Shown: in pieces, positions 1 to 64,000 of the stretch
Layout: each line of letters starts with the position of its first letter
How positions within the stretch are numbered: position 1 is the stretch's first letter
NCBI GenBank assembly: GCA_946566685.1
Contig: CAMNXA010000004.1
Coordinates: 62,001-126,000 of the forward strand
DNA length: 64,000 nt
Source: an uncultured Lachnospiraceae bacterium
GTDB taxonomy: Bacteria; Bacillota; Clostridia; Lachnospirales; Lachnospiraceae
Reading direction: 5' to 3'
Notes under the pieces: model-generated
Database searches by the model: none
The model's input: only the letters and a program-made list of their open reading frames with translations
What the model was told of the DNA's origin: nothing
Program-made: the position numbers and the translations under genes

Positions 1-1
1 A

Positions 2-319
2 CGGGAAATCTGGGAGAAGGAACCGGAAGCGCTTGCGACAGCATCGTATAATAAATTTCGCGCTTATTCGGATGTGACACAGAGGCTGATTACGATGTGG
101 CAGATTTGTTCCGGAAATTTTGTGCCGCATAAGTATCGGGGAAAGATGTTTCTTATCGATGAGAGCAACTATCGGGAAGTGGCGAAAGCTATCGGGAATC
201 AAGAGTACCCGATTGTCAGTCTGAACGAAACGGGCGAGGGAGATTTTGTGCTAATCAAAACGGAAATCAACAGGGCGCTTGCTGAACTTTTTCCTCAAAA
301 ATCTGCTTTTGAAATATGA
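2..319 (+). CDS. Stealth-type capsular polysaccharide phosphotransferase, C-terminal fragment
   Basis: The reading frame is already open at the window edge, so this is only the last ~105 residues of a longer protein; the GTG at 74 in the ORF track is internal. The tail has the pattern I associate with the end of Stealth proteins (sugar-phosphate transferases that add hexose-1-phosphate units to surface polymers): an FRAYSDVTQRL stretch, then a 'VSLNE' segment and the closing 'ELFPQKSAFE', resembling the family's conserved LPxKSxFE end. The stop overlaps an ATG of the next frame (ATGA), and glycan-modifying genes follow. The catalytic regions lie outside the window, so the assignment rests on the tail and the neighbourhood. 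Confidence 0.6.
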   Translation, partial: REIWEKEPEALATASYNKFRAYSDVTQRLITMWQICSGNFVPHKYRGKMFLIDESNYREVAKAIGNQEYPIVSLNETGEGDFVLIKTEINRALAELFPQKSAFEI

Positions 320-369
320 CTTCCGTGGCGAGGGAAGTGGCGTGTAAATATTTTGGAATGGAGATTATC

Positions 370-1413
370 ATGCAGGCATTGACAATCAGGGACAACGACA
401 GGCTGCTTATTGTGGCACCCCACCCGGATGACGAATGTATCGGGCCAGGCGGGATTCTTGCATTGTACCCACAGCTTTGCAAGGTGGTTGTGCTTACAGA
501 TGGAAGGCAGGGGCAGGGGGATACGCCTCCTGAGCTTGAAAAACAGATAAGAAAACGGGAATTTATCAGCGGGATGCAGGAAGCGGGTATCAGGGACTAC
601 GAAATGCTGGATTATGAGGACGGCAGTCTGATGCAGCATACGGATTGTCTTGCAAATATGAATCTGAGTTTTTTCACTAAGATTTTTGTGACAGGGATAC
701 ATGACAATCATCCTGATCATACGGCGGCATGTATGAGCGTGCAGAAGGCGTTAAAAAAACAGGAAATTACCGATGTGGAAATATATCTGTATGAGGTGCA
801 TACCCCACTGCTGGAAGCAACGCATACGTTAGATATTACGCAGGTTTTGGAAAAAAAGATGAATCTGATCAGACATCATCAGTCGCAGCTGACAAGCCTC
901 CCATATGATAAGATGGCCAAATCTCTTGCAGAGTATAGGGCTTTGCAGAACCGGGCGGATGGATGTTATTTTGAAACCTATGCTTGTATGAGACCGGGTG
1001 ACAATCTGGAGAGCGGTACGGTAGAACTGGAAAAGAAATGGCAGAAAAGCGTATTGTTCTACTGGATACTGACAAAGTGGATGGATTGGAAGATTAGGGG
1101 CAAATGTGTTGCTGATGCGCTGTTGAAACAGAATTTTCGTCAAATAGCGGTATACGGTTATGCAGAACTGGGACAGCTGCTTTGCCGTGAACTTGCGGAT
1201 ACAAAGGCAGAGGTATCCTATGTATTGGATAAAAGAGTAAAAGACACAGGAATAACAGGGCTGTCAGTATACATTCCACAAAACGGACTGTCCCATGTGG
1301 ATGCTGTGGTCGTAACGGCGGTTTACTATTTTGATGAGATCAAAGAGGAACTGTCGCAGATGGGATATCGGAATATTATTTCTTTCAGGACACTTCTGGA
1401 GGCGGACGAGTGA
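370..1413 (+). CDS. PIG-L (LmbE-like) deacetylase with C-terminal Rossmann-like module
   Basis: Predicted zinc-dependent N-deacetylase of the PIG-L family, which removes acetyl groups from GlcNAc-containing glycans or precursors. Residues 18-22 are HPDDE and residues 111-117 are HDNHPDH, the metal-binding motifs of the family. After the ~240-residue catalytic domain, residues ~259-347 form a separate module beginning 'IAVYGYAELGQLL', with an 'LDKR' after the second strand and 'DAVVVTA' later; related modules occur in the next five genes. I prefer the ATG at 370 (GGAG six bases upstream); 358 is an in-frame alternative and 316 overlaps the previous stop but has no ribosome site. Substrate unknown; a sugar of the polymer made by this cluster is the natural guess. 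Confidence 0.83.
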   Translation: MQALTIRDNDRLLIVAPHPDDECIGPGGILALYPQLCKVVVLTDGRQGQGDTPPELEKQIRKREFISGMQEAGIRDYEMLDYEDGSLMQHTDCLANMNLSFFTKIFVTGIHDNHPDHTAACMSVQKALKKQEITDVEIYLYEVHTPLLEATHTLDITQVLEKKMNLIRHHQSQLTSLPYDKMAKSLAEYRALQNRADGCYFETYACMRPGDNLESGTVELEKKWQKSVLFYWILTKWMDWKIRGKCVADALLKQNFRQIAVYGYAELGQLLCRELADTKAEVSYVLDKRVKDTGITGLSVYIPQNGLSHVDAVVVTAVYYFDEIKEELSQMGYRNIISFRTLLEADE

Positions 1414-1449
1414 GCGCGGAAATGCAAAGTGGGGCAGTGAGGGGCGATT

Positions 1450-2544
1450 ATGAAAAACATTATTGTTTTTGGAACAGGAAAGTATTTTGAATGTAAAAAG
1501 GAAACGCTGGAAACAAAATATCATATTATAAAATTTCTTGATAACAGAGTGGAGAAGGGAAAAAGGGAGTTGTATCAGGATGGGGATATAGAAGTGGTCA
1601 ATCCTGACGATTTAAATAGAGACGATGATACTCCTATATTTCTGATGTCGGTACATTTTGTGAGTATGTGGAGACAGCTTTGCCGGATAGGTATATCAGC
1701 GGAACGGATTCAGTTTCCTTATATGGAGAAACCATATTTTGAAAATGATGATGCTCTGTGCCATTATCTGAGCCATATTACATTTTTGGAAGATTATTTT
1801 TCATGTGTTCGGGAAGACGGTATGGCGATAGAAATCAGGAATGAAGATGAATGGCGCGGTCTGCTGCGGGATGCTTACCGAAGCCGTTATCCGTTAATTC
1901 ATTCTATTGCGGAGATGAAGACAGAGCCTGTCAGCCGGCAGTTTGGAACGGAGAGAGGGACTCCGGTTGATCGGTATTATATCGAAAAAATTCTGGAAGA
2001 GCATAAACAAATAGTCAGAGGAGAGGTCCTCGAGATTGAAGACAATATCTATTCTCTGCGGTATGGGGAAGAACGGTTGCAAAAGGCAATTGTTATGGAT
2101 GTGGGAAAGGAAGGTGGGGGTATTTCATTCCGGGGCAACCTTGAGACGGGGGAAGGAATTCAGGATGAGATAGCGGACTGCTTTATATTAACACAGACTT
2201 TAATGTATATTTTTGACTTAAAAAGTGCGGCGCACCATATTGTGCGGCTGTTAAAACGCGGCGGAAGTGTACTGATTACATGCTCCGGTATTTCTCAAAA
2301 TTCGAAACGGTGTATGGACGATTATGGATGTTGTTTTAATTTCAATACGGATGCTCTGCGTAGATTATTTGAACAGGAAAAGGGCGTGGAAGTTGTGGAA
2401 GTCGGAAGTTACGGTAATGTGAAGACGGTCACCGCGCATTTGAATGGCTTATGCTGTGAAGATTTGGAGCCAGACGATTTTATACCGAATGACAAGTATT
2501 ATCCGCTGATTGTGTATGCGGTGGTGAGAAAGTATGAAAATTGA
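1450..2544 (+). CDS. SAM-dependent methyltransferase with N-terminal Rossmann-like module
   Basis: 364 residues in two parts. The first ~95 residues are a Rossmann-like module ('IIVFGTGKYFE', then 'FLDNR') matching the extra module in its neighbours. From ~170 on the protein resembles class I methyltransferases found beside glycosyltransferases: 'GTPVDRYYIEKIL', then 'GEVLEIEDNIYSLRYG' where motif I would be, 'FILTQTLMYIFDL', 'LLKRGGSVLI' and 'GNVKTVTAHLNGL'. Motif I lacks the usual GxGxG, which is normal for this subgroup. A GAGGGG ribosome site precedes the ATG. It probably methylates a sugar or glycan end group of the surface polymer; target not determinable. The gene is visibly A/T-richer than the housekeeping genes downstream. 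Confidence 0.75.
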   Translation: MKNIIVFGTGKYFECKKETLETKYHIIKFLDNRVEKGKRELYQDGDIEVVNPDDLNRDDDTPIFLMSVHFVSMWRQLCRIGISAERIQFPYMEKPYFENDDALCHYLSHITFLEDYFSCVREDGMAIEIRNEDEWRGLLRDAYRSRYPLIHSIAEMKTEPVSRQFGTERGTPVDRYYIEKILEEHKQIVRGEVLEIEDNIYSLRYGEERLQKAIVMDVGKEGGGISFRGNLETGEGIQDEIADCFILTQTLMYIFDLKSAAHHIVRLLKRGGSVLITCSGISQNSKRCMDDYGCCFNFNTDALRRLFEQEKGVEVVEVGSYGNVKTVTAHLNGLCCEDLEPDDFIPNDKYYPLIVYAVVRKYEN

Positions 2545-2561
2545 AATTTTATGGAGGCAAA

Positions 2562-4115
2562 ATGGATAAAAGAAAAATCCCCCGGATTCTGGCAATTTAT
2601 CTGCCACAGTTTCATGAGACAAAGGACAACAATTCATGGTGGGGCAGAGGGTTTACGGACTGGGAGACTGTGAAAACTGCGGAGACGTATTTTCCCGGGC
2701 ATAATCAGCCGAGGGTGCCGTTCAACCAATACTATTATGATCTCAGCCAAAAGAAGGCCATGGAAAGGCAGGCAGAGTTGGCAGCGGATTACGGTATCGG
2801 CGGGTTTTGTTTCTACCACTATTATTTTAAGGATGGAAAAAAGGAGTTGGAACTACCGGCTGAGAACTTATTGAAATGGAAAGATATAAAAATGCCATTT
2901 TGCTTTAATTGGGCGAGTGAATCATGGATTCGATCATGGAGCAGATTTACAGGGAATGTCTGGGCAGAAAAATATGAAAAGAAAACGGAAGACGTGACGG
3001 GTGTCGCAAACGGAATACTTGCAGAGCAGGATTATGGAGGAGAGGAGGACTGGGTAAAGCATTTTGCATATCTTTTGCCTTTTTTTAAGGATGATAGATA
3101 TATCAAAAAGGATGGCAGGCCGGTATTTGTCTTTTACAGCCCGAACGATATAAAACCGCTTGGCGAAATGACGGACTGTTGGCGCAGATTAGCCCGGGAA
3201 GCAGGATTGGAAGGCCTATATCTGATTGGTTCAAGGTTGAACGCGCCGACCTCATATCTGGATGCCGCACTCATTTATGAACCGAGAAACAGTATTAATA
3301 AGTTGAATTCTGATGGAAAAGCGCAGATAAGAAATGGCGTAAGGTGTTTTTCTTATGATGATATTTGGAATTGTATTAATGAAACCGCACCAGTTTATGG
3401 CTGTAAGACGTACTTTTGTGGTGTTTCAGGATATGATGACACGCCAAGGCGGGGAACCAGCGGAGAGTGTCTGGTGGAAGCTTCGCCAGCAATATTCGAG
3501 AGGCAGTTGGAAGCGCTCGTGCAGAAAAGTATCGATGAGGATAATGAGTTTCTTTTTATCAATGCCTGGAATGAGTGGGGAGAAGGAATGTATCTTGAGC
3601 CGGATATAACGGACGGATACCAATATCTTAATGCTGTTAAAAATGCCGTAGATGCTTCTTATAGCTGGGAAAAAGCAAACGTGGAGGGGAAAGCCAAGGA
3701 AGTAGTAAAAGCGGAAATAAGCGCATTGAGTGATAATGTCCAGAAATTTAAGAGTCTGTTTGAGTTGATCGATAAATGGCTGTTTTTGGAACAGGAAGAT
3801 AAAGTGAGTTTCAGAAGATATTTTCAGGATAAGGGCATTCATAGTGTTGCAGTTTATGGTATGGCGGCATTGGGGAAGCATGTGTTGGTTCAGTTAAGGA
3901 AGGAGGGGATTGCTCTTCTTTTTGGAATTGACCGTTATGTGGGACAGTTTGGGGATGATTTTAAAATATACCGTCCGGAAGAGGAGTTTCCAGATGTGGA
4001 TGCCATTATTATTACGGCTTATGATACAGGCGCAATTTGCAGGCAGTTACAGGACAGATACAAAGGAATTGTTATTGCCTTGGAAAATATAATTGATGAG
4101 ATGGCCAGATGGTGA
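2562..4115 (+). CDS. WbsX-like (GH99-like) glycan protein with C-terminal Rossmann-like module
   Basis: 517 residues. Residues ~5-340 match the WbsX/'glycosyltransferase WbsX' family common in O-antigen and rhamnan clusters: 'AIYLPQFHETKDNNSWWG', 'GFTDWETVK', 'GIGGFCFYHYYF', 'FCFNWASESW' and 'INAWNEWGEGMYLEPD'. The family has a GH99-like fold and its exact reaction is unsettled. A helical linker leads to residues ~429-517, a Rossmann-like module ('VAVYGMAALGKHVL', 'IDRY', 'DAIIITA'), the C-terminal counterpart of those in neighbouring proteins. GGAGG just before the ATG at 2562 fixes the start; the TTG at 2541 in the ORF track overlaps the previous stop. Confidence 0.83.
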   Translation: MDKRKIPRILAIYLPQFHETKDNNSWWGRGFTDWETVKTAETYFPGHNQPRVPFNQYYYDLSQKKAMERQAELAADYGIGGFCFYHYYFKDGKKELELPAENLLKWKDIKMPFCFNWASESWIRSWSRFTGNVWAEKYEKKTEDVTGVANGILAEQDYGGEEDWVKHFAYLLPFFKDDRYIKKDGRPVFVFYSPNDIKPLGEMTDCWRRLAREAGLEGLYLIGSRLNAPTSYLDAALIYEPRNSINKLNSDGKAQIRNGVRCFSYDDIWNCINETAPVYGCKTYFCGVSGYDDTPRRGTSGECLVEASPAIFERQLEALVQKSIDEDNEFLFINAWNEWGEGMYLEPDITDGYQYLNAVKNAVDASYSWEKANVEGKAKEVVKAEISALSDNVQKFKSLFELIDKWLFLEQEDKVSFRRYFQDKGIHSVAVYGMAALGKHVLVQLRKEGIALLFGIDRYVGQFGDDFKIYRPEEEFPDVDAIIITAYDTGAICRQLQDRYKGIVIALENIIDEMARW

Positions 4116-4205
4116 GAAGGAGAATTGGGAATATGGGGTGTGAGTCAGTCACGTTTATAAAGAAAGCAGAAAGGTATATTTATCTGTATTTGGAGGAAAG
4201 GGACT

Positions 4206-5267
4206 TTGTGTGACATTGAAAAGATTCAGGAGATTTATAAAAGATTACAGGACGATGAATCAAAAGAAATTTATATTGACAGGCTGAATTACAGTATGAC
4301 ACAGGATGTTTATTTCTTGAAGAAAATGGTTGATCAGTCGGTAAAAAGCAAAGCGGTATGGAAGAATTTCCTGAATAATCTGGCTGTATTGTCTGAAAAG
4401 AATGAACTCGCTATTTTTGGCGCTGGTATGTGGGGCAATATTTTATATAGAGAGACATGTGGGATAGTGAAGTGGAAATATATGGTGGATACTAATCCTG
4501 CTAAGAAGGAGGATAGTCCGATACCATTTCTTGATTTTCAGAGATATATGGAAAAATTTCAGGGGAAGGGATATGTTGTTCTGTCCTCCTTTAAATATTT
4601 CTGGGAAATGAAAGAGCAGTTACAGAGCAATGGTATTCCCGATGAGCGGATCATCGATGCAGGAAGCGTCATTTACCAGTTGACGGAGCAGGCCATTTAC
4701 TTTGACTTGAAGGAATTACTGCCATTTAGAAAGCAGGAGGTTTTTGTGGACGCAGGCTGTTTTGATGGGGCAACGACAAGACAGTTTTTTAAGTGGTGCC
4801 AGGGGAAAGGTTATTCCTACTGCCTGGAGCCCGATGCAAGTAATATTTCCTTGATCAAAACAAATTTAGGAAACAGCCGTGATTTTCAAATAATAGAAAA
4901 AGCGTTATGGTCAGAAACAACGGAACTCTCGATAAACGTCAGAGGAAATTGTGCGACATCAGTTACTGAGAACAATGGCGAGAACGGGCAGCAGAGAATA
5001 GGGGCTGTGGCGCTTGACGATATTCTGTTGGATAAAAATGTGACTATTATCAAGATGGATATCGAGGGCGCGGAGGTGGCGGCTTTACACGGAGCGATGC
5101 GGATCATATCCGAACAAAAGCCGCGACTTGCCATCAGTATTTACCACAAGCTGGATGATATCTGGGAAATTCCCCAGACAATCTTAAGCTATCATCCTGA
5201 GTATAAACTTTATCTAAGACATTATTCGTTTTCCGACTATGATACTGTCTTGTATGCAATTCCGTAG
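4206..5267 (+). CDS. FkbM-family methyltransferase with internal Rossmann-like module
   Basis: 353 residues starting at TTG (GGAGG about ten bases upstream; no other start fits). A helical N-terminus (~1-60) leads into a Rossmann-like module at ~65-150 ('LAIFGAGMWGNIL', 'MVDTNP', 'YVVLSSFKYFWEM'). The FkbM methyltransferase follows at ~175-350: 'VFVDAGCFDGATT' is the SAM-binding loop, 'CLEPD' the acidic end of the next strand, and 'IIKMDIEGAE' the FkbM hallmark. FkbM enzymes O-methylate sugars and other small groups. The 90-base gap before it holds no terminator, so it is probably in the same operon. Confidence 0.85.
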   Translation: MCDIEKIQEIYKRLQDDESKEIYIDRLNYSMTQDVYFLKKMVDQSVKSKAVWKNFLNNLAVLSEKNELAIFGAGMWGNILYRETCGIVKWKYMVDTNPAKKEDSPIPFLDFQRYMEKFQGKGYVVLSSFKYFWEMKEQLQSNGIPDERIIDAGSVIYQLTEQAIYFDLKELLPFRKQEVFVDAGCFDGATTRQFFKWCQGKGYSYCLEPDASNISLIKTNLGNSRDFQIIEKALWSETTELSINVRGNCATSVTENNGENGQQRIGAVALDDILLDKNVTIIKMDIEGAEVAALHGAMRIISEQKPRLAISIYHKLDDIWEIPQTILSYHPEYKLYLRHYSFSDYDTVLYAIP

Positions 5268-5325
5268 AATGGATACAGGAGTGTATGGTGTAAAATGCCA
5301 TACGTACTCTGAAATGAGGAGGCAT

Positions 5326-6723
5326 ATGAAATATCTTATTTTTGGCACCGGCGATTACTACAACCGCTACAAAGAATGGTTTCCCAGGGAGAAAGTCGCA
5401 GCACTGCTCGACAACGCGCCGGAAAAGCAGGGCACTCTCCTGGATGGCATACCAGTAGTCTCACCGAGGCAGGGGGTACAGCTTCCTTATGATACTGTCG
5501 TGATCTTAAGCTTTTACGTGAAGACAATGAAGTGTCAGCTTTTGGAGCTGGGCGTGCCAGAAGAAAAAATCTATCATTTCTTTGATCTAAACAGGCTGAT
5601 CTGCCGTGGAAATGGCGGACAGGCCATCGATTATAAGAAACCAATACAGTATTACGGGGGTGCGGAACAGATTGAGCCGTCTACCGCTATCCTGCTTTTA
5701 TCCCATGATCTGAACATGAGCGGGCCGGCGCTCGCCCTCTATCACATGGCACAGGCATTTCAGAAGATGGAGAATAAAATCGTGGTGGCATCCATGCTGG
5801 ATGGGCCATTACGGCCGGTGCTTTTGGAGGCGGGAATCCCGGTCATTGTCGATGTCAATTTGCAGATTGAGACTATGGATGATGCAGGATGGCCGGAAAA
5901 GTTTTCCCTGATTGTCTGCAATACTATTAATTTCCATGTGTTTTTATCAAAACGGAATACGGACACACCGGTGGTATGGTGGCTGCATGATTCGGCCTTT
6001 TTTTATGACGGGGTGAGCCCCGATGTTTTAAAGTCGGTCAGTATGGAAAAAATGCGGGTTTGTGCCGTTGGACCTGTGGCGCGGTCTGCGATGGAGAGAT
6101 TCCGTACGGATCTGGAGATTGAGGATTTACTGTATGGGGTTGCGGATGAAGCGGAGAACGGGGAGAGATGGAATACAGACAGGGATAAGGTGTGCTTTGT
6201 GACAATTGGTTACATAGAGATGCGAAAAGGGCAGGATATTCTTGTAAAGGCACTTCGGGGTATACCAGAGCAAATCCGCCGGAAGGCAGTGTTTTATATT
6301 GTCGGGCAGGACACCTCTTTACTTGCGAAGCAGGTCAGGGAAGAGTTGGGAGAGATTGCGGAAGCGGTTATGACAGGCGTTTTGGACAGGGAGAAAATAC
6401 ACGGACTTTTAGAGCAGGCAGATGTGCTGGTGTGTCCATCCAGGGAGGATCCCATGCCAACGGTGGCGGCGGAGGCGATGATGCACGGCGTGCCTTGCAT
6501 TTTATCGGATGCCACAGGCACAGCCGGGTACATACAGGACGGGATGGACGGTATCGTGTTTCGCAGCGAAGATGCTGAGCAGCTTGCGGATAAGATGATC
6601 TGGTGCATCGAACATCCGGGGCAGCTTGCGGATATGGGAATCCGGGCGCGAAAGGTCTATGAAAATGTATTTTCCATGCGGGTATTTGAAGAAAACGTGC
6701 AGCGGATTTTGTCTAAAGCGTAA
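5326..6723 (+). CDS. GT4 glycosyltransferase with N-terminal Rossmann-like module
   Basis: 465 residues. Residues ~1-90 are a Rossmann-like module ('YLIFGTGDYYNRY', 'LLDNAP', 'DTVVILSFYV') close in style to that of the methyltransferase at 1450. From ~110 on it is a GT-B family 4 transferase: 'ILLLSHDLNMSGPALAL' is the acceptor-side glycine loop, 'FVTIGYIEMRKGQDILVKAL' opens the donor domain, and 'PSREDPMPTVAAEAM' is the E-x7-E donor-binding motif. GT4 enzymes transfer a sugar from NDP-sugar with retention. AGGAGG lies three bases before the ATG at 5326; the longer track frame starts inside the previous gene. Sugar and acceptor unknown. Confidence 0.85.
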   Translation: MKYLIFGTGDYYNRYKEWFPREKVAALLDNAPEKQGTLLDGIPVVSPRQGVQLPYDTVVILSFYVKTMKCQLLELGVPEEKIYHFFDLNRLICRGNGGQAIDYKKPIQYYGGAEQIEPSTAILLLSHDLNMSGPALALYHMAQAFQKMENKIVVASMLDGPLRPVLLEAGIPVIVDVNLQIETMDDAGWPEKFSLIVCNTINFHVFLSKRNTDTPVVWWLHDSAFFYDGVSPDVLKSVSMEKMRVCAVGPVARSAMERFRTDLEIEDLLYGVADEAENGERWNTDRDKVCFVTIGYIEMRKGQDILVKALRGIPEQIRRKAVFYIVGQDTSLLAKQVREELGEIAEAVMTGVLDREKIHGLLEQADVLVCPSREDPMPTVAAEAMMHGVPCILSDATGTAGYIQDGMDGIVFRSEDAEQLADKMIWCIEHPGQLADMGIRARKVYENVFSMRVFEENVQRILSKA

Positions 6724-6874
6724 GGGAAACTGGATGAGGTGATAAAACAGTATTGCTGATTAAGTGTTGAAGAGGCAAATGGAAATTAGGGCAAGTCATT
6801 TGGTGAAATTTGATTGTATTAGAATTTTAGAGACAAGCTGCATGGACAGATAAATTGGGAAAAGAGGGGAAAAC

Positions 6875-8941
6875 GTGTCCGATTTACAAAAATTTTTAGT
6901 AGAATACAGAGACTGTAAGATTGCCATATATGGGCTTGGTGCCGAGACGGAGCGTGTTCTCAAAGAAATTGGAGACTGCGTTCAGGTAGTCGGACTGTTG
7001 GACAGTTATCAGAACAGCGGGAGCTTATATGGGAAACCAATTATTTCTCTGGAAGAGGCGATTTTGGAATCGGTCAGGCTGATTTTGGTGGCGGCACGGC
7101 CAGGATCCTGCCGGGCGATCGCGAAACGGATCGGCGGTATGTGCAGGGAAAAGCAGATTGCCCTGTTTGATATAAGGGGAAACGACCTTTGCGATGCAAA
7201 ACGAGTAGTATATGATTTTAAAAAAGTACCAGGTTATACGAAAAGCCAGGTGATGCAAAAGGCCCTGACATATGACGCCGTCAGCTTTGATCTGTTTGAC
7301 ACATTGATCATGCGTCAGGTACTGTTTCCGGGCGATGTCTTTGAAGTGGTAGATGACAGGCTGAGGCAGCATGGAATTATAATAGAAGATTTCCCGGCCA
7401 AACGGATGGCGAGCGAGAAGGAATTGTCCAGAGATCGAGCACCCAGGCTTTCGGAGATTTACACGCACATGAAACAGGCCTATCAGTTATCCGAGATTGA
7501 GCCGGAGCAGATGGCGGTGCTGGAGTGGGAGATTGACTGCGGGCTGATTGTTCCACGCAGGGAGGTCTGTCGGCTGCTTTCCGATTTGGAAGCGCGGGGG
7601 AAGAAAGTCTATATTGTGACCGATTCCTACTATAATAAGAAACAGATTACACGTATATTGAGAAAGTGCGGCATCACTCATTATACTGATGTTTTTGTTT
7701 CATGTGAGTATGGAATTGGAAAGACCCAGGGGCTTTTTCAGGAATTTAAGGAGGTCGTGGATGTCTGGTCATACCTTCATGTCGGGGATGATGTGGCGGC
7801 GGATGTGGAGAGTGCGGAAAAAAACGGCATCAGCGCCTGCCGGCTTTACAGCGGTATGGATTTTCTGGAGCAGGCCGGGTATATGGGGCTGTGGGATTAC
7901 ACGGAGTACCTGTCAGACCGGATTAGGATCGGCATGTTTGCAGCCAATGTCTTTAATAGTCCGTTCCAGTTTGAGACACAGGAGTGCCGGATTGGCGTCC
8001 ATACGGCGTATGATATTGGCTATGTCTTTTTTGCGCCTATGATCTGTGACTTTGTTCTGTGGTTCCGTGAACAAGCGGAACAATTTCAGCTTGAAAATAT
8101 TCTTTTCTGCGCAAGGGATGGTTACCTAGTCAAGCAGCTCTATGACGAGCTCTGCAATCAGATTTCTTCCGTCTATTTTCTGACATCACGGATGGCGGCA
8201 ATCCGAGCTGGCATGGAGAGCGAGGAGGATATTCGATATGTGGGGAATATGAAGTTCAGCGGAAGCCTGTTTAGGCAGCTGGAGGAACGGTTTGGGATTC
8301 AGGTCAGCAGGGAAGAGGGGCAGGAGAACGCGAGGACGGAGTTGTCAGACTATATGTCTGAGATTCTGGAACGTGCGGTCGTGAGCAGGCAAAATTATCT
8401 TACATATATTGAAAAGCTGGATTTAAAAAGTGGAGGGGCAGGCTTTTTTGATTTTGTGGCAAAGGGAACTACCCAGATGTATATGGGCAGGATGATGGAA
8501 CAGCATCTGAAGGGGATTTATTTTTTGCGTCTTGAAAAGGAGCAGATGGCGGGAAAGGATTTGGATATCGTATCCTTCTATGATACGGAGGAGATGAACA
8601 ACAGTGTGATTTTTAAGGACTATTATATACTCGAGACGATGCTGACGGCGCCTATGCCCTCGGTCAGGGAGTTTGATGCGGATGGGAATCCTGTGTATGC
8701 GGAGGAAACCAGGAGGGAAAGCGATATCCGGTGTTTTCAGGAGGCGCAGGAAGGAATCAGAGGGTATTTTAGGGAATATTTGAAGGTGTGCCCTATATCT
8801 GCCAGGAGGGTGGATAAAAAACTGGATGAAGTTTTTCTAACACTGATTCACGGAATAGAAATTACAGATAGTGATTTCCTGAATTTAAAGGTAGAAGATC
8901 CGTTCTTTAACCGCATGACGGATATGATAGATATGCTGTAG
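6875..8941 (+). CDS. HAD-superfamily (COG5610-type) protein with N-terminal Rossmann-like module
   Basis: 688 residues from GTG with GAGGGG upstream. Residues ~10-110 repeat the Rossmann-like module ('IAIYGLGAETERVL', 'LLDSYQ', 'LILVAARPG'). A HAD domain follows with all motifs: 'FDLFDTL' near 137-143 (nucleophile Asp), 'YIVTDS', a Lys in 'GIGKTQ', and 'HVGDDVAADVESA'. Residues ~340-688 do not match a domain I can name; 'ILFCARDGYLVKQLYDEL' and 'FFDFVAKGTTQMYMGRM' are typical of COG5610 proteins in polysaccharide clusters. A phosphatase or phosphotransferase role on a glycan intermediate is plausible but unproven. It is the last gene of the cluster. Confidence 0.75.
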   Translation: MSDLQKFLVEYRDCKIAIYGLGAETERVLKEIGDCVQVVGLLDSYQNSGSLYGKPIISLEEAILESVRLILVAARPGSCRAIAKRIGGMCREKQIALFDIRGNDLCDAKRVVYDFKKVPGYTKSQVMQKALTYDAVSFDLFDTLIMRQVLFPGDVFEVVDDRLRQHGIIIEDFPAKRMASEKELSRDRAPRLSEIYTHMKQAYQLSEIEPEQMAVLEWEIDCGLIVPRREVCRLLSDLEARGKKVYIVTDSYYNKKQITRILRKCGITHYTDVFVSCEYGIGKTQGLFQEFKEVVDVWSYLHVGDDVAADVESAEKNGISACRLYSGMDFLEQAGYMGLWDYTEYLSDRIRIGMFAANVFNSPFQFETQECRIGVHTAYDIGYVFFAPMICDFVLWFREQAEQFQLENILFCARDGYLVKQLYDELCNQISSVYFLTSRMAAIRAGMESEEDIRYVGNMKFSGSLFRQLEERFGIQVSREEGQENARTELSDYMSEILERAVVSRQNYLTYIEKLDLKSGGAGFFDFVAKGTTQMYMGRMMEQHLKGIYFLRLEKEQMAGKDLDIVSFYDTEEMNNSVIFKDYYILETMLTAPMPSVREFDADGNPVYAEETRRESDIRCFQEAQEGIRGYFREYLKVCPISARRVDKKLDEVFLTLIHGIEITDSDFLNLKVEDPFFNRMTDMIDML

Positions 8942-9263
8942 GGAATAGCTTATCCTACTGAGAGTAGTTCTTGGGAAACAGGATAAAGGCGAAGATGAAG
9001 ATGCATCATCTGGTGGTAATATAAATGGATCATGAAGAGATTTATAAAATGGCAAAAACAATAATATAGGGGGACTTTTTCGGGTAAAAAAAGAAGTTCG
9101 TCAGCTACACAGTGCAAGAAGAGTGACGGAAACATTGTATTTAAATGATATGACTGAGATGGAGATAGTTATAAATCAGGCAGAGCAAAAGATTGATGGT
9201 ATGTTAGAAGACGTAAAAGAGAATATGCGAGACGAATTACAGCTGAAAAACTTGTCTTTTTAG
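8942..9263 (+). pseudogene. Decayed coding remnant(s), unidentified
   Basis: No intact gene. Two short frames look like pieces of one protein broken by a shift: from ATG 9025 'MDHEEIYKMAKTII' stops at 9067-9069, and the overlapping frame 9048-9263 continues with a charged helical stretch ending 'MEIVINQAEQKIDGMLEDV...LKNLSF'. A frame just upstream (~8983-9035) reads 'DKGEDEDASSGGN', like a linker. I could not assign a family. It sits at the border between the glycan cluster and the Rpn gene, where decayed sequence is common. A small inverted repeat (TTATCCT/AGGATAA, 8950-8986) is the only structure after the HAD gene. Confidence 0.35.
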
Positions 9264-9293
9264 TTAGATTATGCTATAGTAAACCTACATTTC

Positions 9294-9473
9294 ATATCGT
9301 ATCACTTTTCACATGGATACGATATCTGGCTTCCGGCTCATCCGGAAGATGAACGGAGCAGTTCGCTCCAGCATTACCAACTTTTAACCGACAGAAAAGG
9401 CAGGACAGTGTTAAGGGCGGGCTCTTTGATCTTCTCTCCTTTTCTGTATCAAACAAGGTGTGTCTGGCACACC
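9294..9473 (+). promoter_or_regulatory. Leader of the Rpn gene with four hairpins
   Basis: Four separate perfect inverted repeats lie between 9294 and 9473, ending eight bases before the AAAGGAGG ribosome site: ATATCGTATC/GATACGATAT (9294-9303/9316-9325), CTTCCGG/CCGGAAG (9330-9336/9342-9348), GGAGC/GCTCC (9355-9359/9365-9369) and GGTGTG/CACACC (9457-9462/9468-9473). A possible -10 (TATAGT) lies near 9274-9279. It is not a riboswitch class I recognise. Confidence 0.45.
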
Positions 9474-9492
9474 GTTCAGAAAAGGAGGCACT

Positions 9493-10680
9493 ATGGCCAA
9501 GGAAAAGCAAGTCACTTCCAAAAGGAAGAATATCATCAACAATCCGCATTTGCATGACAGTGGCGGTAAACTGATCTTCGGGGATAATATCCTCTGTTCT
9601 CAGTTCCTCAGGGATTATGCAGATGTGGATATCCTCCGGAATATCAGCCCGGAGGATATCGAGGATGTATCGGAACGTTATGTCCTGCTCTTCAGTTCCC
9701 AAAGAGACAGCGATTCCGTTAAGAAAGTAAATATCTCCAAATATCTTTCAAAAAAAGAAGACGAAAATCCACTTGGATTACCACTTTATATTGTTTCTCT
9801 TGTTGAACATAAGACCAAAGTGGAGTACAATGTATGTATGCAGATATTCCGATATATGTTCTGTATCTGGGAGGACTATGAAAAAGAGATGGAAAGAGCT
9901 CATCCCGGAATCAGTGCCAGGAGGGATTTCAGGTATCCGCCAATCCTGCCGATTGTGTACTATGAGGGGACGGACCGCTGGACGGCGCCGAAGGACCTGT
10001 CGGATCGGATACTCTGCAAGGAACTGTTGGGCGATTATCTTCCGCACCTTACCTATCAGGTGGTAAGACTGCACGATTACAGTAATGAAGAGCTATTGTC
10101 GAAGGGAGATGAGATCTCTCTTGCCATGCTGGTCAATAAGATTAGAAGTCCGGAGGATGTAGAGGACTTTGCCCAGCTTCCCAGGGAGAAGGTGGACAAG
10201 ATCCTACAGGATACGCCGGGATATTTATTGGAGATTATGGCCAAGCTGACACGTGCGTTGTTTTATAATATGGACATACCGGAGGATAAGACAGAGGAAG
10301 CGGTAGCAAAGATAAAGGAGCGCAAGATGGGAAGATTATTTGAGGGGATAACATTTGACTATCAGGCAGAGATGAGGAAGATGAGGGAAGCAAGAGAGGC
10401 CGCGGAGAAGGAGATAGAGGCGGCGGAGAAGGAAATAGAAGCCGCACGGCAGGAAGCCCAGCGGGAAGCCCAGCGGGAAGCCCAGAAAGAAGTAGAGGCG
10501 GTGCAGCGGGAAGCCCAGAAGGAAATAGAAGCTGCCAGGCAAGAACTCAAAATTTCGAGGTATATTGCAAAGATGTTGAGTGGAGACCATTCGGTAAGTG
10601 AAATTAAGGCTTCATTAAAGCAAGAGTTTGGTTTGTCAGAAGAACAGGCAGATGAGGCGTATCAAAAGGCGATCGAATAG
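9493..10680 (+). CDS. Rpn-family recombination-promoting nuclease / putative transposase
   Basis: 395 residues. The first ~300 match the Rpn/YhgA-like PD-(D/E)XK family: 'FGDNILCSQFLRDY' near the N-terminus, then 'YIVSLVEHKTKVEYNVCMQIFRYM', where E-x-K supplies the nuclease core, and 'PPILPIVYYEG'. Rpn proteins in E. coli are DNA endonucleases that raise recombination. Residues ~300-365 are a Glu/Ala/Gln-rich coiled coil with repeated 'EIEAA' and 'QREA' units, followed by a small helical C-terminus ('GLSEEQADEAYQKA'). The ATG at 9493 follows AAAGGAGG; the track start at 9460 lies inside a leader hairpin. Clostridia carry many copies of such genes. No terminal repeats show it to be a transposon. 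Confidence 0.78.
   Translation: MAKEKQVTSKRKNIINNPHLHDSGGKLIFGDNILCSQFLRDYADVDILRNISPEDIEDVSERYVLLFSSQRDSDSVKKVNISKYLSKKEDENPLGLPLYIVSLVEHKTKVEYNVCMQIFRYMFCIWEDYEKEMERAHPGISARRDFRYPPILPIVYYEGTDRWTAPKDLSDRILCKELLGDYLPHLTYQVVRLHDYSNEELLSKGDEISLAMLVNKIRSPEDVEDFAQLPREKVDKILQDTPGYLLEIMAKLTRALFYNMDIPEDKTEEAVAKIKERKMGRLFEGITFDYQAEMRKMREAREAAEKEIEAAEKEIEAARQEAQREAQREAQKEVEAVQREAQKEIEAARQELKISRYIAKMLSGDHSVSEIKASLKQEFGLSEEQADEAYQKAIE
10459..10515 (+). repeat. 12-bp tandem repeats within the Rpn gene
   Basis: CAGCGGGAAGCC occurs at 10459-10470 and 10471-10482 and again at 10504-10515, with diverged copies between; each encodes Gln-Arg-Glu-Ala. Just upstream (~10397-10440) two 21-base units encode the repeated AEKEIEA. 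All are multiples of three, so copy-number change would alter coiled-coil length without breaking the frame. Confidence 0.7.
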
Positions 10681-10718
10681 CCGGTATTAAGAGAAATTTT
10701 TTAGAAATATAAATAAAT

Positions 10719-10760
10719 TCCCAATGTAAGATATGTAATTGTCTTATGTTGGGAGTTTTT
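10719..10760 (+). terminator. Rho-independent terminator after the Rpn gene
   Basis: TCCCAATGTAAGA (10719-10731) pairs with TCTTATGTTGGGA (10742-10754) over 13 positions with two G-U pairs, followed by GTTTTT and a T-rich stretch. Confidence 0.85.
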
Positions 10761-10808
10761 ATTGTTTTATGTTGTTAAAAGAGATGCAGCATGGAAGCTT
10801 TATCAGTA

Positions 10809-10837
10809 TTGATAGAAAAATAATCAACATAGATATA
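10809..10837 (+). promoter_or_regulatory. Possible promoter of the GH3-LysM operon
   Basis: TTGATA (10809-10814), a 17-base spacer and GATATA (10832-10837) lie about 120 bases before the GH3 start. Both boxes are imperfect; this is the best candidate in the gap. Confidence 0.4.
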
Positions 10838-10958
10838 GGAAGATATGGTCAGTCATGTTACACTATGGTTATAAAGAGAGCGGCCGGTTCATACTGGAAA
10901 GCAGTACTGCCAAGTATGTGAACATGGCTGCATAATGAGTAGACAGGAGGGTTATAAC

Positions 10959-13256
10959 ATGACAGCAGACAAGATCAGGGAGATCATATCGAAGATGACA
11001 CTGGAAGAGAAGGCTTCGATGTGTTCCGGTGCAGATTTTTGGCACACGGAGGCGGTGGAGCGTCTGGGAATTCCTGCAAGTATGGTGTCCGATGGGCCTC
11101 ACGGACTGCGTAAGCAGGATCAGGTGGGCGATCATTTGGGAGTCAATGACAGTATCAAGGCGGTTTGTTTTCCGGCGGGATGTGGCACGGCGGCTTCTTT
11201 TAACAGGGAACTTTTGGTGCAGATGGGGGAGACCCTCGGTGAGGAGTGTCAGGCAGAGGGTGTGAGCGTGATCTTAGGCCCTGCGGTCAATATCAAGCGT
11301 TCTCCTTTATGCGGACGTAATTTTGAATACTATTCTGAGGATCCGCTTGTTGCCAGTGAGATGGCGGGTGCCTTGATTCATGGGGTGCAGAGTAAGCAGG
11401 TGGGTACCAGCATTAAGCATTTTCTGGCAAATAATCAGGAGACCAGAAGAATGTCTTCGGATTCCAGGGTTGACGAGCGTACACTGCGAGAGATCTATCT
11501 GGCAGCCTTTGAGGGTGCAGTAAAAAAGGAAAAGCCCTGGACGGTGATGTGTTCTTACAATAAGATTAATGGAACTTATGCGGCTCAGAATCACAAGTAT
11601 CTGACGGAAGTCCTGCGGGATGAGTGGGGCTTTGACGGCTATGTGATGAGCGACTGGGGTGCAGTCAACAGCCGTGTGGAAGATTTAAAGGCGGGGCTTG
11701 ATCTGGAGATGCCCTCGTCCATGGGAGTCAATGACCGGCTGATCGTGGGCGCAGTGCAGAGCGGAGAACTCGATGAGAGCATATTGGATACGGCAGTGGA
11801 GCGGATTTTGAACATTGTGTTTCGTTATGAGGAGAACAGGAATCAAAATGCGGTGTTTGACAGAGACAAGGATCATGAGATGGCGCGCAGGGTGGCGGAG
11901 GAGACGATTGTTCTTCTGAAAAACGAAGGGGTGCTTCCGCTATCTGAGAAGGATGAGGTTGTTTTCATCGGGAAATATGCGAAATCGCCGCGTTACCAGG
12001 GAGGCGGCAGTTCCCATATTAACAGTCATAAGGTTACATCGGCGTGGGATGTGGCAAAGGATATGGGAAATGTCACTTATGCGCAGGGATTTGATGATAA
12101 AGAGGATAAAGTAGATGGGAAGCTGCTTGCAGAGGCTGTGGAAGCGGCGAAGAGAGCAAGGGCGGCGGTTATCTTTGCGGGGCTTCCGGATGCCTTCGAG
12201 TCGGAGGGATTTGACAGGGAGCATATGTCGATGCCCACGTGCCAGAATGAATTGATCCGGCAGGTGGCGCAGGTACAGCCGAATACCGTGGTGGTGCTGC
12301 ACAATGGTTCTCCGGTGGAGATGCCCTGGGTTGGACAGGTGAAGGGTATTTTGGAGGCTTATCTTGGTGGACAGGCAGTGGGAGGCGCAGTCTGTGATAT
12401 TCTGTTTGGCAGGGTGAATCCCAGCGCGAAACTGCCCGAGACTTTTCCGTTGAAACTGGAGGATAATCCATCTTATCTTTCTTATATCGGAGAAGGTGAT
12501 ATGGTAGAATATCGGGAAGGTATTTTTGTGGGATACCGCTATTACGATAAGAAGAAAATGGACGTTCTTTTTCCGTTTGGCTATGGACTTTCCTATACAA
12601 CTTTTGCATATTCGAATCTGAGGACGGATAAGGATCAGATGAAGGATACAGATACCGTGAACGTTTCTGTGGACGTGACCAATACCGGTAAGATGGCGGG
12701 CAAGGAAGTGGTGCAGCTTTATGTGGCGGATCGGGAAAGCACGGTGATTCGGCCGGTTAAGGAACTGCGGGATTTCGCCAAGGTGGAACTGGCTCCCGGC
12801 GAGACGAAGACGGTGACTTTTACATTGGATAAGCGGGCATTTGCTTATTATAGTGTGAGGATTCATGATTGGCATGTGGAGACCGGCGTGTTTGATATTA
12901 TGATCGGAAGATCTTCCAGAGATATTGTATTGACTAAAGAAGTCGTTGTAGAGTCTACTGTTATGCTTCCTTTTGTATATACCACAGATACGACCATGGG
13001 AGATGTGTTGAAGGATCCAAGAGCCAGGGAGATTGTGAAAGACCTTCTCAAGAGCGATATTTTCTCGGCTGCCGGAGAGGAGAGCAGCATGGCCAGTGAA
13101 GCAATCACCAATGAAATGAGCGAGGCGATGGCGAGATTTGCGCCCCTTCGGAGTGCGGTCAGCTTTGGCGGCAGAGTGAGCATGGCGGATATTCAGGCAA
13201 TCGTGGACAAGCTGAATCTGCTGAATGATGATGCGGCGGTAAAAGGAGAGTCATGA
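10959..13256 (+). CDS. Glycoside hydrolase family 3 beta-glucosidase
   Basis: 765 residues, the length of clostridial GH3 beta-glucosidases, which hydrolyse beta-linked oligosaccharides or glycosides to monosaccharides. The N-terminal barrel starts at 'SKMTLEEKASMCSG'; 'GTSIKHFLANNQE' is the substrate-binding Lys-His segment and 'GYVMSDWGAV' contains the nucleophile Asp. The alpha/beta sandwich ('EETIVLLKNEGVLPL', 'YQGGGSSHIN') and a C-terminal fibronectin-III-like domain ('VTNTGKMAGKEVVQLYV') follow. No signal peptide, so probably cytoplasmic. AGGAGG eight bases before the ATG at 10959 sets the start; 10935 in the track is too early. The last codons overlap the start of the LysM gene (ATGA). 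Confidence 0.93.
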   Translation: MTADKIREIISKMTLEEKASMCSGADFWHTEAVERLGIPASMVSDGPHGLRKQDQVGDHLGVNDSIKAVCFPAGCGTAASFNRELLVQMGETLGEECQAEGVSVILGPAVNIKRSPLCGRNFEYYSEDPLVASEMAGALIHGVQSKQVGTSIKHFLANNQETRRMSSDSRVDERTLREIYLAAFEGAVKKEKPWTVMCSYNKINGTYAAQNHKYLTEVLRDEWGFDGYVMSDWGAVNSRVEDLKAGLDLEMPSSMGVNDRLIVGAVQSGELDESILDTAVERILNIVFRYEENRNQNAVFDRDKDHEMARRVAEETIVLLKNEGVLPLSEKDEVVFIGKYAKSPRYQGGGSSHINSHKVTSAWDVAKDMGNVTYAQGFDDKEDKVDGKLLAEAVEAAKRARAAVIFAGLPDAFESEGFDREHMSMPTCQNELIRQVAQVQPNTVVVLHNGSPVEMPWVGQVKGILEAYLGGQAVGGAVCDILFGRVNPSAKLPETFPLKLEDNPSYLSYIGEGDMVEYREGIFVGYRYYDKKKMDVLFPFGYGLSYTTFAYSNLRTDKDQMKDTDTVNVSVDVTNTGKMAGKEVVQLYVADRESTVIRPVKELRDFAKVELAPGETKTVTFTLDKRAFAYYSVRIHDWHVETGVFDIMIGRSSRDIVLTKEVVVESTVMLPFVYTTDTTMGDVLKDPRAREIVKDLLKSDIFSAAGEESSMASEAITNEMSEAMARFAPLRSAVSFGGRVSMADIQAIVDKLNLLNDDAAVKGES

Positions 13257-14095
13257 AATTTCAACATATTAGTATAACAGGTATTTTGAAAGCTGCCGCA
13301 TTCTTGGTAATAGGCGCCATTGCATTTCGGGGATTATCACAAGGGGAAGGGATGTCCGTGTGTGAAGCCAGGGAAAATCAGGAGGAAAAGGAAGTCGAGA
13401 GATTTATCAGAGGATATTACAGGGCGCTCTCTGGAGACAGTCTCACATCGTTAGAAGATTATATTACAGATGAGGAGGCGCTGGAGAAGGAAATGCTTTG
13501 CAAAAAGGTACTTCTCGAATATGGATTCGTCAGACATGATATAACAGATATAATTGTATATCCTTTGTCATACAATACGTATTGGCTGACCTTTGTGAAC
13601 TCTGAGATGGTAGTTGAGGATCTGGATGTTACTCTGCCGGGAGCAAGAACATTTTTGGTAGGCAAGGACAAGGATGGAAATCTCTATATGGATGATAATT
13701 CATCAGGCGATCTGGAACAGGATCTCATTCAGGAAATATATGAGATTGTGTTTTCTGATGAGATGGCAGACAGGAATAATGAAGTGGCGATTAAATATAA
13801 TGATATTATTGCGGAGCATTCTGAGGCAGCGCAGTGGGTTCTGGAGGTTTCGGATGCCCAGACAGATGTTTTGTCTGAGATGTATGTAAAAAGGGAATAT
13901 GAAGAATCCGCCGAAAGAGAAAAAGAGGGTTATATTGTCAAGAAGGGAGACTGTCTGTGGAGCATAGCAGAACAGGAACTTGGCGATGGTATGTATTGGG
14001 GACAGATTTATAACACTAATCAAGCAGTAATTGGAGAAAATCCGGATTTGCTCTATGTTGGCATTAAGTTAAATCTCGGTAAAGTGGCAGAATAA
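13253..14095 (+). CDS. LysM-domain protein, membrane-anchored or secreted
   Basis: 280 residues. One hydrophobic segment near the N-terminus ('AAAFLVIGAIAFRGL') should act as anchor or uncleaved signal. The middle (~40-210) is acidic and unassigned. The last ~50 residues are a LysM domain: 'YIVKKGDCLWSIAEQEL', then 'WGQIYNTNQAVIGENPDLLYVGIKLNL'. LysM binds GlcNAc-containing peptidoglycan or chitin-like chains. The start overlaps the GH3 stop as ATGA with AAAGGAG upstream, so translation is probably coupled. A strong terminator follows. A role linking sugar hydrolysis to the wall is only an inference from that coupling. Confidence 0.78.
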   Translation: MKFQHISITGILKAAAFLVIGAIAFRGLSQGEGMSVCEARENQEEKEVERFIRGYYRALSGDSLTSLEDYITDEEALEKEMLCKKVLLEYGFVRHDITDIIVYPLSYNTYWLTFVNSEMVVEDLDVTLPGARTFLVGKDKDGNLYMDDNSSGDLEQDLIQEIYEIVFSDEMADRNNEVAIKYNDIIAEHSEAAQWVLEVSDAQTDVLSEMYVKREYEESAEREKEGYIVKKGDCLWSIAEQELGDGMYWGQIYNTNQAVIGENPDLLYVGIKLNLGKVAE

Positions 14096-14106
14096 GATAA
14101 TATCAA

Positions 14107-14147
14107 AAAACAGGGCGAAATGGATTGATAAAATTTCGCCCTGTTTT
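14107..14147. terminator. Bidirectional terminator between the LysM gene and pyrG
   Basis: AAAACAGGGCGAAAT (14107-14121) and ATTTCGCCCTGTTTT (14133-14147) form a perfect 15-bp stem with an 11-base loop. A/T runs on both sides let it serve both convergent genes. Confidence 0.92.
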
Positions 14148-14149
14148 AT

Positions 14150-15769
14150 TTAAGACTGTTTCTGTGCCAGCGCCGCCTCCACAAATCCTTTGAACAGCGG
14201 ATGTGGTCTGTTGGGCCTGGATTTTAATTCCGGATGTGCCTGTGTGGCTACGAAGAACGGATGCTCAGGCAGTTCACACATTTCCACAATACGGCCGTCA
14301 GGTGACAGGCCTACAAGGCGCATACCCTTTTCCGTGAGTACAGCCCGATAATCATTGTTGACTTCGTAACGGTGTCTGTGTCTTTCGTGGATAGTTTCTT
14401 CTCCATAAAGAGCGTATGCCTTGGAGCTCTTGTCCAGCACACAGGGATAGGAGCCGAGGCGCAACGTGCCGCCGATATCTTCCACGCCGTTCTGATCGGG
14501 CATCAGCGCGATCACGGGGTGGGTGGTGGAAGGATCAAGTTCGATACTGTGGGCATCGTTATATCCGATCACGTTTCTGGCAAATTCCACGATGGCAAGC
14601 TGCATGCCGAGGCAGAGTCCCAAGAAGGGGATCCTATTTTGTCTTGCATAAGTGATTGCATGAATCTTGCCCTCGATTCCTCTGTCGCCAAAACCGCCGG
14701 GCACTAAGATTCCATTTACGTCATTCAGCAGTTGGGCCACATTCTCTTTGGTGACCGTTTCGGAATCTACCCATCGAATATCAACTACACAGCGGTTGGA
14801 AATGCCGCCATGTTTTAAAGCTTCCACTACGCTGATATAGGCGTCATGAAGCTGTGTATACTTGCCGACTAAAGCAATCGTTACCTCTCCGGTAGGAGTC
14901 CGCAGGGATTCCACCATAGCCTTCCAGTCTGCCAGATCGGGTTCCGGGCAGTCCAGATTCAGGCATTCGCAGGCCACCTGCGCCAGATGTTCTTTCTCCA
15001 TGGCCAGGGGCGCCTCGTAGAGGTGTTCCACATCCAGATTCTGCAAAACGCGGTTATTCGGCACATTACAAAACAGTGCGATCTTATCTTTGATTCCCTG
15101 ATCCAGGGGGTGCTCACTGCGGCATACAATGATATCCGGCTGGATACCCATTCCCTGAAGATCCTTGACGCTGGCCTGGGTGGGCTTGGTCTTAAGTTCC
15201 TGGGAAGCACTCAAATATGGAATCAGAGTCACATGAATCAGAATCGCATTTTCATGGCCGACCTCATGCTGGAACTGTCTAATGGACTCTAAAAAGGGCT
15301 GGCTCTCGATGTCACCTACCGTACCGCCCACTTCAATGATAGCGATGCGGGTGTCCTGATCCGTAAAGTTGCGGTAGAACCGGCTCTTAATCTCATTGGT
15401 AATATGGGGAATGACCTGCACGGTACCGCCGCCATAGTCGCCCCGGCGTTCCTTTTGTAACACTGACCAGTACACTTTACCGGTAGTTACATTGGAGTTC
15501 TTGTCCAGATTCTCATCAATAAAGCGCTCATAATGTCCCAGATCCAGATCGGTCTCGGTTCCATCCTCTGTGACAAACACTTCACCGTGTTGGATTGGGT
15601 TCATGGTACCCGGATCGATATTGATATAGGGGTCAAATTTCTGCATGGTCACCTTGTAACCACGCGCTTTTAATAATCTTCCCAGTGATGCAGCCGTAAT
15701 CCCCTTACCGAGACCGGATACAACGCCGCCTGTTACAAATACGTATTTTACTGCCATCTGCTTGTCCAT
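14150..15769 (-). CDS. pyrG: CTP synthase
   Basis: 539 residues. Makes CTP from UTP, ATP and glutamine in the last step of pyrimidine nucleotide synthesis. The N-terminal synthetase domain shows '[20 protein letters not shown]' (P-loop), '[15 protein letters not shown]' and '[16 protein letters not shown]'. The C-terminal class I glutamine amidotransferase domain has '[12 protein letters not shown]' (nucleophile Cys) and '[12 protein letters not shown]' (catalytic His and Glu). Full length, with AAAGG before the ATG. It stands alone between convergent and divergent neighbours. A TATAAT on the minus strand (15806-15811) may be its -10, with a poor -35. Confidence 0.98.
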
Positions 15770-15907
15770 GCCTTTCTGTGCGGATAAAAAGCAATATCTT
15801 ATAACATTATAGAGAATAATTTGGGGAAAATCCAGACTAAAACATAATTTTTGTAAAAAACTTTATAATACTTTAATACTTGTGTTCACAAATTCATAAT
15901 TCTCTTA

Positions 15908-15936
15908 TTGATTTATGATTTTTCCTTCCCTATAAT
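15908..15936 (+). promoter_or_regulatory. Promoter of ftsH
   Basis: TTGATT (15908-15913), a 17-base spacer and a perfect TATAAT (15931-15936), about 108 bases before the ftsH ATG. The rest of the pyrG-ftsH gap is A/T-rich with no other clear element. Confidence 0.65.
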
Positions 15937-16043
15937 AGTAAATAGTGTAGTTGAAACAGAAATGAGAGTTTGAGCATAAAACTGTGACAGCAGAGGATAT
16001 AGAGTATACAGATACCAGGATAATAAGAAAGTGAGGATTCCTC

Positions 16044-18350
16044 ATGGAAGATAATATGAACCAATATGATAACGGCGGCGGCCCAGGCCCGGGCGGTCCC
16101 GGCAATAATGGCGGTTCGGGAGGCCCGGGCGGGCCTAATGGGAATGGTAACCGCAATGGGAATGGCAGTGACCCCCGCAAACAGAGTTTGATCATGCTGG
16201 TGGTGGCAGCACTGGTTACCCTGCTATGTATCAGTCTGTTTATGAAAATGCTGACGGGTGCGACCAATCAGGAGATTACTTACAATGAGTTTGTAAAGAT
16301 GGTGGAGGAAGGTAAAGTAGAGAAGGTTTCGGTTGGCTCTGACCGGATTGAGATTTATCCGAAATCAGCACAGACGAAATCCCCCTTTTCTTACGGATAC
16401 GGCATGAGCAGCATCACCTACTATACCGGTAAGATGGAAGATGATGCTACGCTGGCGAAACGACTGCTGGAACATAATGTGGAGATGCATAAAGAAGTTT
16501 CTGACAGTTCCAGTGTGATCATGACGGTACTGCTTTATTATATTCTTCCGGTTCTTTTGATGTGGGGACTTTTGAGTCTGCTATTTCGGCGAATGGGTGG
16601 CAAAGGCGGGCCCATGGGTGTGGGTAAGAGTACGGCGAAGGCCTATGTACAGAAAGAGACAGGCATTACCTTTAAAGATGTGGCAGGTGAAGATGAGGCC
16701 AAGGAATCTCTTGTGGAAGTGGTAGATTTTCTGCATAATCCGGGGAAATACTCCAAGATTGGTGCCAGGCTGCCGAAAGGAGCGCTGTTGGTAGGCCCTC
16801 CCGGTACCGGTAAGACGCTGCTTGCCAAGGCGGTGGCGGGCGAGGCACATGTGCCGTTCTTCTCCCTGTCAGGTTCAGACTTTATTGAGTTATATGTGGG
16901 CGTGGGTGCTTCCCGAGTCCGTGATCTGTTCAAGGAAGCTGAAAAGAACGCGCCCTGTATCGTATTCATCGATGAGATTGATGCCATCGGCAGAAGCCGT
17001 GATACCAAGTATGGCGGCGGCAATGAGGAACGGGAGCAGACGCTGAATCAGCTTCTCTCCGAGATGGACGGTTTTGACGGTAAGAAGGGTATCATTATTC
17101 TGGCAGCCACCAACAGGCCGGAGATTCTGGATAAAGCGCTCCTGCGTCCGGGACGTTTTGACAGGCGTATCATTGTGGATAAGCCAGATTTAAAGGGGCG
17201 TGTGGAAATCCTGAAAGTACATTCCAAGGATGTGCTGATGGACGATACGGTAGATTTAAATGAGATCGCACTGGCAACTTCCGGCGCCGTAGGCTCTGAC
17301 CTGGCCAATATGATCAATGAGGCGGCCATCAATGCTGTGAAGATGGGCAGGGAGTATGTGAGCCAGAAGGATCTGTTTGACGCGGTCGAGCAGGTGCTGG
17401 TGGGCAAGGAGAAGAAAGACCGCATCATGAGCAAGGAGGAGCGTAAGATTGTCTCCTATCATGAAGTGGGACATGCGCTGGTGAGTGCTCTGCAAAAGAA
17501 TGCGGAGCCGGTACAGAAGATTACCATTGTTCCCAGGACGATGGGTGCCCTTGGTTATGTCATGCATGTGCCTGAGGAAGAGAAATACCTGGATACCGAG
17601 GCGGAACTGCGGGACAGGCTGGTGGGACTCTTAGGCGGGCGTGCGGCGGAGGAAATCGTGTTTGACACAGTGACAACTGGGGCGGCCAACGATATCGAGC
17701 AGGCAACCAGTATCGCGCGCAACATGATAACGCGTTTCGGTATGAGTAAAAAATTCGGCCTGATGGGACTTGCCACGGTGGAGAGCCAATATCTGGACGG
17801 CAGGGCGTCTCTGACCTGTTCGGATGTGACGGCGGCAGATATCGACACGGAAGTCATGAAACTGTTGCATGACAGTTATAAGAAGGCCAGGAAACTTTTA
17901 AAAGAAAACCGTGAGATCATGGATAAGCTTGCGGCGTATCTGATAGAGAAAGAGACTATCACAGGTAAGGAATTTATGAAGATTTTCCGAAAGGAAAAAG
18001 GACTTCCGGAACCTGCGGAGGAAGAGACCGAGAGGTTTAAAGATAAGAAGGAAGAAAAGGTATCGGAGGAGAAATCCGGGGATGCATCAGGCCAGCCAGC
18101 GGCGGATCAGCCGGCGGGTGGTTCAACGGCAGGAAATGTACAGTCTGGAGACCAGAGGACGGACGGAGTGCCGCCAGAGGGATACGAATCAAACGGCCAG
18201 CCGACAGGAAACCTACAGACAGATGGCCAGATAGCAGGTGGCGCACGATCGGAAGGGCAGACACCGGGTGAGGCATCGCAGCAGGCTCCTTCCGGGAACC
18301 GGGGATTGTTTTCCCAGGCGCCGGACAGGACATCGCAGGAAGATAAATAG
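16044..18350 (+). CDS. ftsH: ATP-dependent zinc metalloprotease FtsH
   Basis: 768 residues, longer than the usual ~610-650. Membrane-bound AAA+ protease that degrades damaged membrane proteins and unstable regulators. A Gly/Pro/Asn-rich cytosolic lead (~1-45) precedes TM1 ('[18 protein letters not shown]'); a short outer domain is followed by TM2 ('[20 protein letters not shown]'). The AAA domain has Walker A 'GPPGTGKT', Walker B '[12 protein letters not shown]' and the arginine-finger stretch '[11 protein letters not shown]'. The protease domain has 'HEVGHAL' for zinc. The last ~100 residues are a low-complexity Gly/Gln/Asp/Pro tail with loose 'GQ' repeats. The ribosome site TGAGGA is part of a 13-base palindrome ending at the A of the ATG. 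Confidence 0.97.
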
Positions 18351-18361
18351 GAAACCATAAT

Positions 18362-18394
18362 ACAGGGCAAAGTCTACGATTGACTTTGCCCTGT
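18362..18394 (+). terminator. Terminator after ftsH
   Basis: ACAGGGCAAAGTC (18362-18374) pairs perfectly with GACTTTGCCCTGT (18382-18394); TTGTT follows. It separates ftsH from uvrC. Confidence 0.85.
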
Positions 18395-18454
18395 TTGTTC
18401 CAGTACAATTTATATGGATCATAGAAAGTTTACAACTGACAGAAGGAAAATAAG

Positions 18455-20332
18455 ATGTTTGATTTTGAAGAAGAACTGAAAAAACTTCCGAACTCGCCGG
18501 GCGTCTATCTGATGCATGACGGGAATGATACTATCATTTATGTGGGCAAGGCCGTGAACCTGCACAATCGCGTCCGTTCTTATTTTCGTAAGATTGTGGG
18601 AAGGGGCCCCCAGATTGACAAGATGGTGGAGCAGATCGCGCGGTTTGAGTACATCGTGACAGACTCCGAGTTAGAGGCGCTTGTTCTGGAGAATAACCTT
18701 ATCAAAGAATATAGCCCCAAGTATAACACCATGCTCAAGGATGATAAGACTTATCCTTATATTAAGGTGACCATGGGGGAGGAGTTCCCGCGGATTCTTT
18801 TTTCCAGGGAAATGAAAAAGGACCGGTCGAAATACTTTGGCCCTTATACCGGTGCGGCGGCGGTGAAAGATACCATCGATCTGATGAACAAGCTGTATCA
18901 GCTTAAGACCTGCAACCGGAAACTGCCGCGCGATATTGGTCTGGAACGGCCCTGTCTGAATTATCATATCAAACAGTGCGCGGCACCCTGCCAGGGATAT
19001 ATCAATAAGGAAGAATACCGGGAAAAGGTGGAACAGGCGCTGGACTTTCTGAATGGCAATTACAGACCTATTCTGAAAGATTTAGAAGAAAAAATGACAT
19101 TAGCGTCAGAAAATATGGAATTTGAGGAGGCAGCCAGATTCCGGGATCTGTATAACAGCGTCAAGAGCGTGGCCCAGAAGCAGAAGATTACGGACAGTGA
19201 TGGGGAGGATAAAGATATCATTGCCCTGGCGAAAGATGAGCATGATGCGGTAGTGCAGGTGTTCTTCGTCCGGGACGGCAAACTGATCGGCAGGGAACAT
19301 TTTTACATGATGCATGTGGACGGATATGATACGTCCCAGATTCTCTTGGATTTTGTCAAACAGTTCTATGCGGGAACACCCTATATCCCCAAGGAATTGA
19401 TGCTGCAAGAGGAGATAGAAGACCTGGAGATTCTGGAGAAATGGCTTTCTGCCAGAAAGGGAAGCCGGGTTTATATCAGAGTACCCAGAAAAGGTGCCAA
19501 GGAAAAACTGGTGGAACTGGCGGCACAGAACGCCAACCTTATTTTGAGCCAGGATAAGGAGCGCATCCGCCGGGAGGAAGGGCGCACGATCGGCGCCATG
19601 AAAGAGATTGCGGCACTCCTTAAACTGGAGGACGTGAGCAGGATGGAGGCCTATGATATTTCCAACATCAGTGGTTTTGCTAACGTGGGTTCTATGGTAG
19701 TTTTTGAAAAAGGAAAGGCCAAGCGCAGCGATTATCGTAAGTTCCGGATTCAGTCCGTGTCCGGGCCGGACGATTACGCCTGCATGAGGGAGGTACTCAC
19801 CAGACGGTTTGTACACGGCATGGAGGAGAAAGAGGATTTAACCCGCAAAGAGGTGGATCATGCTTTCGGCAGCTTTACCAAGTTCCCGAATCTGCTGTTG
19901 ATGGACGGTGGCAGAGGACAGGTGAATATTGCTTTGCAAGTGTTAGCGGAACTGCATCTGGATATTCCTGTGTGCGGGATGGTGAAAGATGATAACCACC
20001 GTACCAGAGGTTTATATTATCAGAATGTGGAGATTCCCATCGATACCCATTCGGAAGGCTTTAAGCTGATTACCAGGATTCAGGACGAGGCCCATCGTTT
20101 TGCCATTGAGTATCACCGGTCACTGCGCTCCAAAGCCCAGGTGAAATCCGTGCTGGATGAGATTCCGGGGGTGGGGCCTGCCAGGCGAAAGGCGTTGATG
20201 CGGCATTTTGGTTCCATTAACGAGATTAAAGAAGCATCGGTTGAGCGGCTGTCTGAGGTGCCCGAGATTCCGGAACATATCGGGAAGCAGATTTATGAGT
20301 TTTTCCGGACGGAAGAAAAACAGGAGCAGTGA
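18455..20332 (+). CDS. uvrC: UvrABC system protein C (excinuclease subunit C)
   Basis: 625 residues. Makes both incisions around DNA lesions in nucleotide excision repair, with UvrA and UvrB. The N-terminal GIY-YIG nuclease reads 'SPGVYLMHD...[14 protein letters not shown]'. A Cys-containing segment ('[13 protein letters not shown]') and a UVR motif ('[15 protein letters not shown]') for UvrB contact follow. The RNase H-like 5' nuclease contains '[11 protein letters not shown]', and tandem helix-hairpin-helix elements ('[18 protein letters not shown]') close the protein. Full length; an AGAAGGA ribosome site precedes the ATG. It has its own terminator. Confidence 0.97.
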
Positions 20333-20372
20333 ACCTTTTAGAAGATTTGATTTTTAATATATCATTCATAAC

Positions 20373-20415
20373 AAGGGAGCGCACAGGGCAACAGTCCTGT
20401 ATTGCGCCCCCTTTT
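20373..20415 (+). terminator. Terminator after uvrC
   Basis: AAGGGAGCGCA (20373-20383) pairs with TGCGCCCCCTT (one mismatch), enclosing an inner CAGG/CCTG hairpin and ending in TTTT (20412-20415). Confidence 0.75.
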
Positions 20416-20429
20416 CTATTATGATACAA

Positions 20430-20533
20430 TAGACGCAGGTTCGGCAACCTGCGTCCCAAGAATTGCGATGCAATTCTTGCTGAAGTTGCCAAGGATTACA
20501 GCATTTGTGATTATAATATAGTAGACGCAGGTT
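20430..20533 (+). repeat. Double-hairpin element with repeated 12-mer before hprK
   Basis: Two perfect hairpins lie side by side: GACGCAGGTT/AACCTGCGTC (20432-20441/20446-20455, 4-base loop) and AAGAATTGC/GCAATTCTT (20458-20466/20470-20478, 3-base loop). The 12-mer TAGACGCAGGTT at 20430-20441 recurs at 20522-20533, and each copy follows a promoter-like -10 (GATACAAT or TATAAT). It may be a REP-like element or a decayed duplication of a promoter-leader. Confidence 0.6.
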
Positions 20534-20575
20534 TGAATTAGTAAATATTAATACACCGATCACAAGGAGAAGGAA

Positions 20576-21514
20576 ATGGCGAGCATTAATCTGACAAAAG
20601 TAATCGAGAAATTCAAGTGGGAGAATCTGACACCGGAGATTGATATTTCCAAGATCAAGGTAACACAGCCGGATATCAACAGGCCGGCCTTGCAGATGGC
20701 GGGATATTTTGAGCATTTTGAGACAACGCGTTTGCAGATTGTGGGGTTTGTGGAATATTCGTATATGAATGCCCTGGAGCAGGACAGGCAGAGGGAGATT
20801 TATGAGAAATTGTTAAATAACCCTATTCCGGGTATTGTATTCTGCCGGGAACTGTATCCGAACGATCTGTTCCGGGAAATTGCAGTCAAATATGGTGTGC
20901 CGCTTTTAATGAGTAAGAAGGCCACTTCTGCATGTATGGCGGAGGTTATCCGCTGGCTGAATGTAAAGCTTGCGCCCTGTATCTCGGTGCACGGTGTGTT
21001 GGTGGATGTATATGGTGAGGGTGTGTTGATCACGGGTGAGAGCGGCATCGGTAAGTCCGAGGCGGCACTCGAATTGATTAAGAGAGGACATCGTCTGGTA
21101 ACGGATGATGTGGTGGAACTCAGGAGAGTGAGTGAGGACACGTTGATCGGCTCTGCACCGGATATCACGAAGCACTTTATCGAACTGCGCGGTATCGGTA
21201 TTGTGGATGTGAAAGCTTTGTTCGGTGCTTCCAGCGTCAGGGATACACAGAATATCGATCTGGTCATTCGGTTGGAGGACTGGGATAAGGATAAAGAGTA
21301 TGACCGTCTTGGATTGGAGGAAGAATACACTGAGTATCTGGGCAACAAGGTAGTCTGTCACAATATTCCCATCAGGCCGGGGCGTAATCTGGCGATCATC
21401 TGTGAATCCGCAGCGGTCAATCACCGCCAGAAGAAGATGGGTTATAATGCGGCGCAGGAACTGTATAAGCGGGTACAGAATTCCCTGGCGCGGGGACGCG
21501 ATGAGGACGAATAG
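20576..21514 (+). CDS. hprK: HPr kinase/phosphorylase
   Basis: 312 residues, normal length. Phosphorylates or dephosphorylates Ser46 of HPr and Crh according to ATP, fructose-1,6-bisphosphate and phosphate, controlling carbon catabolite repression with CcpA. The N-terminal domain (~1-130) is of the usual type; the catalytic domain has the P-loop 'GESGIGKSEAALELIKRGH', 'LVTDDVVEL', and the signature 'LRGIGIVDVKALFG' with 'SVRD'. An AAGGAG ribosome site precedes the ATG. It opens a + strand series (glucokinase, murB, rapZ, whiA, Crh-like HPr) containing one of its own likely substrates. Confidence 0.97.
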   Translation: MASINLTKVIEKFKWENLTPEIDISKIKVTQPDINRPALQMAGYFEHFETTRLQIVGFVEYSYMNALEQDRQREIYEKLLNNPIPGIVFCRELYPNDLFREIAVKYGVPLLMSKKATSACMAEVIRWLNVKLAPCISVHGVLVDVYGEGVLITGESGIGKSEAALELIKRGHRLVTDDVVELRRVSEDTLIGSAPDITKHFIELRGIGIVDVKALFGASSVRDTQNIDLVIRLEDWDKDKEYDRLGLEEEYTEYLGNKVVCHNIPIRPGRNLAIICESAAVNHRQKKMGYNAAQELYKRVQNSLARGRDEDE

Positions 21515-21622
21515 AGCAGGCCTGAGATACTGTTAAAAAGACAGGCATTAGAAGACAGGTATTGATAAGAATTGATTAGAAATGAAAAAGCAGACCAAAA
21601 ATAAAGGAGAGGGGTATTGGAG

Positions 21623-22561
21623 ATGGCAAAGTATGTATTTGGGATAGACGTGGGCGGCACTACTGTTAAACTGGGGTTGTTTGAATTGAACGGCATGGTG
21701 GTCGATAAGTGGGAAATTCCTACGCGGACAGAAAACAGCGGAGAGATGATCCTTCCTGACATTGCACAGAGTGTCAAGGCTAAGATGGCGGAGAGATCCA
21801 TTACCAGAGAAGATTTGGCAGGTGTGGGAGTGGGTGTGCCGGGGCCGGTAGACAGCTATGGGATAGTACACCGGGCTGTTAATCTTGGCTGGAACATGTT
21901 TAACCTTAAGGAGAATCTTACCACACTTCTGGATGGTATGAGAGTGGAGTGCGGTAATGATGCCAATGTGGCAGCCCTGGGTGAAATGTGGAAAGGCGGC
22001 GGCCAGGGACATAAGAACCTGGTGGCAGTTACCCTGGGAACCGGTGTGGGAGGCGGTATCATTATCAATGGCGAGATTATGACCGGTGCCACAGGAGCAG
22101 GCGGTGAGATCGGCCATATCCATGTGGAAGATAATGAGACGGAAGCCTGCAACTGCGGTAACTTTGGATGCCTTGAAGAATATGCTTCCGCTACGGGTAT
22201 CACCAGGCTGGCTAACAGGGCTTTAAAGGCCAGTGATAAGGACAGTGTCCTGCGGACGGGTGAAGTATCTGCCAAGACGGTATTTGACGCCGTAAAGGCG
22301 GGAGACGGGCTGGCAATCGAGGTGGCATGTGCTTTTGGCGAGTATCTTGGAAAAGGGCTGGGTGTCATTGCGGGAGTGGTAAACCCGGAGATTTTTGTGA
22401 TTGGCGGCGGCGTATCCAAAGCCGGAGAAATTTTGTTTGATTATATCAAACCGCCTTTCGAGAGGACGGTATTCCATGGATGCAGGGATACGAAGTTTGC
22501 ACTGGCTACGCTTGGCAATGATGCAGGCATTTATGGCGCAGCCCGAATGGTCTTAGATTAA
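21623..22561 (+). CDS. glcK: ROK-family glucokinase
   Basis: 312 residues. Phosphorylates glucose to glucose-6-phosphate, feeding sugars released by the beta- and alpha-glycosidases in this window into glycolysis. ATP-binding 'GIDVGGTTVKLGLF' at the N-terminus, catalytic Asp in 'ECGNDANVAALGE', 'GTGVGGGIIINGE', and the ROK zinc motif 'CNCGNFGCLEEYAS'. The ATG at 21623 follows AAAGGAGAGGGG at a good distance; the TTG at 21617 is too close. No DNA-binding domain, so a kinase rather than a ROK repressor. Glucose specificity is inferred from family resemblance. Confidence 0.9.
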   Translation: MAKYVFGIDVGGTTVKLGLFELNGMVVDKWEIPTRTENSGEMILPDIAQSVKAKMAERSITREDLAGVGVGVPGPVDSYGIVHRAVNLGWNMFNLKENLTTLLDGMRVECGNDANVAALGEMWKGGGQGHKNLVAVTLGTGVGGGIIINGEIMTGATGAGGEIGHIHVEDNETEACNCGNFGCLEEYASATGITRLANRALKASDKDSVLRTGEVSAKTVFDAVKAGDGLAIEVACAFGEYLGKGLGVIAGVVNPEIFVIGGGVSKAGEILFDYIKPPFERTVFHGCRDTKFALATLGNDAGIYGAARMVLD

Positions 22562-22690
22562 AATAAACAGCATTTACAGACAGGGCACTTGTTAGGGATA
22601 GCATGTGCCTTGTACATAATTTATGCGGAACAGAACATGCTAAGAAGGAATATAGATAGAACAGGAAGTTTAAGAAGCAGAGGTTAGAGA

Positions 22691-23602
22691 TTGAATACAT
22701 CGATGTATGAATATATCCGGACGATCGTCCCTGATGAGAGGCTTTTATTTCACGAACCTATGAGCAGATATACCACCTTCCGTGTGGGCGGAGAGGCGGA
22801 GTGTATCGTTGTTGTCCAGACAGAGGAAGAACTTGCAAAGTTGATTCCTTATCTGAACCAGGTGGAGCAGGAGTATTTTATTCTGGGTAATGGCAGCAAT
22901 CTGCTGGTGGGGGATAAGGGTTACCGGGGAGTCATTGTGAAATTGGGAGGCCCAATGGAGGAAGTACATGTGGAAGGCTGTCGTGTTGTGGCCAGCGCAG
23001 GCGCCTTGTTGTCAAAGGTTGCGGCAACAGCGCGGGCGAACAGTCTTACCGGCATGGAATTTGCTGCGGGGATTCCGGGAAGTATCGGCGGAGCGATCGT
23101 CATGAACGCCGGTGCTTACGATGGAGAGATGAAACAGATTGTGCAATTGGTGCGGGTGATGGATCGTGAGGGTCAGATCATGACGCTTGATAATGATACA
23201 ATGGAGTTCGGATATCGTACCAGTATCATCAAAAACAGACCCTTTATTGTGCTGGAAGTAACGATGCAGCTGGCTGAGGGAGATGAGGCGCAGATTGGGG
23301 CGAGGATGGAAGAACTGGCACGCCTCAGAAAAAGCAAACAGCCTCTTGAATATCCCAGCGCAGGAAGTACCTTTAAGCGGCCGGAGGGGCACTATGCCGG
23401 CAAGCTGATCATGGATGCCGGCCTTCGGGGTTACCGGATCGGAGGGGCGCAGGTCTCCAACAAGCATTGTGGGTTTGTGGTCAATACGGGCAATGCGGCG
23501 GCGGCGGATATCCGTGAGGTCATTGAGGAAGTGCAGGAGAAGGTGAAGGATAAATTCCATGTGACACTGGAGCCTGAGGTGATTTTTCTGGGTGATTTTT
23601 AG
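22691..23602 (+). CDS. murB: UDP-N-acetylenolpyruvoylglucosamine reductase
   Basis: 303 residues. Reduces UDP-GlcNAc-enolpyruvate to UDP-MurNAc with NADPH and FAD, the second committed step of peptidoglycan synthesis. FAD-binding features include 'YTTFRVGGEAECIV', 'ILGNGSNLLVGDKG' and 'GIPGSIGGAIVMNAGAYDGE'; the catalytic Ser is in 'YPSAGSTFKRPEG' and the C-terminus has 'GFVVNTGNAAAADI'. It lacks the extra loop of E. coli MurB (type II layout). The start is TTG 22691 with AGAGG upstream, or ATG 22703. Confidence 0.96.
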   Translation: MNTSMYEYIRTIVPDERLLFHEPMSRYTTFRVGGEAECIVVVQTEEELAKLIPYLNQVEQEYFILGNGSNLLVGDKGYRGVIVKLGGPMEEVHVEGCRVVASAGALLSKVAATARANSLTGMEFAAGIPGSIGGAIVMNAGAYDGEMKQIVQLVRVMDREGQIMTLDNDTMEFGYRTSIIKNRPFIVLEVTMQLAEGDEAQIGARMEELARLRKSKQPLEYPSAGSTFKRPEGHYAGKLIMDAGLRGYRIGGAQVSNKHCGFVVNTGNAAAADIREVIEEVQEKVKDKFHVTLEPEVIFLGDF

Positions 23603-23634
23603 TACGGTTTTTGATAAAGGCATGGGGGATACGT

Positions 23635-24489
23635 ATGAGATTTGTGATCGTGACAGGAATGAGCGGTTCTGGGAAAAGAACCGCCATGAAAATGTTGGAA
23701 GATGTGGGATTCTACTGTGTGGATAATCTGCCGGTAGCATTGATTGAAAAATTTGTGGAACTGATCGCGATGCCCAACAGCGAAGTGAATAAGGTGGCGC
23801 TGGGAATAGATGTGCGCGCCGATCAGTCCTTTGACGGGGTGTGCAGGATTTTAGAGACGCTGAAAGAGAACGGGTATCTGTTTGAGATTCTTTTTATGGA
23901 GGCTTCGGATGCCGTTCTTCTGAAACGATATAAGGAGACTAGGAGACTGCATCCCCTTTCCCCGGAAGGCCGGGTGATAGAGGGAGTAAATAAGGAACGT
24001 GAGACCTTAAAAGAGATTCGGCAGATGGCGGATTATATCTTTGACACATCCAATCTCCTGACGCGGGAATTGAAAGAAGAGATTGACAATATTTTTATAC
24101 ACAATAAGGAATATAATTCCCTGATCGTGAGTATTTTATCTTTTGGTTTTAAGAATGGGATTCCGGCGGATGCCGATCTGGTCTTTGATGTCAGATTTCT
24201 TCCGAACCCGTTCTATATCGATGAACTCAAACATAAAACTGGTAATGATAAAGAAGTACAGGACTATGTGATGGAATTTCCGGAGGCTTCAGCGTTTTTG
24301 AAAAAACTGGTGGACATGCTGGATTTCCTGATTCCCAATTATGTGAAGGAAGGTAAACACCAGCTCGTGGTAGCGATCGGATGTACCGGCGGGAAGCACA
24401 GGAGTGTGACACTTGCCAATGAACTTTATGCCCAGATGAAAGACCATGGAACCTACGGCATGAAGCTCTACCATCGGGATGTGGATTAG
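23635..24489 (+). CDS. rapZ: RapZ/YvcJ-family nucleotide-binding protein
   Basis: 284 residues. In E. coli RapZ delivers sRNA GlmZ to RNase E and so tunes glucosamine-6-phosphate synthase; in Bacillota (YvcJ) it is a GTP/ATP-binding protein of less clear role. The P-loop is 'GMSGSGKRTA', with Arg after the Lys instead of the usual Ser. 'LGIDVRADQ' and the C-terminal 'IGCTGGKHRSVTLANEL' are family signatures. The ATG at 23635 follows GGGGGA; the TTG at 23611 is too early. It lies between murB and whiA as in many Bacillota, but without the usual yvcK/glmR. Confidence 0.95.
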   Translation: MRFVIVTGMSGSGKRTAMKMLEDVGFYCVDNLPVALIEKFVELIAMPNSEVNKVALGIDVRADQSFDGVCRILETLKENGYLFEILFMEASDAVLLKRYKETRRLHPLSPEGRVIEGVNKERETLKEIRQMADYIFDTSNLLTRELKEEIDNIFIHNKEYNSLIVSILSFGFKNGIPADADLVFDVRFLPNPFYIDELKHKTGNDKEVQDYVMEFPEASAFLKKLVDMLDFLIPNYVKEGKHQLVVAIGCTGGKHRSVTLANELYAQMKDHGTYGMKLYHRDVD

Positions 24490-24501
24490 AGGAGTGTAAG
24501 G

Positions 24502-25404
24502 ATGTCTTTTTCCGGAAATGTCAAAGAAGAATTGGCGGCGTACATCAGTTCAGCCAGACATTGCCAGTTGGCAGAATTGGCAGCGCTTTTACTTTTCAGT
24601 GCAGGCACCTGTGAAGGGAATATGCACCTGAGGCTTGACACAGAAAATGAAGCAGTTGTGAGAAAATGCTTTACATTACTTCGCAAAACGTTTAATATAG
24701 AAACTGTTATGCAGGGAAAAGAAAGACTGATCCCTGATGATGCTCTGGAAAGTAAAGTCATACAGGCTTTACATCTTGGCAGAACGGAGAATGGGGGATT
24801 AGATTTGACTGCATCGGTCAATTCTATGCTGATCAAAAACTCCTGTTGTGCCAGAGCATATCTGAGAGGCGCTTTTCTGAGTATTGGTTCCATGAGTGAT
24901 CCGCAGAAGAGTTATCATCTGGAATTTGTCTGTAATGAGAAGGTACAGGCATTACAGGTACAGACAATCTTGCAGGAATTTCAGATAGAAGGCAAGATTA
25001 TCAGGCGCAAGAAATACAATGTGGTCTATTTAAAAGAAGGTTCCTGCATCGTGGATCTGCTGAATGTTATGGGGGCGCATGTATCTTTAATGAATCTGGA
25101 AAACCTTCGGATTGTGAAGGAGATGCGCAATTCTGTCAATAGGAGGGTTAACTGTGAGACGGCTAATATCTCCAAGACAGTGACAGCGGCATCCAAGCAG
25201 ATAGAGGACATCCTGCTGATCAGGGATAAATATGGATTTGAGAACCTGCCGGATAATCTGCGGCAGATGGCGGAGATTCGGCTGGAGTATCCGGATGCAG
25301 CGTTAAAAGAGCTGGGTGAATATTTGGAACCGCCGGTGGGGAAGTCGGGGGTAAATCACAGGTTACGCAGACTGAGTGAAATCGCTGATAAAATCAGATC
25401 ATAA
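24502..25404 (+). CDS. whiA: DNA-binding protein WhiA
   Basis: 300 residues. WhiA has a LAGLIDADG-like N-terminal domain and a C-terminal helix-turn-helix. In Streptomyces it drives sporulation genes, and in Bacillus it affects division and chromosome segregation. Visible here: 'FSGNVKEELAAYI' at the start, 'SCCARAYLRGAFLSIGSM' and 'YLKEGSCIVDLLNVMGAH' in the LAGLIDADG part, and 'NLPDNLRQMAEIRLEYPDA...LGEYLEPPVGKSGVNHRLRRL' as the HTH. It starts 12 bases after rapZ and ends 14 bases before the Crh-like gene, so the three form an operon. Confidence 0.96.
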   Translation: MSFSGNVKEELAAYISSARHCQLAELAALLLFSAGTCEGNMHLRLDTENEAVVRKCFTLLRKTFNIETVMQGKERLIPDDALESKVIQALHLGRTENGGLDLTASVNSMLIKNSCCARAYLRGAFLSIGSMSDPQKSYHLEFVCNEKVQALQVQTILQEFQIEGKIIRRKKYNVVYLKEGSCIVDLLNVMGAHVSLMNLENLRIVKEMRNSVNRRVNCETANISKTVTAASKQIEDILLIRDKYGFENLPDNLRQMAEIRLEYPDAALKELGEYLEPPVGKSGVNHRLRRLSEIADKIRS

Positions 25405-25418
25405 AGGAGGAGAATGTT

Positions 25419-25673
25419 ATGATTCAAAAGTCTATCCAGATCAAACTGGAAACTGGTCTGGAAGCAAGACCGGTGGCAATGCTTGTGCAGGTGGCAAGTC
25501 AGTTTGAGAGCACAGTGTACATCAACTCAGAGAACAGAAAAGTAAACGCGAAGAGCATCATGGGTATGATGAGCATGGGGCTTGAGAGCGGCGCGGAAGT
25601 AACAGTGATCGCTGAGGGGAGCGATGAGGAAGCGGCTGTTGCTGAGATTGAGAAATTCCTGAGCGAGAAGTAA
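25419..25673 (+). CDS. crh: Crh-like HPr-family protein (Glu at position 15, Ser46 present)
   Basis: 84 residues with the HPr fold pattern. The active-site His15 of PTS HPr is replaced: residues 13-18 read G-L-E-A-R-P, so position 15 is Glu. Ser46 is kept exactly in 'NAKSIMGMMSM'. B. subtilis Crh likewise has no His15 (Gln) but keeps Ser46, is phosphorylated by HPrK and acts as a CcpA cofactor, and it too follows whiA (yvcL). This protein should not carry PTS phosphate but should be a target of the HprK encoded at 20576. AAAGGAGG precedes the ATG. A terminator follows. Confidence 0.88.
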   Translation: MIQKSIQIKLETGLEARPVAMLVQVASQFESTVYINSENRKVNAKSIMGMMSMGLESGAEVTVIAEGSDEEAAVAEIEKFLSEK

Positions 25674-25724
25674 GAAAATAACCGGCACAAGTGACATTTG
25701 ATCAGGCATAATATAAAGAAATTG

Positions 25725-25756
25725 GAGAAGACGGGTAGACCGTCTTTTCTTTTTTA
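25725..25756 (+). terminator. Terminator after the Crh-like gene
   Basis: GAGAAGACGG (25725-25734) pairs with CCGTCTTTTC (25740-25749, one G-U) and is followed by TTTTTT. It ends the rapZ-whiA-crh unit. Confidence 0.85.
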
Positions 25757-25836
25757 TTCTTTTTTGATATGATGAATGCGATGAGATTATCACCGTAAAT
25801 TGATATGGTTTCAATAAAGGCGGCAAGGAGGTTATG

Positions 25837-26730
25837 ATGGATAAGAAAATGCTTTTTATTTATAATCCCAAAGCGGGTAAGGCACAGATTAAAAGTAACC
25901 TTTTAGATATTATTGATATTTTTACCAAAGCGGGTTATGAAGTAACGGCATATCCCACACAGGCGCCGGGAGATGCAGTCCGAGCCGTAAAGGAAAGGCA
26001 TTTGGGCTATGATATGGTGGTATGCAGCGGCGGTGATGGCACATTGGATGAGGTGGTGACCGGCATGATGAAGTCTGATTTAAGGCTTCCGATCGGATAT
26101 GTGCCAGCGGGCAGTACCAACGACTTTGCCAATAGTTTAGGAATTCCCAAGAATATGCGCCAGGCCGCTGATGTGGTGGTGAACGGCAGGGATTTTGACT
26201 GTGATATAGGGACTTTTAATAAGGATGTATTTATTTATGTGGCAGCTTTTGGCATCTTTACGGATGTTTCCTATCAGACCAAACAAGACGTCAAGAACGT
26301 GCTTGGCCATGCCGCTTATCTGCTGGAGGGTGTGAGGCGGTTGCCATCAGTGAGGGCTTATCCTCTTAAGATTACCTGCAATGGTGAAATCATTGAGGGA
26401 GATTTTATCTATGGCATGATCACAAATTCCCATTCTGTGGGAGGATTCCGGGGCATCACAGGGCAGAACGTAGCATTGGATGATGGACTTTTTGAAGTGA
26501 CACTGATCCGCAGGCCGTCCAACCCACTGGATATCAACAATATTATTCTGGCGCTGGTCGATAAGCGGGTGAAATCGGAGCATATCTATACGTATGCGGC
26601 CAAGAGTGTGAAAGTGGAATCGGAAGAACCTGTAGCATGGACTCTTGACGGAGAGTTCGGAGGGGAGCATCTTGTGGCGCAGGTTCAGAACTGTCACAGA
26701 GCGTTACAAATCCGGATTCCGGCAGAATGA
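25837..26730 (+). CDS. YegS/BmrU-type diacylglycerol (lipid) kinase
   Basis: 297 residues. Predicted ATP-dependent lipid kinase of the DagK/YegS family, probably phosphorylating diacylglycerol released during envelope polymer synthesis so it can re-enter phospholipid synthesis. 'FIYNPKAGKAQIK' at the N-terminus, 'VVCSGGDGTLDEVVTGM' (nucleotide-binding GGDGT) and 'GYVPAGSTNDFANSLGIP' are family motifs; 'WTLDGEFGGEH' occurs near the end. Two ATGs (25834, 25837) follow AAGGAGG; the second has better spacing. It lies between the crh terminator and the fba promoter, so is probably its own unit. Confidence 0.88.
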   Translation: MDKKMLFIYNPKAGKAQIKSNLLDIIDIFTKAGYEVTAYPTQAPGDAVRAVKERHLGYDMVVCSGGDGTLDEVVTGMMKSDLRLPIGYVPAGSTNDFANSLGIPKNMRQAADVVVNGRDFDCDIGTFNKDVFIYVAAFGIFTDVSYQTKQDVKNVLGHAAYLLEGVRRLPSVRAYPLKITCNGEIIEGDFIYGMITNSHSVGGFRGITGQNVALDDGLFEVTLIRRPSNPLDINNIILALVDKRVKSEHIYTYAAKSVKVESEEPVAWTLDGEFGGEHLVAQVQNCHRALQIRIPAE

Positions 26731-26771
26731 TCCTTTAGAATAATTCTGCGTAATAAATCCCTTAAAATACA

Positions 26772-26800
26772 TTGCTTTTCGTGGACATGGCTGTTAAAAT
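26772..26800 (+). promoter_or_regulatory. Promoter of fba
   Basis: TTGCTT (26772-26777), a 17-base spacer and TAAAAT (26795-26800) preceded by TGT (extended -10), 60 bases before the fba ATG. Confidence 0.7.
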
Positions 26801-26860
26801 AAGAGTTAGGTTCCAGCAAATGGAAAGCATAAAATATCAAATAGAAAGGAAGAAAATAGT

Positions 26861-27829
26861 ATGGCATTAGTTACAACAACCGAAATGTTTAAGAAGGCAT
26901 ACGATGGCGGCTATGCAGTCGGCGCTTTCAACGTAAACAACATGGAGATCGTTCAGGGTATCACAGAGGCAGCAGGCGAATTGAACAGTCCTGTTATTCT
27001 TCAGGTTTCCAAAGGTGCACGTGCTTATGCAAACCACACATATCTGGTGAAGTTAGTAGAAGCGGCCGTAGCGGAGAATCCGCAGATCCCGATCGCTCTT
27101 CACTTAGATCATGGTGACACATTTGAGCTGTGTAAGTCCTGTATCGACGGCGGCTTTACTTCCGTTATGATCGATGCTTCCTCCAAGTCTTTTGAAGACA
27201 ATATCGCTCTGACAAAGCAGGTAGTGGAGTATGCGCATGATAAGGGCGTTGTGGTTGAGGCTGAGCTTGGTACTCTGGCAGGTGTTGAGGATGAAGTAGT
27301 CGTAGAGGCTGGTAAAGAGTCCTATACACGTCCGGAAGAGGTTGAGGAGTTTGTTGATAAGACAGGCTGTGACTCTCTGGCTATCGCAATCGGTACTTCC
27401 CATGGTGCATATAAGTTCACGGCTGCACAGTGTACCAGAAATGAAGAAGGCATCCTTGTTCCCCCGCCGCTTCGTTTCGATGTATTGGAGGAATGCATTA
27501 AGAGACTGCCTGGCTTCCCGATCGTTCTGCACGGTTCTTCTTCTGTTCCGCAGGAGTTCGTAAAGATGGTTAACCAGTACGGCGGTAACATGCCTGATGC
27601 AGTAGGTATTCCGGAAGAACAGCTTCGTAAGGCAGCAAAACTTGCCGTATGTAAGATCAATATTGACTCTGATATCCGTCTTGCTATGACAGGTGTTATG
27701 CGTAAATACTTCGCAGAGCATCCGGATCACTTTGATCCTCGTCAGTATCTCAAACCTGCACGTCAGGCTGTAAAAGAGATGGTTGCTCATAAGATCGTCA
27801 ATGTACTTGGTTCTGACGGTAAGGCATAA
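26861..27829 (+). CDS. fba: Class II fructose-bisphosphate aldolase
   Basis: 322 residues. Zinc-dependent aldolase splitting fructose-1,6-bisphosphate into DHAP and GAP. 'LHLDHGDTFELCKSCID' has metal-binding His and catalytic Asp, 'VEAELGTLAGVEDEV' the Glu-containing loop, 'GTSHGAYKF' the next metal His, and 'PIVLHGSSSVP' the third; 'KINIDSDIRLA' binds phosphate. Its substrate is the effector sensed by HprK, encoded ~6 kb upstream. Codon choice is shifted toward C-ending codons relative to neighbours, as expected of a highly expressed gene. Confidence 0.97.
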   Translation: MALVTTTEMFKKAYDGGYAVGAFNVNNMEIVQGITEAAGELNSPVILQVSKGARAYANHTYLVKLVEAAVAENPQIPIALHLDHGDTFELCKSCIDGGFTSVMIDASSKSFEDNIALTKQVVEYAHDKGVVVEAELGTLAGVEDEVVVEAGKESYTRPEEVEEFVDKTGCDSLAIAIGTSHGAYKFTAAQCTRNEEGILVPPPLRFDVLEECIKRLPGFPIVLHGSSSVPQEFVKMVNQYGGNMPDAVGIPEEQLRKAAKLAVCKINIDSDIRLAMTGVMRKYFAEHPDHFDPRQYLKPARQAVKEMVAHKIVNVLGSDGKA

Positions 27830-27830
27830 G

Positions 27831-27852
27831 AAAATCGGAAGGGTTCGATTTT
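27831..27852 (+). other. Small hairpin after the fba stop
   Basis: AAAATCG (27831-27837) and CGATTTT (27846-27852) form a 7-bp hairpin directly after the stop codon, before the main terminator. Possibly an mRNA 3' stabilising or first-stage termination structure. Confidence 0.4.
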
Positions 27853-27892
27853 GAGAAACTCTTTGCGGATTTAGCTTCGAGTATGAAATAAA

Positions 27893-27927
27893 AAATATCC
27901 TGGGTTGTATATAGACCCAGGATATTT
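27893..27927. terminator. Bidirectional terminator between fba and the symporter gene
   Basis: AAATATCCTGGGT (27893-27905) and ACCCAGGATATTT (27915-27927) form a perfect 13-bp stem with A-rich and T-rich flanks, serving the two convergent genes. Confidence 0.9.
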
Positions 27928-27935
27928 CTATTCGT

Positions 27936-29432
27936 TTAATTTTCCTGCATTTCTTTCAGTTCCCTGATCTGTGTCTCCTCGATATCCGGGAAGACCGAAA
28001 GGATCGGTTTCACATCTTCTTTCTTAATGTTACGCGCTACATAGTTTCTTGTAATCTTCACAACCACCGGAGAAAGGCTTAAGACACCGATCAGGTTGGG
28101 GATTGCCATCAGACCATTAAAGGTGTCTGAAAGATCCCAGGCGAGATTCTGTTTCATGACAGCGCCCTCATAGATCATCACAATGAATACAATCTTATAA
28201 ATAATAATGGATTTTGTATTAAAGAGATATTCCCATGCCTTAGAACCATAATGACTCCAACCGAGCACTGTCGAAAAGGCAAATAACAGGATTGCCAGGG
28301 CGATGAAAGCCGGGCCGGCCTTGCCAAATACGGTGGAGAATGCTTCTCCCACCAGGGCGGAACCCTCTGAAGCACTCAGTACAGCACCGGTCTCCAGATC
28401 CACCAGACCGGAAGAGAGCACTGCAAAAGCGGTCAGAGTACAGACCACGATAGTGTCTGCAAATACCTCGAAGATACCCCACATACCCTGCCGGACAGGT
28501 TCTTTGACATTGGAATTGGAGTGAACCATAACGGAGGAACCAAGCCCCGCTTCATTGGAGAATACGCCACGCTTCATACCCCAGGTAATGGCCATCTTGA
28601 TGCCGGAACCAACAATACCGCCGCCCACAGCCCGCAGGCCGAAAGCGCCCTTAAAGATAGCGGAGAATATGGCGCCGCACTGCCCGATATTTATAATGAA
28701 AATAATCAGTGCACCGACTATGTAGATGATAGCCATAAAAGGAACCAGCTTTTCCGTAACGGAGGCAATTCTCTTAAGACCGCCCAAAATGACCAGCGCA
28801 GCCAGTACTGCCAGTACGATGCCAACCACCATTGCAGGGATGCCAAAGGCAGAATTCATATTACTGGAGATGGAATTTACCTGGCTCATATTGCCGATGC
28901 CGAAAGAGGCCAGCAGACAGAAGATGGAAAACAGCACTGCCAATATAGCGCCGACCCGTTTACAGCCCTTGTAGGCGCCGAGGCCATCTTTCAGATAATA
29001 CATGGCGCCGCCGCACCACTCATTCTTTTCGTTTTTACGCCGATAGTAAATGCCGAGTACATTCTCTGAATAGTTGGTCATCATGCCAAAGAACGCTACA
29101 ATCCACATCCAGAAGATGGCGCCCGGTCCGCCTGCAACCAATGCGCTGGCCACTCCCACGATATTACCTGTGCCGATGGTGGCTGCAAGCGCTGTACACA
29201 GGGACTGGAACTGGGAAATGGACTGATCGTCCTTGCCTGTATGCTTTGTGATGTGTTTGTCCTTAAAGATACCGCCGATGGTGTTCTTAAACCAGTGCCG
29301 GATGTGGGACAACTGAAAGAACTTTGTCAGGACAGTCATCAGGATGCCGGTGCCGATCAGCAGTACCAGCATGGGGATGCCCCAGACGAAACTGTTGACG
29401 GCATTGTTTACGTTACTAATCAATTCTATCAT
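27936..29432 (-). CDS. Sodium:alanine/glycine symporter (AGCS family)
   Basis: 498 residues with about ten to eleven membrane segments. Na+-driven uptake of alanine, glycine or related small amino acids. Family signatures: 'FFQLSHIRHWFKNTIGG' after TM1, 'SQFQSLCTALAATIGTGNIVGVA' (the G-T-G-N-I substrate/sodium loop), 'GGPGAIFWMWIVAFFGMMTNYSENVLGI', 'GVFSNEAGLGSSVMVHSN' and 'GWSHYGSKAWEYLF'. GAGGAGGAGA precedes the ATG. The ~120-base leader contains an intrinsic terminator (see 29471-29504), so expression may be attenuated. Confidence 0.94.
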   Translation of the reverse strand: MIELISNVNNAVNSFVWGIPMLVLLIGTGILMTVLTKFFQLSHIRHWFKNTIGGIFKDKHITKHTGKDDQSISQFQSLCTALAATIGTGNIVGVASALVAGGPGAIFWMWIVAFFGMMTNYSENVLGIYYRRKNEKNEWCGGAMYYLKDGLGAYKGCKRVGAILAVLFSIFCLLASFGIGNMSQVNSISSNMNSAFGIPAMVVGIVLAVLAALVILGGLKRIASVTEKLVPFMAIIYIVGALIIFIINIGQCGAIFSAIFKGAFGLRAVGGGIVGSGIKMAITWGMKRGVFSNEAGLGSSVMVHSNSNVKEPVRQGMWGIFEVFADTIVVCTLTAFAVLSSGLVDLETGAVLSASEGSALVGEAFSTVFGKAGPAFIALAILLFAFSTVLGWSHYGSKAWEYLFNTKSIIIYKIVFIVMIYEGAVMKQNLAWDLSDTFNGLMAIPNLIGVLSLSPVVVKITRNYVARNIKKEDVKPILSVFPDIEETQIRELKEMQEN

Positions 29433-29470
29433 TCCTATCTCCTCCTCTTTTTATCCTTTGCCCATGAGAC

Positions 29471-29504
29471 AAAAAAGCGTAGACATTGAAAAAGAATGTC
29501 TACG
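29471..29504 (-). terminator. Terminator inside the symporter leader (possible attenuator)
   Basis: CGTAGACATT/AATGTCTACG (29478-29487/29495-29504) form a perfect 10-bp stem. Read on the minus strand it is followed by C and six Ts (29471-29476), 40 bases before the start codon and downstream of the predicted promoter. I see no glycine-riboswitch core or T-box sequence upstream. Confidence 0.65.
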
Positions 29505-29548
29505 TTGACAATCATAAGAAACCATATGAGATGCACTTCCAGTTTCCA

Positions 29549-29577
29549 AGTATACCACTGAATCACCTGCATGGCAA
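29549..29577 (-). promoter_or_regulatory. Promoter of the AGCS symporter gene
   Basis: On the minus strand TTGCCA (29577-29572), a 17-base spacer and TATACT (29554-29549). The predicted start of transcription is ~110 bases before the ATG and upstream of the leader terminator. Confidence 0.65.
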
Positions 29578-29660
29578 GTATAAATTGTATACATGGATAT
29601 CTGAAAACATTATTTTTATAGATGAATAAAAAGGATAGGGTATCCGTGAAAAATAAAAAC

Positions 29661-29705
29661 CTCCCATAAAAAGGGAGGATGCCAAGTAAAGTTTCCTTTA
29701 CTTGG
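29661..29705 (-). terminator. Tandem hairpins with T-run on the minus strand
   Basis: On the minus strand a hairpin with arms ATGCCAAGTAAAG/CTTTACTTGGCAT and a 4-base loop is followed directly by CCTCCC/GGGAGG and then a T-rich run. It could end the cyclophilin transcript (stop ~200 bases upstream) or a small RNA. Confidence 0.65.
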
Positions 29706-29912
29706 CATTATTATGAAAAAGTTTTAAATTTATCAGCTAACTTTGTTGTAATCGTTTCTGTGCTATATCTTATGGTATTAGTATACGTGGCAGAAATGTC
29801 TAAAAGATGTTAGGGAAGTGAAGTTTTTTAAAATTATATATGAACAATTTATGAACAGGACAGGTATACTAATATAAAGAACAGTACTTCAGCATATTTC
29901 TGTGGGAGCGTC

Positions 29913-30443
29913 TCACAGCTTTTCCGGCTCCGGATACTCTACCCCAAAGGTATCCACGACAACTTCCTGCATCACCTGATCTTCCAGCGGCCTGTCCTCA
30001 TAATCGGTAGCTGTTTCAGCGATACGGTTCACCACTTCCATCCCTTCAATCACTTTCCCAAACGCCGCATAAGCGCCGTCCAGACTGGGGTATGTCTTGT
30101 GCATGATGAAGAACTGGCTGCCGGCAGAGTCCGGATGCATGCTTCTTGCCATGGATAGTACACCTTCCGTATGACGCAGGTTATTGTCAAAACCGTTCTG
30201 CTTAAACTCACCGCGGATAGAATAGCCCGGGCCGCCCATGCCGGTGCCTTCCGGGTCGCCGCCCTGGATCATAAATCCTTTGATGACCCGGTGGAAGATC
30301 AGGCCGTCATAGAATTTGGCATTGATCAGGCTGATAAAATTATTGACGGATACAGGCGCCACATCAGGATATAATTCCGCTTTGATGATATCGCCGGTTT
30401 TCATGGTAAAGGTTACGATTGGATTTTGTGTATTCTGTGACAT
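29913..30443 (-). CDS. Peptidyl-prolyl cis-trans isomerase, cyclophilin type
   Basis: 176 residues. Catalyses proline isomerisation during protein folding; without a signal peptide it should be cytoplasmic. Cyclophilin motifs: 'FISLINAKFYDGLIFHRVIKGFMIQGGDPEGTG' (catalytic Arg in FHR), 'GVLSMARSMHPDSAGSQFFIM' and 'YAAFGKVIEGMEVV'. The ATG at 30443 has GGAGG five bases upstream; the track ATG at 30455 is part of that ribosome site. A minus-strand TTGCAT, 18-base spacer and TATAAT (30541-30512) is a likely promoter. Confidence 0.94.
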   Translation of the reverse strand: MSQNTQNPIVTFTMKTGDIIKAELYPDVAPVSVNNFISLINAKFYDGLIFHRVIKGFMIQGGDPEGTGMGGPGYSIRGEFKQNGFDNNLRHTEGVLSMARSMHPDSAGSQFFIMHKTYPSLDGAYAAFGKVIEGMEVVNRIAETATDYEDRPLEDQVMQEVVVDTFGVEYPEPEKL

Positions 30444-30511
30444 AAGTTCCTCCATTTAGATGTTTTTATTTTCTTTGAGCTATGAGACATTTCAACTCGC
30501 AATATGATATC

Positions 30512-30541
30512 ATTATATATAGAAAAGAAGGAATAATGCAA
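30512..30541 (-). promoter_or_regulatory. Promoter of the cyclophilin gene
   Basis: On the minus strand TTGCAT (30541-30536), 18-base spacer, TATAAT (30517-30512), ~70 bases before the ATG. Confidence 0.5.
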
Positions 30542-30578
30542 GGGTCAGATGATAGTTGCAGGGAGACGAAGAGGAAAT

Positions 30579-31442
30579 ATGCTTGAAAAACTGGTTATCA
30601 AAATGGAAGAGGAAATACTGCAAAAAAATAATTTATACAGGGCAAACGGTCTGTTGGATGAGCTTCAAGGACATGGCGTTGAGATAACAATCGGGGATAC
30701 AGGAGAATTGTCTGAGGAGGATATGGAAAACACTCTATATATCACGGATTCGGAAGAGGAGTATCGGGCGCTGCGGAAGAGGGGGCGGTATGTACTGCCA
30801 TATCGGCATGAAGAAAACACAGCAGCGGATTTTACAGGCGCCCTGTATGTGCTGGAGCAGATTGCAGAGGCGGATTACAGTACGGTAGATATGGCTTACC
30901 GCCGTCTGGCAGGGCTTCCATGGGAAATCTTGCAGACCGGACGCTGTGTCATAAGGGAGACGACATTGAAGGATGTGGAGGCTTTTTACCGGATCTATGC
31001 GGAAGAATCCATCACAGAATATATGGAAAATTTATTTGAGGATCCGGAGGAAGAGATTGCATACACAAAAGACTATATTGAACGGGTATACGGGTTTTAT
31101 GGATATGGTATGTGGACAGTTCTTGAGAAAGAGAACGGGCAGGTGATCGGCAGGGCGGGCGTCAGCTGGCGGGAAGGGTTCGATCTGCCGGAACTCGGGT
31201 TTGTGATCGGAGTGCCCTGGCAGAGACAGGGGTATGCGTATGAGGTATGCAGCGCCATTCTCGATTATGCGAAAGAAGAACTTGGCATGGACAGAGTGCA
31301 GGCCCTGGTGATGGAGGGAAATCAAAGATCGGAGATGTTGTGTCAAAAATTGGGGTTTGTGGAAAGCGGTGAGCGCGCCAGACTGGATAGGGAGATGTAT
31401 ACGGTATGGATTAAAAACCTTTATGATTCTGGCAGTGTATGA
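30579..31442 (+). CDS. GNAT-family acetyltransferase with extra N-terminal domain
   Basis: 287 residues. The C-terminal ~165 residues are a RimJ/RimL-like GNAT domain: 'CVIRETTLKDVEAFYRIY', 'WTVLEKENGQVIGRAGVSW', 'ELGFVIGVPWQRQGYAYEVCSAILDYA' (acetyl-CoA loop Q-R-Q-G-Y-A) and 'RSEMLCQKLGFVESG'. The first ~110 residues are a separate alpha/beta region ('LDELQGHGVEITIGDTGE', 'LYITDSEEEYRALRKRGRYVLPY'), reminiscent of a receiver or HAD-like half-domain but not assignable. The target is unknown. The start is ATG 30579 with GAGGA upstream. Single gene with its own terminator. Confidence 0.82.
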   Translation: MLEKLVIKMEEEILQKNNLYRANGLLDELQGHGVEITIGDTGELSEEDMENTLYITDSEEEYRALRKRGRYVLPYRHEENTAADFTGALYVLEQIAEADYSTVDMAYRRLAGLPWEILQTGRCVIRETTLKDVEAFYRIYAEESITEYMENLFEDPEEEIAYTKDYIERVYGFYGYGMWTVLEKENGQVIGRAGVSWREGFDLPELGFVIGVPWQRQGYAYEVCSAILDYAKEELGMDRVQALVMEGNQRSEMLCQKLGFVESGERARLDREMYTVWIKNLYDSGSV

Positions 31443-31474
31443 ATGACGGCCCATATCATGTAATGCAGTCAACA

Positions 31475-31498
31475 AAAGCCCCGTTTATGCGGGGCTTT
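31475..31498. terminator. Terminator between the GNAT and MCP genes
   Basis: AAAGCCCCG (31475-31483) and CGGGGCTTT (31490-31498) form a perfect 9-bp stem. The T-run is better on the minus strand, so it may mainly end the FIST-MCP operon while also serving the GNAT gene. Confidence 0.8.
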
Positions 31499-31519
31499 CA
31501 TGAACGGATCTGCTGGTTA

Positions 31520-32458
31520 TCATTCCGGATTTGTATCCTTGATGACCGGAGGGATTTGTGAGAGCATGTTATCGATATCTTCAAACATGGCGCTTTTGGT
31601 CGTGCCGAGGATACTGGCGCGGTTAATGTGTTTGATAACTTCCTGGTATTGCAGTTTTATCTCATCAAAAAACTGGCAGAGTGTCTGCAATCTGTTTTGG
31701 GAGGAACCGATCACAGTCGAGATTTCTGACTGTACGGTAGAGGCTCCGTCAGCGGCCTGTGTGATCTCATGGAAAGAATCATAGGTGGCGTTTACAATGT
31801 CGGTACCCTGTCCGAGTTTCTGTGCAGAATCAGAAATACTCTGATTCAGCTGGCTGGTACCGGCTTCCACATTATGAATATCAGCCTCTGCCTCGTTGGC
31901 AAGGGATTTGATCTCTTCCGCCAGTTCTTTCACCTTGGAGGCGACTACAGCAAAGCCCTTGCCGCTTTCGCCGGCTCTGGATGCTTCTATGGAGGCATTG
32001 ATAGCGAGGATGTTAGTCTCATCGGCAATGGAGACGATCTTATTGATGCATTTGCAGATACTGGTGACAGCAGTCTGAAGCTGTCCAAAGGTCTGTTCCA
32101 TTTCAACATAAGACTGCTCGATTGTCATGGAAGTATTTTTCAGGTCTTCCACTCTGTCCTGTGTTTTGGATACAGTCTGCCCGATAGATTCCCGTACTTG
32201 TGAGAATTCACCCGCCGTATTGTTGATGCTGGAAAAGGACTGGCCAAAATCCATAAGCTGTTCCTGAAAATGATCCGCTTTTTCCAGCACGCTGGAAAAG
32301 GATTTATTGACAAGATTTAGTTCCCATAGGGATTCCACTTCTTTCTGGATCAGTTCGTCCTTATAATCTTTTAAATGATCTGTTACATATAACACGGGAT
32401 AAAGGCTTTTTTCATTATGTAATATTTGTCCTGACTTCTTCTTTTTTGCAAACAACAT
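31520..32458 (-). CDS. Soluble methyl-accepting chemotaxis-type signalling protein
   Basis: 312 residues without any membrane segment. The central helices carry the MCP hairpin tip that binds CheA/CheW: '[33 protein letters not shown]', then '[16 protein letters not shown]'. The N-terminal ~70 residues are a short input region without an obvious sensor fold. AAAGGAGG precedes the ATG. It lies 12 bases after the FIST gene, so the two are co-transcribed and the FIST protein is the likely sensory partner. No che or flagellar genes are in this window; it could feed a distant array or another output. Confidence 0.87.
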
Positions 32459-32470
32459 GTTCTTCCTCCT

Positions 32471-33526
32471 TTATTCGAATACCACGCAAGTCATGGACTG
32501 ATTGACAAAACGGTTATTGTAATGTTCCCCATATCCTACAAAGCCGATATGATTGCCAAGTGTGGACATTTCCTGAAGATAGTTCTGCATATAATTTTTT
32601 TCGGTAAACAGTTTGTAACGGAACAGGCAGTTCACCGAGAAGACAGCGGAACGCTTGGGGAATTCCCGGCAGATAGTCTCAATGGTCTGCCTTGTGATAG
32701 CTTTGTAATCCCCCAGTTCAAGAAGTATCAGCACATCAGAATCATTGACCTGACGATAGCATGCCAGGGCATTGCCGGCAACTTCCTTGATGGAAATGAT
32801 ACAGGTATCATTTCCATTGATCTTACCAAATGGATTCTGAAATGTTTGTGTCAGGATCTGTTGGTCTGTTACATGGAGGATTTCCTGATATACCTGTTTG
32901 GCTGGTCTGCCGTTTAAGGAACCGATTATGTAGTTGGCCCTGTCTGTATTGGAGGCAATAAAGCGATAATTGCCGCATTGGTGATAGATATTTTCTTTGT
33001 AAGTCTTTACCCGGCCGTTTTGATTCTTTATAAGTGCATAGGCAACGGCATCTTCATAGACTTTACCATTGGCGGAAGCCTTTCCGGCGTCAACGGTTGC
33101 GCCCATCAAAGAGACATTGTTTCGCTTCAGTGCAGTATTGATTGTTGTTAAGGCCAATGCATCATTTCCGGTACAAAAGTCAATGCATACGGTATCCTGG
33201 TGGGAGGCATTTATCTTCAGAAGATCCTCTTCCAGACGATGGATGTATTTTACAGGCATGACGGAAACCTGTTCCAGCACATTAGCCGTTGCGCTGATCC
33301 CGCCGCAAAAAGCGACAACACAGACGCCGTTTTCTATGACTTCGGTGCTGTAACCCATGCCAATACAGCCAATGCTTGGAACCTTGGGATATAATTTCTC
33401 TAGTGCCTGGACGTGAGCCTCAAATTGACTGTTATTGGAAAACAGCATAATAAATTTGGGGTTTTTCAGGCCGCTTACTGCTTCTGAAAGATTTCCGCTC
33501 TTGCTCTTTCCAAAAAATTGCTGCAT
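32471..33526 (-). CDS. FIST-domain sensory protein
   Basis: 351 residues. FIST N and C domains form a sensory unit thought to bind small ligands such as amino acids. Visible: 'NPKFIMLFSNNSQFEAHVQAL' and 'VPSIGCIGMGYSTE' in the N part; 'LMGATVDAGKASANGKVYEDAVAYALI' and 'NPFGKINGNDTCIISIKEV' in the middle; and a C-terminal segment ('NCLFRYKLFTEKNYMQNYL...HIGFVGYGE') of the FIST_C type. No signal peptide or TM segments. It is the first gene of a two-gene operon with the soluble MCP at 31520. AAAGGAG lies about 12 bases before the ATG. Confidence 0.82.
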   Translation of the reverse strand: MQQFFGKSKSGNLSEAVSGLKNPKFIMLFSNNSQFEAHVQALEKLYPKVPSIGCIGMGYSTEVIENGVCVVAFCGGISATANVLEQVSVMPVKYIHRLEEDLLKINASHQDTVCIDFCTGNDALALTTINTALKRNNVSLMGATVDAGKASANGKVYEDAVAYALIKNQNGRVKTYKENIYHQCGNYRFIASNTDRANYIIGSLNGRPAKQVYQEILHVTDQQILTQTFQNPFGKINGNDTCIISIKEVAGNALACYRQVNDSDVLILLELGDYKAITRQTIETICREFPKRSAVFSVNCLFRYKLFTEKNYMQNYLQEMSTLGNHIGFVGYGEHYNNRFVNQSMTCVVFE

Positions 33527-33573
33527 ATTGCTGCGTCTCCTTTTCTATTATATTTTAGATTTTTGCTCAATAC

Positions 33574-33603
33574 ATTATAAGGGAAATAAAATGGATGCGT
33601 CAA
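33574..33603 (-). promoter_or_regulatory. Promoter of the FIST-MCP operon
   Basis: On the minus strand TTGACG (33603-33598), 18-base spacer, TATAAT (33579-33574), ~48 bases before the FIST start codon. Confidence 0.68.
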
Positions 33604-33649
33604 TGGTTTTATTGTGATCGTGGCAACTTAAGTGCGAGCGGGACTGCCC

Positions 33650-33678
33650 TTTACAAATCCGGTCGAAATAGCTATAAT
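33650..33678 (+). promoter_or_regulatory. Promoter of the EamA transporter gene
   Basis: TTTACA (33650-33655), exactly 17 bases, TATAAT (33673-33678), 41 bases before the ATG. It is divergent from the FIST-MCP promoter, with ~50 bases between the two. Confidence 0.78.
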
Positions 33679-33718
33679 AAAAAATCGCAGTCGATCATCT
33701 GGACAGAAAGGTTTACTT

Positions 33719-34675
33719 ATGAAAAAAGAATTCAGAAATTCGTTTCTCCTTATCCTGACAGCCCTTGTCTGGGGTATTGCCTTCGTGGCGCAAAGACAGG
33801 GTGGTGCCGCGGCGGGGCCATATACGTTTAACTGTATCAGGTCATTTCTTGGTGCAGCGGTGCTCCTGCCGGTCATCCGTCTGCTGGATGGCCGCAGTAA
33901 AAGCCATGAACCGCAGACGATACAGGACAAACGCAGATTATGGATTGGCGGCAGCCTGTGCGGGGCGGTGCTTTTTGTGGCAAGCACTTTTCAGCAAATG
34001 GGAATGTATTACGGCACTACTGCGGGCAAGGCGGGATTCCTGACGGCCTGCTATATCCTTCTGGTGCCGGTGTTGGGAATCTTTCTTGGGAAAAAGTGCC
34101 GATGGAATGTGTGGGTGAGTATCCTGGTGGCAGTCGTGGGACTTTATTTTCTATGTCTGACAGAAGGATTTTCATTTTATATGAGCGATGTTTTGCTGCT
34201 TCTGTGCGCAGCATGTTTTTCCGTTCATATTATGGTGATAGACCATTTTTCACCATTGGTGAACGGGGTGCGTATGTCCTGTATACAGTTCCTGGTCTGT
34301 GGCGTGCTGGGGCTTGTGCCGATGATCGCTGTGGAGATATTGCATGCACCGGGAGGCATTCAGGGCTGGGCGCAGATGTTCACAGGCTGGGATGTGTGGA
34401 TCCCGATCCTGTATGCGGGGGTGATGTCCTGCGGTGTAGGCTATACATTACAGATCATCGGGCAGGATGGGATCAATCCGGCGATCGCGTCTCTGTTGAT
34501 GAGTCTGGAGTCGGTATTCTCCGTACTGGCGGGCATGCTGATCTTACATGAGACCATGACCGGGCGGGAAGTTCTGGGCTGTGTTCTTGTGTTTGCGGCG
34601 GTGCTGTTTGCGCAGGTGAATTTTGGGGAGTTACAGAGTGTATGCCGGGGTTTTAGAAAGAAGTCTGAGAAGTAA
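33719..34675 (+). CDS. DMT-superfamily (EamA) transporter
   Basis: 318 residues with two EamA repeats and about ten membrane helices. Such proteins export or import metabolites such as amino acids or sugars. The first repeat begins 'NSFLLILTALVWGIAFVAQRQG' and includes 'GKAGFLTACYILLVPVLGIFLG'; the second includes 'LYAGVMSCGVGYTLQIIGQ' and the typical 'PAIASLLMSLESVFSVLAGMLILHETM'. The start is ATG 33719 with GAAAGG upstream; the longer track frame includes the promoter. Substrate not deducible. Confidence 0.9.
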   Translation: MKKEFRNSFLLILTALVWGIAFVAQRQGGAAAGPYTFNCIRSFLGAAVLLPVIRLLDGRSKSHEPQTIQDKRRLWIGGSLCGAVLFVASTFQQMGMYYGTTAGKAGFLTACYILLVPVLGIFLGKKCRWNVWVSILVAVVGLYFLCLTEGFSFYMSDVLLLLCAACFSVHIMVIDHFSPLVNGVRMSCIQFLVCGVLGLVPMIAVEILHAPGGIQGWAQMFTGWDVWIPILYAGVMSCGVGYTLQIIGQDGINPAIASLLMSLESVFSVLAGMLILHETMTGREVLGCVLVFAAVLFAQVNFGELQSVCRGFRKKSEK

Positions 34676-34732
34676 TTTGGGAAAATGAGACAAAAATGAT
34701 TGTACAAATTTGTGAAAAATGAAATATTGCAC

Positions 34733-34761
34733 TTGACACGGCAAAATGATAGTGCTACAAT
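34733..34761 (+). promoter_or_regulatory. Promoter of the amt gene
   Basis: Consensus TTGACA (34733-34738), 17-base spacer, TACAAT (34756-34761). Transcription should begin near 34768, directly before the leader terminator. Confidence 0.82.
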
Positions 34762-34776
34762 GCAACTCATAAAAGC

Positions 34777-34809
34777 AAAGGCGCTTTGAGGAAACTCAAG
34801 GCGCTTTTT
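34777..34809 (+). terminator. Terminator in the amt leader (possible attenuator)
   Basis: GCGCTTTGAG (34781-34790) pairs with CTCAAGGCGC (34795-34804, one G-U) around a GAAA loop and can extend outward through A-T pairs with the following TTTTT. It lies ~10 bases into the predicted transcript and ~65 bases before the amt ATG. Confidence 0.75.
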
Positions 34810-34872
34810 CTATTGCGCGTATAAGCTATTCGGGCCCGCTTACACACGTATCGATAATGAGGAGGGAATATT

Positions 34873-36642
34873 ATGACAAATGAGATTATGGAAGTCATGA
34901 ACGGACAGATATTTGGCGTCTGGTTTTTGATCGGTGCGGCATTGGTGTTCTGGATGCAGGCTGGATTCGCCATGGTGGAGACAGGATTTACCAGAGCGAA
35001 GAACGCGGGCAATATCATTATGAAGAATCTGATGGACTTTTGCATCGGTACTGTAGTATTTATCCTGATTGGTTTCAGTCTGCTTTTGGGCGAGGACATG
35101 ATGGGATTGATCGGTAAGCCGGGATTTGATATCTTTACGGCGTATGAAAGTTTTGACTGGTCCAACTTTGTGTTTAACTTAGTGTTCTGTGCGACCACAG
35201 CGACCATCGTATCCGGCGCCATGGCGGAGAGAACGAAGTTCTTAAGCTACTGTGTGTATTCTGCGGTGATCTCGGCGTTAATTTATCCGATTGAAGCGCA
35301 CTGGATCTGGGGCGGCGGCTGGCTTGCACAGATGGGTTTCCACGATTTTGCAGGTTCCTGTGCGATTCATATGGTGGGAGGTATCTCCGCGTTGGTAGGT
35401 GCGAAGATTCTGGGTCCCCGTATCGGTAAGTTTACGAAAGATAAGAATGGCAAGATTACAAAGGTCAATGCTTTTCCGGGCCATAACCTGCCGATTGGCG
35501 CACTGGGTGTATTTATCCTGTGGCTTGGCTGGTATGGTTTTAACGGGGCGGCGGCAACGACTGTGGAACAGCTGGGATCCATCTTTGTGACGACCACCAT
35601 CGCTCCTGCGGTAGCCACTGTAGTATGTATGATCTTTACCTGGATTAAGTATGGGAAACCGGATGTATCCATGTGTCTGAATGCATCTCTGGCAGGACTG
35701 GTAGCTATCACGGCGCCCTGTGATGTGACAGATGCTTTTGGGGCGATCGTGATCGGTGCGGTAGCGGGACTTCTGGTGGTGTTCGGTGTCTGGTTATTGG
35801 ATTATAAGCTGCGCATAGATGATCCGGTGGGCGCAGTGGCGGTACATATGATGAATGGTATCTGGGGCACTATTTCAGTGGGATTCTTTGCCACCAACAC
35901 AGCGCCGGGATATTCTATCGCCAATGCCTCCGGGCAGGAACTGGTGGGCCTGTTTTATGGCGGTGGGTTTGAACTTCTTGGTTTGCAGCTGATCGGTTTT
36001 ATATCGGTGGCAGCGTGGACGGGTGTGACGATCACGATCGTATTTCTGATCATCAAGGCAGTGATCGGTCTTCGGGCTTCTCAGGAGGAAGAGATCATTG
36101 GTCTGGACAGCATGGAACATGGTCTGGCTTCTGCATACTCAGGCTTCAGTATCATGGATGTTTCAAACACCATGTCCATGGAGGTAAATGAAAATACGAG
36201 TCTTGGCGTGGAAGATTATGACGAGGCATCCCAGACGCTTAAGGAGGCGGCTGTCAAAGTCGCACAGGTACCGATGGCGGCTGCAACGGGCATCTATAAG
36301 GTGTCTATCATCGCCAGACTTTCCAGATATGATAAACTCCGTAAGGCCATGAATGATCTGGGCGTGACCGGCATGACGGTGACACAGGTCATGGGCTGCG
36401 GCATCCAGAAAGGTGCGGGCGATAAGTACCGTGGTGTTGAGATGGATGCAACCCTTTTGCCGAAGGTTAAAGTGGAAGTGGTAGTCAGCAAGATTCCGGT
36501 AGATACTGTAGTGGAAGCTGCCAAAAAGGCGCTTTATACAGGCCATATCGGAGATGGTAAGATTTTTGTCTACAATGTGGATAAGGTGGTTAAGATCCGC
36601 ACAGGTGAAGAAGATTTTGCAGCATTGCAGGATGTTGAATAA
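34873..36642 (+). CDS. amt: Ammonium transporter fused to a C-terminal PII signalling domain
   Basis: 589 residues. The first ~410 are an Amt/MEP channel with about eleven helices: 'DTGF'-like 'AGFAMVETGFTRAKNAGNI', 'IEAHWIWGGGWLAQMGFHDFAGSCAIHMVGG' and 'DPVGAVAVHMMNGIWGTI', with the paired pore histidines. After a linker, residues ~475-589 are a GlnB/PII domain: 'KVSIIARLSRYDKLRKAMNDLGVTGMTVTQVMGCG', a T-loop with 'DKYRGVEM', 'LPKVKVEVVV', and 'GHIGDGKIFVYNVDKVVKIRTGE'. Separate PII proteins block Amt channels when nitrogen is plentiful; here sensor and channel are one chain. A stand-alone glnB is not in the window. Confidence 0.94.
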   Translation: MTNEIMEVMNGQIFGVWFLIGAALVFWMQAGFAMVETGFTRAKNAGNIIMKNLMDFCIGTVVFILIGFSLLLGEDMMGLIGKPGFDIFTAYESFDWSNFVFNLVFCATTATIVSGAMAERTKFLSYCVYSAVISALIYPIEAHWIWGGGWLAQMGFHDFAGSCAIHMVGGISALVGAKILGPRIGKFTKDKNGKITKVNAFPGHNLPIGALGVFILWLGWYGFNGAAATTVEQLGSIFVTTTIAPAVATVVCMIFTWIKYGKPDVSMCLNASLAGLVAITAPCDVTDAFGAIVIGAVAGLLVVFGVWLLDYKLRIDDPVGAVAVHMMNGIWGTISVGFFATNTAPGYSIANASGQELVGLFYGGGFELLGLQLIGFISVAAWTGVTITIVFLIIKAVIGLRASQEEEIIGLDSMEHGLASAYSGFSIMDVSNTMSMEVNENTSLGVEDYDEASQTLKEAAVKVAQVPMAAATGIYKVSIIARLSRYDKLRKAMNDLGVTGMTVTQVMGCGIQKGAGDKYRGVEMDATLLPKVKVEVVVSKIPVDTVVEAAKKALYTGHIGDGKIFVYNVDKVVKIRTGEEDFAALQDVE

Positions 36643-36688
36643 GCGTTTACCTATATCCCTTAGTTTGTATATATCTATGAAAACGGAT

Positions 36689-36720
36689 TCCCCGGCGCTC
36701 CACCGCCGGGGAGTTCGTTT
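36689..36720 (+). terminator. Terminator after amt
   Basis: TCCCCGGCG (36689-36697) and CGCCGGGGA (36704-36712) form a perfect 9-bp G/C stem followed by GTTCGTTT. Confidence 0.85.
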
Positions 36721-36886
36721 TCGGTGGGAAAATTCTCTGTTTTGCGAGATTTATGAAAGGCTCCTTATCGAAAATGATGCAACTATGATGCAAAAATGAT
36801 GATATTTTGATGCATGGCATTTGTATTCTTAATATAAGAAGATACGACAGAATCCGGGTGAGGAAGGAGTGCGGCCAGAGAACACC

Positions 36887-36924
36887 ATGTTGTATTTGAC
36901 GACAACATACGATATGATTAAATA
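36887..36924 (+). promoter_or_regulatory. Promoter with operator-like inverted repeat
   Basis: TTGACG (36896-36901), 17-base spacer, TAAATA (36919-36924). ATGTTGT (36887-36893) and ACAACAT (36902-36908) form a perfect inverted repeat whose 8-base centre is the -35 region, the layout of a repressor site. Confidence 0.5.
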
Positions 36925-36947
36925 GGGCTGAGGGAGCGTAATTAATT

Positions 36948-38096
36948 ATGGAAGGAATACAGGCGGAATATAAGGAGTATTTATCGGGATATAGGGAAAA
37001 CAGAAATAGTATTAAAGATATATTGATTAAAAAATTCGGAAAGAATACATACCTGCCAGAAAAAGAAGTGCCGGAGCAAGCGCTGGTGGAGCAGACAGAA
37101 CCAGAGCAGACAACACCAAAACAGATGGTATCAGAACAGATCATGTTGAACCAGGCACAGGCATTCACAAAGAGTCATCGGCTGCTGTTGGTTTTCGTGG
37201 TGGTCATTATCCTGGCGGTGGCGGCAGGCGCAGCTGCGGCTTATCTGGTAAGCCACGCAGGGCCCAGGGGATACCATGATTATACCGTGCAGAAACAGCA
37301 GTATTATGTGGAATATTCAGATGAACATCCTTATTGGGATGTGCTGACGGTGGAATATCCCATCCTGACCGGGACAGACGAAGAGCCGATAGAACAGGCG
37401 GAACAGATCAATGCCAGGCTCTATGAGATGGCCATGGACCGGGTAAACTACTGGCATCTGAAGCCCAACGCTGAAGTGGAGCATCTACAGGAGGAGTACA
37501 GTATTTATAGCAGTGATGTGGAGTGCAATGTGACATACCACAGCCAGTATCTTATGAGTGTCCGTTACAAGGAAATCTATGCACCGATCAATCCGGTCTG
37601 GTATACTTATATTACCCAGCGGGCTCTGACGGTGGATCTGTTGACAGGAGAAAGTTATGCCCTGAAAGATATATTGCGGCTGGATGAGGATTTTGTCGCG
37701 CTGTGGGCGGATAAGTTCAATGAAAAACTGGGAGAAGAGATGATCGCACCGGAGGATGAGATTATTTTTGTGGACTGGTTTAACTGCGCGGATAAAGAGT
37801 TGGAGCCATACTATGAATTTGTACCGTATTTTTATGTGACAAAAGAGGGGAATTTTGTGATTGGAGTATCTTTGGATCCCAAGGCGGCGGGAATCTCCAG
37901 CAGCGATCCCGCCAACAGTACTTTTTACACGGAACTTACGGCCGAAGAGATTGCGCCTTGCAGGAGAGAGTCCCTGTTCTGGGACAGATATGACAGATCG
38001 GAGAGCACGGGAGAGGTGCTGCGCTGTAAGGATAAACATGACAATATTTGGCTGGGGGATCAGGCAAGCATTTGGGATTATTGGGAAGAAAAGTAG
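36948..38096 (+). CDS. DUF3298/RsiV-like membrane protein
   Basis: 382 residues. Residues ~1-75 are cytosolic and hydrophilic with a Gln/Glu/Pro-rich stretch; a single TM ('LLLVFVVVIILAVAAGAAAAYL') follows, then a ~270-residue outer domain. That domain resembles RsiV/DUF3298 proteins: 'YPILTGTDEEPIEQAEQINARLYEMA', 'RYKEIYAPINPVWYTYITQRALTVDLLTGESYALKDIL' and 'FYVTKEGNFVIGVSLD'. RsiV is an anti-sigma factor that binds lysozyme, but no sigma gene lies beside this one, so function is open. It has its own promoter with an operator-like repeat. Confidence 0.6.
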   Translation: MEGIQAEYKEYLSGYRENRNSIKDILIKKFGKNTYLPEKEVPEQALVEQTEPEQTTPKQMVSEQIMLNQAQAFTKSHRLLLVFVVVIILAVAAGAAAAYLVSHAGPRGYHDYTVQKQQYYVEYSDEHPYWDVLTVEYPILTGTDEEPIEQAEQINARLYEMAMDRVNYWHLKPNAEVEHLQEEYSIYSSDVECNVTYHSQYLMSVRYKEIYAPINPVWYTYITQRALTVDLLTGESYALKDILRLDEDFVALWADKFNEKLGEEMIAPEDEIIFVDWFNCADKELEPYYEFVPYFYVTKEGNFVIGVSLDPKAAGISSSDPANSTFYTELTAEEIAPCRRESLFWDRYDRSESTGEVLRCKDKHDNIWLGDQASIWDYWEEK

Positions 38097-38168
38097 TGGG
38101 CTATAGTGAGAAAAAGAAGAGCAATAAGGAAAAGCTTCAGGATTAGATGAGAGAAGGGAAGAACGTTC

Positions 38169-39101
38169 ATGGCGGCAAGAAAAAAGCAGGAAATAGAGTT
38201 CCGTTATTATGAGATTCCCCAGAACGAGCCATGTATGGCGCTTCTGGGAGAAGCGTGGATACGGCCTTATGGAGAGGCCATAGATTGCCTGCATTTTCAT
38301 AATTATATGGAAGTTGGATTTTGCTATGACGGACATGGAATAATGGAACTGGATGAGCAGGAAGTTCCCTATAGGCCTGATATGTTTACTGTGATTCCCA
38401 GGAATTTTCCTCATAATACAAACAGTGATAATTTTAGCTTGAGCCGCTGGGAATATCTGTTTATTGATGTGGAAGCTTTTTTGCGGGAAATGTATGGGGA
38501 TGATTCCCTCTATACGGATAATCTGAGTATGGTCATCAACAACAGGGCCTGGGCGGTAGATGCATCTAAATATCCGGAACTGGCAGCGTTGATTAAGAGT
38601 ATCATGGAGGAGATGCGTTATAAAAAGGAATTTTATGTGGAGAGTGTCAAGGGGCTTCTGCTGTCGCTGCTGATCAATATTGCACGGATGAATCACGGAA
38701 AGGTGGGAGAGGTCAGAAAACAGAGCCGGGGTGCTTCCCAAGTGTCTTTTGCGCTGCATTATATAGGCGTACATTATGCGGAGGAACTGACGATTGGAGA
38801 CCTGGCACAGATCAGCAATATGTCGGAGACGCATTTCAGGAGAGTGTTCCAGAAGATCATGAATATGACACCCTCCGATTATCTGAATCTGGTGCGGGTG
38901 CAGATGGCCTGTGAATATATGAAGAAACATACGGACAGCATGGAACTGGTGGCTGAACGGTGCGGGTTCCAATCGGTGTCCACATTCAACAGAAATTTTA
39001 AGAAGGTATTGAATATCACGCCCTATCAGTGGAAAATCCATCCGGAGAATTATGAGGCAAAGCTTTTGGGATATAAAATTTCCGCCTATAAGGGGTGGTA
39101 A
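38169..39101 (+). CDS. AraC-family transcriptional regulator
   Basis: 310 residues. N-terminal cupin-like sensor (~20-140: 'DCLHFHNYMEVGFCYDGHGIMELDEQEVPYRPDMFTVIPRNFPHN') and C-terminal double HTH (~205-300: 'ELTIGDLAQISNMSETHFRRVFQKIMNMTPSDYLN' and 'MELVAERCGFQSVSTFNRNFKKVLNITPYQWK'). The cupin type usually senses sugars. It sits directly before the sugar ABC transporter and lacZ on the same strand and is their probable activator. GAAGGGAAGA precedes the ATG. Confidence 0.93.
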   Translation: MAARKKQEIEFRYYEIPQNEPCMALLGEAWIRPYGEAIDCLHFHNYMEVGFCYDGHGIMELDEQEVPYRPDMFTVIPRNFPHNTNSDNFSLSRWEYLFIDVEAFLREMYGDDSLYTDNLSMVINNRAWAVDASKYPELAALIKSIMEEMRYKKEFYVESVKGLLLSLLINIARMNHGKVGEVRKQSRGASQVSFALHYIGVHYAEELTIGDLAQISNMSETHFRRVFQKIMNMTPSDYLNLVRVQMACEYMKKHTDSMELVAERCGFQSVSTFNRNFKKVLNITPYQWKIHPENYEAKLLGYKISAYKGW

Positions 39102-39124
39102 AGTATGGATGTTTATGAATTTTT

Positions 39125-39175
39125 TGAAACATACTGTTTCATAAGATAGTGATAAATTCAATAACGCAAACGTTT
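39125..39175 (+). promoter_or_regulatory. Operator-like palindromes upstream of the sugar-binding protein gene
   Basis: TGAAAC/GTTTCA (39125-39130/39136-39141) and, further on, a GCAAACGTTTAA box centred on the perfect palindrome AAACGTTT (39168-39175), similar to LacI/CcpA-type (cre-like) sites though not a full cre match. The rest of the 278-base gap holds two TATAAT hexamers (39248, 39281) without good -35 partners and adjacent GTGCAC repeats near 39338-39352. Confidence 0.4.
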
Positions 39176-39379
39176 AAGGTGCAAATTGATGGTCGAATTT
39201 GCATCTTTTTTGCTTTTTGATGATAGCACATGGAGAGGATAAAGAGTTATAATGCATATACAATCAGTTCAAAAGGGCGTTATAATATACAAAATGACGA
39301 AATGCCCGTGAGGACTGAGGAGAAGCCAACTGGCACAGTGCACAATGTGCACAAAAAAGGGAAAATGGGAGGAAAAAAG

Positions 39380-40762
39380 ATGAAAAGAAAGATTTTAGCA
39401 ACTTTACTGGCATCTGCAATGATTCTTTCATTGGCAGGCTGCGGCGGCGGTTCTGGTACAGAGGCACCTGCTGCGGACAATGGGGGAGCAGCAACAGAGG
39501 CACCTGCAGCGGATGCAGGAGCGGCAGATGCAGGGACAGAGGCTCCAGCAGCAGATGCGGCAGGCGGCGAAGAGACACTGACTGTATGGTGTTGGGATCC
39601 GGCGTTCAACTTAAACGCAATGTATGAGGCAGAGAAGGTTTACCAGAAAGACCATCCGAACTTCAAGTTAAATGTAGTAGAGACACCTTGGGATGATATC
39701 CAGACAAAGATTACCACAGCGGCTACTTCCGGTGATCTGAGCACATTGCCCGATATCTTCCTGATGCAGGACAATGCATTCCAGAAGAATGTTATCAGCT
39801 TCCCGGATGTATGCGCGGATCTGACAAACAGCGGCATCGACTTTTCACAGTTTGCAGCTGGTAAAACAGCATACTCTGTAGTTGATGGCAAGAATTATGG
39901 TGTTCCTTTCGATAACGGCGCTGTAGTTGCATGTTATCGTACAGACTTACTGGAGCAGGCAGGCCTGACAGTTGATGACTTCACAGATATCACATTTGAC
40001 CAGTATATTGAGAATGGTAAGAAAGTTCTTGAAGCAACAGGCAAGCCCCTCATCACAATGCAGGCAGGCGAGTGCGACCTGATCATGATGATGATGCAGT
40101 CCGCAGGCGCATCCTTATTCAATGAAGACGGCACAGCTAATATTGTTAACAATGATACATTAAAAGTAGTTATGGAGACCTATAAGAATCTGAAGGATGC
40201 CGGTGTGTTGGCTGAGGTTAACAGCTGGGATGAGTATGTAGGTTCTATCGTGAGCGGCGAGGTTGCAGGCACGATTAACGGCTGCTGGATCATGGCTTCC
40301 GTTCAGACGGCAGAAGACCAAGCCGGTAACTGGGCGATCACAAATATGCCCAGCCTGGTAGGTGTATCTAGTGCAACTAACTACTCCAACAACGGCGGTT
40401 CTTCTTGGGCAGTTACCACAAGCTGCAAGAATCAGGCACTGGCAGCAGATTTCCTGGGAAGCACCTTTGCAGGCAGCACAGAACTGTATGACAATATCCT
40501 TCCGAGCGGCGCTCTGGCAACATGGGCTCCGGCAGGTGACTCCGATGCGTATGGCGCACCCAGCGATTTCTTCGGCGGCGATGCAGTATCTGCTAAGATC
40601 GTTGACTTCTCTACCAAGGTTCCGTCCAATATTACAGGCGTTTACTACTATGAGGCTCGTAATGCAGTAGCAACCGCGATCACAAACTATATCAACGGCA
40701 GTGATCTTGCAACTGAGTTGGAGACAGCAGAATCTACCATTAACTTTAATATGGGACAATAA
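39380..40762 (+). CDS. Sugar ABC transporter substrate-binding lipoprotein
   Basis: 460 residues. A lipoprotein signal ends in the lipobox 'LSLAGC', then comes a ~40-residue Ala/Glu/Pro/Gly linker with repeated 'TEAPAAD', then a family 1 (MalE-like) binding fold: 'LTVWCWDPAFNLNAMYEAEKVY', 'LPDIFLMQDNAFQKNV', 'VPFDNGAVVACYRTDLLEQAGL', 'GTINGCWIMASVQ' and 'NNGGSSWAVTTSCKNQALAADFLGS'. Captures oligosaccharides outside the membrane for the two permeases downstream. The ATG at 39380 follows GGGAGGAAAAAAG; the long track N-terminus (39230) is not translated. High C-ending codon use suggests strong expression. Confidence 0.95.
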   Translation: MKRKILATLLASAMILSLAGCGGGSGTEAPAADNGGAATEAPAADAGAADAGTEAPAADAAGGEETLTVWCWDPAFNLNAMYEAEKVYQKDHPNFKLNVVETPWDDIQTKITTAATSGDLSTLPDIFLMQDNAFQKNVISFPDVCADLTNSGIDFSQFAAGKTAYSVVDGKNYGVPFDNGAVVACYRTDLLEQAGLTVDDFTDITFDQYIENGKKVLEATGKPLITMQAGECDLIMMMMQSAGASLFNEDGTANIVNNDTLKVVMETYKNLKDAGVLAEVNSWDEYVGSIVSGEVAGTINGCWIMASVQTAEDQAGNWAITNMPSLVGVSSATNYSNNGGSSWAVTTSCKNQALAADFLGSTFAGSTELYDNILPSGALATWAPAGDSDAYGAPSDFFGGDAVSAKIVDFSTKVPSNITGVYYYEARNAVATAITNYINGSDLATELETAESTINFNMGQ

Positions 40763-40764
40763 TA

Positions 40765-40892
40765 GATCGAGCAGAGCTCGATCACGAGGACTGCTTCGCA
40801 GCCTCGGTAAAGGGCGTGCATTTTGTTCGATCACGAGGACCGCTTCGCAGCCTCGGCCGAAAAGCACGAGCAGAGCTCGATCACGAGGATCG
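40765..40892 (+). repeat. Palindromic repeat array between binding-protein and permease genes
   Basis: A perfect GATCGAGC/GCTCGATC hairpin (40765-40772/40776-40783) is followed by a CGAGG-A-CTGC/GCAG-CCTCG hairpin (40785-40806), a second copy with CCGC in place of CTGC (40834-40855), then a truncated third unit (40864-40892). GATCACGAGGA recurs at 40780, 40829 and 40879, i.e. every ~50 bases, and a 23-base stretch is exactly repeated at 40768 and 40867. The same hairpin, in reverse orientation, occurs at 52150 and 59183. Confidence 0.8.
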
Positions 40893-40908
40893 TAATATAA
40901 TTTAAGCA

Positions 40909-40948
40909 AAAATAGGGGAATGGTTTTAACGGGCTGTTCCCCTATTTT
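40909..40948 (+). terminator. Intercistronic terminator-like hairpin before permease 1
   Basis: AAAATAGGGGAA (40909-40920) and TTCCCCTATTTT (40937-40948) form a perfect 12-bp stem with T's at its 3' side, 28 bases before the permease start. Partial termination or 3' protection here would give more binding protein than permease. Confidence 0.7.
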
Positions 40949-40976
40949 CTCCAAAGACAGAGAAGGAGGGAGTTTC

Positions 40977-41867
40977 TTGAGTAAGCCAAAAAAAATGACG
41001 CTTAGCAGAAAACATAATCTGACGGGGTGGGCGTTTCTGGCACCGGGCGCATTGTTGATTTTAGTCATGAGTTTCATACCGATGATAAGGGCGCTCCTTT
41101 TATCTTTTCAGACGGGTGTAGGGGCGAACATGAAGCCCTGCGGTATTTTGAATTACACGCGAATGTTCCAGGATAAGGTGTTTCTCCAGTCCGTTAAAAA
41201 TACATTTTTCTATTTGATCATTCAGGTGCCGATCATGCTGATCTTTGCATTGATTCTGGCATCTATACTGAATAATAAGGATTTGAAGTTTAAGGGACTT
41301 TTCCGTACCATGATCTTCTTACCCTGTGCGACATCTCTGGTTGCATATGCGATCATTTTCCGTTCCCTGTTTGCGAACAACGGCCTTATCAATCTGCTGT
41401 TTGTCAAACTTGGGATTCTGGATCAGCCCTATGCTTTCCTGACCAATACGTTCAGCGCAAGAATCGTTATCATCATTGCACTCTTATGGCGGTGGACGGG
41501 GTATAATATGGTGTTCTACCTGTCCGGTCTGCAAAACATCGAGTATTCAATTTATGAGGCGGCCAAGATTGACGGTGCATCGGCTGTGCAGACATTCTTC
41601 CGGATCACGGTGCCGCTCTTGAAGCCAACGATTCTGTTGACGGCCATCATGTCCACCAATGGTACCTTACAGCTGTTTGATGAGTCTGTAAACCTGACCA
41701 ATGGCGGCCCGGCGAATACTTCGATTACCATGTCGCATTACATATATGATATGTCATTTAAATATGTACCAAACTTTGGCTACTCGGCAGCAATGTCCTT
41801 CTTTATTTTGATTCTGGTTGCCATCCTGGCATTCCTACAGATGAAAGTAGGTGATAAGCGTGATTAA
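40977..41867 (+). CDS. Carbohydrate ABC transporter permease (MalF/LacF type)
   Basis: 296 residues with six membrane segments. 'NLTGWAFLAPGALLILVMSFIPMIRALLLSF' starts TM1; the EAA loop that contacts the ATPase is 'YEAAKIDGASAVQTFFRITVPLLKPTI'. Works with the binding protein at 39380 and permease at 41860; no ATPase gene is present, so a shared MsmK-type ATPase elsewhere is expected. Start is TTG 40977 with AAGGAGG six bases upstream; the track's 40920 start lies in the hairpin. Confidence 0.93.
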   Translation: MSKPKKMTLSRKHNLTGWAFLAPGALLILVMSFIPMIRALLLSFQTGVGANMKPCGILNYTRMFQDKVFLQSVKNTFFYLIIQVPIMLIFALILASILNNKDLKFKGLFRTMIFLPCATSLVAYAIIFRSLFANNGLINLLFVKLGILDQPYAFLTNTFSARIVIIIALLWRWTGYNMVFYLSGLQNIEYSIYEAAKIDGASAVQTFFRITVPLLKPTILLTAIMSTNGTLQLFDESVNLTNGGPANTSITMSHYIYDMSFKYVPNFGYSAAMSFFILILVAILAFLQMKVGDKRD

Positions 41868-42666
41868 ATTGAAAAAATTCGGTATGTATCTGTTTTTGTG
41901 CATAGTGTCATTTATTTCTGTTTTTCCGCTGTACTGGATGGTGAGTGCGGCAACGAATAAGAGCGCGGAGGTCATTTCCGGGCGGCTGGTTCCCGGCACC
42001 TATTTTATGGAGAACCTGAGAAACCTTCTGGCGACACAGAATGTGGGAAGAGCGTTTGGCAATTCTTTTAAATATGCAGCTATCCTGACACTGGTATCCC
42101 TGGTGGTCTGTTCGCTGGCAGGTTATGGCTTTGAGATTTATCATGACAGAGGAAAAGATTTGGTCATGAACATTATCCTTCTGGCAATGATGGTGCCTTT
42201 TGTGGCAACTATGATACCTTTGTTCCAGATGGTTTCCAAGTTCGGCTGGCTCAATACTACGATCGGTTTTATCCTGCCGACAGTATCGACTCCGTTCCTG
42301 ATCATGATGTTCAGACAGAGTGCAAGGTCTTTCCCGCATGATATTATGGAAGCGGCCAGGATTGATGGTCTGTCTGAGATTCGAATCTTTTTCCAGATGT
42401 TCATGCCGACCATGCGTTCCACTTATGCGGCGGCTATGACAATCACCTTTATGAATGCCTGGAACAGTTATCTGTGGCCGAAGGTTATCATGACGGATAC
42501 TACGAGTCAGACAATGCCTATGGTGGTGGCCAATCTGACAGAGGGTTATGTGACTGATTACGGCATGCTGATGTTAGCGGTGCTGATCTGTACACTGCCT
42601 ACCGCGATCGTGTTCTTCTGTCTGCAAAACGCTTTCGCAGAAGGTATCACAGGTGCTGTGAAATAA
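41860..42666 (+). CDS. Carbohydrate ABC transporter permease (MalG/LacG type)
   Basis: 268 residues with six membrane segments. 'VSFISVFPLYWMVSAATNKSAEV' opens the protein; the EAA loop is 'MEAARIDGLSEIRIFFQMFMPTMRS', and it ends with the typical 'QNAFAEGITGAVK'. Start GTG 41860 overlaps the end of permease 1 by eight bases with TAGGTGA upstream (the GTG at 41851 is part of that ribosome site), so translation is coupled. A terminator at 42717 closes the transporter operon before lacZ. Confidence 0.93.
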   Translation: MIKLKKFGMYLFLCIVSFISVFPLYWMVSAATNKSAEVISGRLVPGTYFMENLRNLLATQNVGRAFGNSFKYAAILTLVSLVVCSLAGYGFEIYHDRGKDLVMNIILLAMMVPFVATMIPLFQMVSKFGWLNTTIGFILPTVSTPFLIMMFRQSARSFPHDIMEAARIDGLSEIRIFFQMFMPTMRSTYAAAMTITFMNAWNSYLWPKVIMTDTTSQTMPMVVANLTEGYVTDYGMLMLAVLICTLPTAIVFFCLQNAFAEGITGAVK

Positions 42667-42716
42667 TTATATATTCCTATATGGCATAACAGATTGATGT
42701 GATGATTTGTTGACAA

Positions 42717-42764
42717 AAAGGTGTCAGGGGCGTCTGGATTTGCGAGGATGTTTTTGACACCTTT
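42717..42764 (+). terminator. Terminator after the transporter operon
   Basis: AAAGGTGTCA (42717-42726) pairs perfectly with TGACACCTTT (42755-42764) around a 28-base loop, followed by ATTATA. The next ~100 bases to lacZ contain two GCCGGATA direct repeats and no clear -35/-10 pair. Confidence 0.7.
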
Positions 42765-42835
42765 ATTATACCCATGCCTGCCGGATATACGTCCGCGGGC
42801 GGCGAGCCGGATAAATGGCGTGAGAATGTTAATGA

Positions 42836-45925
<3,090 letters not shown>

Positions 45926-45956
45926 GATAAGCTTTAGGAGTATTTGTGTGATCATG

Positions 45957-45993
45957 GAAACAGGTGGCAGAGTTTACATCTGCCACCTGTTTC
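45957..45993. terminator. Bidirectional terminator between lacZ and the sulfatase-fold gene
   Basis: GAAACAGGTGGCAGA (45957-45971) and TCTGCCACCTGTTTC (45979-45993) form a perfect 15-bp stem with a 7-base loop. Its 3' arm runs into the last codon and stop of the convergent gene at 45992. Confidence 0.88.
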
Positions 45994-47653
45994 AGTCATT
46001 CTCTATCCTGCCGTTTGCGTCATACTCCACTCCGGTCAAATGAAAATTTTCCAGAGAGATGCCGGCGGGATCTACTTCATATTCGAACATTTTCTCCGCG
46101 GATCTTCCGGTGATCTCTGTTGCAACTTTGACCGTCTTATAATAGTATCGCTTTTTATTGTTTTCGCCTTCCGTATCAAAAACAGAGATACCATATGCAT
46201 CCGTATCGATGCCGGCAAGATCCAGGATAGTTGGTCCAAGGTCAACCTGACTTGCAGGCGTGTGATCTGATCTTAAACGGCCGCGTGCGTTACGGGGCTT
46301 TACCAGAAATACAGGGTTGGTACAGTCAGCGGTAAACCGTCCATGGTCGGCGGTGATAATGACCGATGTATTATCATAAATATTTAGGGCTTTCATTTCA
46401 TCCAGATACCTGAGTACCATTCGCAGGGAACCTTTGATGGATTTGTTTTCATCACTGGTCTCATCGGTTCGCTGTCCCCATTCATCAATACTGTATGGCG
46501 GGTGTGCTCCACTAACATGAATAAATTTGAACTGCGGATGGCCAGCATCGGCAGTAACCGGCTGTTGATCCAGATAATCCACAAGAGCGAGGTTTTCCGG
46601 ATTATAATAATGATCCTCACATTGTAATTGCCTTCTGTGCTCGAATTCATAACCGTAGAGCCACACATAAGGTTTAACGACATCAGGGAAATATTTGCAC
46701 ATGACAAGTCGGTACAGTAAAATGGTAAATGCCTTGTGATTGGCTATTTTAAAATCTGTCTTCACAAAGTTAATGGCATTGGCTCCGGCTCGTTCCGGGA
46801 TGAGTTCACTGCTGCTGTACAGACTCATTTCATATCCATTTTGAATCAGCGCGTCCCAATAAACCTCTTCTTCGCAGAGCGTATCAAGACAGGCAGGGAC
46901 ATCCGCCTGCGGATAATAGCGGCCGGAGAGCATAAAGGGAATAGCATACTGCGTGTTGCTATAGCAGCCGGCAAAATTATCATACCAGACAAAACCGTCA
47001 AGCTGTTCTTCGAATTCCGGCACTTCTTCTAATGCCTGTCTGAAAAATTCCACATCATAGTAATCCAGTACAAATACCAGCACATTGCTGTCATCAGATA
47101 AAGCTGTGAGATTTCTGTCTGTCGGGTAGCCGCATGCCGGCACTTTATTTTCTTGCAGACAGGGAACGATGAGAACTATGAGGGTCACAAACAAAACAGC
47201 GGTCAGAAACAGCGATACACCGGTTATAATTTTCTGAATATATTTACCATCCCGGAGACATACTACGATACAAGTACAGATTATGATAATCCAAAAGAGC
47301 ATGTCCAGAATGAGCCGGCCTTTGTACTGTGACCAGCTAATGCTCTCGCCTGTCATCATTCCGAGTTTTAAGTTAAGGAAATTGCCCTGTATATAAACAC
47401 AGATTCCAGTACCAAAAATAACAGCGGTATAGATTTTGAGGAGTTTCCCTTTTAGAAAGCATCCCAGTAAGGCAGCGGCAGCCATTGCAAACACACCGCA
47501 GGCGAGGGGAATATACCAGAAATCTTTCAAAGAAAACCACAGATCTTGTGAGTTTATTGAATACAATTCAAAGGGTGCAAAAATGCAAGAAATAAAGCCT
47601 AAGAATAATATGGCGCTAAACATTTCTTTTCTGGCAGAGATTTTTTCCTTCAT
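45992..47653 (-). CDS. Membrane-anchored sulfatase-fold protein (LtaS/phosphoethanolamine-transferase-like)
   Basis: 553 residues. About five N-terminal membrane helices (~15-175) precede an outer alkaline-phosphatase-superfamily domain. Metal and active-site elements: 'NVLVFVLDYYDVEFF', 'WYDNFAGCYSNTQYAIPFMLSG' (Thr/Ser nucleophile region), 'KFIHVSGAHPPYSI', 'SVIITADHGRF' and 'LGPTILDLAGI'. Such enzymes transfer phosphoglycerol or phosphoethanolamine, or cleave sulfates, at the cell surface. The sequence is not close enough to LtaS to name it. The ribosome site is weak (AGAGG 13 bases before the ATG). Confidence 0.75.
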   Translation of the reverse strand: MKEKISARKEMFSAILFLGFISCIFAPFELYSINSQDLWFSLKDFWYIPLACGVFAMAAAALLGCFLKGKLLKIYTAVIFGTGICVYIQGNFLNLKLGMMTGESISWSQYKGRLILDMLFWIIIICTCIVVCLRDGKYIQKIITGVSLFLTAVLFVTLIVLIVPCLQENKVPACGYPTDRNLTALSDDSNVLVFVLDYYDVEFFRQALEEVPEFEEQLDGFVWYDNFAGCYSNTQYAIPFMLSGRYYPQADVPACLDTLCEEEVYWDALIQNGYEMSLYSSSELIPERAGANAINFVKTDFKIANHKAFTILLYRLVMCKYFPDVVKPYVWLYGYEFEHRRQLQCEDHYYNPENLALVDYLDQQPVTADAGHPQFKFIHVSGAHPPYSIDEWGQRTDETSDENKSIKGSLRMVLRYLDEMKALNIYDNTSVIITADHGRFTADCTNPVFLVKPRNARGRLRSDHTPASQVDLGPTILDLAGIDTDAYGISVFDTEGENNKKRYYYKTVKVATEITGRSAEKMFEYEVDPAGISLENFHLTGVEYDANGRIEND

Positions 47654-47847
47654 TAATTTCCATGACCTCTTTTTTCTGTCTTTATAATGTAGAGATATTT
47701 TTTCCTTTTAACCGCATTTATTATACAGTATAATATAGTAAATTTCCACAGTTTTGTATGGGCCAAAGAATTTGTCCTGCGTGAAACTTTTGGCTCGCAT
47801 AACAGGGTGGATATCGCCCGGTGAAAGACCGGAGAATGGAGGCAAAG

Positions 47848-49263
47848 ATGCGCAAAACAAAGATTGTATGTACACTGGGACCTTCCACAGACAATGAGGA
47901 AGTATTAAGACAGATGATGTTAGAAGGGATGAATGTGGCAAGATGTAATTTTTCCCACGGCACTTATGAAGATCATAAGAAGAGGATGGATATGGTCAAA
48001 AAACTTCGGAAAGAAGTGGGCAGACCGGTGGCAATCCTGCTTGATACGAAGGGTCCTGAAGTCCGTGTGAAGAATTTTAAGGAAGGAAAAGTAATCCTGG
48101 AAGAGGGGCAGCTTTTTACACTGACGGCCGATGATGTGGAGGGAACAAAGGATAAGGTAAGTGTGACTTACAACCGTCTCTATGAGGATCTTGAGGTGGG
48201 TATGCGAGTGCTGATCGATGACGGCCTGATTGAGATGAAAGTAGAGAAAGTGGAAAAAAACGATATTGTCTGCCGGGTTATCAATGGCGGCGCTGTCTCC
48301 AATCATAAAGGCGTCAATGTGCCGGATGTGGATCTTTCCATGCCGTATATCAGCGATAAAGACAGAGAGGATATCCTGTTTGGCATAGAGCAGGATGTGG
48401 ATTTCATTGCAGCATCTTTCGTACAGAAAAAGGAAGATATCCTGCAACTTCGTAAACTGCTGGAAAAGAATGGCGGAGAGGATATCAAGATTATTTCCAA
48501 GATAGAGAATGCGCAGGGGGTAGCCAATATTGATGATATTGTGGAGGTGTCGGATGGTATTATGGTAGCCCGCGGTGATATGGGTGTGGAGATTCCTTAT
48601 GAGGAAGTTCCGGTGATCCAGAAGAAGATTATCAAGAAAGTATATCGTGCAGGCAAGCAGGTCATTACTGCCACGCAGATGTTGGAATCCATGATCAAAA
48701 ATCCCAGGCCGACCAGGGCGGAGACCACGGATGTTGCCAATGCAGTTTATGACGGTACCAGCGCTATCATGCTCTCCGGAGAAACAGCGGCAGGGTCTTA
48801 TCCGGTGGAGGCGGTCAGGACAATGGTAAGGATTGCGGAGCGCACGGAGCAGGATGTGGATTACCGTAAGCGGTTTTTCCTGTTTGAAAGAGAGGCAAAC
48901 CCGGATATCACGGATGCAATCTGTCATGCTACCTGCACCACGGCATTGGATTTAAATGCCACTGCTATTGTGACAGTCACCAAATCCGGCAGATCGGCAA
49001 GAATGGTGTCCAGCTATCGGCCAAAGAGTGATATTATAAGCTGTGCCACCACGGAGAAGGTGTGCAGACAATTGTCCCTGGCGTGGGGCGTGACACCGCT
49101 TGTGATCAAAGAAGAGAAGGACGCTTATGCGCTGTTTGATAAGGCGCTTATGGCTGCCGAGAAGAAGGGATTTTTGAAAAAAGGAGATCTGACAGTCATC
49201 ACATCCGGGGTGCCGATTGGATGCTCCGGGACAACGAATATGATTAAGGTACAGCTTGTATAA
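47848..49263 (+). CDS. pyk: Pyruvate kinase
   Basis: 471 residues, the short form without the extra C-terminal PEP-utiliser-like domain of some Bacillota. Converts PEP and ADP to pyruvate and ATP. Motifs: 'TKIVCTLGPSTDNEEVL', 'NFSHGTYEDH', 'LLDTKGPEVR', 'FIAASFVQKKEDI', the active-site Lys in 'KIISKIENAQG', 'MVARGDMGVEIPYEEVP', 'TATQMLESM' and 'DVANAVYDGTSAIMLSGETAAG'. The start is ATG 47848 with GGAGG upstream. A CCGGT/ACCGG hairpin (47819-47833) sits just before the ribosome site, and a TATAAT at 47729-47734 is a probable -10. Confidence 0.97.
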   Translation: MRKTKIVCTLGPSTDNEEVLRQMMLEGMNVARCNFSHGTYEDHKKRMDMVKKLRKEVGRPVAILLDTKGPEVRVKNFKEGKVILEEGQLFTLTADDVEGTKDKVSVTYNRLYEDLEVGMRVLIDDGLIEMKVEKVEKNDIVCRVINGGAVSNHKGVNVPDVDLSMPYISDKDREDILFGIEQDVDFIAASFVQKKEDILQLRKLLEKNGGEDIKIISKIENAQGVANIDDIVEVSDGIMVARGDMGVEIPYEEVPVIQKKIIKKVYRAGKQVITATQMLESMIKNPRPTRAETTDVANAVYDGTSAIMLSGETAAGSYPVEAVRTMVRIAERTEQDVDYRKRFFLFEREANPDITDAICHATCTTALDLNATAIVTVTKSGRSARMVSSYRPKSDIISCATTEKVCRQLSLAWGVTPLVIKEEKDAYALFDKALMAAEKKGFLKKGDLTVITSGVPIGCSGTTNMIKVQLV

Positions 49264-49274
49264 ATGCCTGTTTA

Positions 49275-50132
49275 TTAGAGTGCGGGTAGGTTAGGCAGGG
49301 GAACCGGCCCTGAAATGATTTCTCTGGCCACATAAAGTGTACTGTCAGCCCTGGCGCTCATGCTCCATTTGACTAAAGTCATGGCTTGGCGTTCAATCTC
49401 GATGCAGGTGATGCAGCGGGGGTGGACACAGCTTCCTGTGTTATAGTAGCAGGCAGGTTCAGCAGGCAGGATAGGCCGGTGCGTGTGGCCGGTAATCAGG
49501 ATATGGTGATTATCTTCTGCCCACTGGTTCAGACGGATCTCGCATTTGTTTTTGACATGATAGTTTTTGGCGGCGCTGGTGGGATCCAATACACCCATAT
49601 TTTCCAGGGGGCGCCAGATATATCGGACAAGGAATCGGGAGAGGGGCCAGAACGTGGAATTGAGCAGACTGGCCTGGTGTCCGTGTGTAAGATATAAGGA
49701 TATATGGGACCTGTTGCCAGGCAGCAGGTCCGTAGTGAGAATGATACTTTCATAAAAGGTGAGATTGGGGAAGAGAGAGTGTACTTTTCTCTTCCTTTTG
49801 ACAATATCATGGTTCCCATAGAGCAGGTATAGCCGGTTTTCCTTGTAAAATTGGGTGAAAAACCAGAATACATCGCTGTGGATATCCAGGATATTTTTCA
49901 TGTTTCTGTTTTCCCATAGTTCGTCTCCATCTCCCAGTTCGATATAGGTAAATCCCTGTCTGTAATAGTATTCCAATGCAGCAAAATACAGATGCTGGTT
50001 CTTCAAAAAATTGTCGGAAGAGTTGCCCATACCCCTGTGGCAGTCGCTCATGAGAATATAGCGGGAACGGTTTGACAAAGGGAGCAGAGGAGCATTCAGG
50101 AAAGCATGGTCAAGACGGGAAGAAACGCTCAT
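49275..50132 (-). CDS. Calcineurin-like metallophosphoesterase
   Basis: 285 residues. All metal-binding motifs of the family are present: 'LMSDCHRGMG' (D-x-H), 'ELGDGDELWE' (G-D-x-x-E), 'LLYGNHDIV' (G-N-H-D), 'LTHGHQ' and 'LITGHTHRP'. The layout recalls LpxH-like/UDP-diacylglucosamine hydrolase relatives, but Gram-positives lack lipid A, so the substrate is unknown. It starts two bases after the stop of the DUF4474-like gene (AAGGAG ribosome site inside the intervening end), so the two form an operon. Convergent with pyk, with only 11 bases between stops and no terminator. Confidence 0.88.
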   Translation of the reverse strand: MSVSSRLDHAFLNAPLLPLSNRSRYILMSDCHRGMGNSSDNFLKNQHLYFAALEYYYRQGFTYIELGDGDELWENRNMKNILDIHSDVFWFFTQFYKENRLYLLYGNHDIVKRKRKVHSLFPNLTFYESIILTTDLLPGNRSHISLYLTHGHQASLLNSTFWPLSRFLVRYIWRPLENMGVLDPTSAAKNYHVKNKCEIRLNQWAEDNHHILITGHTHRPILPAEPACYYNTGSCVHPRCITCIEIERQAMTLVKWSMSARADSTLYVAREIISGPVPLPNLPAL

Positions 50133-50134
50133 GG

Positions 50135-51043
50135 TCAGGACTCCTTACAATGATGTTTATGGCAGCGTTTGTTAAATCTGCGCAGTCTCAGAAGCTTGCG
50201 GAAAGCTGCCGGGAGATAATAGTACAGGTATAAGATTCGGTCTTCCGTACAGGTAAACGGTCTGGTGACCCACAGGTAGAGTTTGCAGAAGATCCTGTTC
50301 TTCCATTGGGAAAAACAGCGCCAGAAGCGGGTGATCCAATTGTATCTCTCCGTGATATTCCGGCAGAAGACAAAGCTTACATGGAGGCCCTTGACACAGA
50401 TACTGTCATCCCTGTAACCGGCTCTTTTCAGGCCGTCCACGAAAGCGGAGAGCATTTCCCTGTTCGGGAAGCAGACTGTGGCTTCCATGGTGAGTGCGGA
50501 AGGTTCGGTAAAGCAGCCCACCAGAAAGGCAGTGAGCCACCAGTGGCGCCCAGCATTGCGTAAACAGTCATTGTCCCTGTTGCATAGAACAAAGGAGCAG
50601 TCCAGCATTTCGTTATCCTGTGCGCAGGAAAACCAGGTGGTCTTGTAATCTGTCTCAGGAATGATGGAATCAGCATGATATATACCGATTTCCGCGCCGG
50701 TATTAATGCCATACTGGCCTTTCCAGAATTCAATCAGCCAGGTTCTGCCATGATAATCAAAATAGACAGGAAGGGCATCGAAGACCATCTGAAACCTGGG
50801 GGCCATATAGTCATAGAGCCAGGTGTACCCGGCTTGCTTCTGCCAGGCGTCTGTTGTGGAAGAAAAGATACCGCTGTCACAGTGAAAACAGTAGCCGAAA
50901 GGGTATACCAGTTCCTTTATGAGGGAGCATTTGGTACAGCAGTCCATGGAACAGATCTTACAGATGATTTTTTTCCTGCGACAGTGAAAAAAGATGCAGC
51001 CGAGAAGGGCCAGAAGAAGTAGAGCAAAGAGTAAATAATACAT
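50135..51043 (-). CDS. DUF4474-like membrane-anchored protein
   Basis: 302 residues. One N-terminal TM ('YYLLFALLLLALLGCIFF') then a Cys-rich stretch ('CKICSMDCCTKCSL'). The core reads 'YPFGYCFHCDSGIFSSTTDAWQKQAGYTWLYD' and 'WLIEFWKGQYGINTGAEIGIYHAD', the pattern I recall for DUF4474 proteins of Clostridia, whose function is unknown. The last ~60 residues are basic with aromatic patches. Ribosome site weak. It precedes the metallophosphoesterase gene in one operon, the only functional hint. Confidence 0.6.
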   Translation of the reverse strand: MYYLLFALLLLALLGCIFFHCRRKKIICKICSMDCCTKCSLIKELVYPFGYCFHCDSGIFSSTTDAWQKQAGYTWLYDYMAPRFQMVFDALPVYFDYHGRTWLIEFWKGQYGINTGAEIGIYHADSIIPETDYKTTWFSCAQDNEMLDCSFVLCNRDNDCLRNAGRHWWLTAFLVGCFTEPSALTMEATVCFPNREMLSAFVDGLKRAGYRDDSICVKGLHVSFVFCRNITERYNWITRFWRCFSQWKNRIFCKLYLWVTRPFTCTEDRILYLYYYLPAAFRKLLRLRRFNKRCHKHHCKES

Positions 51044-51108
51044 AACTTAATATCCTATGTGGTTTTACTCTATTTTATGACAATGGCAGAGAAATTGTTC
51101 AGATATTT

Positions 51109-53900
<2,792 letters not shown>

Positions 53901-53963
53901 CGGAAATGAGCATGACTGTATAGTAACAGGGCGAAGCCCATAAAGGAAGAAAGGGATTATAGA

Positions 53964-56174
53964 ATGAACATCACCTATTATGAAGAGAATAGATTGTTTA
54001 AGCTGGATACACCCCACACCAGCTACTGTATCGCTGTTGTGGATGAAGAAAATTTTCTGGGGCACGTGTATTATGGAAGGAAGCTGTCGGAGAATAATCT
54101 GATTTATCTGATGCGCACGAATGAGATGCCTTTTGTTCCGTCCCGGAATAATCGGGAGAGGCTCTCTTTCCTGGATACCTTTCCCATGGAGTATACGGGA
54201 AATAATTTGGGCGATTACAGAGAAGGCACATTGGCGGTACGGACTATGGGCGGTCATACGGGTGTATCGCTCTCCTATGTGTCCCACCGGATTTATGACG
54301 GGAAGGAAGCATTGGAGGGATTGCCGGCGACTTTTGGCGGAAAAGATGTCTGCCAGACGCTGGAGATTACCTGTGAGGATAAAGTGCTGAAACTACAGGT
54401 CATTCTGTCCTACAGCATTTTTGCCGACACGGATGCGATCGCCAGAAGCGTGAAGATTGTGAACGGCGGTGACGAGCCAATATATCTGACGAAAGTATTG
54501 TCAGCCTGTATTGATATGGATAATGAGGAGTATGAGATGATCACGCTGCATGGTTCCTGGGGGAGGGAGCGCGGGATTCAGACACGTCCCATTATGAGAG
54601 GTAAGCAGAGTGCAGGTTCGGTGCGCGGGGTGTCGAGTCATCAGGAGCATCCCTTCATGGCCTGGAAGAAGCGTGAGACGACAGAAGAATCGGGTGAGAT
54701 TTATGCCATGAACTTTGTCTATTCCGGTAATTTCCTGGCGCAGATTGAGGCCAACCAGTTTGGTTCCATCCGGGCGTTGATGGGAATCCATCCGGATAAT
54801 TTCTGCTGGAAACTGGAAGCCGGGGAGCGTTTTCAGGCGCCGGAAGTCATCTGTATGTATTCGGCACAGGGAATCGGCGGTATGACCAGAAATTTCCATG
54901 ACCTGTATCGAGAGCATCTGATACGGGGAATTTACAGGGATACCAAGCGTCCCATCCTCATCAATAACTGGGAGGGCACGTATTTTGAATTTAATACACA
55001 GAAACTGATAGATATTGCAAAGCAGGCTTCTGAACTTGGCATAGAGATGCTGGTGATGGATGACGGCTGGTTTGGGCACAGAGATGATGATAACAGCAGC
55101 CTGGGAGACTGGCAGGTGAACGAATCCAAGCTGGAGGGCGGACTTAAATATCTGGTGGAAGAAGTAAATAAGCTGGGCATGAAGTTCGGCATCTGGTTTG
55201 AACCGGAGATGATTTCGCCGGATTCTGATCTGTACAGGGCGCATCCTGACTGGGCGATCCAGATTCCGGACAGGACGGGAAGTCTTAGCAGGAATCAGTA
55301 TGTGCTGGATCTGACACGTAAGGAAGTCAGGGATTCGGTTTATGACCAGATGGCGGCTGTGCTCCACAGTGCTAATATCGAGTATGTCAAGTGGGACATG
55401 AACAGGTGCCTGAGTGATGTGGGCAGTTACGGGCTTCCGGCGGACAGACAGGGAGAACTTCTGCACAGGCAGGTGCTGGCGGTCTATGAGATGCAGGAGC
55501 GGTTGATCACCGAGTTCCCGAATCTTTTGCTGGAGAACTGTGCCAGCGGCGGCGGCAGATTCGATCCTGGTATGTTGTATTACAGTCCTCAGATCTGGTG
55601 CTCTGATGATGCGGATGCGGTGGAGAGATTGTCGATTCAGGCTGGTACGGAACTGGTTTATCCGCTGTCCACCATGGGTGCCCATATATCTGACTGTCCG
55701 AATCATACGGTGGGCCGGGTGACACCTTTTGCGACCAGGGGTTATGTGGCGCTTGCCGGAACTTTCGGATATGAATTGGATGTGACGAGGATTCCACAGG
55801 AAGACCGTGATAGGATTCCGGAACAGGTGGCAATGTATCATAAATATAATGATCTGGTGCGCCAGGGAGATTATTATCGTATTGCACATTATGCCGAGAA
55901 CCATTATTATGATTGCTATGAGGTGGTGTCCAAGGATAAGAGCGAGGCGCTTGTCACTTATGTGCAGGTGATCGGCAGGCCCAATTTCCACAGCAGGCGG
56001 ATTCACATTCCGGGCCTGGATCTGGATAGAACATATGTGATTGAAAATGCGGCGGATTGGCCGGAGATAGGACAGACAGAGTACCGTGGGGATACCCTGT
56101 ATTATGCGGGGCTCAATATACCGCCTGTCCAGGGCGACTTCCAGGGCAGGCTGTTACATTTGAAGGCGAGGTAG
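53964..56174 (+). CDS. Alpha-galactosidase (GH36)
   Basis: 736 residues, the length of clostridial and lactobacillar GH36 (AgaA/RafA type). Releases galactose from melibiose, raffinose and related plant sugars. The N-terminal beta-supersandwich has 'GRKLSENNLIYLMR' and 'HPFMAWKKRE'; the barrel has 'RPILINNWEGTYFEFN', 'LVMDDGWFGHRDDDNSSLGDW', 'GIWFEPEMIS', nucleophile Asp in 'YVKWDMNR', 'LENCASGGGRFDPGMLYYSP' and acid/base Asp in 'WCSDDADAVERL'. No signal peptide. It probably shares a transcript with glpK. The link between galactoside and glycerol use may reflect galactosylglycerol-type substrates, which is inference. Confidence 0.96.
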   Translation: MNITYYEENRLFKLDTPHTSYCIAVVDEENFLGHVYYGRKLSENNLIYLMRTNEMPFVPSRNNRERLSFLDTFPMEYTGNNLGDYREGTLAVRTMGGHTGVSLSYVSHRIYDGKEALEGLPATFGGKDVCQTLEITCEDKVLKLQVILSYSIFADTDAIARSVKIVNGGDEPIYLTKVLSACIDMDNEEYEMITLHGSWGRERGIQTRPIMRGKQSAGSVRGVSSHQEHPFMAWKKRETTEESGEIYAMNFVYSGNFLAQIEANQFGSIRALMGIHPDNFCWKLEAGERFQAPEVICMYSAQGIGGMTRNFHDLYREHLIRGIYRDTKRPILINNWEGTYFEFNTQKLIDIAKQASELGIEMLVMDDGWFGHRDDDNSSLGDWQVNESKLEGGLKYLVEEVNKLGMKFGIWFEPEMISPDSDLYRAHPDWAIQIPDRTGSLSRNQYVLDLTRKEVRDSVYDQMAAVLHSANIEYVKWDMNRCLSDVGSYGLPADRQGELLHRQVLAVYEMQERLITEFPNLLLENCASGGGRFDPGMLYYSPQIWCSDDADAVERLSIQAGTELVYPLSTMGAHISDCPNHTVGRVTPFATRGYVALAGTFGYELDVTRIPQEDRDRIPEQVAMYHKYNDLVRQGDYYRIAHYAENHYYDCYEVVSKDKSEALVTYVQVIGRPNFHSRRIHIPGLDLDRTYVIENAADWPEIGQTEYRGDTLYYAGLNIPPVQGDFQGRLLHLKAR

Positions 56175-56263
56175 TCGGTTTGAAAAAAAGAAAGCTATGA
56201 CAGGATGACTTGGGCAGCAGTCCGGGAAGTGCTGAAAAGAATATGGAAAGAAGGAAAAAGGTT

Positions 56264-57448
56264 ATGATCGTACAAAAATACAAAGATATGCTACAGGGAA
56301 AATCCGTGATCAGACAGTTATCGGAGTTTGCCACGCAGAGAGGGAAGGAGATTGGCTATGAAAATGTGTTTGACTATAGTCTCGGCAATCCTTCCGTACC
56401 GGTGCCGCAGGCATTTACCGATACGATGATCAGGATGTTACAGGAGAGAAACCCCATGGAACTGCACGGTTACAGTCAGAGCCTGGGCATCCCATCGGTG
56501 CGGGATAAGGTGGCAGCTTCCCTTAATCAGAGATTTGGGATGAACTATACGGGAAATCATATTTTCATGACTACCGGTGCGGCGGGGGCTATTGCCCATG
56601 CAGTGCGCTGTGTGGCCGAGCCTGGGGATGAAGTCATTACTTTTGCACCCTACTTTCCGGAGTATGCACCTTATATTAATCTGACGGGGGCCGTGCTTAA
56701 GGTGGTGCCGGCGGATACGGAGAGTTTTCAGATCAACTTTGAGGCTTTTGAGCAGATGCTGACCGAGAAGGTGGCGGCGGTACTCATCAATACGCCGAAC
56801 AACCCTTCCGGGATGGTCTATTCTACGCAGACTATACAGGAGATGGCACGAATCATGCGGGAAAAAGAAGCACAGTACGGACACGATATTTTCCTGATTT
56901 CAGACGAACCTTACAGAGAGATTGTCTTTGCAGGTGTGGATGCTCCTTATCCCTCCAGATTCTACGACAATACCTTATCCTGCTATTCGTTCTCCAAGTC
57001 CTTATCTCTGCCGGGGGAACGTATCGGATATGTGGCGGTCAATCCGGCCTGTACGGATGCCGATCTCATCAGTGTTATGTGCAGTCAGATTTCCAGGGGG
57101 ACGGGACATAACTGCCCGCCGTCTATCATCCAGCTGGCGGTGGCTGAGGTGCTTGACTTAACAGCGGATTTATCGGTCTATGAGACGAATATGAACATAT
57201 TATATAAAGAACTGACAGATTTGGGATTCGAGTGTGTCAAACCCGGCGGAACATTTTATATTTTCCCGAAAGCATTGGAGGAAGATGCAGTTGCTTTCAG
57301 TGAGAAAGCAAAGAAATATGACCTGGTACTGGTGCCCAGTGACAGCTTCGGCGTGAAAGGATATTTCCGGCTTGCCTACTGTATTGATACAGAGAAGGTG
57401 GAGCGGTCGCTGGAGGCTTTCCGGAAGTTTGTGAAAGCGGAATATTAG
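56264..57448 (+). CDS. Pyridoxal-phosphate-dependent class I/II aminotransferase
   Basis: 394 residues. Fold type I aminotransferase: 'DYSLGNPSVPVP' (substrate Gly-Asn-Pro), 'FMTTGAAGAIAHAVRC' (PLP phosphate), 'NTPNNPSGMVYS' (cofactor Asn), 'FLISDEPYREIVF' (PLP ring Asp and Tyr) and 'CYSFSKSLSLPGERIGYV' with the Schiff-base Lys. Close relatives are annotated as aspartate-type aminotransferases; the amino acid specificity is not readable here. ATG 56264 follows AAGGAAAAAGG; the track's 56210 start lacks a ribosome site. The stop is 20 bases from the patatin start. Confidence 0.9.
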   Translation: MIVQKYKDMLQGKSVIRQLSEFATQRGKEIGYENVFDYSLGNPSVPVPQAFTDTMIRMLQERNPMELHGYSQSLGIPSVRDKVAASLNQRFGMNYTGNHIFMTTGAAGAIAHAVRCVAEPGDEVITFAPYFPEYAPYINLTGAVLKVVPADTESFQINFEAFEQMLTEKVAAVLINTPNNPSGMVYSTQTIQEMARIMREKEAQYGHDIFLISDEPYREIVFAGVDAPYPSRFYDNTLSCYSFSKSLSLPGERIGYVAVNPACTDADLISVMCSQISRGTGHNCPPSIIQLAVAEVLDLTADLSVYETNMNILYKELTDLGFECVKPGGTFYIFPKALEEDAVAFSEKAKKYDLVLVPSDSFGVKGYFRLAYCIDTEKVERSLEAFRKFVKAEY

Positions 57449-57468
57449 GATTGGCATTGGAGGAGATT

Positions 57469-58323
57469 ATGTATCAGGCAGGACTTATTTTGGAAGGCGG
57501 CGGTATGAAAGGGATTTATACTGCCGGTGTGTTAGATTTCTTTATGGACAGGGAGATTCTCTTCTCTGACTGTTATGGCGTGTCGGCGGGGGTATGTCAT
57601 CTGTGCAGCTATCTGTCGGGGCAGAGAGGGCGTTCTTATCGGATTGCCCTGAACTATTTGGACATGAAACAGTATTGCAGTGTGGAAAGTCTGCTGAAGA
57701 CAGGCGACCTGTTCGGCGTGGATATGAGTTATAAGCTGATACCGGATTATCTGGATCCCTATGATTATGAGGCTTTTGGGAAATACGAGGGCAGGGCTTA
57801 CGCGGTGGCCACGAACATCCGCACCGGCAAGCCGGCCTATCTGCCGCTTCAGGATATGCATAGGGATATCATTGCAGTGCGGGCTTCCAGTTCCCTGCCC
57901 TTAGTTTCCCGCAATGTAGAGATAGACGGCCAATTATATCTGGATGGCGGCATCTCCGATTCCATTCCGATCAGACAGTCTATTCGGGATGGCAATCGGA
58001 AGAACGTAATCGTCATGACCAAGGAGGAAGGGTATATCAGAAAACCGGCCGGGATGGAACTTGCAGCGGTGCGGGCCAGGTATCTGCGTTATCCGAAGGT
58101 TTACGAACTGATGCGGGAGAGGCATCTTTCTTATAATAATACGGTACAGTACATTGAAGAAAAAAGACAAAGCGGTGATGTATTCGTGATTCGGCCCAAA
58201 CAGGCAAGTAAGGTGGGCAGGATAGAGAAGGATAAGGAAAAAATGAAGGCGCTCTATGAAGAGGGATATCAGGATGCTAAGGATTGTTATCTGGATTTGT
58301 TAGAATATCTGGAAAGGGCATAA
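57469..58323 (+). CDS. Patatin-like phospholipase
   Basis: 284 residues of the RssA/YjjU type. Serine-Asp dyad hydrolase: oxyanion motif 'LEGGGMKGIYTAGVLD', nucleophile in 'GVSAG' (G-x-S-x-G) and catalytic Asp in 'YLDGGISDSIP'. Likely acts on phospholipid or other acyl esters in the cytoplasm. The start is ATG 57469 with GGAGG upstream. Genes on both sides are close (aminotransferase, uppP), so a three-gene operon is likely; with uppP it suggests membrane-lipid upkeep. Confidence 0.88.
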   Translation: MYQAGLILEGGGMKGIYTAGVLDFFMDREILFSDCYGVSAGVCHLCSYLSGQRGRSYRIALNYLDMKQYCSVESLLKTGDLFGVDMSYKLIPDYLDPYDYEAFGKYEGRAYAVATNIRTGKPAYLPLQDMHRDIIAVRASSSLPLVSRNVEIDGQLYLDGGISDSIPIRQSIRDGNRKNVIVMTKEEGYIRKPAGMELAAVRARYLRYPKVYELMRERHLSYNNTVQYIEEKRQSGDVFVIRPKQASKVGRIEKDKEKMKALYEEGYQDAKDCYLDLLEYLERA

Positions 58324-58330
58324 GAAAGGT

Positions 58331-59164
58331 ATGGTTGTGCATATGGATATAATAGAGATTTTAAAGGCGGTGCTGTTCGGCATCGTGGAAGGCATCACGG
58401 AGTGGCTGCCCATCAGCAGTACCGGGCATATGATATTACTTAACGAGTTTGTGACGCTTGATGTGAGTCCTGAATTCTGGGAAATGTTCCTGGTGGTAAT
58501 CCAGCTGGGAGCGATATTGGCAGTAGTGCTATTGTTCTGGAATAAAATATTTCCTTTTCATTTTAAGGAAAAACCAGTGGTGCAGAAGGATATCTTCATT
58601 CTTTGGTTTAAGATTCTGGCGGCCTGTGTTCCGGCGGCGGTAATCGGCCTTGCTTTCGATGATGTCCTGGATGCGCTTTTCTATAATCCCTGGTGTGTGG
58701 CGATCGCACTGATCGTGTTTGGTATTGCCTTTATTGTGATCGAGAACAGGAATAAGAATATTGCTCCAAAGATTACGGAATTGAATCAGATTACGTATCA
58801 GACGGCATTTCTGATCGGTGTGTTCCAGCTTTTGGCGGCGGTATTCCCGGGCACATCCCGTTCCGGAGCTACGATCGTGGGAGCTCTTTTGATCGGAGTG
58901 TCCAGAACGGTGGCGGCAGAGTTTACATTCTTTCTGGCAATTCCCGTCATGCTGGGAGCGAGCCTTCTTAAAGTCCTGAAATTTGAAGGACCGATCACAA
59001 GTGCAGAGACGGTGATTCTGTTAGTGGGTATGATAGTGGCGTTTGTCGTATCTGTTTTGGTTATCCGTTTCCTGATGGGCTATATCAAGAAACATGACTT
59101 TAAAGTGTTTGGCTGGTATCGTATCGTGCTGGGCGCAGCAGTGCTGCTCTATTTCATGGTATAG
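58331..59164 (+). CDS. uppP: Undecaprenyl-diphosphatase
   Basis: 277 residues with about eight membrane helices. Recycles undecaprenyl pyrophosphate to the monophosphate carrier used for peptidoglycan and other wall polymers; overexpression gives bacitracin resistance. Family motifs 'GIVEGITEWLPISSTGHMIL' (catalytic Glu/His) and 'FPGTSRSGATIVGALLIG' are intact. Start may be ATG 58331, GTG 58337 or ATG 58343; AAGAAAGG fits 58337 best by spacing. The last bases, including the stop, begin the repeat element at 59160. Confidence 0.96.
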   Translation: MVVHMDIIEILKAVLFGIVEGITEWLPISSTGHMILLNEFVTLDVSPEFWEMFLVVIQLGAILAVVLLFWNKIFPFHFKEKPVVQKDIFILWFKILAACVPAAVIGLAFDDVLDALFYNPWCVAIALIVFGIAFIVIENRNKNIAPKITELNQITYQTAFLIGVFQLLAAVFPGTSRSGATIVGALLIGVSRTVAAEFTFFLAIPVMLGASLLKVLKFEGPITSAETVILLVGMIVAFVVSVLVIRFLMGYIKKHDFKVFGWYRIVLGAAVLLYFMV

Positions 59165-59237
59165 GAAAGCCCTCTGCTTATCCGAGGCCGCGAAGCGGTC
59201 CTCGTAAGGATAATTCCGAAGGAATTTACCTTTTTTT
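59160..59237 (+). repeat. Palindromic repeat element at the uppP stop, acting as terminator
   Basis: Same order as the element at 52127: TATAGGAAAG, CTTATCCGAGG, a hairpin CGAGG-CCGC/GCGG-T-CCTCG (59183-59204), then a hairpin with GAA loop (59206-59232) and seven Ts. Relative to 52150 the inner stem changes T-A to C-G with pairing kept. The second hairpin differs completely in sequence (ATTCC versus TTTGC arms) but not in shape. Confidence 0.8.
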
Positions 59238-59294
59238 ATGTCATTTCGTATAAAATAATGAGACAGGATGTAACTATTTGTTACAGATTGTTGG

Positions 59295-59323
59295 TTGACA
59301 GTGCTTTGGGATTGCGCTAGAAT
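59295..59323 (+). promoter_or_regulatory. Promoter of the DUF6465-type gene
   Basis: Consensus TTGACA (59295-59300), 17-base spacer, TAGAAT (59318-59323), ~105 bases before the ATG. Confidence 0.8.
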
Positions 59324-59427
59324 CTTCATATGGTCCAAAGGTATAATGGATTCATGGATGATTATGAAAAGGTTAGAAGTGGAACGCGCAGCGTTCAAGG
59401 AGCCAGAGATGGGGAAGGAGATTAGTC

Positions 59428-59871
59428 ATGGCAGAAACCAAGAAAACAGTAAGCGTTAAACCGGCGGCAAAAGCAGCAGCCGCTAAAGCCACAGATACAA
59501 AGACAGCACAGGCAGAGACAACAACGACAGCATCTGTAGCAGCGACAGAACCCGTTGCAGAGACTAAAAAGGCAGCAGCGAAGAAGACAACCACGAGAAA
59601 GACGACAGCAAAAAAGACAACAGCGAAGAAGGATACCGCGAAGAAGACAACTGCGGCAAAGAAAACGGCTGTAAAAGAGACCGTACATGTGCAGTTTGCA
59701 GATAAGTCCTACACAGCGGAGGATCTTGTAAAGATTGCCAAGGATGTGTGGAAATATGATCTTCATCAGAAAGTTGCAGACTTCAAGAGTGTTGAGTTAT
59801 ATGTAAAACCCGAGGAGAGCGTTGTTTACTATGTGATCAATGGTGAGGTTCAGGGCAATTTCGGAATCTAA
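59428..59871 (+). CDS. DUF6465-type protein with Lys/Ala/Thr-rich histone H1-like N-terminus
   Basis: 147 residues. Residues ~1-85 are almost only Lys, Ala and Thr with repeats such as 'AAKKTTTRKTTAKKTTAKK', like the tails of bacterial histone-H1-like and nucleoid proteins. The C-terminal ~60 residues ('VHVQFADKSYTAEDLVKIAKDVWKY...VELYVKPEESVVYYVINGEVQGNFGI') form a compact domain I recall as DUF6465, common in Lachnospiraceae and of unknown function. The basic tail suggests nucleic-acid or anionic-polymer binding. It has a near-consensus promoter, GGGGAAGGAG ribosome site and its own terminator, so is probably well expressed. Confidence 0.7.
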   Translation: MAETKKTVSVKPAAKAAAAKATDTKTAQAETTTTASVAATEPVAETKKAAAKKTTTRKTTAKKTTAKKDTAKKTTAAKKTAVKETVHVQFADKSYTAEDLVKIAKDVWKYDLHQKVADFKSVELYVKPEESVVYYVINGEVQGNFGI

Positions 59872-59916
59872 TTAGATTTTAAGAAAATGTTGGTGAACAG
59901 CTTAAAAGAAGAATGT

Positions 59917-59958
59917 GAGCAGTTAATTTGAGGATACTCTAAATTGACTGCTTTTTTC
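59917..59958 (+). terminator. Terminator after the DUF6465-type gene
   Basis: GCAGTTAATTT (from 59919) pairs with AAATTGACTGC (59941-59951, one G-U/mismatch) and is followed by six Ts. Confidence 0.75.
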
Positions 59959-59995
59959 TTTTATATTTTTTTAATAATTTTTTTGTATCCAGATG

Positions 59996-60024
59996 TTGAC
60001 AATAAAAATCTTAAGTGATAACTT
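59996..60024 (+). promoter_or_regulatory. Promoter of the heat-shock operon
   Basis: TTGACA (59996-60001) followed at 17 bases by a weak -10 (TAACTT, 60019-60024), directly upstream of the CIRCE element. Confidence 0.55.
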
Positions 60025-60038
60025 ACTACTAGAAGGTG

Positions 60039-60065
60039 TTAGCACTCTAGTGAATTGAGTGCTAA
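60039..60065 (+). promoter_or_regulatory. CIRCE operator (HrcA binding site)
   Basis: TTAGCACTC (60039-60047), nine bases, GAGTGCTAA (60057-60065): an exact match to the CIRCE consensus. HrcA bound here represses the hrcA-grpE-dnaK-dnaJ operon until heat or misfolded protein titrates GroEL. Confidence 0.97.
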
Positions 60066-60081
60066 CAATGGGAGAAATGGT

Positions 60082-61110
60082 ATGCAGTTAGATGAAAGAA
60101 AATATATAATATTGCAAGCCATCATTCGCACTTACCTGGAGACCGGTGAACCGGTGGGCAGCCGTACGATTTCCAAGTACACCGATCTAAACTTAAGTTC
60201 CGCCACCATCCGCAATGAGATGGCGGATCTGGAGGAACTGGGATACATTCTACAGCCTCACACTTCCGCCGGCAGGATTCCTTCCGATAAAGGATATCGT
60301 CTGTATGTAGACAGGATGATGGAGGAGAAGGAACGGGAAGTGGAAGAGATGAAAGAGATGCTTCTTGAGAAGGAAGATAAGATGGATCATCTCTTAAAAC
60401 GTGCGGCGAAGGTGCTGGCGAATAATACCGAGTATGCGGCCATGATCTCGGCACCGCAGTATCACCGCAACAAGCTGAAATTCATTCAGCTATCCCAGGT
60501 GGATGCCAATCAGATACTGGCGGTTATCGTGGTGGAGGGCAATGTTATCAAGAACACCATACTGACAGTGGCCGAGAGATTGGGAGAGGAAACGCTTTTA
60601 AAGTTAAATATCCTTCTCAATACACATTTGAACGGCCTGTCCCTGGAAGAGATTAATCTGGGAATGATCTCGGCCATGAAGCAGCAGGCCGGAATCCACA
60701 GCGAGATTGTGGCGGATGTGATTGATGCGGTGGCGGAGGCCATCAGGGCTGATGAGGATCTGGAGATTTACACCAGCGGCGCGAAGAACTTCTTTAAGTA
60801 CCCGGAACTTGCGGATCATGAGAGGGCCAGCGAGCTGATTACAACCTTTGAGGAGAAGCAGCTGCTCAGCGAGCTTGTGCAGGATAATCTGGCAGATGAG
60901 AACAATACCGGCATACAGGTTTATATCGGCAGTGAGACACCGGTAGCAGGGATGAAGGATTGCAGTATTGTGACTGCAACTTATGAACTGGATGAAGGAA
61001 TGAAGGGTACGATTGGTATTATCGGTCCCAAGAGAATGGATTATGAGAAAGTAGTCAGCAACCTGAAGCTGTTAAAAAATCAGCTGGATGATTTATATAG
61101 GAATCATTAA
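60082..61110 (+). CDS. hrcA: Heat-inducible transcription repressor HrcA
   Basis: 342 residues. Winged-helix N-terminus ('LDERKYIILQAIIRTYLETGEPVGSRTISKY' and 'LSSATIRNEMADLEELGYI'), 'PHTSAGRIPSDKGYRLYVD', then the GAF-like dimerisation domain ('NNTEYAAMISAPQ') and the C-terminal 'MKGTIGIIGPKRMDYEKVVSNL'. It binds CIRCE just upstream, so is autoregulated. ATG 60082 follows GGGAG; the track's TTG at 60055 falls within CIRCE and is wrong. Confidence 0.97.
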   Translation: MQLDERKYIILQAIIRTYLETGEPVGSRTISKYTDLNLSSATIRNEMADLEELGYILQPHTSAGRIPSDKGYRLYVDRMMEEKEREVEEMKEMLLEKEDKMDHLLKRAAKVLANNTEYAAMISAPQYHRNKLKFIQLSQVDANQILAVIVVEGNVIKNTILTVAERLGEETLLKLNILLNTHLNGLSLEEINLGMISAMKQQAGIHSEIVADVIDAVAEAIRADEDLEIYTSGAKNFFKYPELADHERASELITTFEEKQLLSELVQDNLADENNTGIQVYIGSETPVAGMKDCSIVTATYELDEGMKGTIGIIGPKRMDYEKVVSNLKLLKNQLDDLYRNH

Positions 61111-61144
61111 TTTTGGTCGGTTTTGACAGAAAGGAATGAAAAGC

Positions 61145-61765
61145 GTGGCAGAGGAAAAAGATAAGATGCAGGAAGAAAACCTGACAACGGAAAGTCCCGA
61201 AGAAGAACAGGCATCTGAGACGGCGGAGGCAGAAACCGTGAAAGAGGATACCGCAGAAGCAGAAAAAGGGGTTTCCAAAGAAGATAAGAAAGAGAAGAAG
61301 AAAAAGGAAAAGGCAGACAAGAAACAGGATGCCCTGAAAGAAAGGATTGAGGAACTGGAAGACAGGGTAAAACGTCAGATGGCCGAGTTCGAGAATTTCC
61401 GTAAACGGACAGAGAAAGAAAAGACGGCGATGTTTGAGACCGGTGCCAAGAGTGTGATCGAGAAGATACTTCCGGTGGTAGATAACTTTGAGAGAGGTCT
61501 GGCGAGTGTTTCCGAAGAAGAGAAGGACAGCGGCTTTTCACAGGGAATGCAGATGATCTACAAACAGCTTATGACAGAACTGGAAAATATGGAAGTGAAA
61601 CCAATCCCAGCTGTGGGAGAGGAATTTAATCCGGAGTTCCATAATGCGGTGATGCAGGTGGAGAGCGAGGAATTCGAATCCGGCGTGATTGCACAGGAAC
61701 TGCAAAAGGGTTATACCTACCGGGACAGCGTAGTCAGACACAGCATGGTTGCAGTGGTACAATAA
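61145..61765 (+). CDS. grpE: Nucleotide exchange factor GrpE
   Basis: 206 residues. Releases ADP from DnaK. The first ~70 residues are a Glu/Lys-rich disordered stretch; a coiled coil then leads to 'QMAEFENFRKRTEKEK', 'ILPVVDNFERGL', and the C-terminal beta domain 'VGEEFNPEFHNAVMQVESEEFESGVI...LQKGYTYRDSVVRHSMVAVVQ'. The GTG at 61145 is preferred because AGGA (61132-61135) is well placed for it; the ATG at 61136 in the track follows too closely. Second gene of the CIRCE operon. Confidence 0.95.
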   Translation: MAEEKDKMQEENLTTESPEEEQASETAEAETVKEDTAEAEKGVSKEDKKEKKKKEKADKKQDALKERIEELEDRVKRQMAEFENFRKRTEKEKTAMFETGAKSVIEKILPVVDNFERGLASVSEEEKDSGFSQGMQMIYKQLMTELENMEVKPIPAVGEEFNPEFHNAVMQVESEEFESGVIAQELQKGYTYRDSVVRHSMVAVVQ

Positions 61766-63721
<1,956 letters not shown>

Positions 63722-63739
63722 TCAGTATAGGATTTAATA

Positions 63740-63762
63740 GGGCTGCGCGATAAGCGCAGCCC
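63740..63762 (+). other. Intercistronic hairpin between dnaK and dnaJ
   Basis: GGGCTGCGC (63740-63748) and GCGCAGCCC (63754-63762) form a perfect 9-bp stem with no T-run, so it is likelier an mRNA processing or stability element than a terminator. Confidence 0.6.
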
Positions 63763-63807
63763 GGGAAACTAAGAATACAAGGATAGGCAGAGTAGGAAGG
63801 GTTTATC

Positions 63808-64000
63808 ATGGCAGAACAGAAAAGGGATTATTATGAGGTGCTCGGCGTAGAGAAAAACGCCGATGAAGCCGCGATTAAAAAAGCATACAGAGTTCTGGCT
63901 AAGAAATATCATCCTGATATGAACCCCGGTGATGCAGAGGCAGAGAAGAAATTTAAAGAAGCTTCTGAGGCGTATGCAGTCTTAAGCGATCCTGAAAAGA
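63808..64000 (+). CDS. dnaJ: Chaperone protein DnaJ, N-terminal part (cut by window end)
   Basis: Only the first 64 residues are present: a complete J domain start '[36 protein letters not shown]' with the HPD motif that stimulates DnaK ATPase, then '[16 protein letters not shown]'. AGGAAGG precedes the ATG. Position after dnaK and the J domain at the very N-terminus identify DnaJ; the Gly/Phe and zinc-finger regions lie outside the window. Last visible gene of the CIRCE operon. Confidence 0.95.

Follow-up and report, generated by a model that had tools for sequence, protein, structure and literature searches.

A Rossmann-like module shared by glycan assembly and tailoring enzymes of Lachnospiraceae, with a possible role in enzyme docking

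A glycan cluster of an uncultured Lachnospiraceae bacterium places six enzymes of different catalytic types side by side, and a first-pass annotation of this DNA claimed that every complete protein of the cluster carries the same Rossmann-like module. Is this indeed one module, and if so, what could it do for enzymes that differ so much? The window, that is, the whole stretch of DNA analysed, spans 64,000 nucleotides (C4:62001-126000 in contig coordinates). Positions given without a contig name are window positions on the + strand, and the open reading frames (ORFs) were called mechanically.

Six window proteins carry one homologous module

All six window proteins were confirmed to carry one homologous Rossmann-like module of about 80-95 residues. 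In leave-one-out searches of 219 ORFs, a profile of five modules recovered the remaining one with E values between 1e-9 and 0.01. An independent profile, made from modules of other species without BLAST similarity to those of the window, matched exactly the six module sites with E values from 2e-16 to 1e-6; among 1,800 shuffled proteins, the best E was 0.4. The module sequences are very divergent (about 20% identity), and Pfam and NCBIfam named the catalytic parts and gave no name at the module site of any of the six proteins. True Rossmann dehydrogenases and epimerases (SDR, GFO/IDH) of the same loci scored far below the modules with the profile, and an origin of the module as a remnant of an NAD dehydrogenase was rejected on this ground.

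The first complete gene encodes a PIG-L type de-N-acetylase (316..1413; catalytic part aa 31-141, Pfam PIG-L E 8.5e-15), for which later starts at 358 or 370 are possible. Its C-terminal module 1 (aa 275-357, 1138..1386; IAVYGYAELG...LDKR...VDAVVVTA; independent profile E 7e-10) follows a helical linker delimited by alignment, with an invariant Trp within it (aa 243-274, 1042..1137). Module 2 (aa 1-93, 1450..1728; E 3e-11) forms the N-terminus of a SAM methyltransferase (1450..2544; Pfam Methyltransf_11 2.7e-4). The WbsX protein (2541..4115; Pfam WbsX 2e-111) ends with an aligned linker of the same kind (3738..3842) and module 3 (aa 435-517, 3843..4091; independent profile E 1e-6, class-A profile E 1e-39). 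The FkbM methyltransferase (4206..5267; Pfam FkbM 1.5e-12) contains module 4 (aa 65-151, 4398..4658; E 1e-10), which had been described as internal; it follows the first 64 residues or so and precedes the catalytic domain. The GT4 glycosyltransferase (5326..6723; Pfam GT4 5e-29) begins with module 5 (aa 30-118, 5326..5592; E 2e-16). Its ORF is open from 5239, and its homologues align from aa 30, at 5326, which is probably the true start. The divergent module 6 (aa 15-89, 6917..7141; E 1e-9) is N-terminal on the HAD-type protein (6875..8941; Pfam Hydrolase 2.7e-9).

Apart from the FkbM enzyme, the profile matches placed the module on each protein where the first-pass annotation had put it. The shared module was thus borne out by leave-one-out profiles, the independent profile and structure models of two modules. 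The claim that every complete protein carries it held within the window and failed for the cluster as a whole. The Stealth-type protein whose end opens the window (2..319; complete at C4:61321-62319) is without it, as are a 555-aa methyltransferase, a GT4 and a polysaccharide deacetylase further upstream.

One fold, two classes and a nucleotide-binding plan

AlphaFold2 (AF2) models of the deacetylase module (pLDDT 78.8, from a six-sequence alignment) and the GT4 module (pLDDT 92.6, pTM 0.83, from 51 sequences) showed the same order of elements bar one short helix: beta-alpha-beta, a further strand, and beta-alpha-beta-alpha. For the other four window modules the same fold is predicted from sequence homology. 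The modules fall into two classes. Class A consists of the deacetylase and WbsX modules, which are preceded by the helical linker with its invariant Trp and carry AxYG and VD motifs; class B consists of the methyltransferase, FkbM, GT4 and HAD modules. The two classes are homologous (hhalign probability 98.5, E 1.6e-15). The common ancestry and common fold that had been proposed are therefore supported by the profiles and by the two models.

The module follows a nucleotide-binding plan, with a G-x-G turn after strand 1 and an Asp closing strand 2. Among 434 modules, G7 is kept in 99% and D31 in 86%. The second Gly is kept in 92% of class B and in only 34% of class A. Of the Asp pair at the end of strand 2, the first is present in 84-92%, the second is Asn in 44% of class B, and in class A the residue after the strand-2 Asp, at the base-contacting position, is mostly Lys or Arg. 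Because the second Gly is mostly lost and the base-contacting residue is usually Lys/Arg, nucleotide binding in class A is doubtful.

The retained G-x-G turn and Asp would suit a self-contained allosteric sensor, each module binding a nucleotide (UMP, UDP, CMP or NAD(H)) and tuning its own enzyme to precursor supply without any complex. In a related domain, the 'DUF' of WbaP, stabilisation by UMP, UDP and UTP has been reported, along with inhibition of full-length WbaP by UMP (PMC10942596), and the structural neighbours of the module include Rex and GFO/IDH domains. We nevertheless regard such a sensor as rather unlikely, given that class A has lost parts of the pocket, that no release of UMP is expected from methyltransferases, the deacetylase or WbsX, and that standalone modules without an enzyme, anchored or soluble, would be left unexplained. 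A redox sensor, one of the jobs suggested at first pass, was rejected, as nothing beyond the distant similarity to Rex spoke for it.

The module is widespread in glycan loci

The first-pass annotation had understated the extent of the module, which reaches far beyond the window. A profile search of the whole genome with a cut-off of E 1e-10 found 35 modules, each of them within one of three glycan loci (C4:50.8-69.1 kb, C1:3.8-14.2 kb and C1:199-240 kb). They sit on at least 14 enzyme classes, besides standalone copies of 98-158 aa and several unnamed module proteins. The partners named by Pfam are PIG-L, two kinds of SAM methyltransferase, WbsX, FkbM, GT4, GT2, GT-D and HAD, as well as pyruvyltransferase, TagF-like, cytidylyltransferase-like, GDSL (one with two modules) and radical SAM proteins.

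Modules were present in 35 of 100 genomes of the same family, presumably Lachnospiraceae, often clustered, and were less common in Bacillota at large, where 24 of 300 genomes had them, in several families. Across 48 related loci, 345 of 844 ORFs carried the module; nearly all of these loci are labelled Lachnospiraceae or related Clostridia, and one is labelled Muribaculaceae. The window gene order PIG-L, methyltransferase, WbsX, FkbM recurs in two of them (L116 and L128), and the GT4-HAD pair in three (L117, L119 and L140). Searches of phages and plasmids with the anchored module described below gave no match, and in the literature we found no description of module fusions.

The module is restricted to assembly and tailoring enzymes

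Enzyme classes in the 48 loci were assigned from the catalytic parts only, with the module cut away. Assembly and tailoring classes carried the module in 145 of 271 cases versus 0 of 35 for precursor and other metabolic classes (Fisher p 4e-11), where the class counts depend on the seed profiles, 538 ORFs lie outside any class, and p values serve as guides since the genomes are related rather than independent. The module was found on 32/37 FkbM, 8/10 WbsX, 7/8 HAD, 9/10 GT-D and 3/4 PIG-L proteins, on 50/86 GT2 and 23/75 GT4 enzymes, and on 6/12 radical SAM proteins. The 35 proteins without it were NDP-sugar epimerases, nucleotidyltransferases, Asn-synthase-like, GFO/IDH and APS-kinase proteins. 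In the bacterium's own nonulosonate-precursor block (C4:37.8-46 kb), which encodes a nucleotidyltransferase, NeuB, a UDP-GlcNAc 2-epimerase homologue and a cytidylyltransferase, no protein has a module. These results show that the module is restricted to enzymes of glycan assembly and tailoring and is absent from precursor enzymes. Among the partners in the genome, the cytidylyltransferase-like fusion comes closest to an exception.

Another reading is a substrate platform, in which the module would hold the nucleotide of an NDP-sugar and so channel the donor, or else would recognise some shared part of the acceptor glycan. The placement on assembly enzymes would fit acceptor binding. The N-domains of PglD and VioB are relatives of the module, and that of PglD holds UDP for its acetyltransferase. 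The donors of the partner enzymes, however, differ (SAM, several NDP-sugars, water), the enzymes that make NDP-sugars, counted with the other metabolic classes above, never carry the module, and the module also occurs without any catalytic domain. We consider a substrate platform distinctly unlikely; the shared nucleotide-sugar ligand suggested at first pass is conceivable.

A membrane-anchored form carries the module without an enzyme

Upstream of the window, at C4:56600-57076, lies a gene for a 158-aa protein with no other parts than a hydrophobic, Gly-rich helix at its N-terminus, the linker of class A and one module; this linker is common to the anchored protein, the window deacetylase and WbsX. 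An anchored module protein of about 158 aa is recurrent and previously undescribed. In the 48 loci, 47 of the 63 standalone modules with lengths of 130-190 aa have an N-terminal transmembrane helix, and among the other 279 module proteins 8 do. These loci had been collected with the anchored protein as bait, so that its frequency there is no estimate of prevalence. A bait-independent comparison found class A in 13 of 35 Lachnospiraceae genomes with modules and in 0 of 65 without (p 2e-7, likewise a guide), leaving 22 of the 35 module-bearing genomes without class A. Soluble standalone modules preceded module-less enzymes in 9 of 11 cases, too few for a claim. A Rosetta-stone link between the anchored protein and WbsX was rejected, as a module-free WbsX lies directly upstream of the anchored gene in only 2 of 48 loci (L112 and L140).

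The module is an add-on, mostly inherited with its enzyme

The first-pass annotation had named as damaging to its reading the case that the module is a routine part of each enzyme family regardless of cluster. This is not what was found: among 399 Bacillota genomes, 14 of 18 WbsX proteins were without it. One module-free WbsX occurs in the same genome at C1:147 kb, outside the module clusters, and module-free PIG-L, GT2, GT4 and FkbM enzymes occur in the same kind of locus. On WbsX itself the module may sit at either end (C-terminal in L167, N-terminal in L172). The module is therefore an add-on.

For 177 of 279 modules, the nearest neighbour in another locus sat on a homologous enzyme (base rate 5%), and the position of the module is stable within enzyme classes. 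Most fusions are therefore inherited. A locus-specific docking code was rejected, since modules of unrelated enzymes in one locus were not clearly more alike than those between loci (p 0.07).

An add-on that diverges to about 20% identity, is missing from the same enzymes in other genomes and uses either end of WbsX might be a mobile passenger that stays because it aids folding or expression and has no common job. We hold this to be very improbable. Such a passenger would hardly keep its Gly and Asp over 434 modules or a stable position within enzyme classes, or be excluded from precursor enzymes, and in its anchored form it has no enzyme to help.

A possible docking role

Our favoured but tentative reading is that the module acts as a docking or regulatory plug through which assembly enzymes are brought together, in many cases at a hub in the membrane. 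Of the common jobs suggested at first pass, docking fits best: only assembly enzymes carry the module, and there is an anchored standalone form. That part of the initial interpretation survives as a conjecture, while a common ancestry and fold are supported. The distribution is scaffold-like, covering several enzymes of one pathway together with a non-enzymatic anchored protein. Class-B modules would hold a nucleotide in their pocket, and modules would contact each other or a partner, such as a class-A hub. Soluble glycosyltransferases, methyltransferases, the deacetylase, WbsX and HAD proteins might then work as one assembly, and in many clusters the anchored class-A protein of about 158 residues could serve as a hub and keep them at the membrane. 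Such a hub is not required everywhere, since class A is missing from 22 of the 35 genomes. Against docking, many GT4 and GT2 enzymes of the same loci are without the module.

A wider version of the docking reading, which we offer as somewhat doubtful, is that a non-catalytic hub in the membrane and dozens of unrelated enzymes share the plug, that any enzyme gaining the module joins the assembly like a plug in a socket, and that this is a general means of recruitment for transporter-less glycosylation islands, perhaps of flagellin type, in gut Lachnospiraceae. A simple hydropathy count found no polytopic membrane ORF in 47 of the 48 loci, and therefore no export gene of the Wzx/Wzy type was seen within about 10 kb. 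A flagellar linkage was rejected: three flagellin genes adjoin the cluster of one genome (G087, locus L078), and none were found in the other module loci searched or on the contigs of the genome's own clusters. Cytosolic protein glycosylation of the flagellin type is possible.

Schemes of glycan pathways usually show separate enzymes linked by a shared intermediate. If docking holds, the module would give a rule, open to testing, by which such enzymes are gathered or switched together. Its profile is also a practical marker that flags unnamed assembly genes of gut bacteria left blank by Pfam.

Comparison with known domains

The module is a family of short Rossmann-like domains with a nucleotide-binding plan, and is kin to C2185-like_N, PglD_N and the WbaP/PglF 'DUF'. 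Between them, these nearest known domains and Rex bind nucleotides or NAD, or form dimers. The first-pass annotation had correctly named two relatives, the PglD N-domains and the C-terminal domains of C-methyltransferases. In a profile search of the PDB, 3nkl was best (E 1e-8 and 2e-9), accompanied by 2g6t, Rex and VioB. Foldseek with the GT4 module ranked 2g6t first and then Rex, VioB and 3nkl, and with the deacetylase module gave mainly generic NAD-type domains and 3nkl. Weak Pfam matches were to C2185-like_N, PglD_N, CoA_binding and Methyltransf_14.

The N-domain of 2g6t, to judge from the Pfam name CAC2185, has the same fold as the GT4 module (Foldseek TMq 0.74, rmsd 2.4, E 9e-5, 28% identity) and also matches the module by sequence profile (E 1e-8). 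C2185-like_N (PF22674) matched 21 of 51 modules weakly; in the genome there were nine weak matches and 0 above the Pfam cut-off. CAC2185 is one solved protein, in contrast to the series of fusions here, and we found no paper on its function.

Rex has an NAD domain similar to the module (Foldseek E 5e-4, sequence E 3e-7) together with a winged-helix DNA-binding domain, of which there is none in the six window proteins. Methyltransf_14 (PF08484), the C-terminal domain of TylC3, a sugar-nucleotide enzyme, matched 7 of 51 modules weakly, and this C-methyltransferase domain occurs on one enzyme type only. A solved FkbM methyltransferase, 2py6, is a single example in which the N-terminal part matches the module profile weakly (E 0.008).

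PglD_N (PF17836; PglD, VioB, Pcryo_0637) has the same fold and motif order as the module, and its UDP/dTDP-binding Asp closes strand 2. It belongs to left-handed beta-helix acetyltransferases, whereas the window partners are PIG-L, methyltransferase, WbsX, FkbM, GT4 and HAD proteins; none of the six passes the PglD_N cut-off, which three other modules of the genome do. In a PglD-like enzyme the N-domain serves as the platform for UDP, whose ribose is held by one Asp and whose uracil by the Asp after it (PMC8040287). By our motif alignment, these would correspond to the strand-2-end Asp of the module and its neighbour.

The structure 3nkl, presumably a PglF-type N-domain judging from its title and family, represents the WbaP/PglF 'DUF' (PF13727 CoA_binding_3). 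As here, one domain is found on functionally unrelated glycan enzymes. The 'DUF' follows a four-helix membrane bundle and occurs in two enzyme types, whereas the module occurs in many types that are mostly soluble; the arrangement with a four-helix bundle before the domain and a PGT or dehydratase after it was not seen for the module, whose partner domains are others. The WbaP 'DUF' resembles the PglF N-domain, makes most of the dimer contacts and responds to UMP and UDP (PMC10942596), and a response regulator activates a homologue, by modelling via its dimer (PMC12802240).

Standalone modules and module-less enzymes

A paralogue of the window's module-methyltransferase (the SAM methyltransferase with an N-terminal module) was located at positions 52985-54058 of contig C4 in the source genome, G000 (12985-14058 of extracted locus L011), where one TAA at C4:53321 breaks the single reading frame into a standalone module of 112 aa and a 218-aa methyltransferase ORF. 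Four related glycan loci (L113, L118, L124, and L130) share a conserved triad of a soluble standalone module, a module-less GT4, and the anchored module protein, which carries an N-terminal transmembrane helix. This triad looks like a split form of the module fusions.

Genes flanking the module clusters

A polytopic membrane ORF is absent from 47 of the 48 related glycan loci (L097-L144), which would be unusual for a capsule cluster and suggests cytosolic (flagellin-type) glycosylation. The module cluster of locus L078 (genome G087) is adjoined by three flagellin genes. L098, a typical Lachnospiraceae module cluster on a contig labelled Muribaculaceae, is probably a misassigned MAG contig.

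Paralogous proteins of 457 and 840 aa, possibly TagF-like, lie at the edges of both G000 clusters (C4:36395-37768 and C1:245498-248017) and recur in several further module loci. Upstream of the window, none of the nonulosonate (sialic/legionaminic-type) precursor genes at C4:37805-46000 carries the module. Downstream of the window's glycan cluster, an ORF with a repetitive coiled-coil C-terminus (window 9460-10680) presumably resembles Rpn/PD-(D/E)XK transposase-family proteins.

TnpB/Cas12f1-like neighbours

TnpB/Cas12f1-like proteins adjoin module clusters at C4:34808-36112 (L010:14808-16109) and C1:248380-249744 (L157:10380-11744) in G000, and at L079:1703-2980 and L081:2105-3382. Two species are represented, that of G000 and one other. 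Because the usual RuvC acidic positions appear to be replaced (GLAVG, YLPKLP, ENTAKN), these proteins look nuclease-dead and TldR-like. No description of a link between TldRs and glycan islands was found in the literature; TldRs linked to csrA and fliC/hag have been published (PMC13418256).
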